A stretch of 29,262 nucleotides of DNA from a virus. Each line of letters starts with the position of its first letter. Position 1 is the first letter of the stretch. The notes beneath the pieces are model-generated. The model did no database searches and was not told the origin of the DNA. It saw only the letters and a program-made list of their open reading frames with translations. Both the position numbers and the translations under genes were made by a program. The stretch spans positions 1-29,262 of the IMG/VR virus record IMGVR_UViG_3300020710_000027. One strand, 5' to 3'. Positions 1 through 29,262 of this stretch are shown here, in pieces.

Positions 1-27
1 TATCGTTCAACCGCGACTGCGACCTGA
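1..27 (+). CDS. C-terminal end of an upstream gene (partial)
   Basis: The first 27 bases read in frame 1 as the last eight residues YRSTATAT followed by TGA, immediately before a terminator hairpin. The position just upstream of the capsid gene suggests a head-morphogenesis product such as a protease, scaffold or decoration protein, but eight residues cannot identify it. The main support is that the stop is followed directly by the terminator; the other two frames run into the hairpin. Confidence 0.4.
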   Translation, partial: YRSTATAT

Positions 28-29
28 TA

Positions 30-59
30 AAACGGTGGGGCTTAATGCCCCACTTTTTT
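30..59 (+). terminator. Intrinsic terminator upstream of the capsid gene
   Basis: A perfect 7-bp stem GTGGGGC/GCCCCAC (35-41 and 47-53) with a TTAAT loop is followed at once by six T. It lies between the end of the upstream gene and the capsid gene. It may insulate the capsid gene or partially attenuate read-through so that capsid mRNA is made at a separate level. The T-run is also part of a T-rich leader shared with the tail-tube gene. Confidence 0.85.
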
Positions 60-82
60 AACAACTTTTTTTTGGGATTAAC

Positions 83-1117
83 ATGACCGCCAAACAACAT
101 ATTCTCGAAGCAATCCGAAAATCCTTGAAAAAGGAAGAACGGGTAACGGTAAACCTAAACGAAGCGTCTGGCATTACCGGGTCGGGTTCTGGTGTCGGCG
201 GTCGTGTTATCTATGACGATGCCTTTGCTGCCTTACGCTATGCCAATCCTTTGCGAACTGCTGGTGTTCGTGAAATTACAACTATTGGTTCAGACCAAGC
301 GTTTGTGGTTAAAACTGGTAACGTAACCAATCCAACCAATCCTTGGGGCTACACCTTCACGCCTAACGTTGGCACACCTAACACCGCCACATCATTCTGG
401 CAATTGCCGGTTCAAGTTGTTGCGGCTCAAGTACCCGTCCGCACTGCGGTTTTGTCCGACATTAACTACTTAAACGAAACCTTGCTAACTGACATTGGCT
501 TGGAATTCGCGCAACAAGAATCTTATTCCCAGTGGTTGAACAATGACCAATCTGGAACCACTACAACCACCTATGGCGGCACATCCGGCTTGCGCGGCCT
601 AAACTATTACCCCGGTTCTACCAGCGCAGCAGCGTTCGGTTCAAACGGTTCTGGCCCTACTAATGGTTTGCACACCATGCTGCAAGTGGCATCGGCCACT
701 AGTGGCACATTGGTTTATAACGACATGGCCGCTGCAAACGCTGCCTTGCCCCCACAGTATTACAACCTGCCAACCACGGCTTGGGTAATGCACCCCAACA
801 CCATCGCATTCTTGCGTGAGTTGAAAGACAACCAAGGTATGCCCCAGTTCTTGGAATTGGGTTCTAAAGAAGGTTTTGCGGTTGGCAACATTTTTGGCCA
901 TCCCGTGATTGCAAATCCTTACATGGACCAAATCGGCGCTGGTAAATTCCCCATCTATTTGGCGGCATGGCAAAATTTCTACACGATTGCAGACCATGAA
1001 GAAATGTCGTTCCAATGGTTTGAACAAACCGCGCCCGGCTACCTGACACTGTTTGCTGAAAAGCGGCTTTGCAGCACCATCCGCGACGTTTTCGCTGGCA
1101 TCCGCATCGCAACCTAA
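83..1117 (+). CDS. HK97-fold major capsid protein
   Basis: This 344-residue protein has the layout of the phage_capsid (HK97 gp5) family. It has a short basic N-terminal arm (about residues 1-30) and a hydrophobic beta-rich core. A segment around residues 240-300 carries the usual pattern of 'HPNTIAFLRELKDNQG', then 'GNIFGHPVIANPYM', then a 'FPIYLAAWQNFYTIADHEE' strand. The C-terminus has the typical aromatic and Arg-rich ending 'LTLFAEKRLCSTIRDVFAGIR'. There is no long N-terminal delta domain, so any scaffold or protease is probably encoded upstream, outside the window. The start follows a T-rich leader with only a weak GGGA ribosome-binding site five bases before ATG. It is followed 10 bases later by the connector gene. 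Family assignment rests on sequence pattern and position, not on a search. Confidence 0.85.
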   Translation: MTAKQHILEAIRKSLKKEERVTVNLNEASGITGSGSGVGGRVIYDDAFAALRYANPLRTAGVREITTIGSDQAFVVKTGNVTNPTNPWGYTFTPNVGTPNTATSFWQLPVQVVAAQVPVRTAVLSDINYLNETLLTDIGLEFAQQESYSQWLNNDQSGTTTTTYGGTSGLRGLNYYPGSTSAAAFGSNGSGPTNGLHTMLQVASATSGTLVYNDMAAANAALPPQYYNLPTTAWVMHPNTIAFLRELKDNQGMPQFLELGSKEGFAVGNIFGHPVIANPYMDQIGAGKFPIYLAAWQNFYTIADHEEMSFQWFEQTAPGYLTLFAEKRLCSTIRDVFAGIRIAT

Positions 1118-1127
1118 AGGCTAACAA

Positions 1128-1787
1128 ATGCCATTAGATAGTTACACCAATGGCCCATATTTGGGCACATCGCGCAACCCATTCAGCTATGAAAAGGTTG
1201 AACAAGTTTCGCGTGACTTGGCGACTAACTGGCTTACGCTGGACCAAATTACCCAACAATTAAATTTGTTTGGTGATGAATCCCAAGATACCTATTTGGA
1301 AGGCTTGGAACTTGCCACACGCATGGCAATTGAAGATTTCTTGGGTATGGCGATTTTCCCAACGCGCTACAAAGTCTATTACGGCGCGTTTAACGGAATG
1401 TCTGGCACATCCGTTAACTTGGATTTGCCCGAAGTTACGCAAGGCACTGGTGGGGTAATTATCAATTCCGTGGGCTATTGGGACGCCAGCACACCGCCAG
1501 TATTCCAATTGCTGCCGGTTGGTAGTTACTTTTATGACCCAACGGGAAACAAAGTAATCGCTAATGGCATCCCGAACGAAGTTAACCAAAACATCACTAA
1601 CCCGATTGTGGTGGATTACACGCAAGGCGCAAATCCTTTGGCGTACTATCCGGTGATTCAACAAGCTGGTTTGTTGCTGCTAACGCACCTTTACAACAAC
1701 CGTTCTAATACGACACTAACCAAACTGAATGAAATTCCATTCGGTGTGGCCGCGCTGTTGCGGCCCTATAAACCACTGGTGATGTAA
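1128..1787 (+). CDS. Head-tail connector (gp6-like adaptor)
   Basis: The 219-residue product carries the hallmark of gp6-like head-tail adaptors. This is a helical N-terminal segment 'LTLDQITQQLNLFGDESQD' followed by 'LEGLELATRMAIEDFLGMAIFPTRYKVYYG' (about residues 36-85), matching the family pattern of paired helices with a conserved aromatic/Gly turn. The middle is beta-rich, and the end 'IPFGVAALLRPYKPL' is also common in the family. In known siphoviruses this protein docks under the portal to form the neck ring. It sits directly after the capsid gene, and its TAA overlaps the ATG of the next gene by one base, which indicates translational coupling. Confidence 0.8.
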   Translation: MPLDSYTNGPYLGTSRNPFSYEKVEQVSRDLATNWLTLDQITQQLNLFGDESQDTYLEGLELATRMAIEDFLGMAIFPTRYKVYYGAFNGMSGTSVNLDLPEVTQGTGGVIINSVGYWDASTPPVFQLLPVGSYFYDPTGNKVIANGIPNEVNQNITNPIVVDYTQGANPLAYYPVIQQAGLLLLTHLYNNRSNTTLTKLNEIPFGVAALLRPYKPLVM

Positions 1788-2131
1788 TGGCAATAGCGCG
1801 TTATGAGAACATCAATGTAAACCGTGTAACTGCTGGCGTCGATTCTATCGGGCAACAGACCACAACGATTACTTTGGCGTTTCAAACCCGCGCACTGGTG
1901 CAAGATGTCCGTGATTCTATGCTTGCGGCTAAAGATGACCGGGCATACACCAAACAAGTTCGGTTTGTTTTGAACTTCACACCCAATACTTTGAATGTGT
2001 CTTTGAACCAATTTCAGTATTCGGTGAACTGGCGCAATAAAGATTACAAAATCTTGGATGTGCTGGAGTCAAATGACCGGATGAATGTTACTTTTGTTTG
2101 TTATCGCAACGACCCGATTACCAGCGTATGA
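1787..2131 (+). CDS. Head-closure / head-tail joining protein
   Basis: This small, beta-rich 114-residue protein sits where SPP1 gp16- or lambda gpFII-like head-closure proteins are found. The central 'KDDRAYTKQVRFVLNF' and the later 'NWRNKDYKILDVLESNDRMNVTFVCYRND' match the usual head-tail joining pattern, in which a 'W.g..Y.I......~' strand is followed by a final strand. It overlaps its neighbours by one base upstream and four downstream, so the connector genes form one translationally coupled block. The specific role as stopper is inferred from order. Confidence 0.65.
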   Translation: MAIARYENINVNRVTAGVDSIGQQTTTITLAFQTRALVQDVRDSMLAAKDDRAYTKQVRFVLNFTPNTLNVSLNQFQYSVNWRNKDYKILDVLESNDRMNVTFVCYRNDPITSV

Positions 2132-2550
2132 CACAACAAAACGTCCTTACCTACGCGCAAGCCATTCAAAACCAATTGTCGGCCACCGTGTCGCCAGTTC
2201 CGGTTTATGCCAACTTCAACCGCAACTTTGCGGAACAAACGCAATTCTTGGTTTGGCAATTGCGAAATGTCCATCAACCGGTTTATACCGGCCAAAATCA
2301 GAACAACAAAGGCATTGATACACCGGTATTCCAAGTATCCGTTTTTGCGTCTGATATGGGCAATTGCTTTAGCATGACGAATCAAATCCTGCAAGCCCTG
2401 CATGGATATTCTGGTTTCTTTGGCGCTAAAGGCGGCTTTGCTGGAATTTATGTTGCTAAGTTAGACGCAACCATGCTATACAATACATACGACGATTCTG
2501 TAAAATTGAATCAAATTGTGCTGGATTGCCGAATGGACATCCCCTGCTGA
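2128..2550 (+). CDS. Tail terminator / DUF3168-like protein
   Basis: A start at 2128 is chosen because ATGA overlaps the previous stop. An upstream in-frame TTG (2098) would add ten residues inside the preceding gene and looks unlikely. The resulting 140-residue protein begins with a helix and contains 'QFLVWQLRNVHQPVYTGQ', then 'TPVFQVSVFASDMGNCFSMTNQILQALHGYSGF'. That is the strand-helix-'G..G' pattern of DUF3168/tail-terminator proteins that cap the tail tube at the neck. The gene sits immediately before the tail-tube gene, as expected. A short T-rich leader of 39 bases separates it from the next gene. Confidence 0.6.
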   Translation: MTQQNVLTYAQAIQNQLSATVSPVPVYANFNRNFAEQTQFLVWQLRNVHQPVYTGQNQNNKGIDTPVFQVSVFASDMGNCFSMTNQILQALHGYSGFFGAKGGFAGIYVAKLDATMLYNTYDDSVKLNQIVLDCRMDIPC

Positions 2551-2559
2551 TAAGACAAG

Positions 2560-2586
2560 ACTTTTTTAACTTTTTATTGAGGTTCT
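2560..2586 (+). promoter_or_regulatory. T-rich leader of the tail-tube gene, shared with the capsid gene
   Basis: The 11-mer ACTTTTTTAAC (2560-2570), a second T-run and a G-rich ribosome-binding site (GAGG, 2579-2582) precede the tail-tube ATG. The same 11-mer occurs at 52-62 before the capsid gene, again followed by a second T-run and a G-rich stretch. These are the two most abundant virion proteins. A U-rich leader can serve as a binding site for ribosomal protein S1, which makes a translational enhancer plausible, but this is inference. Confidence 0.4.
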
Positions 2587-2589
2587 ATC

Positions 2590-3111
2590 ATGGCTATACC
2601 AAATAAAGTTCTTGCCGGTTTTCAGGCGTCGTTGTGGTGTCAAACCGGCGCAACGCCCACACCTTTGACTAATACGTTCTTGGCTACATGGACAGGTGAA
2701 GTTGCTACCATCGTTGGCACATCCGCTGGCGGCACTGGTTCAAGCGGCCAACAATTGAACGTTGAAGACATCCCCGCATTTGGCCAAGACGATGCAAGCG
2801 TAAATTTCGCTATTGCTGGTTCGCGTCAATCGGACATCATCCCTACGCAATCCAAGCCCACATCATTGACAATTACAGCACCTTGGAACCCTTCCGACGC
2901 TGGTTTGGCAATTATTCAAGCTGACGCGTACAACGGCACGATTGACCGCACTTTTGTGATTGCTGCCTATGATGGCACTAACACAATCGCCTACGCGTTC
3001 AATGGCCGCGTTTCTGAATATCGCGTGGAAATGATGACGAAATCTGAAGGCAAAGTAATCTTCAGCATACATCCCCGTGGCAATCAATACGGCTGGTCCC
3101 ACAATACCTAA
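2590..3111 (+). CDS. Major tail (tube) protein
   Basis: The 173-residue protein is beta-rich, with Gly/Thr/Ser-rich loops and no signal peptide. It contains 'DIPAFGQDDASVNFAIAGSRQSDIIPTQ', then 'FVIAAYDGTNTIAYAFNGRVSEYRVEM'. The second segment follows the tail-tube pattern of a strand pair ending in 'F.g.v..~~~~~~~~~~~~~~~~~i~p.G'. It ends with 'IHPRGNQYGWSHNT'. It lies between the tail terminator and the tail assembly chaperones, exactly where lambda gpV-like proteins lie. A good GAGG ribosome-binding site and the T-rich leader fit high expression. It has no Ig-like extension. Assignment is by position plus fold-like pattern. Confidence 0.7.
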   Translation: MAIPNKVLAGFQASLWCQTGATPTPLTNTFLATWTGEVATIVGTSAGGTGSSGQQLNVEDIPAFGQDDASVNFAIAGSRQSDIIPTQSKPTSLTITAPWNPSDAGLAIIQADAYNGTIDRTFVIAAYDGTNTIAYAFNGRVSEYRVEMMTKSEGKVIFSIHPRGNQYGWSHNT

Positions 3112-3115
3112 TAAC

Positions 3116-3349
3116 ATGACAACAATACAAAACAACAAAGACTTATTGCGATTTCTGATTGACCAATCCGGTTCGGGTAAAAAAGACTGGTTTGGTTTTT
3201 CAGAGCAAAAAATTACTGGCATTGACTTGTGCTATGAACTAGCACAACGTCATGCGCCAGAAATGACGCCAGAACAAGTGGTGGATTATGTGGTTAGATT
3301 GAACAATACAATCTTCCAAAAAATCATCATGGGCAAAACACATGGCTGA
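3116..3349 (+). CDS. Small protein of unknown function between tail-tube and gp10-like genes
   Basis: The start at 3116 lies just after the previous stop and removes a 13-residue extension that would overlap the tail-tube gene from 3077. The 77-residue product is largely helical and contains 'LLRFLIDQSGSGKKDWFGFSEQKITGIDLCYELAQRHAPEMTP', then 'VVDYVVRLNNTIFQ'. No family is recognised. Its position in the neck/tail block and its eight-base overlap with the next gene suggest a minor assembly factor. No TM segment or signal peptide is visible. Confidence 0.6.
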   Translation: MTTIQNNKDLLRFLIDQSGSGKKDWFGFSEQKITGIDLCYELAQRHAPEMTPEQVVDYVVRLNNTIFQKIIMGKTHG

Positions 3350-3932
3350 CGAAACAAAATCCGGTAAAGGTTTTACTATCAAGTGGGAAGGTTTCCAAGA
3401 CTTTCAAAACTTGCTAGATGAAATCACCGAAGATTTTGGCGAAAAAGACACCAAGAAAATTTTACGCAACGCTACACGCGCGGCCATGAAACCCGTGTTG
3501 CAAGCGGCTCGCGCTAATCTAGAACGCAATGTAGACACCGGACAATTGATTCAATCCTTGCAGATTGAAGCGCGTAAACCGACTTCCAAAGATAAGCATT
3601 CGGCATATACGACGCCCACCATGATTATGATTTCGCGCGTAACTGTTGCGCCCGGAACTAAATTTGTCCCCGATGCAGAAGGCAACCGCACAAAGTTTTT
3701 TACTAAAAAGTTTAAAAATGTGCAAACTGGTGAAAAACAAAACGCCCATAGTGATGCGCGCGCCTATGCCATCGAATTCGGTACAGCGCGATGGCTAAAA
3801 GGCGAAGGTATGCCCTATATGCGACCGGCTTTAGAAAATAATGCATCACAAGTTACCAATGAACTTGGCACAAATCTAGGCGCAGCACTAGAAAAATATC
3901 GTTCCAAAACAATGAAAGTACCTAAGACATGA
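3342..3932 (+). CDS. HK97 gp10-like neck/tail completion protein
   Basis: This 196-residue protein shows the HK97-gp10 pattern. An N-terminal 'WEGFQDFQNLLDEI' is followed by a Lys/Arg-rich helix 'KKILRNATRAAMKPVLQAARANLERNVDTGQLIQSLQI', in which the 'TG.L..S' turn is diagnostic. Later comes 'YAIEFGTARW', with 'MPYMRPALEN' near the end. Family members are about 110-160 residues, so this one has a longer middle insertion around residues 85-130. They act at the head-tail junction or in tail completion. The last four bases overlap the next gene (ATGA). Confidence 0.8.
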   Translation: MADETKSGKGFTIKWEGFQDFQNLLDEITEDFGEKDTKKILRNATRAAMKPVLQAARANLERNVDTGQLIQSLQIEARKPTSKDKHSAYTTPTMIMISRVTVAPGTKFVPDAEGNRTKFFTKKFKNVQTGEKQNAHSDARAYAIEFGTARWLKGEGMPYMRPALENNASQVTNELGTNLGAALEKYRSKTMKVPKT

Positions 3933-4411
3933 CAAAACTATCCGCAGCATTTGGCAGCGCGTTTGACAAAGACACATTACGGATTCGTTCGTTTGTGTTG
4001 AATGGCCATACGTTCAAAGTCAAAGTCCCTTTAACCGCAGAAACAGACGCCATGTTTGAACGCGTCAAAATCATTGACGAAGAAAAGGTGGAAAAATACT
4101 ATGTCGATTTATCAAAAGATTTTATTGATAACAAAGAACGCTACGCAGACGATGCAGACGTTGTATACCAAGATGATGACATTCTGGTCAAAGGAACATC
4201 CCTAAAAGTCACTGCCCGAAACAAGGCGCAAACGGAAAACCGCATCACTGAAATGGTGCGTTTGCTAGTTCCCGAAAACAAAGATTTTGATATGTCTACC
4301 GTGACGTACGAAGAAATCGACGAACTATTCCCGTTTTCGGTGCAGCTTGAATTATTGGAAGAAATCAACAAAACGATTGCGCCCGGCTACGCCAGCACAC
4401 GGGGAAAATAA
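3929..4411 (+). CDS. Tail assembly chaperone, zero-frame product (gpG-like)
   Basis: The 160-residue acidic protein sits between the neck genes and the tape measure gene, the invariant site of tail assembly chaperones. It starts with a small beta-rich domain ('FVLNGHTFKVKVPL') and ends in a helical region ('YEEIDELFPFSVQLELLEEINK'). Its last codons are CGG GGA AAA TAA. The heptamer G GGA AAA (4402-4408) is a canonical X XXY YYZ slippery site in the correct phase, one codon before the stop. A fraction of ribosomes should shift -1 and continue into the next frame, giving a G-GT-type fusion. By analogy with lambda gpG/gpGT, both forms coat the tape measure and recruit tube subunits. Confidence 0.85.
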   Translation: MTKLSAAFGSAFDKDTLRIRSFVLNGHTFKVKVPLTAETDAMFERVKIIDEEKVEKYYVDLSKDFIDNKERYADDADVVYQDDDILVKGTSLKVTARNKAQTENRITEMVRLLVPENKDFDMSTVTYEEIDELFPFSVQLELLEEINKTIAPGYASTRGK

Positions 4412-4466
4412 TTGGGTCGGTCCGGCGTCAAGTTAAAGCATATTTGACAGCACACGGAACCGACCC
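4402..4466 (+). promoter_or_regulatory. Programmed -1 ribosomal frameshift signal
   Basis: The slippery heptamer GGGAAAA lies at 4402-4408 in phase G GGA AAA, followed after five bases (4409-4413) by a stem. The arms are 4414-4423 (GGGTCGGTCC) and 4456-4466 (GGAACCGACCC), giving ten pairs with one bulged A. The loop contains a second stem GTCAA/TTGAC (4427-4431 and 4444-4448). Slippery site, spacer and stem-loop are the three parts of known -1 signals. Lambda uses GGGAAAG at the same gene position. Confidence 0.9.
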
Positions 4467-4758
4467 TGATACAGTGGACGAAGCCACGTTTACCGACATT
4501 TGTGTGATGTATGCGGATGGGCTAATAGGCAATCAAGGCGTCTTGGAAGTTCTTGGCGCATTGACTGCCGGACAATTTAACAAGATGTTGTCGAAAGGCA
4601 CACCGGCGTACAAGCTGGAAGATATAATCGGCAAGGCTTATGACTACATCTACCCGCCATTAGACCCGGAAACCAAAAAGTCATTGGTATCCGACAAGCT
4701 GATAGCGTTTGCGATGATGAGTCCGAACGCCCCGGTCCATCTTTTTGAGGGTAAATAA
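4408..4758 (+). CDS. Tail assembly chaperone, frameshift-only T domain (gpT-like)
   Basis: This reading frame has no ATG near its beginning. It is open through the slippery site and continues as 'IIGSVRRQVKAYLTAHGTDPDTVDEATFTD...' for 116 residues after the shift. A TTG at 4444 could be taken as a start, but it lies inside the frameshift stem-loop. The expected product is the 276-residue fusion with the preceding 160-residue chaperone. The domain is helical and ends 'SDKLIAFAMMSPNAPVHLFEGK' just before the tape measure ATG. The lambda gpT domain binds tail-tube subunits while the gpG part binds the tape measure. Annotators who demand a start codon will miss or truncate it. Confidence 0.85.
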   Translation: MIGSVRRQVKAYLTAHGTDPDTVDEATFTDICVMYADGLIGNQGVLEVLGALTAGQFNKMLSKGTPAYKLEDIIGKAYDYIYPPLDPETKKSLVSDKLIAFAMMSPNAPVHLFEGK

Positions 4759-6639
4759 ATGGCAAACGTCGTCGCAGGTCTTGGCGCACAATTGGGGCTA
4801 GATACCACCGAATTCCAAAAAGGCATTTCGGAAGCCAAAGAATCCACGATGGAGTTAAAAGAGAGTCTTGTTAAGATTCTTGAAGTCACTGCATTTGTTG
4901 AACTGGCAAAGCAAGCGATGGAATATGCCAATACCATCGTTACAACTGCAAAAGCCAACGATGTGGCCGTGGCTTCTGTCTTGGAATTATCCAAAGCCCT
5001 TGAAGAAAACGGCGGCGATGCCGAAAACACCGGCAAAATTTATTCTGGTTTTAGTCAAAAAATTGAAGCTGCTGCCCAAGGCAATGCCAGAGCGCAAGAA
5101 TCATTTGCCCGTCTTGGCGTTTCTTTGCAAGACCTTGCCCATTTATCCACGCAAGATTTGTTTGAAAAAACCATCAATGGTTTAGCGAAAATGAAAGACG
5201 CTGCCGAACGTAATGGTTTGGCAATGCAAACATTGGGCAAAGGAATTAAAGGCGTTGATATTGCTGGTTTGGCCCATGACCTTGAAGAAGGCAAAGGCTC
5301 AATGGACAAGTATTCAGAAGCGGTTGAAAAAGCGCATGAATTGTCTTTGAAGCTGGAAGCGGCAAGCAAACAATTTAGTTTAAGTTTTACCAATGCGGTG
5401 ATTCCGCAATTGCTAGAACTTTATGAGGTGTTACACAAAGACGGAACGGCGCTTAAATTCTTTTTTGATTTGTTATCTGCTGGCGCTGACATTGTGGCCG
5501 TGTTGATTAAAGGTTTTGTCACTTCTGTAATGACAGTAGTGGACATGGCAAAGTTTTTGGGTTCTGCGGTTAAGGATGCGTTTACCCTTAACTTTAAAGA
5601 CATTGCCAAAGACTTTACGGTGATGACGGACAGCATCAAAACCCGGCTGCAAGAAGATGTTGAATTCCAAAACAAAATTTTTAAAATTGGTCCAGAAAAT
5701 CAAAAGAAACCAGAAAAGAAACCTGTTGAAGATGTAAACCGAAACATTATTCCATCCAATCAAAAATTGGTTGATTCGGCAAAAGAATTGGCCGCGCTTT
5801 ATCAAAAACAAGCTGATACAAGTTTGTTAATTTTGACTACTAAGTTGCAAGATAACAATGCAACCAAGAACCAGAAAGAAATGGCCGACGAATTGATGAA
5901 AGTCGTTGAAGCCAGAAACAAAGCGTTAGATGACATTGATAAACGCGAATCCGGCGTGGACAAAACCACGGAATCTGGAAAAGCGTTAATTAAAGTTTTG
6001 GAAGAACAACGCGCAAAAATCCAAGACGTTTATTCGGTAATGGTGGCCAAAAGTCAAGAAGCTGTTGCGGCCAATCAAAAGCTGCAAGAAAGTTTCATGT
6101 TTGGTTGGGACAAAGCATTTGCCCAATACAAAGAAAGTTCCCAAACAATGGCAAATGTCGGAACACGCGCATTTGATAGCATTTCATCCGCATTAGAAAA
6201 GTTTGTAAGCACCGGCAAAATTAACTTTAAGTCGCTGGCCCAAAGCATCATTCAAGACATTTTGCAAATCCAAATTAAGGCGCAGATTGCAAAAGCGGTT
6301 AGCGGTTTCAGCTTTTCCAGCTTGGCCGGTAGCGTCGGAAGTTTCTTTAATTCGCCATTGCCAGCGTTTGCGGAAGGTGGCGACCCACCAACTGGGCAAG
6401 TATCAATGGTGGGTGAAAAAGGCCCGGAACTGTTTGTCCCCAAGACTGCTGGAACAATTATTCCGAACAGCAAACTTGGCGGCATGGGCGCTACAACAAC
6501 GAACAACGTCACAAACAATTACATCCAAGCCATTGATACCCAATCGTTTGAACAACGGCTCTATGGCAGTTCACAGGCAATTTGGGCGGCTAATCAATAC
6601 GCCACCAAGAATTTGGCAACTAACCGGGCGAGAACGTAA
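4759..6639 (+). CDS. Tail tape measure protein
   Basis: At 626 residues, this is the helical protein directly after the chaperone pair. Residues 1-60 ('LGLDTTEFQKGISEAKE') match the start of many tape measure proteins. The region around 225-270 contains hydrophobic, membrane-segment-like stretches, and the rest is coiled-coil-rich. Residues about 465-515 ('NVGTRAFDSISSALEKFVSTGKINFKSLAQSIIQDILQIQIKAQI') match the lambda gpH C-terminal domain. The Gly-rich end contains 'VGEKGPELFVPKTAGTIIP', a motif seen in many tape measures. It sets tail length and is ejected to help DNA cross the envelope. From the rough rule of 1.5 Angstrom per residue, 626 residues suggest a tail near 90-95 nm. Confidence 0.92.
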   Translation: MANVVAGLGAQLGLDTTEFQKGISEAKESTMELKESLVKILEVTAFVELAKQAMEYANTIVTTAKANDVAVASVLELSKALEENGGDAENTGKIYSGFSQKIEAAAQGNARAQESFARLGVSLQDLAHLSTQDLFEKTINGLAKMKDAAERNGLAMQTLGKGIKGVDIAGLAHDLEEGKGSMDKYSEAVEKAHELSLKLEAASKQFSLSFTNAVIPQLLELYEVLHKDGTALKFFFDLLSAGADIVAVLIKGFVTSVMTVVDMAKFLGSAVKDAFTLNFKDIAKDFTVMTDSIKTRLQEDVEFQNKIFKIGPENQKKPEKKPVEDVNRNIIPSNQKLVDSAKELAALYQKQADTSLLILTTKLQDNNATKNQKEMADELMKVVEARNKALDDIDKRESGVDKTTESGKALIKVLEEQRAKIQDVYSVMVAKSQEAVAANQKLQESFMFGWDKAFAQYKESSQTMANVGTRAFDSISSALEKFVSTGKINFKSLAQSIIQDILQIQIKAQIAKAVSGFSFSSLAGSVGSFFNSPLPAFAEGGDPPTGQVSMVGEKGPELFVPKTAGTIIPNSKLGGMGATTTNNVTNNYIQAIDTQSFEQRLYGSSQAIWAANQYATKNLATNRART

Positions 6640-7238
6640 TGGCTTTTCAAAACATTTTTGAAATTCAACAAAAGATGACGGTGAACAACCGTCGTATGGT
6701 TGGGCAACAAGTCACACGCGCAGGTTACATGACAACCGCGCAATACCTGACAGCGGTTCCGTGGGTTTTTACCGTGATTCCGCACAATTTTTTGTATTAC
6801 CCGCAAGTGCGCGACATCATCCAAGGGATTGATAACTTGGACCGCCAATTGCCGGAAACCATCATTTTCAATTCGTCTTTGTTGTCTTGGTTCACCGTCA
6901 TGGGCGGAACGGCCACCGCTGCCACCTTAAACGGCACACCAGCGGCCAACACGCAAACGCTGGCGCTGAATTCCAACGGCACATTTAAAGCTGGTGATTT
7001 CATCATGATTAACGGATACAGCTACAAAATAACGGCTGATTCCACTGGTGCATCGGTTGGCATTCATCGCCCGTTGATTGGTTCGCCCACATCCGGCACA
7101 ACAGTTTATGTTGGCAATGCTTGCACTTTTAACGTGGTGGCCGAACAATGCCCAACTTATTCGCTAACGCCCATGACTAACGGCGCGTTTGTGGAATGGT
7201 CCGGCCCGTTTGTTTTCCGCGAATATGTAACAGGATAA
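6639..7238 (+). CDS. Distal minor tail protein
   Basis: The 199-residue protein follows the tape measure with a one-base overlap. Residues 1-90 are aromatic-rich ('FTVIPHNFLYYPQVRDIIQGIDNLDRQLPETIIFNSS'). The middle, about 100-155, is a Gly/Thr/Ala-rich beta segment ('GTPAANTQTLALNSNGTFKAGDFIMINGYSYKI') resembling a virion beta-sandwich insert. The end, 'NGAFVEWSGPFVFREYV', is common in lambda gpM-like minor tail proteins ('.g...~w~gpF.~.E'). The order tape measure, this gene, next gene, tip protein parallels lambda H-M-L-J. The gpM equivalence is an inference from order and the C-terminal pattern. Confidence 0.6.
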   Translation: MAFQNIFEIQQKMTVNNRRMVGQQVTRAGYMTTAQYLTAVPWVFTVIPHNFLYYPQVRDIIQGIDNLDRQLPETIIFNSSLLSWFTVMGGTATAATLNGTPAANTQTLALNSNGTFKAGDFIMINGYSYKITADSTGASVGIHRPLIGSPTSGTTVYVGNACTFNVVAEQCPTYSLTPMTNGAFVEWSGPFVFREYVTG

Positions 7239-7241
7239 AAA

Positions 7242-7898
7242 ATGACAACCAACATTGCGGCGCTAAATTCCAATGCGATTCGGTATATTGAATTTGTCCA
7301 ACTGACAAACCCGTCTTTAAACGATACGTTTTGCAATGCACCAGCACCCATTACCGTGAATGGGACAACCTTTGTTGGCATGGGGTCATACATGGGCATT
7401 TCCGAAATCCAATCGGACATGAAAGCCACAAGCACCGATGTGAAATTAACCATTACTGGGCTGAATCCAACTAACATTTCTTTAATTCTTAGCGCAAACA
7501 TCAAAGGTTCGCAGTTAACTATTTGGCGCGGTTTTACAGATTCCAACAATCAAATTTTGACGATTGGCGGCGTCTTACAATTTTTCCAGCGTTACAACGG
7601 CATCATTAACAACATCAATATCACAGAAAACTTTGATACCAATTTGCGCGAACGGGTTGCCACTTGCATTATGTCGTCGGCATCCATGCGCCTAGTTTTG
7701 GATAGCCGAATCGCTGGCATAAAAACCAATCCATCAAGCTGGCGCTTTTTGTATCCTAACGATACATCGATGGACCGCGTACCGGCTATTGCTTCCACTT
7801 ATTTCAACTTTGGCAATGTCGCCAGCACTGGCAGCACATCCAAGGTAATTGGTTCGACAAATACCATCCCGGCGCAACTTGTTAAGTTTGGAAATTAA
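7242..7898 (+). CDS. Minor tail protein (DUF2163/gpL-like position)
   Basis: The 218-residue product begins 'NAIRYIEFVQLTNPSLNDTFCNAPAPITVNGTTFVGMGSYMGISEIQSDMKATSTDVKLTITGL'. This resembles the N-terminal beta-barrel layout of DUF2163/gpL-like distal tail proteins ('...~i.~~G.~Y.~~.....~~~~~~~~~~~~v~~~~l'). It lacks an obvious iron-sulphur C-terminal domain such as that in lambda gpL: only two Cys are present. It sits between the gpM-like gene and the large tip gene. A baseplate/hub role at the tail tip is inferred. Confidence 0.55.
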   Translation: MTTNIAALNSNAIRYIEFVQLTNPSLNDTFCNAPAPITVNGTTFVGMGSYMGISEIQSDMKATSTDVKLTITGLNPTNISLILSANIKGSQLTIWRGFTDSNNQILTIGGVLQFFQRYNGIINNINITENFDTNLRERVATCIMSSASMRLVLDSRIAGIKTNPSSWRFLYPNDTSMDRVPAIASTYFNFGNVASTGSTSKVIGSTNTIPAQLVKFGN

Positions 7899-7900
7899 AA

Positions 7901-10900
7901 ATGGGACTAAAAATCGGCGGTTTTTTTGCGTCATTGTTAAGTCTTGCGGCGGTTGTAGCCACTGCAATTTTGACGGATGGTTTGTCGCTGGCTTACCAAA
8001 TGGCCGCTACCTTTGCGGTGTCGATGATTGTTTCCCGCATCTTTGCGCCTAACGTTCCGCAATCACAACAAAACAATATCAGGCAACAAGTACCGCCAGA
8101 CCCAACCGCTGGCATTCCATTGGTTTATGGTGATGCGTACACGGGTGGCCGGTTCGTCGATGCGGTTTTGACAACCGATCAATCCAAGATGTTTTACGTT
8201 ATGGCGATTTCTTGCATTTCGCCCAACGGACAGTTTAGTTATGATTTAACCAAGTTTTATTACCAAGACCGTCTAATAACATTTGATTCCACAGACAGAA
8301 CAAAAGTTGTTAGTTTGACGGACCAAGCGGGTAACGTTGATACATCTATTAGCGGACACCTTTACATTGCTTGCTACATTTCCAGCGCAACAGGCACTAT
8401 TTCTGGCGTCAATACGGCAAGTGGCCCTGATGTCATTATGTCTACCGCCAACGGTGTGCCGTCTGGCCAACAATGGGTTGCTGGCAATCGCCAAATGAAC
8501 GGCACAGCGTTTGCCATTGTCACTTTGGTTTACAACGCTAATTCTGCTGGAACTGTCAGTCTGCAACCAATTACGTTTCACGTTAGTCATTATTTAAACA
8601 GTACCGGCTACGCTATACCCGGCGACGTTTGGTATGACTATTTAACAAATACAGTTTATGGTGGCGCGGTTCCAACATCGCAAGTTGATTCTGCATCAGC
8701 TACGGCTTTAAATGCCTATTCCAACGAACTTATTTCTTACACAGATTACAACGGCGCAACACAAACAATTCCGCGCTATCGGTTTAACGGCGTTTTGGAT
8801 ACCGGCCAAACTATCCTAAACAATGTGGACATCATGATGACTTGCTGCGATTCGTGGCAAGCGTATAACTCTGCAACCGGTTTGTGGTCCGTTGTCATCA
8901 ACAAATCCATTTCGCCTACTTTTAGCTTTGACGATACCAACATAATTGGCGCTATTGCTGTTGGCGCATTGGACATTACGCAACAAGTTAACCAAGTTGA
9001 ATCTAAATTTAATGATGCCACGAACCGCGACCAACCCGGATATGTGAACTTGCAAACACCTAGCGGCTTGTTGTACCCCAACGAACCGGTTAACAAATAC
9101 ACCGTTTCGTATGATTTGATTAACTCAAGCGTAACGGCGCAATACCTTGCCAACCGGGTACTGGAACAAAACCGCCAAGATTTAATTGTTAGTTTTGAAT
9201 CCACTTATGCTGGCATTCAAGTGCAAGCTGGCGATGTGGTGACGGTTACAAATGCCAATTATGGATGGACAAACCAACAATTCCGTGTAACGCAAGTAAA
9301 AGAAATGGCTCAACCCGATGGTTCTTTGTCGGCTTCATTCCAAATGAATGCCTATAACCCATCGGTGTATGCCACTTCCAACATTACGCAATTTCAACCA
9401 ACGCCAAATAGCGGCTTGGCAAATCCGCAATACTTTTCAACTTTAGTTGCGCCAACGGTTTCTAGCAGTAGTCCATCTTCTACGATTCCGACTTTTAATG
9501 TCGCGTGCACCATTCCGGTTTCTGGACAAGTGACGGAAGTCATGTTGTTTTATACAACGTATGCTAGTCCAACGCCTACACAATGGATTTTGTGGGGTTC
9601 GCAAACTTCATCTAATTCTTTGCCATTTTCGCCATCTACAACGGTGACTTTTACTGATGTTAGTTTGCCCAGTGCTACCTATTATTTTGCCTACATGGTT
9701 TTAAATAATAATAGTGCGTCTATTCTTTCGCCAATGTCGACAAGTTTTGCATGGAATCCGGCTGGCGCTGTTGGTCCATTTGTGGACATTTCTGGATATA
9801 CCGGCTTTACAAAAACTTCAACTAATGTTTATACGCCATCAACGGCCACATTAAGTGCATTAACACAAAATATTACATCGCCAACATACGCATGGACTAT
9901 TACAGGCGCAACGCCAACATCTAGCACTTTGGCATCGGTTACTATTACGCCAACTGCTGCGGCCACTAGCGTGGTGGCGCAACTTAGCGTTAGCGGAACC
10001 AATTTAACGTCGCCGATTGTTAAATCCGTAACCATGCCGATAGTGGTTCAAACTAATAAATACGCAACGGCAAATCTTTATCAGTGGAGTACGACCACAC
10101 CAACTAACCCATCCGGCACATCGGTTTACACATGGGCCACTGGCGCAAATAGTTCTTACACCGGCGGCGGCGGTTGGTCCACTAGCCCACCAGCTAATCC
10201 CGGAACGCCCTTGCTGCAATTGTGGGTTGCATCCACTGCGGTGTCTGATGTTTCATCGGCCACTACAACTAGCGTTAGTTGGGCAAGCGGTTATTCAATC
10301 AGCAACGCCAATCAGAATGGGGCAAATGGCGTTCAAAACGCAAGGCCAACTGTTTACCAATGGGCGGCAACAATTCCATCCGGCCCAACTGGAACATCCA
10401 CTTACACATGGTCCAGCAGTTCATTTACCCCAGTTCCGTCTGGTTGGTCCACCACCATCACCACATCCCCATCTGCCGGATATACGCTTTGGGCAGCAAC
10501 GGTGAATTTAACGGATGTGGCCACTGCTACAACTTCCACCATCAACTGGTCCACCGCCAGCATCTTGGCCGCTGGTTATTCCGGTACAAATGGTTCGGCT
10601 GGTTCGTCGGCTTCCGTGATGTATGCGCGGATTGCTGGTAACCCGACGCCAGTGGCCGGAACGGTAACGGTTTCTGGTAACAACGTTCCCACTGGCACAC
10701 AAGCCAGCGCGGTGTGGGGCGCGTCTTTTAACGTGACGTGGTATTCCACAGACCCTAACCCTAGCAGCAACAATTCGTTATATCAATCCGACGGTATTTA
10801 TAACGGCAGCACCACCACTTGGTCCGCGCCATACATCAGCAGCTTAAAAGTCGGCACATTGTCGGCCATCACGGTAAACACCGGCGCATTGACTGTTCAA

Positions 10901-11479
10901 GATACGCTAACCGTTAGTTCAACCGGCAACATCCAAGGTGGGCAAACCGGCTACAACACCGGAACTGGTTTTTTTCTGGGTTACAGTTCATCCACTTATA
11001 AATTGTCGATTGGCAATACCACCACCAGTTTTACATGGGATGGTTCGGCCATTACGGTGACAGGTGGCGTGATTCAAACCGGTACATCCGGTGCGCGGTT
11101 GGTTATGGGCGGCCCGTCTTACGCGCAAGCATTGATTGGCTACAACACCAGCGGCAGCGTCACAATGGGGTTTAATGCCAATACTGGGCAAGTTTATGCT
11201 TCCAATTACACTGGAACACCGGCGGCCAGCTTTGATACTGTTTCTAATACCCCGGCGGTAAAAGGCATCAATACTGGCAGCGGTACAAACAATGGTTGCG
11301 GCATTTACGGCAATTCATCCGGCGGTTTTGGCGGTGAATTCTATGGAAGCACAGCGCGGGGAACGCTATATATAGACCCGCTGCCAAGTTTGCCATCCGG
11401 GATTCTTACGGGCGGTATGTGCGTTTACAACAATCATCTATATTTCTGCAACGGAACAAGTTGGGTTCTAGTCGTTTAA
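7901..11479 (+). CDS. Large tail-tip / central fibre protein
   Basis: At 1192 residues this is the largest protein in the window. Residues about 8-47 are strongly hydrophobic ('FFASLLSLAAVVATAILTDGL...'), a segment typical of tail-tip proteins that interact with membranes or the tape measure. Residues 60-500 form the hub-like part, including 'PPDPTAGIPLVYGDAYTGGRFVDAVL' and 'AQYLANRVLEQNRQDLIVSFESTYAGIQVQAGDVVTV', which resemble gpJ-like tip cores. Residues about 500-720 look like fibronectin/Ig-type beta domains. Residues about 720-890 hold two tandem Trp/Ser/Thr-rich repeats ('LYQWSTTTPTNPSGTSVYTW' and 'VYQWAATIPSGPTGTSTYTW'). The C-terminus (about 950-1192) is fibre-like and ends 'YNNHLYFCNGTSWVLVV', probably receptor-proximal. 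A role in host adsorption is inferred. Confidence 0.75.
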   Translation: MGLKIGGFFASLLSLAAVVATAILTDGLSLAYQMAATFAVSMIVSRIFAPNVPQSQQNNIRQQVPPDPTAGIPLVYGDAYTGGRFVDAVLTTDQSKMFYVMAISCISPNGQFSYDLTKFYYQDRLITFDSTDRTKVVSLTDQAGNVDTSISGHLYIACYISSATGTISGVNTASGPDVIMSTANGVPSGQQWVAGNRQMNGTAFAIVTLVYNANSAGTVSLQPITFHVSHYLNSTGYAIPGDVWYDYLTNTVYGGAVPTSQVDSASATALNAYSNELISYTDYNGATQTIPRYRFNGVLDTGQTILNNVDIMMTCCDSWQAYNSATGLWSVVINKSISPTFSFDDTNIIGAIAVGALDITQQVNQVESKFNDATNRDQPGYVNLQTPSGLLYPNEPVNKYTVSYDLINSSVTAQYLANRVLEQNRQDLIVSFESTYAGIQVQAGDVVTVTNANYGWTNQQFRVTQVKEMAQPDGSLSASFQMNAYNPSVYATSNITQFQPTPNSGLANPQYFSTLVAPTVSSSSPSSTIPTFNVACTIPVSGQVTEVMLFYTTYASPTPTQWILWGSQTSSNSLPFSPSTTVTFTDVSLPSATYYFAYMVLNNNSASILSPMSTSFAWNPAGAVGPFVDISGYTGFTKTSTNVYTPSTATLSALTQNITSPTYAWTITGATPTSSTLASVTITPTAAATSVVAQLSVSGTNLTSPIVKSVTMPIVVQTNKYATANLYQWSTTTPTNPSGTSVYTWATGANSSYTGGGGWSTSPPANPGTPLLQLWVASTAVSDVSSATTTSVSWASGYSISNANQNGANGVQNARPTVYQWAATIPSGPTGTSTYTWSSSSFTPVPSGWSTTITTSPSAGYTLWAATVNLTDVATATTSTINWSTASILAAGYSGTNGSAGSSASVMYARIAGNPTPVAGTVTVSGNNVPTGTQASAVWGASFNVTWYSTDPNPSSNNSLYQSDGIYNGSTTTWSAPYISSLKVGTLSAITVNTGALTVQDTLTVSSTGNIQGGQTGYNTGTGFFLGYSSSTYKLSIGNTTTSFTWDGSAITVTGGVIQTGTSGARLVMGGPSYAQALIGYNTSGSVTMGFNANTGQVYASNYTGTPAASFDTVSNTPAVKGINTGSGTNNGCGIYGNSSGGFGGEFYGSTARGTLYIDPLPSLPSGILTGGMCVYNNHLYFCNGTSWVLVV
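10063..10590 (+). repeat. Two diverged tandem repeats in the tip protein
   Basis: About 85-residue units beginning near 10075 and 10357 share the order 'YQW..T.P..P.GTS.YTW', 'GWST', 'LW.A...L/A.DV..ATT..I/V.W'. They align in protein but have diverged in DNA, so this is an old domain duplication within the fibre rather than a recent DNA repeat. Confidence 0.65.
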
Positions 11480-11488
11480 GGAACAAGC

Positions 11489-11809
11489 ATGGCAAATTAC
11501 AACGAAATCGACGTTACCGGCACTGAATATCAGCGGTGTTTTTCTGCTGTTATTAACAATGTTTTGGGCCAAACGCCCGAAATCATCTTCAAAGAAGAAA
11601 AGGTTTTAAACCTAAACAGTGGGAAAATGTTGATGGGTTGCGGCTATTGCAGCTTGTCGTATTCTGCCGACGCTACATTTCCAATTTTGGATTTGACAAC
11701 GGACAACCCCACTGGGCAGACAATGACACACGCCCAACTTTACCAAGCGTTATATAGTTTGTACGTTCAAACGGCAAATGCCCGTGACAACGCAGCAAAA
11801 CCAGCTTAG
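11489..11809 (+). CDS. Small protein of unknown function in the fibre cassette
   Basis: The 106-residue protein contains 'EIDVTGTEYQRCFSAVINNVLGQTPEIIFKEEKVLNLNSGKMLMGCGYCSLSYSADATFPILDL'. It is mixed beta and helix with four Cys, two of them in 'GCGYC'. No signal peptide or TM segment is present and no family is recognised. It follows the tip gene by nine bases and is separated from the next gene by 70 bases without a convincing terminator. It may be a virion accessory or fibre-associated protein, judging by place only. Confidence 0.6.
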   Translation: MANYNEIDVTGTEYQRCFSAVINNVLGQTPEIIFKEEKVLNLNSGKMLMGCGYCSLSYSADATFPILDLTTDNPTGQTMTHAQLYQALYSLYVQTANARDNAAKPA

Positions 11810-11879
11810 AATTAGCAAAAGACAAGACACCATTACCCGTGGGAATCACGGATGTTCTGACTAAGTTTAGGGAACTAAC

Positions 11880-12362
11880 ATGGCTATCTTTAACAAAAAT
11901 TCACTGGCACAAGTCAGTGGATTTGATAACCCAATTCTTGCTGGCGAATTGGTGTGGGACCAACAGACGTATTGGAATTTATCTTTTACCAATGACGTTG
12001 GGCCGGTCAATTTAACTGGCGCTACGATTGACGCACAAATCGTTCGGCGCGAACTATCCAATCTAAACGACACCCGCTACGGTTTGACGTTTGACATTGC
12101 GGATTACGTTCCCACACCCGCCGCAATTACGCTAACCATTACCAACATCAATGCCACTGCTGGCACTTGCACATTGGTAATTGATTCGACAGCATGGGGT
12201 TTAATGGCCACAGACCCGGAACTAGAAATCAACGCGAACAATCCCGTTGGTTATTCTGGCCGTGTGAAGGTTTCGTTTCCCGCATCCGGCCCAACACCCG
12301 CAGACGACATGATTATTTTTCTGTTGTTCATTGTTCGTTCTGACGGTGTGGTGGTGTTATGA
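11880..12362 (+). CDS. Fibre-associated beta-rich protein (baseplate/adaptor-like)
   Basis: This is a 160-residue protein whose layout resembles an N-terminal baseplate or fibre anchor domain. '[39 protein letters not shown]' is followed by '[27 protein letters not shown]' and 'GRVKVSF'. Proteins with the 'G.~w~~.~~...~~vDLTG.~~~aqir' pattern are common as separate small genes next to collagen-like fibres. It overlaps the fibre gene by four bases (ATGA), which supports coupled production and a role attaching that fibre to the tail. This is a similarity seen by eye; no family name is claimed. Confidence 0.6.
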
Positions 12363-14815
12363 GCAATTTAGTTGTAACTGTTATTGATGGCAACAATGTA
12401 AATTTGGCCGTTGTTCCGCAACCGCGTGTTGAGGCAAGAATTGACCGTGGTGTTGTAGGCCCTATCGGACCTACCGGCAATATTGGAAATACAGGACCAA
12501 CTGGTCCTACTGGCGCAACAGGTCCGACCGGCGCACCTTCTACGGTTGTCGGTCCTACTGGTCCTACCGGCGCACAAGGTAATCAAGGCATTCAAGGCCC
12601 TACTGGTCCTCAAGGTGTTCAAGGCATTCAGGGTATCCAAGGAAATACAGGGCCAACCGGGGCGCAAGGCGTTACTGGACCAACGGGACCAACGGGTTCA
12701 CAAGGTAGCATCGGCAATACTGGGCCTACTGGGGCGCAAGGCATTCAAGGAAATACTGGCCCGACGGGACCAACAGGTTCGCAGGGCATCCAAGGTAATG
12801 TTGGACCCACTGGGCCACAAGGTATTCAAGGCATCCAAGGTATTCAGGGAAATACCGGTCCAACAGGTCCAACCGGGGCGCAAGGCATACAAGGCGTAAC
12901 TGGGCCTACTGGACCGACCGGCGCTATTGGATTAACGGGACCCACTGGGCCAACAGGCGCACAGGGTATTCAAGGTATTGCTGGCCCAACCGGTCCAACC
13001 GGTTCTATTGGGCAAGTTGGCCCTACTGGTCCACAAGGTACATCCATCAACATCAAAGGCACATTGCCAGACCCTTCATATTTGCCAGCTACTGGCAATA
13101 ATGTGGATGATGCCTACATCATTTCGTCTAATGGCGATTTGTATATTTGGAACGGCACTGCATGGTACAACGCTGGCCAAATTGTTGGCCCAACTGGTTC
13201 GCAAGGCCCAACGGGTCCCACCGGAACAACTGGCGCAAGCGGCCCAACCGGACCCACAGGCGCGCAAGGTGGAATTGGCAATACTGGACCCACCGGTCCA
13301 ACTGGCAGCACTGGCGCTGTTGGACCCACTGGTTCGGTTGGGCCTACCGGACCGACAGGTGCACAAGGTAACGACGGCCCTACTGGTCCCCAAGGCATCC
13401 AAGGCGTACAAGGTATTCAAGGTAATACAGGACCCACGGGACCCACGGGGGCAACTGGTTTAACTGGTGCGACAGGACCTACCGGCGCTACTGGGCCAAC
13501 AGGACCGCAGGGGATTCAAGGCATTACTGGTCCAACTGGGCCAACCGGCGCACAAGGCATTCAAGGCAATGTCGGCCCGACAGGACCGCAGGGTATTCAA
13601 GGTATACAAGGCGTTCAGGGTAACACCGGACCAACTGGTTCCACCGGACCCACTGGGCCAACTGGCGCGGCGTCCACAGTGGCCGGTCCAACCGGCCCTA
13701 CGGGGGCGCAAGGCAATGTCGGGCCAACCGGACCAACGGGCAGCACTGGCGCAACCGGCGCTGGTGGTGTGTTGGGTTATTACGGCAGTTTTTATGATGC
13801 CACTAATCAAACCGCAGCAAGCACAACGGTTGCTTATGTTATCAATGTTGGCAATACATTTGAATCAAATGGCGTTAGCATTACTTCTGGCAATAGACTA
13901 ACTTTTACTTATGCTGGCACATATAACGTTCAGTATTCCATTCAATTTGCAAATTCTGACGCTAATGGCGATAACGTAGATGTTTGGTTGCGTAAAAATG
14001 GTACAGATGTTGCCGATAGCAATTCCATTTACAACGTACCCGGTACAGCACATGGTGGTGCTGGCGCTTTAATTGCTGCCATCAATTATGTTTTAACAGT
14101 TTCGGCTGGCGACTATTTGGAATTGGTATGGGCGGCGTCTAACACCACCATTTCTATTGCTACCACCGGTTCACAAACATCACCAACGGTTCCAATTACG
14201 CCCGGCGTCATTTTGACTGCTTCCCAAGTGATGTATACCCAACTTGGCCCAACTGGGGCGGTTGGACCTACCGGACCCACAGGTGCACAGGGTAATTCCA
14301 TTACCGGACCCACGGGTCCAACTGGCGCAGCTTCCACCGTTGCCGGTCCTACCGGACCAACCGGACCCCAAGGTATCCAAGGGATTACTGGTCCAACCGG
14401 CTCAACTGGTGCACAGGGCAATACGGTTACAGGTCCAACCGGTCCAACCGGCCCGACCGGGGCAGCTTCTACCGTAACCGGGCCTACGGGTCCAACGGGG
14501 GCACAAGGTAATACAGTCACCGGACCAACGGGTCCAACCGGGCCAACGGGTGCAGTTTCAACTGTTCCCGGCCCAACGGGTCCAACCGGCGCGGCTGGTT
14601 CCGTCATTGTTTCTGCCACAGCACCATTAAGTCCAATAAATGGACAGCTTTGGTACGATTCAACCAACGGCGTTATGCTGGTTTATTACGGCACTTTGTG
14701 GGTTGAGGATTATCAATCACAATACACTACCACGGCGGCTTTGCCTGACATGATTTGCGGCAATGCTTCCACCGTTTCATTTACTTATTCACTTAATTGC
14801 GGGGCATCGGTATGA
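12359..14815 (+). CDS. Collagen-like tail fibre protein with C1q/TNF-like domain
   Basis: The 818-residue protein begins with a roughly 30-residue anchor. Collagen-type Gly-X-Y triplets follow at about residues 33-226, 275-468 and 629-747, mostly GPTGPTG and GIQGIQG units. The first interruption (about 227-275) has a '[17 protein letters not shown]' motif seen in phage fibres. The second (about 469-628) reads as a C1q/TNF-like jelly roll: '[42 protein letters not shown]', then '[18 protein letters not shown]', then '[12 protein letters not shown]'. Such domains trimerise collagen-like fibres. The C-terminus contains '[26 protein letters not shown]', a fibre-tip pattern. It probably forms a trimeric side fibre. 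The repetitive DNA makes it prone to expansion, contraction and recombination. Confidence 0.88.
12452..13030 (+). repeat. Collagen Gly-X-Y coding repeat block 1
   Basis: Near-continuous nine- to eighteen-base units encode GPTGPTG, GAQG and GIQGIQG. The units differ at synonymous sites, so selection has kept the protein pattern while the DNA has diverged. The opposite strand is open in places and produces spurious 'PVGPVGP' frames. Confidence 0.9.
13184..13765 (+). repeat. Collagen Gly-X-Y coding repeat block 2
   Basis: This second long block of GPTG/GIQG units lies between the short 'WNGTAWYN' insert and the C1q-like domain. Blocks 1 and 2 are similar enough in sequence to recombine with each other. 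Confidence 0.9.
14245..14602 (+). repeat. Collagen Gly-X-Y coding repeat block 3
   Basis: This block lies downstream of the C1q-like domain. It contains repeated '[19 protein letters not shown]' and '[10 protein letters not shown]' units, giving longer-period near-identical repeats at protein level. Confidence 0.88.
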
Positions 14816-16077
14816 CGACACAACTTCAAATTCGTAACGATACGGCGGCCAATTGGACGTCAAATAATCCAACTTTGCTGTCTGGTGAAATGGGTTATGA
14901 AACTGACACCAACAAATTAAAAATTGGGAATGGCTCAACAGCTTGGACATCATTGGCTTATAGTCCAATCATTTCCAATGCAGCCATAACCAGCGGCACA
15001 ATCAATGGCGCAACCATTGGCGCAACAACCCCTAGCACCGGCGCTTTTACGACTTTATCAGCATCCAGCACCATTACATCCACAGTTACTACCGGCACTT
15101 CTCCATTTTCTATTGCGTCTGCTACCGTTGTTCCTAATTTAAACGCATCTTATTTAAACGGGGCAACTTTTTCATCACCCGGCGCAATTGGAAATTCTAG
15201 TTCTTCTAGTGGTGCGTTTACCAGTTTAACGGCCGGCACATTGGACGGTGCAAGCATCGGTTCAATTACACCGGCAGCGGGTTCTTTTACAACGCTGGCA
15301 GCTTCATCAACGATTTCTGGCACTGGTTTTAGCACTTATTTGGCGTCCCCGCCAGCAATTGGCGGTACAACGGCAAGCACTGGTAAATTTACCACCATGA
15401 CAGCCACAACAGTAACGGCAACGGCTGGCGCTGGTTTTCAAAATATGGTTGTGCAAACAACCGGCACATCAGCTACTTATACTTTACCAGCAGCACTTCA
15501 AGTAACAGGCGCAAAATTTAAAGTCACCATTATTGGTGGTGGTGCTGGCGGTGGTGGCACTGGTGCGGTTGCGGGTCAAACTGGCGGCGGCGGGGGTTCT
15601 GGTGGGGTTGTTATTGTTTATCTTACTTATGTGTCCGGCCAAAATACCATTACCTACACCGTAGGCGGCGGTGGCGCTGGTGGATTATCAACACCGGCTG
15701 CGGGCACTAATGGAACGGCATCTTCTATTACTTACAACAGCGTTACATACACTGCTGGCGGCGGCACTGGCGGGCAAACTGGTGCTGGCACAACCACCAC
15801 AGGCAGCGGTGGCGGTACTGCAACTGGCGGTACTTTAAACTTGGTTGGTGGCATTGGTTCTTATGGTGGCGTGGCTGCTGCTACTCACAACGTTTTGGGT
15901 GATGGCGGCAACACACCGTTAGGATTTGGTTTTGGCGGCAGAACGCCATTAACAACACAAACATCAAGCGCAGGTAGTGGTTATGGTGGTGGCGGTTCCG
16001 GCGCATATAATGGCGCAACTGCAACGGCCACCGCTGGTGGCGCTGGTGCTGCTGGTGTTGTTATCATTGAGTATTGA
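14812..16077 (+). CDS. Tail fibre with Mtd-like N-terminus and glycine-rich adhesin domain
   Basis: The start at 14812 is chosen for the ATGA overlap with the previous stop; an upstream TTG would add five residues. Residues 1-50 of this 421-residue protein ('[46 protein letters not shown]') match the N-terminal beta-prism motif of major tropism determinant-type fibres. Residues about 55-220 are Thr/Ser/Ala-rich fibre repeats with '[20 protein letters not shown]' units. Residues about 235-421 are glycine-rich ('[15 protein letters not shown]', '[11 protein letters not shown]'). This resembles the Gly-rich domains of phage adhesins that fold as polyglycine type II helices, as in S16 gp38. It is likely a host-range determinant. 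Confidence 0.8.
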
Positions 16078-16080
16078 TTT

Positions 16081-17214
16081 ATGGCTGCAATTGTTTTTCC
16101 AACAAGCCCGGTTGTTAATCAAATTTATGCCAGCGGTTCATCCGCATGGCAATGGGATGGCGTTGCATGGCGCGTCATTAGGCCAACTACAACACCAAGT
16201 CAATTGGTATTTAACAACGTAAGTTTTGGCAGCGCCAGCAGTATCAACGCGCCATTTACAAGCGGCAGTTTTTCAATTGAACCTATTGGCTCGCAAGTTT
16301 TTTATTTAAGCGGGTATTTCAACCCAATTGCGGGCGCAAGATGTTATTTTATTGACATCCTGGGCGCTGGTGGTGGCGGTGGTGGGGGTTCAAGTAATTT
16401 AAATGGTATTGGTGGAAACGGTGGACAAGGCGGCTTTGGCGGCGCTCGTTATTATGTAACCATTCCCGCGCAAGATATGCCAGTCGGCACTTCAATTTTA
16501 GTAACTGTTGGTGCTGGTGGTGCTAGTGGTACTGGCGCACCAATAGGCAATAGTGGAAACAGCACCGGGGGCACTGGTGGTAATTCATCATTTGCATCTT
16601 ATTTAATTGTTGGTGGCGGCGCAGGTGGTAATTATTCCGGCATTGTATATCCCGGTGGGTCAGTCGGTGGAAATTTACTTGGTGGCAACGGAACCACAAG
16701 TTTGGGCGGTTCCGGTTTTCTTGGCGCACAAAACCAAAATATCAATTCTATTTATGGCGGTGCTGGTGGGGGCGCTGCAAGTAAAAGTAATTCAGGCAAT
16801 CCCGGAACCGCTGGTGGTTCTTGCGTCTTTGGTGGCGCAGGTGGGGGTGGCGGTGGTTCTGGCTACAACGGCACTGGTGGTAGTTCAACACCGGGAACCG
16901 TTGGTGGAAATGGTGGTTCAACTGTTATGGGTACTGTTGCTGGTGGCGCTGGCGGTTATGGTGTTGATGGTTCAACGGGGATATTGATAAATAATGCTTT
17001 TGCTGTCGGTTCGGGCGGTGGCGGTGGTGGAGGTGGTATTAGTACGTATCTTGTCCAAACCGGAAATGGTTATAACGGTGGCGCTGGCTCTTTGGGTTCT
17101 GGCGGTGGTGGTGGCGGCGGCGGCGGGGCAGAATATACCGGCTCTTACGCTACTGGTGCTGGTGGTAATGGCGGCGCTGGTGGCAACGGCCGTGTAGTTG
17201 TTTATTGGTGGTAA
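16081..17214 (+). CDS. Second glycine-rich tail fibre / adhesin
   Basis: At 377 residues, it starts three bases after the previous gene. The N-terminal part has 'FPTSPVVNQIYASGSSAWQWDGVAWRVI', the short 'W.WDG..W' motif common in phage fibres. Residues about 75-100 ('ARCYFIDILGAGGGGGGGSS') start a glycine-rich domain that fills the rest, with repeated 'GGAGGG' runs and 'FGGAGGGGGGSGYNGTGG'. The C-terminus, 'GNGGAGGNGRVVVYWW', parallels the end of the preceding protein ('[10 protein letters not shown]'), so the two share a fold. Tandem glycine-rich genes suggest duplication followed by diversification of receptor-binding surfaces. The overlapping frames on both strands are shadows. Confidence 0.75.
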   Translation: MAAIVFPTSPVVNQIYASGSSAWQWDGVAWRVIRPTTTPSQLVFNNVSFGSASSINAPFTSGSFSIEPIGSQVFYLSGYFNPIAGARCYFIDILGAGGGGGGGSSNLNGIGGNGGQGGFGGARYYVTIPAQDMPVGTSILVTVGAGGASGTGAPIGNSGNSTGGTGGNSSFASYLIVGGGAGGNYSGIVYPGGSVGGNLLGGNGTTSLGGSGFLGAQNQNINSIYGGAGGGAASKSNSGNPGTAGGSCVFGGAGGGGGGSGYNGTGGSSTPGTVGGNGGSTVMGTVAGGAGGYGVDGSTGILINNAFAVGSGGGGGGGGISTYLVQTGNGYNGGAGSLGSGGGGGGGGGAEYTGSYATGAGGNGGAGGNGRVVVYWW

Positions 17215-17216
17215 AT

Positions 17217-17582
17217 ATGAAATACGCAATTATTGAAAATTCCGTTGTTGTTAATATCGCCCTTGCTGATGAACCGTTGGCCGATAATTGGATTCCAGAC
17301 CCTGATGAACAAGCGCAAATTAAAGGCACGTGGGATGGAATCGTGTTTCAGCCTTACGTTGTCCCGCCAGAACAAATCCAAGCGGCCAACAAAGCCACAG
17401 CGCAAACATTATTGCAAGCAACCGATTGGGCAACATTGGCAGACATCACGACTGGTTCGCCAAAGCTGAATAATCAAGCGGATTTCTTGAACTATCGCAA
17501 TCTTGTTCGGGTTATTGCAATCAACCCGCCAACTACACCGGCGACATTTCCAACACTTCCGCAGGAACAATGGACAACATAA
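17217..17582 (+). CDS. Tail fibre assembly chaperone-like protein (Phage_tail_APC pattern)
   Basis: The start at 17217 follows the previous stop by two bases; an in-frame GTG at 17205 would overlap the fibre gene. The 121-residue protein begins 'MKYAIIENSVVVNIALADEPLADNWI', typical of small chaperone-type proteins that open with a strand and 'I.~g.V.Ni'. It ends with 'LLQATDWATLADITTGSPKLNNQADFLNYRNLVRVIAINPPTTPATFPTLPQEQW'. This matches the 'DWt.L.D......~~~~YR~~lR.I..~P..~..~P..P' pattern of the phage tail assembly chaperone family. It lies right after the fibre genes, so assistance in fibre folding or attachment is inferred. Confidence 0.75.
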   Translation: MKYAIIENSVVVNIALADEPLADNWIPDPDEQAQIKGTWDGIVFQPYVVPPEQIQAANKATAQTLLQATDWATLADITTGSPKLNNQADFLNYRNLVRVIAINPPTTPATFPTLPQEQWTT

Positions 17583-17601
17583 ATGTGGCATAATTCAAAG
17601 C

Positions 17602-18084
17602 ATGAATATTGATGTTTTGAATTCATTGTTACGTTATGAATCTGACACCGGTTTAATTTATTGGATTGCCAAAGGCAAAGGCAAAATTAAAAAAAAAGCT
17701 GCTGGAACAATGTTGCAAAGTGGCTATCTTGGAATTTGCATTGGCCCTAAACGGTGGCAAGCGCATCGCCTAGCATGGGCCTTGCATCATGGTTTATGGC
17801 CTAAAGAGCAAATTGACCATATCAATGGCAATCGCACTGACAATCGCATTTGTAATTTGCGTGAAGCCACCAACGCGCAAAACGGAAAAAACCTTGGCGT
17901 ATCAAAATCCAATAAATCTGGCGTCAAAGGCGTTTCGTGGGAAAAATATACTGGACGATGGAAGGCATCAATTCGAGTCAATGGTTTATCAATTTCTATT
18001 GGCCGTTTTGATACTATTGAGCAAGCGGCTTTTGCGCGACAACAAGCCGAACAAAAACATTTTCAAGAATGGAATAGGACATGA
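17602..18084 (+). CDS. HNH homing-type endonuclease with AP2-like DNA-binding domain
   Basis: The ATG at 17602 gives a 160-residue protein. An upstream frame from 17503 would overlap the chaperone gene and has no support. Residues about 52-90 carry the HNH_3 motif 'QAHRLAWALHHG' ... 'IDHINGNRTDNRICNLREAT', with His73 following Asp72 and the late Asn in NLR. Residues about 104-150 ('NKSGVKGVSWEKYTGRWKASIRVNGLSISIGRFDTIEQAAFARQQAE') form an AP2-like DNA-binding domain. This combination is typical of free-standing phage homing endonucleases, selfish genes that nick or cut related genomes lacking them. It lies between fibre and glycosyltransferase genes, an exchange-prone site, and its last four bases overlap the next gene. 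Confidence 0.85.
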   Translation: MNIDVLNSLLRYESDTGLIYWIAKGKGKIKKKAAGTMLQSGYLGICIGPKRWQAHRLAWALHHGLWPKEQIDHINGNRTDNRICNLREATNAQNGKNLGVSKSNKSGVKGVSWEKYTGRWKASIRVNGLSISIGRFDTIEQAAFARQQAEQKHFQEWNRT

Positions 18085-19154
18085 CAAGAAAGCTCAAAAT
18101 AGCTGTTTCAGCAATTAGCAAAAATGAAGCGCAATTTGTAAAACGGTTTTGCGATTCCGCGCAAGATGCGGATTTAATTTCTATTGCGGATACCGGTTCT
18201 ACCGATGACACGGTAAAAATTGCATTGGAATGTGGTGCACAAGTGCATGACATTTGCATTTCGCCGTGGCGGTTTGACCATGCCCGAAACGCTGGAATCG
18301 CATTATTGCCACGCGACATTGATGTGGTAATAAGTTTAGATTTGGATGAAGTGCTGGAACCCGGCTGGCGTGAAGAAATTGAACGGGTTTGGGTTGAAGG
18401 AACCACCCGTCTACGGTATAAGTTTGATTGGGGATGTGGAATTGCTTTTTTCTATGAAAAAATTTTTTCACGACACGGCTACCATTTCCATCACCCAGTT
18501 CATGAATATCCAAGGCCTGATGGCCGCACAAATGAAATCTACGCACACACGGATATGCTGCTGGTTAGCCACCATCCGGACCCAACCAAATCGCGTGGGC
18601 AATATATGCCTTTGCTGGAACTGGCGGTAAAAGAAGACCCGCGCTGCCCGCGAAATGCGTTTTACCATGCCCGTGAATTGACGTTTTACGCCCGTTGGCA
18701 AGAAGCCATCGACGCTTTGAATCGTTACTTGGCTATGCCTGAATCCAATTGGCAAAACGAACGCTGCTATGCCATGCGGCTATTGGGCAAATCACACGAT
18801 GAATTGGGTAACGGTTGGGAAGCCCACAAATGGTTACGCTTGGCTTGCGCTGAAGCACCAAACACCCGCGAACCTTGGGTGGAACTATCTATGTTTTGCT
18901 ATCGTCGGGAACTTTGGGTGGAATCATATTCAGCGGCCAAGCAAGCACTGGAAATTACTGATAAACAGGCGGTTTACACAATGGACCCGTCGGTTTGGAC
19001 GGAAAAACCGCACGACTTGGCAAGTATCAGCGCATGGCATCTTGGTTTAAAAGATGAAGCTATCTTGCAGTGCCAAAAAGCATTAGAATTCAACCCACAA
19101 GATGAACGCCTAGTTGCGAACCTACAAAACATGACACAAGTAGATTCCCCATAA
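18081..19154 (+). CDS. GT2 glycosyltransferase with C-terminal TPR-like repeats
   Basis: The 357-residue protein has a GT-A fold N-terminus. 'IAVSAISKNEAQFVKRF' leads to 'IADTGSTDDT' (about 35-44), then 'WRFDHARNAGI' (63-73) and 'VVISLDLDEVL' (82-92). These supply the nucleotide-sugar binding Asp and the DxD metal site. Residues about 120-180 include 'YHFHHPVHEYPRPDG'. Residues about 185-350 are helical repeats of TPR character ('AFYHARELTFYARWQEAIDALNRYLA', 'ISAWHLGLKDEAILQCQKALEFNP'). There is no signal peptide or TM segment, so the enzyme is cytoplasmic. It is embedded between fibre and lysis genes. It may glycosylate virion proteins or alter host surface sugars; the sequence does not decide. 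Confidence 0.85.
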   Translation: MTRKLKIAVSAISKNEAQFVKRFCDSAQDADLISIADTGSTDDTVKIALECGAQVHDICISPWRFDHARNAGIALLPRDIDVVISLDLDEVLEPGWREEIERVWVEGTTRLRYKFDWGCGIAFFYEKIFSRHGYHFHHPVHEYPRPDGRTNEIYAHTDMLLVSHHPDPTKSRGQYMPLLELAVKEDPRCPRNAFYHARELTFYARWQEAIDALNRYLAMPESNWQNERCYAMRLLGKSHDELGNGWEAHKWLRLACAEAPNTREPWVELSMFCYRRELWVESYSAAKQALEITDKQAVYTMDPSVWTEKPHDLASISAWHLGLKDEAILQCQKALEFNPQDERLVANLQNMTQVDSP

Positions 19155-19163
19155 AAGGCCATC

Positions 19164-19388
19164 ATGGAACCCGTCACACACGAACAAATTTACGCCCGTC
19201 TTTGCGCCGTTGAATCCAAGGTTGACACAATTGAGTCAAACACCAAGGATATAGTGGAAGCGTTTAAGGCCGCACAAGGCGCAGTGAAGGTGCTGAATTG
19301 GATTGCTAGTCTGGCAAAACCATTGGCCGTTCTTGCTGGCATTGGGGCTTTAATCACTGTCTATTGGCACAACATGACGGGGAAGTAA
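19164..19388 (+). CDS. Small single-TM protein, XhlA/holin-like
   Basis: The 74-residue protein has a coiled-coil-like N-terminal half ('EQIYARLCAVESKVDTIESNTKDIVEAFKAAQ'), then 'VLNWIASLAKPLAVLAGIGALITVYW' as one membrane span with a short polar tail. That is the layout of haemolysin XhlA-like lysis-associated proteins. It opens the lysis cluster behind a good AAAGG ribosome-binding site and ends one base before the next gene. Either it or the two-TM protein at 20042 could be the holin; XhlA-like proteins usually act together with a holin. Confidence 0.65.
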   Translation: MEPVTHEQIYARLCAVESKVDTIESNTKDIVEAFKAAQGAVKVLNWIASLAKPLAVLAGIGALITVYWHNMTGK

Positions 19389-19907
19389 ATGTTTGACCCA
19401 GTAAGCATTAGCCTAGCCATTAGCGGCATTCAGCAAGCGGTTAAGCTGGTTAAACAAGCAAGCCAAACCGTTGATGATGTTGCGTCGCTAGGCCCGGTAC
19501 TGGGCAAATACTTTACTGCTAAAGATGTGGCCGTTAAAACGGTTACTGAAGCCAAAAAATCGGGCAACGCTTCCAACATGGGCGCGGCCATCGAAATTGA
19601 AATGGCGCTGGAACAAGCGCGGCAGTTTGAATCCGAACTGCAAATGTTGTTCATGCAAGCTGGCAAGATTGACGTTTGGAACAAGATTAAACAACGCGCC
19701 GGGGAAATGGACAAAGCGGACAAGTTTGCCGAACAAGCTGCCAAAGACCGCGCAAAGAAGCAAAAAGAAGAACAAGAAGAATTTTTTATTGTGGGTTTGG
19801 TGATTGTTTTGGTTATCGTTCTTGGCGCTGTTGGTTATTTCTTCATTCAAGAATCCATAGACTATGCGAAAAAAAATAGCCATACTGTTCATCATCACAA
19901 GTCTTAG
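19389..19907 (+). CDS. Membrane-anchored helical protein of unknown function
   Basis: The 172-residue protein is almost entirely helical. Residues 1-20 ('FDPVSISLAISGIQQAVKLV') are amphipathic. Residues 30-125 are charged and coiled-coil-like, with a run of Lys/Glu around 115-130. A strong membrane span follows at about 131-153 ('FFIVGLVIVLVIVLGAVGYFFIQ'), then a short His/Lys-rich tail. There is no N-terminal signal peptide, so the N-terminal domain is likely cytoplasmic with a C-terminal anchor. It sits inside the lysis cluster, but no lysis family is recognised. Its last 44 bases overlap the next gene. Confidence 0.6.
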   Translation: MFDPVSISLAISGIQQAVKLVKQASQTVDDVASLGPVLGKYFTAKDVAVKTVTEAKKSGNASNMGAAIEIEMALEQARQFESELQMLFMQAGKIDVWNKIKQRAGEMDKADKFAEQAAKDRAKKQKEEQEEFFIVGLVIVLVIVLGAVGYFFIQESIDYAKKNSHTVHHHKS

Positions 19908-20106
19908 TGCTTGCGGTGATGAATACCGCTATCATTGCCAAGACCCTAAACACTTTGGTGACGCGCAATGTCTGAAACCGGCTTGCGAATTTACGCAAAC
20001 TTGCCCGGATTATTTAATCGCGCCGATTTTGGAGAAAAAACTTGAAGGAAATATTGCTGGCCCTTCTAACGCGCAATCCGGACCAAGCGCGACTAACTGC
20101 CGATGA
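19864..20106 (+). CDS. Small phage lipoprotein
   Basis: An 80-residue protein starts MRKKIAILFIITSLSAC, with a charged N-terminus, a hydrophobic stretch and a good lipobox L-S-A-C with Cys17, so it should be lipidated after signal peptidase II cleavage. The mature part is Cys-rich ('YHCQDPKHFGDAQCLKPACEFTQTCPDY', four further Cys), suggesting disulphides in the periplasm. It overlaps the preceding gene by 44 bases and the following by 65. It is not the outer-membrane spanin, since that is nested in the Rz-like gene. Superinfection exclusion or lysis assistance are possible roles. Confidence 0.7.
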   Translation: MRKKIAILFIITSLSACGDEYRYHCQDPKHFGDAQCLKPACEFTQTCPDYLIAPILEKKLEGNIAGPSNAQSGPSATNCR

Positions 20107-20512
20107 AATAGACACACGGGTTCGTGCGTTTGTCATCATTATGGTAACATTGATTTTTGGCTTTATCACCATTGCTTTGCTTTATTCGGTTACGTTCGTT
20201 ACGCAACCCATGAAGGCAATGGCGCCCATAGACCAAGCCTACACCAAGATGTTGAACGACATCGTTTTGTTGATTGTGGGCGGTATTGGCGGGATTCTGA
20301 CTAAAGGCATTACCACAGAAGCATCCAACATGATTACAGCGGCCAAGAACAACACCGCTGCATATACACCGCCACCACCACCGCCACCAGCTCCAGTAGT
20401 AATGATGACACCCAGTTGGACACCGCCACCAACACCACAAAGCCCACCTACGCTGGAAGCTGAACACGAACGCGAACGCATGGCGCAAGCTAGGGCAGAG
20501 GCGCACCCATGA
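20042..20512 (+). CDS. Two-TM protein with proline-rich tail, candidate holin
   Basis: This frame starts with TTG at 20042, preceded seven bases earlier by GGAG (20031-20034); the first in-frame ATG would remove half of the first TM. The 156-residue protein has a charged N-terminus and TM1 at about 30-53 ('FVIIMVTLIFGFITIALLYSV'). TM2 lies at about 72-90 ('NDIVLLIVGGIGGILTKGI'), followed by a tail with eight Pro in a row and further Pro-rich segments. Two spans with a polar tail next to spanins and endolysin fit a class II-type holin, although the long Pro-rich tail is unusual. The start codon may limit expression, as expected for timing of lysis. Confidence 0.6.
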   Translation: MKEILLALLTRNPDQARLTADEIDTRVRAFVIIMVTLIFGFITIALLYSVTFVTQPMKAMAPIDQAYTKMLNDIVLLIVGGIGGILTKGITTEASNMITAAKNNTAAYTPPPPPPPAPVVMMTPSWTPPPTPQSPPTLEAEHERERMAQARAEAHP

Positions 20513-21087
20513 TTAGTTGGTTCTTTGAAGGGTTGTTCTACTACATTGCACTTTTAGCGTTTATCGCGGGATTGGCGTTATACGGCGTTAGTTATTTTGC
20601 CAAGCTGCTGCCGGTTATTGCTGCTTACGCATTGATGATGCAAATTGGCGGTATGGTTTTGGCCGTTGGCGGTGGGTATTTTGTGGCAGACCACAAAGGA
20701 TACGAACGGCGCGTGGCAGAAGATAAAGCCGAAATTGACAGGCTAAACGCTGAAGCGCGGGAAAAAGAAGTTCAAATGGCGCAAGCCATTAAAGAAAAGA
20801 CAGCAGCATTAAGGAAAGCTACCAATGCAATCAATCAAAAACAGTCTGATACTTTCAAGCGCATTGATTCTGGCGAATTGCGGTTCCCAACCAGTTGTCC
20901 CGTACAAGCCGATTCAAGTACCGGAACTACCGGCGGAAATCCAAGCAATGGAACCGAATCTGAGCGACAAGCTGTTAAAGATATTGTCACCATCGCAGCA
21001 GAAGGCGACATCGCCATCACCAGACTTAACGCCTGCATCGCCCAATACAACAACGTTCGCGAAACCATAAACGCTGGTGTGAAATGA
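20509..21087 (+). CDS. Inner-membrane spanin (Rz-like)
   Basis: The 192-residue protein has hydrophobic N-terminal segments at about 10-28 and 34-59, then a long charged coiled-coil ('GYERRVAEDKAEIDRLNAEAREKEVQMAQAIKEKTAALRKA', about 64-105). It ends 'DIAITRLNACIAQYNNVRETINAG', which is characteristic of Rz-like proteins. The gene contains a second gene in the +1 frame that encodes a proline-rich lipoprotein, exactly the Rz/Rz1 nested arrangement. The pair spans the periplasm and disrupts the outer membrane at the end of lysis. Two N-terminal spans rather than one is a difference from lambda Rz. Its last four bases overlap the endolysin gene. Confidence 0.85.
   Translation: MISWFFEGLFYYIALLAFIAGLALYGVSYFAKLLPVIAAYALMMQIGGMVLAVGGGYFVADHKGYERRVAEDKAEIDRLNAEAREKEVQMAQAIKEKTAALRKATNAINQKQSDTFKRIDSGELRFPTSCPVQADSSTGTTGGNPSNGTESERQAVKDIVTIAAEGDIAITRLNACIAQYNNVRETINAGVK
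20825..21070 (+). CDS. Outer-membrane spanin lipoprotein (Rz1-like), nested in Rz
   Basis: This 81-residue protein lies wholly inside the Rz-like gene in the +1 frame. MQSIKNSLILSSALILANC is a signal peptide with a lipobox-like L-A-N-C at Cys19; Asn at -1 is atypical but the rest fits. The mature part starts 'GSQPVVPYKPIQVPELPAEIQ', the proline-rich style of Rz1. An AAGGAAAG ribosome-binding site lies just before ATG. It should be anchored in the inner leaflet of the outer membrane and bind the inner spanin through its C-terminus. The nesting and Pro-rich lipoprotein character together make this a firm call. Confidence 0.85.
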   Translation: MQSIKNSLILSSALILANCGSQPVVPYKPIQVPELPAEIQAMEPNLSDKLLKILSPSQQKATSPSPDLTPASPNTTTFAKP

Positions 21088-21677
21088 TTACAGCGGCACA
21101 ACTTCACGCACTTGGAATCGGCCCGGAATGGGAAGAACCGCTAAACGCTACATTTCGTCGGTTCATGATTGATGATGTGCGTAAACAAGCGGCGTTTATT
21201 GGGCAGTGTTCCCACGAATCCGGCCATTTCCGCAAGCTGGAAGAAAATCTAAACTATTCTGCGGAAACTTTGCAACGGCTATTTGGCCACAAGTTCAAAC
21301 CAGAAGAAATCCAGCAATACGCGCACCAACCGCAACGCATCGCCAACAGGATTTATTGCAACCGCATGGGAAACCGCGATGAAGCATCCGGCGATGGTTG
21401 GCTTTATCACGGACGCGGCGTTATCCAGCTAACCGGCCACGACAACTTTTGGCACTTTGGGCAATCCGTTGGAATGGATTTTGTGCATAACCCCGCACCA
21501 GTTTCGCAACCACTTTATGCGGCTCAAAGCGGTGGTTGGTTTTGGGTTACACACGGGTGCAATCCATTGGCAGAAGATGAAAATTGGGAAGGTTTGACGC
21601 GCCGTATCAATGGCGGCACATTTGGCTTGGATGAACGGGTGCATTTAACCCGGCAAGCCCTGCAAGTGTTGTCGTAA
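21084..21677 (+). CDS. Endolysin, GH19 chitinase-like
   Basis: The 197-residue protein matches phage GH19 endolysins over its full length. It has 'QAAFIGQCSHESGHFRKLEENLNYSAETL' with the His44-Glu45 motif carrying the presumed acid catalyst. Next is 'RIANRIYCNRMGNRDEASGDGWLYHGRGVIQLTGHDNF', the most conserved block of the family. A C-terminal 'LTRRINGG' follows. These enzymes cut the glycan strands of peptidoglycan. There is no signal peptide or SAR segment, so release depends on a holin. It is the last gene of the rightward late operon, and ATGA overlaps the spanin stop. Confidence 0.92.
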   Translation: MITAAQLHALGIGPEWEEPLNATFRRFMIDDVRKQAAFIGQCSHESGHFRKLEENLNYSAETLQRLFGHKFKPEEIQQYAHQPQRIANRIYCNRMGNRDEASGDGWLYHGRGVIQLTGHDNFWHFGQSVGMDFVHNPAPVSQPLYAAQSGGWFWVTHGCNPLAEDENWEGLTRRINGGTFGLDERVHLTRQALQVLS

Positions 21678-21683
21678 AAAGGT

Positions 21684-21775
21684 GGGAACCGTCAATTTGG
21701 CCTTTTAAATTCCATGCGAGAAAGCCAAAAAACCGCATGGTTCGGCATCCTTGAACGTTGGCTTAACCGGTTCCC
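21684..21775. terminator. Convergent junction with nested inverted repeats, candidate terminator
   Basis: The endolysin (plus) and exonuclease (minus) genes converge here across about 106 bases. An 8-bp perfect inverted repeat GGGAACCG/CGGTTCCC (21684-21691 and 21768-21775) encloses another perfect 7-bp repeat CCATGCG/CGCATGG (21712-21718 and 21734-21740). Read on the minus strand, the outer repeat ends CGGTTCCC-ACC-TTTTT, so it could terminate leftward transcripts. No T-run follows on the plus strand. The terminator role is inferred. Confidence 0.45.
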
Positions 21776-21783
21776 GAATACAA

Positions 21784-22395
21784 CTACAACTTCGAAAGCA
21801 AACTATCAATCTTGGATTGAAGTTCGCCCAAAAATTTTATCACTTCGCGTTCAAGTTCGGCGATGTATTTGTCATCACGAACCACTTGTTTCACAAACAA
21901 TTTCAAATGTTCGTGCGGCATCCGTGGGTCATAACAAACGTAATCGCACCAATCTCGCCCGGAACACGCTAATTGCCATTGCATTTGGTCGTAATGGTTC
22001 TTAGGCACTTTGCCCGACAAAATGGTTTCGATGTGATTGGCGGTTGACTTGCACTTGATTTCTATCATGCCATCAAGCCGAACAAGGCCATCCGGCGACG
22101 CGCCAGCGTGTTCAATTACGGGATGGGGTATGTAACCCACTTCATCCACAAATAAGTTGTTTGACGCTTCATACGCTGCCCGGGCAAACGGTTCTTGCAT
22201 CGTTCCCCATTTCATGGCTTCATTCTGGAAAGATTCTTCAACCGTTCCGGTTAATCGTTCGCAAAGCAATTGGCTCATGTAATTAGCGCGGGACGCTGCA
22301 TAACCTGATTTTGTTTGGGCTACGATGTCTGAAATTCGTGAAGCTGTTACGTTACCGCACCGGGCGGCAAACCATTCTGGTGAACCTTGAATCAT
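21784..22395 (-). CDS. YqaJ-type (lambda exonuclease-like) recombination nuclease
   Basis: The 203-residue protein begins 'GSPEWFAARCGNVTASRISDIV', a typical YqaJ start. It continues with 'AMKWGTMQEPFARAAYE' (Glu68), 'HAGASPDGLV' (Asp102) and 'MIEIKCKS' (Glu112-x-Lys114), the PD-(D/E)xK catalytic set. It also contains 'YDQMQWQLACSGRDWCDYVCYDP' with the family Q-x2-Q motif. The enzyme degrades one strand of double-stranded DNA 5' to 3', creating single strands for annealing. Its start overlaps the stop of the upstream annealing gene by four bases, so the two form a coupled exonuclease/annealase pair like lambda Exo and Beta. Confidence 0.92.
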   Translation of the reverse strand: MIQGSPEWFAARCGNVTASRISDIVAQTKSGYAASRANYMSQLLCERLTGTVEESFQNEAMKWGTMQEPFARAAYEASNNLFVDEVGYIPHPVIEHAGASPDGLVRLDGMIEIKCKSTANHIETILSGKVPKNHYDQMQWQLACSGRDWCDYVCYDPRMPHEHLKLFVKQVVRDDKYIAELEREVIKFLGELQSKIDSLLSKL

Positions 22396-22991
22396 ATTGC
22401 TGCTTTTTTCCGGTCTTTTAAGTCAAGAATTTGGTTTTGAAGCTGGATGTTACCGCCAGCAAACTTTAGCGCGGCAAAGTAAGCTGTTTTTAGTTCATCA
22501 TGGTTTCGCGCGTTTTCCATACTTGCAAGGTATGGCGTCAAATCGGCCAATGATGGGCCACCGCTAACTTGGTGGTTGTCAATTTCCACATCGATAGCTT
22601 CTGTTGGAATGCTAAACGCTTGGAAACAGGCGTATTTGTAAGCCGTGGACATGGCTTTGTTGGTGGCTTTATCGGACGAATCCATTGCTTCACCAAACGT
22701 TTTAACGACGTGTTTCGAACCATCTTCAACGCTGACGAAATCAAATTCAGCTTCCACGGTAACGTAGAAAAGAACCTTATTGCTGGCGCTAACCCGTTCA
22801 GCACAGGTTCGGTTTAACACTCGCGGCAAGATGCAAAGGCCATGTTTTGGCAGCAGTTCGGCCAAGGCGTTATAAACGTCATCGATGCCCCGGAAATGGT
22901 AAATTGACCCGGAATCCGTCTTGCGATTTTTGGCGATGCCACGCACCGACAATGCGGCTTGCACGTCGCTGATTGCTTTATAGACTTTCAT
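22392..22991 (-). CDS. ERF-family single-strand DNA annealing protein
   Basis: The start at 22991 is preferred: ATGA overlaps the preceding minus-strand stop, and a GGAG lies about eleven bases ahead. An in-frame ATG at 23015 would add eight residues inside the upstream gene. The 199-residue product contains 'MKVYKAISDVQAALSVRGIAKNRKTDSGSIYHFRGIDDVYNALAELLPKHGLCILPRVL', the standard ERF N-terminus. Later it has 'SSDKATNKAMSTAYKYACFQAFSIPTE', the conserved helix pair with the Thr/Tyr block. ERF proteins form rings on single strands and promote annealing. Pairing with YqaJ defines a complete phage recombination system. Confidence 0.92.
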   Translation of the reverse strand: MKVYKAISDVQAALSVRGIAKNRKTDSGSIYHFRGIDDVYNALAELLPKHGLCILPRVLNRTCAERVSASNKVLFYVTVEAEFDFVSVEDGSKHVVKTFGEAMDSSDKATNKAMSTAYKYACFQAFSIPTEAIDVEIDNHQVSGGPSLADLTPYLASMENARNHDELKTAYFAALKFAGGNIQLQNQILDLKDRKKAAI

Positions 22992-23206
22992 TTTTTGTAG
23001 AACTCCGATTCGCAAAGGTCATCCAAGCGCATGAAAGCGTCCATCAATGGGTCTTTTGTGGCCTTGACCACATCAGCGCTGGATTGATTCAGCAAACTCA
23101 TTGTGCTGGCGATAAGCTGTCGGGCCACGAATGGCGTGATGTCTGAATCTTCAATTTGCCGAAGTTGGCTTAAAACGCCATATAGCGTTCGGTTTGTGTG
23201 GTCCAT
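22988..23206 (-). CDS. Small helical protein heading the recombination operon
   Basis: Two close ATGs (23212 and 23206) follow AGGA. The second is chosen because its spacing of about eight bases is normal, whereas AGGA nearly touches the first. Reading further upstream to 23356 would cross the control region and the repressor gene. The 72-residue product is helical and acidic-to-neutral: 'LYGVLSQLRQIEDSDITPFVARQLIASTMSLLNQSSADVVKATKDPLMDAFMRLDDLCESEFYKK'. No family is recognised. Its four-base overlap with the ERF gene suggests a recombination accessory role. Confidence 0.6.
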   Translation of the reverse strand: MDHTNRTLYGVLSQLRQIEDSDITPFVARQLIASTMSLLNQSSADVVKATKDPLMDAFMRLDDLCESEFYKK

Positions 23207-23232
23207 TGTCATGTCCTGTTTTGTTGATGGGA

Positions 23233-23257
23233 CGTTCATTGTATAGTAAACTGAACG
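23233..23257. promoter_or_regulatory. Operator-like palindrome between divergent genes
   Basis: The perfect 6-bp arms CGTTCA (23233-23238) and TGAACG (23252-23257) are separated by 13 bases. The site fills the short gap between the leftward operon and the Cro-like gene and overlaps the leftward -10. A plus-strand TATAGT (23242-23247) inside it could be the -10 of the repressor gene, which would then have a leader of only a few bases. No second copy of the site was noticed elsewhere in the window. Confidence 0.5.
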
Positions 23258-23265
23258 GATGACAA
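23238..23265 (-). promoter_or_regulatory. Putative leftward promoter of the recombination operon
   Basis: On the minus strand, TTGTCA (23265-23260) and TACAAT (23243-23238) are separated by 16 bases; each matches the sigma-70 consensus at five of six positions. The start would fall near 23231, giving a leader of about 25 bases before the first gene. The -10 and part of the spacer lie inside the palindrome at 23233-23257, so a bound repressor would block it. Confidence 0.55.
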
Positions 23266-23411
23266 AAGAAATTGCAATTAAATTGGCAGGTGGGTCGAAC
23301 GCATTGGCGCGACTGTTGGGCATCACAAAAGGCGCGGTGTCGCAATGGAAGGCCATTCCAAAGGGTCGGCTTTACGACTTGCGAAACTTGCGGCCCGAAT
23401 GGTTTTATTGA
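23259..23411 (+). CDS. Cro/YdaS-like transcriptional repressor
   Basis: This short gene encodes 50 residues: 'MTKEIAIKLAGGSNALARLL' followed by 'GITKGAVSQWKAIPKGRLYD' and ending 'LRNLRPEWFY'. The helix-turn-helix at about residues 13-31 ('NALARLLGITKGAVSQWK') and the 'IP..R...L' segment are the Cro/YdaS hallmark. It is short for the family (about 60-75) but complete. It lies divergent to the recombination operon across a 52-base control region with a palindrome, as expected for an autoregulating Cro-type switch. There is no clear ribosome-binding site, so translation may be leaderless or weak. No CI-like repressor is in the window. Confidence 0.85.
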   Translation: MTKEIAIKLAGGSNALARLLGITKGAVSQWKAIPKGRLYDLRNLRPEWFY

Positions 23412-23434
23412 CAAGGCAAATTTTCGTGTATACT
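23408..23434 (+). promoter_or_regulatory. Strong-looking rightward promoter overlapping the repressor stop codon
   Basis: TTGACA (23408-23413, perfect -35) and TATACT (23429-23434, five of six) are separated by 15 bases, with TG directly before the -10. The spacer is short. The -35 contains the TGA stop of the Cro-like gene. The start would fall near 23441, exactly at the base of the first RNA hairpin. It should drive the structured leader and the early operon starting at 23845. Confidence 0.6.
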
Positions 23435-23440
23435 CAGAAC

Positions 23441-23597
23441 CGTCTAGAGTGGCATCTGGACGATGAAGTGATTAAATTAACCCCGCAGGGTACTGTGTGG
23501 TCTTGTCGTACGGCAAGCGAGTCTTTTGAGTCACTTCAATCGTCTTGCTGTTGCTCTCGCCAAGAGCCAAGACCACAGAGCATCTTGCGGGGTTTTT
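23441..23597 (+). ncRNA. Structured RNA with 5' hairpin, long closing stem and terminator-like end
   Basis: The predicted start is followed by an 8-bp hairpin (23441-23448/23455-23462, CGTCTAGA/TCTGGACG with one G-U and a 6-base loop). A 9-bp stem AACCCCGCA/TGCGGGGTT (23479-23487/23586-23594) closes a domain that ends in five T. Inside it is a 10-bp perfect stem TGTGGTCTTG/CAAGACCACA (23496-23505/23568-23577) and a GCGAG/CTCGC stem (23517-23521/23556-23560). A crossing alternative, CGATGAAGTGA with TCACTTCAATCG (23461-23471/23531-23542, 11 pairs and one bulge), cannot nest with the closing stem. No credible coding frame covers it. It could be a free small RNA, an attenuator, or a put-like antitermination leader. 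Confidence 0.65.
23586..23597 (+). terminator. 3' arm and T-run of the leader's long terminator stem
   Basis: The 3' arm TGCGGGGTT merges into a run of five T (23593-23597), followed by GCTTTT. Its 5' partner lies about 100 bases upstream. When paired, it resembles an intrinsic terminator closing a long hairpin. When the alternative pairing at 23461-23542 forms, the 5' arm is trapped and termination should fail. Confidence 0.5.
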
Positions 23598-23607
23598 GCT
23601 TTTGGAC

Positions 23608-23800
23608 TGCCCAATGCGGTACGTCGATGGTTGGGCATGAGATACCCCGTTACATGAGCGAACCAAAGCGGGGAACGTGGGCGAAGTCTAGAGCGTGGTG
23701 GTTGAAAATAGTCTGGACAGTGCGATGCGAGGACATGGCTCCGAAAAGCAGAAGGCACAAGCGAACTTTGGTTTTGACCACGGTTAGGCTGTGCTTTGCT
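23608..23800 (+). ncRNA. Second structured segment of the leader
   Basis: Several perfect helices occupy this gene-free part. They are TGCCCAA/TTGGGCA (23608-23614/23631-23637), CCCCG/CGGGG (23645-23649/23669-23673) and GTCTAGA/TCTGGAC (23686-23692/23712-23718), the last being the same stem as the 5' hairpin of the first segment. A compound hairpin at 23747-23800 has AGCA/TGCT and GCACA/TGTGC around an inner AACTxTGGT-TTTG-ACCAxGGTT hairpin (23764-23785). An alternative long-range pair AACCAAAG/CTTTGGTT (23661-23668/23766-23773) competes with the inner hairpin. No tRNA features (T-loop, anticodon arm) or credible protein were found. Together with the first segment it would form a leader of about 400 bases before the early operon. 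Confidence 0.5.
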
Positions 23801-23844
23801 CAAACATTCACCAAAAAGCAGTTTAAAAACAGAAAGGAAATCAC

Positions 23845-24063
23845 ATGATATTAAGTAACAGTTACCCAACTGAAGTTTATGTTTCAGACATGGGTTATTT
23901 CGTAATAAAACAAGATTGTTTTGAATGTGGACACCAAACGCAATTTTTGTTTACTCCCGACCAAACAAAACTTTTGTTTAATTTGTTGCCTGACTTTTTA
24001 AAAGAGCAACAAGACAAATGGACCGGGTTACATTCACCACATGAAAGCACAAACGATGAATGA
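23845..24063 (+). CDS. Small early protein of unknown function
   Basis: The 72-residue protein is the first gene after the structured leader, with a good AAAGGA ribosome-binding site seven bases before ATG. It contains 'YFVIKQDCFECGHQTQFLFTPDQTKLLFNLLPDFLKEQQDKWTG'. One CxxC-G pair ('CFECGH') could be half of a zinc site, but there is no second pair in the chain, so zinc binding would require dimerisation. It overlaps the next gene. No family is recognised. A first-position early gene may be a regulator or host-takeover factor; that is speculation. Confidence 0.65.
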   Translation: MILSNSYPTEVYVSDMGYFVIKQDCFECGHQTQFLFTPDQTKLLFNLLPDFLKEQQDKWTGLHSPHESTNDE

Positions 24064-24409
24064 ATCAGGATTTGAGCGTTTTTGGGCAGCTTGGCCTAAG
24101 TCAACAAGAAAAGGCGCGAAATCGGCTTGTTTGCAAAAATGGGCCAAACTTTATTGCGAAACTTGTTGTGACCAAATTATCAAACACGTTGAATGGATGA
24201 AAACCACGGACCAATGGCGAAAGATGGATGGCGCATACATTCCAGCACCTTTGGTTTACCTTAACCAGCAACGATGGGATGGCGCTGAAATCCCTGAGAC
24301 TAAAAAGCAGGTCAGCACCTTGGAAATTATTGCTCAAGAACGCGCAAAAGCCGTTCCAATGCCTGACCATATTCGTGAACGTTTAAACCAATTAAGGGGT
24401 AAAAATTGA
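24041..24409 (+). CDS. Replication-associated protein (helicase-loader/initiator C-terminal type)
   Basis: The 122-residue protein contains 'FERFWAAWPKSTRKGAKSACLQKWAKL' and 'WRKMDGAYIPAPLVYLNQQRWDG'. The spacing 'F..FW..~P....K..A...W.k' then 'w....g.yIP.p..yLn..rWd' is typical of the C-terminal module of phage replication initiators and DnaC/DnaT-like partners. The usual N-terminal winged helix is missing, so this is a stand-alone module. ATG at 24041 or 24056 could start it; neither has a clear ribosome-binding site. It lies at the head of the early operon. A replisome-recruitment role is inferred from the family pattern. Confidence 0.65.
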   Translation: MKAQTMNESGFERFWAAWPKSTRKGAKSACLQKWAKLYCETCCDQIIKHVEWMKTTDQWRKMDGAYIPAPLVYLNQQRWDGAEIPETKKQVSTLEIIAQERAKAVPMPDHIRERLNQLRGKN

Positions 24410-25326
24410 ACCAAATTGTTTTCGGTGATTGCCGTGAAACGATGCGCCAATGGGCGGCAGAAGGCGTAAAAGCTCAAACTTGCGTTACTAGCCCGCCTTA
24501 CTATGGCTTGCGTGATTATGGACATGAAGGCCAGATTGGTCTTGAAGAAACACCAGAGGAATACATTAAAGCTATGGTTGAAGTATTCCGATGTGTATGG
24601 GATGTTCTTGAGGATGATGGGACGGTTTGGTTAAACATTGGGGATAGCTACGCTGGCAGCGGAAAAGGGCCAGCAGGCAATTTGGGCACAACAAACGATG
24701 AGCGCAACATGACCCACACAAAAGCCAGTTCGTTTGTTCCTGCTGGCTGCAAACCCAAAGACCTGATTGGCATACCTTGGATGTTGGCCTTCGCGCTAAG
24801 AGCAGATGGCTGGTATCTGCGCCAAGACATCATTTGGCACAAACCAAACCCTATGCCTGAGTCGGTTCAAGACCGATGCACGAAAGCGCATGAATACATT
24901 TTTTTGTTAAGCAAGTCTCAAAAGTATTACTACGACAATGAAGCAATAAAAGAAGAAGGCGTAATACCTGCTGGCACTTTAGCGGCAAAAGGGAGTGCCG
25001 AACGTCAAGGACAAAAAGGAGTTAATGCAAGACCTTCCGAATACAAAGAATACGATGGGCAAAGAAATAAACGAAGTGTTTGGACTGTCAACACCAAGCC
25101 TTATGCTGGCGCACACTTTGCTGTTTTCCCAGATGAGTTAATTGAGCCTTGCATTATGGCGGGCGCGCCTGTTGGCGGTATTGTTGTTGACCCTTTCATG
25201 GGAAGTGGAACAACAGCTCAAGTTGCACAATCTTTAGGTCGTAAATATCTTGGATGCGAACTTAATCTTGCATATAAAGATTTACAAGATAAGAAAGTTC
25301 AACAAATGTCGTTGGAGTTAATTTGA
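24406..25326 (+). CDS. DNA (adenine-N6 or cytosine-N4) methyltransferase, beta-type order
   Basis: This gene starts with TTG at 24406, overlapping the previous stop; AAGGGG lies upstream, and 'NQIVFGDCRETM' is the usual N-terminus of such enzymes. The 306-residue product has 'VTSPPYYGLRDYG' (catalytic motif IV) before 'DPFMGSGTTAQVAQSLGRKYLGCELN' (SAM-binding motif I), the permuted beta-class order. TSPPY occurs in m4C and some m6A enzymes, so the modified base is uncertain. The middle includes 'IGIPWMLAFALRADGWYLRQDIIWHKPNPMPESV', a standard segment. No restriction gene is adjacent, so this is an orphan methyltransferase that could protect phage DNA or regulate it. Confidence 0.92.
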   Translation: MNQIVFGDCRETMRQWAAEGVKAQTCVTSPPYYGLRDYGHEGQIGLEETPEEYIKAMVEVFRCVWDVLEDDGTVWLNIGDSYAGSGKGPAGNLGTTNDERNMTHTKASSFVPAGCKPKDLIGIPWMLAFALRADGWYLRQDIIWHKPNPMPESVQDRCTKAHEYIFLLSKSQKYYYDNEAIKEEGVIPAGTLAAKGSAERQGQKGVNARPSEYKEYDGQRNKRSVWTVNTKPYAGAHFAVFPDELIEPCIMAGAPVGGIVVDPFMGSGTTAQVAQSLGRKYLGCELNLAYKDLQDKKVQQMSLELI

Positions 25327-25460
25327 TGCGTGACCATTACAACTTTGAAGAACTTGAAGCTGCAAGAATCCTTGACCTTGTACGCATGGGTGACAAAACT
25401 ATTCCTTGGACGGTTATTACTTGGGCTTTGTGGTGTTTAGGAGATGCAGTTGGACAATAG
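25326..25460 (+). CDS. Small protein of unknown function
   Basis: This short gene has its ATG overlapping the methyltransferase stop (TGATG). It encodes 44 residues: 'MRDHYNFEELEAARILDLVR', then 'MGDKTIPWTVITWALWCLGD' and AVGQ. The first half is a charged helix and the second is Trp-rich and amphipathic. No family is recognised. The tight overlap and continuity with neighbours on both sides are the reason to accept it. Confidence 0.55.
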   Translation: MRDHYNFEELEAARILDLVRMGDKTIPWTVITWALWCLGDAVGQ

Positions 25461-25662
25461 CAACACAGAATTGGAATTCATGCGTCAATCCGAAGCGCGT
25501 GAATGGAAATCGCGGTTTGACAAGAAGGCGATGGAATGTGGCCGTGAAGAAGCGATTGCATGGTGGCGGGACACTATCAAGGAAATTGAAAAAAAACGCG
25601 GCAAAACAGAGGCAAACGCCCTTGTTGAACGGATAACAACACTTAGGACACGCAGAATATGA
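25444..25662 (+). CDS. Small charged helical protein
   Basis: The 72-residue protein is highly charged and helical: 'TELEFMRQSEAREWKSRFDKKAMECGREEAIAWWRDTIKEIEKKRGKTEANALVERITTLRTRRI'. ATG at 25444 overlaps the previous gene by 17 bases, but AGGAG nearly touches that ATG. The Met at residue 13 (25480) is an alternative start. It overlaps the next gene by four bases. No family is recognised; nucleic-acid binding is possible given the basic end. Confidence 0.6.
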   Translation: MQLDNSNTELEFMRQSEAREWKSRFDKKAMECGREEAIAWWRDTIKEIEKKRGKTEANALVERITTLRTRRI

Positions 25663-25883
25663 CAGCAGACACACGACAAGTCGGTGGGAATCATTACAAA
25701 GAAATGATAATTCGGCCATGGGAAGTCATGCGCGCCACGCTAACGCGGGAAGAATTCATCGGATTTTTGAAAGGCAACATTATCAAATACAGCATGAGAC
25801 AAGGCCGAAAAGTTGACGCAATGGATGACGCTGAAAAAGCTCTGCATTACCTTGAGAAACTCACAGAGGAACTCAAAAAATGA
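25659..25883 (+). CDS. DUF3310 protein
   Basis: The 74-residue protein matches DUF3310 throughout. It has 'RQVGGNHYKEMIIRPWEVM', then 'FIGFLKGNIIKYSMRQGRK' and 'DAMDDAEKALHYLEKL', the family pattern 'HY....i.pieyi......f..GN.iKY..R...K.g..DL.KA.~YL'. It is widespread in tailed phages, usually among nucleotide-metabolism or replication genes, as here. The biochemical role is not established. It overlaps both neighbours by four bases. Confidence 0.85.
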   Translation: MTADTRQVGGNHYKEMIIRPWEVMRATLTREEFIGFLKGNIIKYSMRQGRKVDAMDDAEKALHYLEKLTEELKK

Positions 25884-26179
25884 GACGGGCGGCCAAAGTC
25901 GACGCAAACCAAAATCGCATCATTGACGCTTTGCTTTACGCTGGCGCTACCGTTCAATCACTTGGGCAAGTTGGCGGTGGTTGTCCTGATTTGCTTGTTG
26001 GCTACAAACGGGTGAACATCTTGATGGAAGTTAAGGACGGTGACAAAGTGCCAAGTGCGCGTTTATTACGCGAAAGCCAAATGACTTGGTGGTCCGAATG
26101 GTCCGGCGCTAGGCCGTTTTTAGTGGAATCCGTCGATGATGCCCTGCAAGTTTTGAAGAAAATTAGGGAAACCACCTAG
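25880..26179 (+). CDS. VRR-NUC-like PD-(D/E)xK nuclease
   Basis: The 99-residue protein begins 'MRRAAKVDANQNRIIDALLYAGATVQSLGQVGGGCPDLLVGYKRVNILMEVKDGD'. This carries the minimal nuclease core: a helix with 'D.NQ..I...L', Gly-x-Pro-Asp ('GGCPDLL') and 'MEVKDG' (Glu-x-Lys). 'SARLLRESQMTWWSEWSG' follows. This pattern is common in phage early regions and belongs to the VRR-NUC/Holliday-junction-resolvase-like superfamily. It may process branched DNA together with the recombination operon. A terminator follows immediately, so it closes the first early operon. Confidence 0.82.
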   Translation: MRRAAKVDANQNRIIDALLYAGATVQSLGQVGGGCPDLLVGYKRVNILMEVKDGDKVPSARLLRESQMTWWSEWSGARPFLVESVDDALQVLKKIRETT

Positions 26180-26187
26180 TTTTTTTT
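26162..26187 (+). terminator. Intrinsic terminator at the end of the nuclease gene
   Basis: The stem ATTAGG/CCTAGT (26162-26167/26175-26180, six pairs with one G-U) with a 7-base loop is followed by T8 (26180-26187). The stem lies in the last codons of the nuclease gene. It is not GC-rich, so termination may be partial. A new promoter follows ten bases later. Confidence 0.6.
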
Positions 26188-26197
26188 AAATAAAGTC

Positions 26198-26226
26198 TTG
26201 AACTGTTTAGAAATCTAAACTAGAAT
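26198..26226 (+). promoter_or_regulatory. Sigma-70 promoter with palindromic operator in its spacer
   Basis: TTGAAC (26198-26203) and TAGAAT (26221-26226) are separated by exactly 17 bases. Sixteen of those spacer bases are the palindrome GTTTAGA-AA-TCTAAAC (26205-26220, 7-bp perfect arms). A protein bound to it would cover the space between the -35 and -10 and block polymerase. The start would be near 26233, giving a leader of about 23 bases to the first gene. Confidence 0.7.
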
Positions 26227-26255
26227 CCATCATCGATAACACAAAACAGGCAATT

Positions 26256-26417
26256 ATGAACACACAAATGCTACAACGCGCACGTCGCAATTTTGACCGT
26301 CCCGACATTGAGCGCCACTTGGTTCGGCACAACATCCGCGCATGGGTGCGTTCAGTTCGCATCCTTGGCGACAAATGGCTTTTGGCACATCACATCACAC
26401 GATTGGAAACAAAATGA
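26256..26417 (+). CDS. Small arginine-rich protein, first gene of the second early unit
   Basis: This short gene is the first behind the promoter and encodes 53 residues: 'MNTQMLQRARRNFDRPDIER', then 'HLVRHNIRAWVRSVRILGDK' and 'WLLAHHITRLETK'. Ten Arg plus several His and Lys give a strong positive charge and a helical outlook, compatible with nucleic-acid binding. It could bind the spacer palindrome as an autoregulator, but this is only suggested by position. Its stop overlaps the next ATG by four bases. Confidence 0.6.
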   Translation: MNTQMLQRARRNFDRPDIERHLVRHNIRAWVRSVRILGDKWLLAHHITRLETK

Positions 26418-26500
26418 TTCTGGAAAAAATCTTGGACTATGGATTGGCGGTTGTTATCGCTGTTTTGTTGGCTTGGTTTTTGGCGGTGGCTTTGGTATGA
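26414..26500 (+). CDS. 28-residue single-span membrane peptide
   Basis: This tiny frame is coupled on both sides by ATGA overlaps. It encodes 28 residues, 'MILEKILDYGLAVVIAVLLA' then WFLAVALV, essentially one membrane span with a short acidic N-terminus. Such peptides could act as membrane modulators or superinfection factors. The double ATGA overlap is the main evidence that it is translated. Confidence 0.5.
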   Translation: MILEKILDYGLAVVIAVLLAWFLAVALV

Positions 26501-26709
26501 ACCATCAATTCTTTTATCGCGGTTTAGAATGGGAAATCTATTACGAATCTGGCGAACCAGCAACACGGGACGAACCCGGCGACCCCGGCGAATGCTATGT
26601 GGTTGGTGTTATGTCGTTTGGTGATGAAGAAATCACTGACATGATTACCGAATCAGCAATGAATGACGCTTGCGAAGCGTTTATTAACTGGGTGGACAAA
26701 AGACTATGA
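26497..26709 (+). CDS. Small acidic protein of unknown function
   Basis: The start at 26497 is chosen for the ATGA overlap. A longer in-frame reading from 26293 would cover the two preceding small genes and has poor composition there. The 70-residue product is acidic: 'FYRGLEWEIYYESGEPATRDEPGDPGECYVVGVMSFGDEEITDMITESAMNDACEAFINWVDKRL'. It is probably a small beta-plus-helix domain, and the 'GLEWEI.YE.GE......PG.PG' segment recurs in small phage proteins. No function is known. Confidence 0.65.
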   Translation: MNHQFFYRGLEWEIYYESGEPATRDEPGDPGECYVVGVMSFGDEEITDMITESAMNDACEAFINWVDKRL

Positions 26710-26795
26710 CTTGGCCGTTCCCAACTACACCATTGCCCAACAAACCGGGCGAACCCAAATTTAACCCTGACAACTTTGACGACGCACCATTTTGA
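26706..26795 (+). CDS. 29-residue peptide with SSB-like acidic C-terminal tip
   Basis: This tiny frame overlaps the previous stop by four bases (ATGA). It encodes 29 residues, starting MTWPFPTTPLPNKPGEPKFN and ending PDNFDDAPF. The last residues closely resemble the conserved tip of bacterial single-strand-binding proteins (acidic run, then hydrophobic, Pro, Phe: 'DDIPF'), the docking site for many repair and replication enzymes. The rest is Pro-rich and lacks an OB fold, so it would be a free tip. It could compete for SSB partners or recruit them. The motif is seen; the role is inference. Confidence 0.5.
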   Translation: MTWPFPTTPLPNKPGEPKFNPDNFDDAPF

Positions 26796-26804
26796 GGTTT
26801 TATC

Positions 26805-27164
26805 ATGAACGTTATCAATACAATACAAAACTTTTTTGCCAAAGATATGCTACGCGCACGAACAACAGACCCAATCACATCACACCAAGCTGCTGAACAA
26901 GCTGCTGAAGTTGCTAGCAATCACATTCCACGCATCGAACAAGCATTGGAACAATACGGCCCTATGGGTGCATCGATGATTGCATATGTTGCCAATTTGG
27001 ACAAAAACCAAATTAGTCGTCGATTAAAAGAAATGCAAAAACTAGGAATGATTGAATTAACTGGTAATACGGTGAAATCAAATACAAACCGCAGCGAACG
27101 TGAATGGCAATTGGCTAATTACGCTGAAAATCGTATCGAATCAGGACATCTTGGTTTTAACTAA
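26805..27164 (+). CDS. Winged-helix-like early protein ('TDP-TS' phage family)
   Basis: The 119-residue protein has a GAGG ribosome-binding site eight bases upstream of ATG. It contains 'RARTTDPITSHQAAEQAAEVA', a signature of a common phage early protein group. A winged-helix-like segment follows: 'IEQALEQYGPMGASMIAYVANLDKNQISRRLKEMQKLGMIELTG', with a likely recognition helix near 'NQISRRLKEM'. The end, 'NTNRSEREWQLA', fits the wing. These proteins are thought to bind DNA, but targets are not established. It is a candidate regulator of its own unit. Confidence 0.75.
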   Translation: MNVINTIQNFFAKDMLRARTTDPITSHQAAEQAAEVASNHIPRIEQALEQYGPMGASMIAYVANLDKNQISRRLKEMQKLGMIELTGNTVKSNTNRSEREWQLANYAENRIESGHLGFN

Positions 27165-27622
27165 TGCGAAAACAGACAAAGCGCAAACATTACAAGCTGA
27201 TAGACCCGATAGCACACGCTATTGCTGGCGCTGCTATCACCACCAAAGACGCATTGGACAAATTGCGCGTGTTGGAATTGTCGGCGCTGGAATCACTTAG
27301 CAAAGGCAAAGCAACCGTGGCCGATTGGCGCGCGTTAACCGATATATTGAACTTGGCCCAAACAATGGGTTTGAATGGGATTGGCCCGGAAGTGCTGCCG
27401 ATTTGTGATGTAGCGCAAGCTGAATTGTTAGCAGCGGCCCAACGATATGAAAAGACAAAACGAATGGTGACAACTGCCAAAGGGTTGCAAGCATTGCGTG
27501 ATTTGTACGAATATCACGACTTACAACGCACAAGCGTTTCACGCGCTGAATATGAACGCATGATAGCTAAAACGCGAAATTATATTATTTCTAATAATCA
27601 AAACGTTGTGGAAGTTGTATAA
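27164..27622 (+). CDS. Helical protein of unknown function
   Basis: The 152-residue protein starts with a basic tail ('RKQTKRKHYKLIDPIAHAIAGAA'), then long helices ('DALDKLRVLELSALESLSKGKATVADWRALTDILNLAQTM' and 'VAQAELLAAAQRYEKTKRMVTTAKGLQALRDLYEYHDLQRTSVSRAEYERMIAKT'). There is no signal, TM or zinc motif. The gene overlaps the one before by one base and the one after by one base, so it is an integral member of the operon. No family name can be given; position next to NinB suggests DNA metabolism. Confidence 0.65.
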   Translation: MRKQTKRKHYKLIDPIAHAIAGAAITTKDALDKLRVLELSALESLSKGKATVADWRALTDILNLAQTMGLNGIGPEVLPICDVAQAELLAAAQRYEKTKRMVTTAKGLQALRDLYEYHDLQRTSVSRAEYERMIAKTRNYIISNNQNVVEVV

Positions 27623-28038
27623 TGAAAGTCGTTTTATATGACGCTAAACAAGCGCATGAAGTCTTATTAAATCTTTGGCCAAAAATCAAAGACGCATTAA
27701 CTAACAACAGGCGTTTAGAAATGATAATACAAGACGAAAAACGGACAAATGACCAAAACGCGATGTTTCATGCAATCATTTACCAGATTGCTAAAGAAGC
27801 CGAACACATGGGTGCAAGATGGGACACGGAAAGCTGGAAGCGTTTTTTAGTTGACCAATTTTCCAGCGAAGTTTTCCACAAATCTGGCCGTGTGGTTCCA
27901 AGTTTAGACAATCAGCGCGTCGTACAGCTTGGTTTACAAACGCGTGATTTCAGCAAACAAGAAGCCACCGAATTTACAGAATGGTTGCTTGCATGGGCCG
28001 CAAACGCGGGAATTGATGTTGTCCTACCCGAAACGTGA
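27622..28038 (+). CDS. ninB: NinB recombination mediator (lambda Orf-like)
   Basis: The 138-residue protein, close to the usual 140, matches NinB. It has 'LYDAKQAHEVLLNLWPKIKDALTNNRRLEMIIQDEKRTNDQNAMFHAIIYQIAKEA', in which 'RT.~QN...~a....i' is diagnostic, and 'WDTESWKRFLVDQF'. It ends 'GLQTRDFSKQEATEFTEWLLAWAANAGIDV'. NinB (lambda Orf) loads recombination proteins onto SSB-coated DNA, replacing RecFOR. With YqaJ and ERF it gives the phage a full annealing-type recombination pathway. It overlaps both neighbours. Confidence 0.9.
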   Translation: MKVVLYDAKQAHEVLLNLWPKIKDALTNNRRLEMIIQDEKRTNDQNAMFHAIIYQIAKEAEHMGARWDTESWKRFLVDQFSSEVFHKSGRVVPSLDNQRVVQLGLQTRDFSKQEATEFTEWLLAWAANAGIDVVLPET

Positions 28039-28354
28039 TTACATCCGTTCCAAGCGCCTATTGATGGCCGTGGCAACGCTAAATTGTCAACATTGCGAAC
28101 AGTACGGCGAAACGCAAGCCGCACACACCAATTGGGGATTTGGAAAAGGACGTTCAATCAAAGCTGACGACAACATGGTGGCCGCACTTTGCCAAACTTG
28201 CCATGCCATGATTGACCAAGGTTCAAGACTATCAAAAGCTCAAAGAATGGAAATTTGGGAAAACGCACACATGAAAACTGTAAAAAAACTACAATTGCTT
28301 GGACTATGGCCGAATGATGTGCCATTACCGGAGATGAACGATGCACTACGCTAA
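28016..28354 (+). CDS. DUF1364-like zinc-binding HNH-type nuclease
   Basis: The start at 28016 overlaps the end of NinB by 23 bases; the longer reading from 27929 would overlap it deeply. The 112-residue product has 'KRDYIRSKRLLMAVATLNCQHCEQYGETQAAHTNWGFGKGRSIKADDNMVAALCQTCHAMIDQGS'. Here Cys24/Cys27 and Cys59/Cys62 form a zinc site, and His37 with His63 and Asp67 form the nuclease-like core. This is the DUF1364 layout found beside NinB in lambda-type nin regions. A structure-specific nuclease role is inferred from the family. Confidence 0.8.
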   Translation: MLSYPKRDYIRSKRLLMAVATLNCQHCEQYGETQAAHTNWGFGKGRSIKADDNMVAALCQTCHAMIDQGSRLSKAQRMEIWENAHMKTVKKLQLLGLWPNDVPLPEMNDALR

Positions 28355-28748
28355 AAAGCCCGACGGTTGGTATAGAGATGGGTTTGGCCCATTTTCCACC
28401 ATGTTTGAAGCCCAACAATTTGGGTTAGATGAAAAGAAACAAGGCAAACTGACATTTGCTTTGGACTATCACAAGACTTACAGCGCAGACCCTAAGTTTT
28501 GGAACGTGTTTATCCAATTGGTTTGGTTGCGTAAAGACAAGGTTTATTGCGTAACGCACAGCACAGACCCCGATGAACTGGCCGATTTGTACGATTCAAT
28601 CGGCAAAATCATTGGCAAAGATTGCGTAATCGAAACCAAAGGCGAAGCCAAACTACCATACTGCGAACGCAACAACATTGACATTGACATTTGGATTGAC
28701 AACAACCCAATTCATATCATTGAGTCGCCACCGTCTACGGACAATTGA
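28341..28748 (+). CDS. Protein of unknown function
   Basis: The 135-residue acidic protein contains 'HYAKKPDGWYRDGFGPFSTMFEAQQFGLDEKKQGKLTFALDYHKTY', then 'DPKFWNVFIQLVWLRKDKVYCVTHSTDPDELADLYDSIGKIIGKDCVIE', and ends 'NIDIDIWIDNNPIHIIESPPSTDN'. It looks like a mixed alpha/beta fold. There is no signal, TM or metal motif and no family is recognised. It overlaps the upstream gene by 14 bases and is one base from the last gene. Confidence 0.6.
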   Translation: MHYAKKPDGWYRDGFGPFSTMFEAQQFGLDEKKQGKLTFALDYHKTYSADPKFWNVFIQLVWLRKDKVYCVTHSTDPDELADLYDSIGKIIGKDCVIETKGEAKLPYCERNNIDIDIWIDNNPIHIIESPPSTDN

Positions 28749-28749
28749 T

Positions 28750-29220
28750 ATGCCAACGCTGCCATCCAATACACGATGCGCCGAACTGGGTTGTAAAGAA
28801 AACCGCAGTCGGTTAAGCACATTCTGTATTGCACATGGTGGCCGTGACACATACAAACCCAAAGTCACACAAGACAGACGCCAGTTCAATGCAATGTACG
28901 ACGCGCCAGCATGGAAGCGCATTCGGACAGCGCAACTAAGCCGTGAACCTTTATGTGCAAGCTGCGCGGCCCAAGGTCGCATAATGCAAGCCATTCAAGT
29001 GGACCATGTGTTTAGTTGGAATGCTATTGGTAAAGAAGCGTTCTTTGATAACTTGTTCCAATCATTGTGTACGCCATGCCATAGCCACAAGACAGCACTA
29101 GAACACCAAGGCATCTACCGGCACTGGGTGGGTGGCAAGCACCACGACTACACGTTGGCTCAGTGGCGAACCGCGACGTCGATGAGTCAAGAATCGTGCC
29201 AAGACCTGCCTAAAAATTAA
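28750..29220 (+). CDS. HNH endonuclease, probably packaging-associated
   Basis: The start at 28750 follows the previous stop by one base; reading from 28678 would overlap that gene. The 156-residue protein has an N-terminal Cys/His cluster ('CAELGCKENRSRLSTFCIAH', Cys10, Cys15, Cys26, His29), possibly a zinc knuckle. The HNH domain follows: 'EPLCASCAAQGRIMQAIQVDHVFSWNAIG' and 'NLFQSLCTPCHSHKTALEH', with Cys69/Cys72, Asp85-His86, Asn101, Cys107/Cys110 and His111. HNH proteins of this type sit just before the terminase genes in HK97-like phages and aid genome packaging. The window ends 42 bases later without another start, consistent with terminase lying next. Confidence 0.88.
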   Translation: MPTLPSNTRCAELGCKENRSRLSTFCIAHGGRDTYKPKVTQDRRQFNAMYDAPAWKRIRTAQLSREPLCASCAAQGRIMQAIQVDHVFSWNAIGKEAFFDNLFQSLCTPCHSHKTALEHQGIYRHWVGGKHHDYTLAQWRTATSMSQESCQDLPKN

Positions 29221-29262
29221 GCAAATTTCGAGAAACTTAAAAAAATTCAAGGCCAAATCAAG

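Follow-up and report, generated by a model that had tools for sequence, protein, structure and literature searches.

Genomic setting of the leader

The window, i.e. the whole stretch of DNA that was analysed, is a viral contig of 29,262 bases. A leader of 404 bases (23441-23844) is located directly downstream of a gene for a Cro-like regulator of 50 aa (23259-23411; P22_Cro, Pfam PF14549, E 3.6e-11). It is followed by a first gene of 72 aa (23845-24063) without Pfam or PHROGs match and by a replication initiation or primosomal-like gene (24041-24409; PHROGs 9474, E 3.1e-13), with a DNA methylase gene also downstream. The cro gene, the leader with all its elements and the two genes directly behind it lie on the plus strand. 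The cro gene itself looks almost leaderless (region 23238-23265): a palindromic stretch with TATAGT stops ~12 nt before its ATG. A promoter-like pair on the minus strand overlaps this palindromic stretch.

Neither an integrase nor a CI-type repressor was found among the window proteins scanned (Pfam, PHROGs), which makes a virulent life style likely, if not proved. The capsid-region protein at 83-1117 (PHROGs major head) has a sole named-phage match, Methylophilaceae phage P19250A with 51% identity, hinting at a freshwater beta-proteobacterial host. The gene map of P19250A shows no comparable gap ahead of the early genes. A beta-1,4-glycosyltransferase-like gene of 357 aa (18081-19154; PHROGs 13126, E 2e-94) is positioned between an HNH endonuclease gene and the lysis genes, and no tRNA was found in the window.

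The leader promoter (23408-23434, score 11) consists of TTGACA (23408-23413) and TATACT (23429-23434) separated by 15 nt; because of this spacer a sigma-type scan run at default spacing did not detect it. Of 108 relatives, 94 have a promoter-like pair at this position compared to 14 of 109 at a control position, which bears out the strong-looking promoter described in an earlier note on this DNA.

To collect relatives, searches with the two downstream proteins were run and yielded 90 loci, ~25 of which align over nearly 400 nt at 75-88% identity. A motif scan found at least 119 contigs, and 120 distinct leaders were cut out. Relatives of the neighbouring gene occur in several hundred phage contigs, with leaders of this kind at most of the loci that were examined. 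A Cro homologue is present upstream in 69 of 107 relatives, always on the strand of the leader and with its edge at a median of 33 nt from the loop of the first hairpin (H1). Downstream, a homologue of the replication gene is found in 78 of 90 relatives, again always on the same strand, and a homologue of the 72-aa gene in 9 of 90.

Without exception the leader heads an operon on the same strand, usually the replication operon. In L113 (6777-9400) a leader composed of modules A and B (see below) precedes the genes for the small and large terminase subunits, which replace the replication genes, while in L105 and L100 the leader is followed by long reading frames without assigned function. Hence the leader goes with operons and not with one particular gene. 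It is found at one locus per contig in 28 phage contigs (29 searched); the second match per contig is the same place on the other strand, and the extra matches in G394 lie at its two ends. A leader transcript acting as replication primer or origin RNA, as in ColE1 RNA II, would suit the adjoining replication initiator of most relatives. However, the single copy and the non-replication contexts argue against it, and the GC skew does not turn at the leader; we regard this role as very improbable.

The earlier note had seen no credible protein in the leader. A 167-codon frame (23345-23848) does cross it in the window, and one could take the region as coding and its helices as a by-product. Yet this frame is kept open in just 24 of 71 homologues, any open plus-strand frame is found in 29 of 71, and many indels shift the frame, so that the reading frame differs behind the first of two direct repeats (R1, see below). 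A coding role is thereby largely refuted, and the absence of a credible protein stands.

Module A, a pseudoknotted RNA with a terminator-like end

The minimum free energy of the leader is -150.7 kcal/mol compared to -123.4 +/- 5.3 kcal/mol for dinucleotide shuffles (z -5.2). Most pronounced is the stretch 23441-23602 (162 bases) with a z of -6.9, for which none of 200 shuffles folded equally well. Nested folding of the remaining stretch 23600-23844 alone gives nothing exceptional (z -1.0), since pseudoknots account for part of its helices; here comparative data prove the structure instead. The structured leader RNA proposed in the earlier note is thus upheld but not as one RNA, since it is split at a U-tract (23593-23603) into two modules, A and B. 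This two-module build had been overlooked, as had a pseudoknot in A and the direct repeats in B. The abundant compensatory changes described below, together with the lack of a conserved reading frame covering the region, support the view that the RNA is selected. An unsupervised covariation scan with no prior helix input ranks the helices of both modules at the top. A and B are two folded RNAs that evolution has maintained in at least 100 related phages.

Module A (23441-23603) is ~160 nt long. In an alignment of 33 sequences 95.3% of cells are paired compared to at most 47.6% when the partners are slid, and 168 double-change cells are observed versus 52 in shuffles. Its nested elements H1, P1, P2 and P3 are also kept across 85 non-redundant sequences. 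H1 (23441-23462) is located at the predicted transcription start and is the 8-bp 5' hairpin of the earlier note (23441-23448/23455-23462). It is paired in 98.8% of cells with double changes in 4 of 8 pairs, and its loop GUGGCA (23449-23454) is found in 115 of 115 loci examined. P1 is the terminator stem with strands 23479-23505 and 23568-23594; the long-range stems reported before (23479-23491/23582-23594 and 23496-23505/23568-23577) are indeed present within it. It is paired in 97.3% of cells, and compensatory changes occur in its lower half. P1 encloses two arms, P2 (23510-23551; 93.7% of cells paired, double changes in 6 of 11 pairs) and P3 (23553-23567; loop CGCCA, stem paired in 97.6% of cells). 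The 3' strand of P1 shows covariation as well, though its invariance, like that of the P3 3' strand, is in part by construction, since the scan motif includes this strand of P3 along with a portion of P1. The invariance of P3 and P1 is equally seen in loci retrieved through the protein searches.

A further helix, X, is formed by UGAAGUGA directly behind H1 (23464-23471) and UCACUUCA in the loop of P2 (23531-23538). It crosses P1 and hence is a pseudoknot. The 5' strand shows heavy compensatory change and the 3' strand covaries with it: the X strands are hypervariable (74 distinct 5' strands in 115 loci) yet always complementary, with a mean helix of 9.0 bp compared to 6.1 bp for strands swapped between phages. 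Moreover, GCCA (23559-23562) in the P3 loop could form a kissing interaction with UGGC (23450-23453) in the H1 loop, as both loops are complementary and nearly invariant. A parallel to this loop pair, GGCUUGGU/ACCAAGCC, is found in the leaders of L061 and L072. A rough length count, with P2 and X (~19 bp) running alongside P1 (~24 bp) and linkers of 7 and 4 nt, suggests that all helices can coexist.

P1 is directly followed by the U-tract UUUUUGCUUUU (23593-23603). The U-run comprises at least 5 residues in 113 of 115 loci and 4 in the remaining two, so a GC-rich stem with an adjacent U-run, i.e. the arrangement of an intrinsic terminator or attenuator, is found in 115 of 115. This universal U-tract supports an attenuator or a terminated small RNA. 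Promoter-like sites within the second module are rarer than expected (32 versus 58). With no second promoter seen inside the leader, transcription of the operon seems to require polymerases that read through the P1 terminator, having started from the leader promoter or the cro promoter.

From this arrangement we infer a pseudoknotted attenuator, a reading to which we give about an even chance. The leader would represent two cotranscriptionally folding RNAs between a strong promoter and the operon. Module A would fold from the first nucleotide, with H1 forming first, then X between the stretch behind H1 and the P2 loop, then P1, which together with the U-run would act as an intrinsic terminator. 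Termination of a fraction of the polymerases at this site would set module A free as a small RNA of ~160 nt, compact and protected at its 5' end. The remaining polymerases would read on into module B and the operon, as no second promoter is seen between, and B would fold on its own as a second element and form the structured 5' leader of the readthrough mRNA. X and the contact of H1 with P3 might set the termination frequency or respond to a factor binding the invariant part of P1 and P3. The leader RNAs thus probably control the amount of downstream operon transcription, and may also be released as small RNA. No mutually exclusive antiterminator pairing was found in the leader, and X shares no bases with P1, so that any switch would have to work sterically or through a factor. 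The long and branched terminator stem is unusual for an intrinsic terminator and speaks against the attenuator, which moreover gives no reason why module A must be followed by B or by one of its substitutes (C or D, see below).

Processive antitermination of the put type is unlikely. Nascent leader RNA would then bind the host RNA polymerase, as put does at the beta' zinc-binding domain, and the polymerase would ignore pauses and terminators along the operon. The leader is indeed positioned close behind a strong promoter and always ahead of an operon, it folds compactly from the first nucleotide, and the invariant P1/P3 surface could bind polymerase. However, the put elements of HK022 are ~70 nt long with two stem-loops each, occur in two copies (putL and putR, one per early operon) and suppress terminators (PMC9378689). 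Both are elements of a phage early transcript near its promoter that fold during synthesis, but the leader has a first module of ~160 nt (H1, P1-P3 and X) plus a second module, contains pseudoknots and shows neither the size nor the copy number of put. Its single copy, the built-in terminator and the lack of an excess of intrinsic terminators downstream in the operon weaken this explanation. As for a lambda nut/N system, which comprises an N-like protein gene and boxA/boxB sites, no N-like protein was found among the window proteins matched in PHROGs.

It is likewise unlikely that the modules are trans-acting RNAs. Module A, perhaps also B, C or D, would be made early and bind a host factor or a defence protein, the operon being merely co-transcribed. 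The stable fold ending in a terminator, the strong promoter, the strong sequence conservation of A and B and the interchangeable cassettes B, C and D all fit such a role. On the other hand, every module A in the loci examined stands at an operon head, and would be a candidate without target.

Module B and its direct repeats

Module B extends from about 23604 to 23821. In an alignment of 29 sequences 87.4% of cells are paired versus at most 53.3% when slid, a figure lowered by partial misplacement of helix b4, where the window lacks a base; double-change cells amount to 139 compared to 39 in shuffles. The module starts with two hairpins, b1 (23609-23615/23630-23636) and b2 (23645-23651/23667-23673), both with covariation, and contains two pseudoknots. 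In the first (23675-23718), b3 (23675-23678/23693-23696) is crossed by b4 (GUCUAGA/UCUGGAC, 23686-23692/23712-23718). b3 is paired in 100% of cells with G-C, A-U, C-G and U-A types, while the pairs of b4 show up to six types. The second (23755-23800) consists of 23755-23759/23790-23794 crossed by 23760-23765/23795-23800 (91.7% and 97.7% of cells paired). The compound hairpin formerly placed at 23747-23800 is better read as this H-type pseudoknot. The motif GTCTAGA/TCTGGAC is present twice as described (23442-23461 and 23686-23718), and both copies are supported stems. Their likeness looks accidental, since each copy is part of another module and changes in relatives without regard to the other. 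A competition between A and B through CCCCG of b2 and CGGGG of P1 was dropped by eye; the stems vary independently and the modules are exchanged.

The second pseudoknot is flanked by two direct repeats, R1 (23733-23751; ACAU-GGCUCC-GAAAAGCAG) and R2 (23804-23821; ACAU-UCACC-AAAAAGCAG). Their outer bases are the same within a phage but differ between phages: the mean longest common stretch is 7.6 nt within a phage compared to 4.3 nt for swapped phages. Columns 23745-23749 are 86-89% identical to columns 23815-23819 and almost never complementary to them, and the covariation between the two sets is among the stronger in the scan. In ungapped comparisons 17 of 18 mismatches between R1 and R2 are G/A or C/T, 14 of which are one fixed G/A difference in the first position. 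Wobble would still allow a single partner to pair with such variants. A complement of R1/R2 was found neither in the range -300 to +440 nor above chance among the collected loci (65 versus 52 expected).

We know of no explanation for this pattern of identity-linked covariation. The identity-linked repeats are open to direct testing. Module B might act by a sequence-identity mechanism in which both repeats have to match the same partner, either another RNA or the DNA itself, a distinctly doubtful proposal. If true, the leader would be more than a simple attenuator, namely an RNA device with two programmable sites. Translational bypass from R1 to R2 was considered as well, as both share CC and the same following bases and an AUG precedes R1. 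It was rejected: in several phages AUG GCU CCN is directly followed by a stop codon, and R2 carries a copy of this stop.

The end of module B at 23821 lies shortly before the start codon at 23845, and two pseudoknots in a 5' leader could indicate that B mainly serves the first gene as an element of translation or stability, with A only as a transcription gate. Yet the first gene differs between phages, as the low number of homologues of the 72-aa protein indicates, while B stays the same. Such a function is improbable in our view.

Relation to known RNAs and exchange of modules

The earlier note did not recognise the class of the RNA, and Rfam 15 gives no family at the gathering threshold either, neither in the window nor in the loci with modules C and D. 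The best match below threshold in the window is a microRNA model (16.8 bits, E 3), which we attribute to chance. Similar DNA was not found in 50,697 named phage records. When 84,980 genomes were scanned for the exact pattern, a single match was obtained, in Pseudomonas, which lacks H1 and the U-run and is due to chance. A search of 369 genomes from the same class as this Pseudomonas record with the covariance model of module A was negative. No description of such leader RNAs was found in the open-access literature searched, which covers part of the literature. Modules A and B hence appear to be previously uncatalogued RNAs.

Phage P4 likewise has a long gene-free leader with CI RNA before its replication genes, in which premature termination is controlled via seqA, seqB and seqC; control by premature termination is what we propose here too. 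In P4, however, the segments are complementary. In the leader studied here no segment complementary to two other leader segments is found, and the only long repeats are R1 and R2, for which no complementary partner was detected. IsrK of prophage Gifsy-1 gives rise to a short terminated small RNA and a readthrough mRNA from one promoter (PMC4825925), resembling the output we suggest for the leader. Unlike the leader, IsrK pairs with its own long form, and no relation in sequence or structure is seen. A SAM-II riboswitch, with pseudoknot and terminator, is predicted to yield the small RNA RZ (PMC9373788). Both are structured elements located at a terminator, and termination there would produce a small RNA, but the X strands of module A are hypervariable, Rfam gives no match, and a ligand-binding role would make A a candidate without known ligand. 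With the ornate large bacterial RNAs GOLLD, ROOL and OLE (PMC12286853) the leader RNAs share an elaborate, conserved structure and an unclear role; they are much smaller, belong to an operon leader with promoter and terminator, and lack an Rfam match.

The modules are exchanged among phages with the U-tract as recombination point. Module A is followed by B in 76 loci, by C in 30, by D in 7, or by others. Conversely, C or B is found behind the U-tract in sister phages whose first module is a different one; in L047 and L050, for instance, B follows a first module of unrelated sequence. These other first modules share the plan of A: a strand from the loop of H1, or one located behind H1, pairs with the apical portion of a stem that runs into a U-run. 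At least 8 different compensated loop pairs are found among them, e.g. GTAGCGGA/TCCGCTAC, GTAGTTGT/ACAACTAC and GTGACAAG/CTTGTCAC. Some of these first modules also give weak matches to the covariance model of module A (E 0.001 to 0.4), in the correct position and on the correct strand.

Structured RNAs can thus occupy the leader of a phage operon as exchangeable cassettes. At least two RNA families (A and B) and the interchangeable C1, C2 and D are represented here, all absent from Rfam. With their many compensated variants the leaders represent a natural test set for the effect of a pseudoknot laid across a terminator on termination.

Among the substitutes for B, module C1 shows 40 double-change cells compared to 11.5 in shuffles (11 sequences). 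C2 shows 8 compared to 3, from too few sequences for a firm statement. In the C2 module of L048 the apex of a hairpin is replaced by a tRNA-like insert (TGATGGCGTAGC...GCTGGATCATTCCCAGC...CATCATCA), in which ARAGORN calls no tRNA. In L120, L125, L128 and L201 the U-tract of module A is followed by one of two additional second modules, D or, in a single case, E, which are likewise unrelated.
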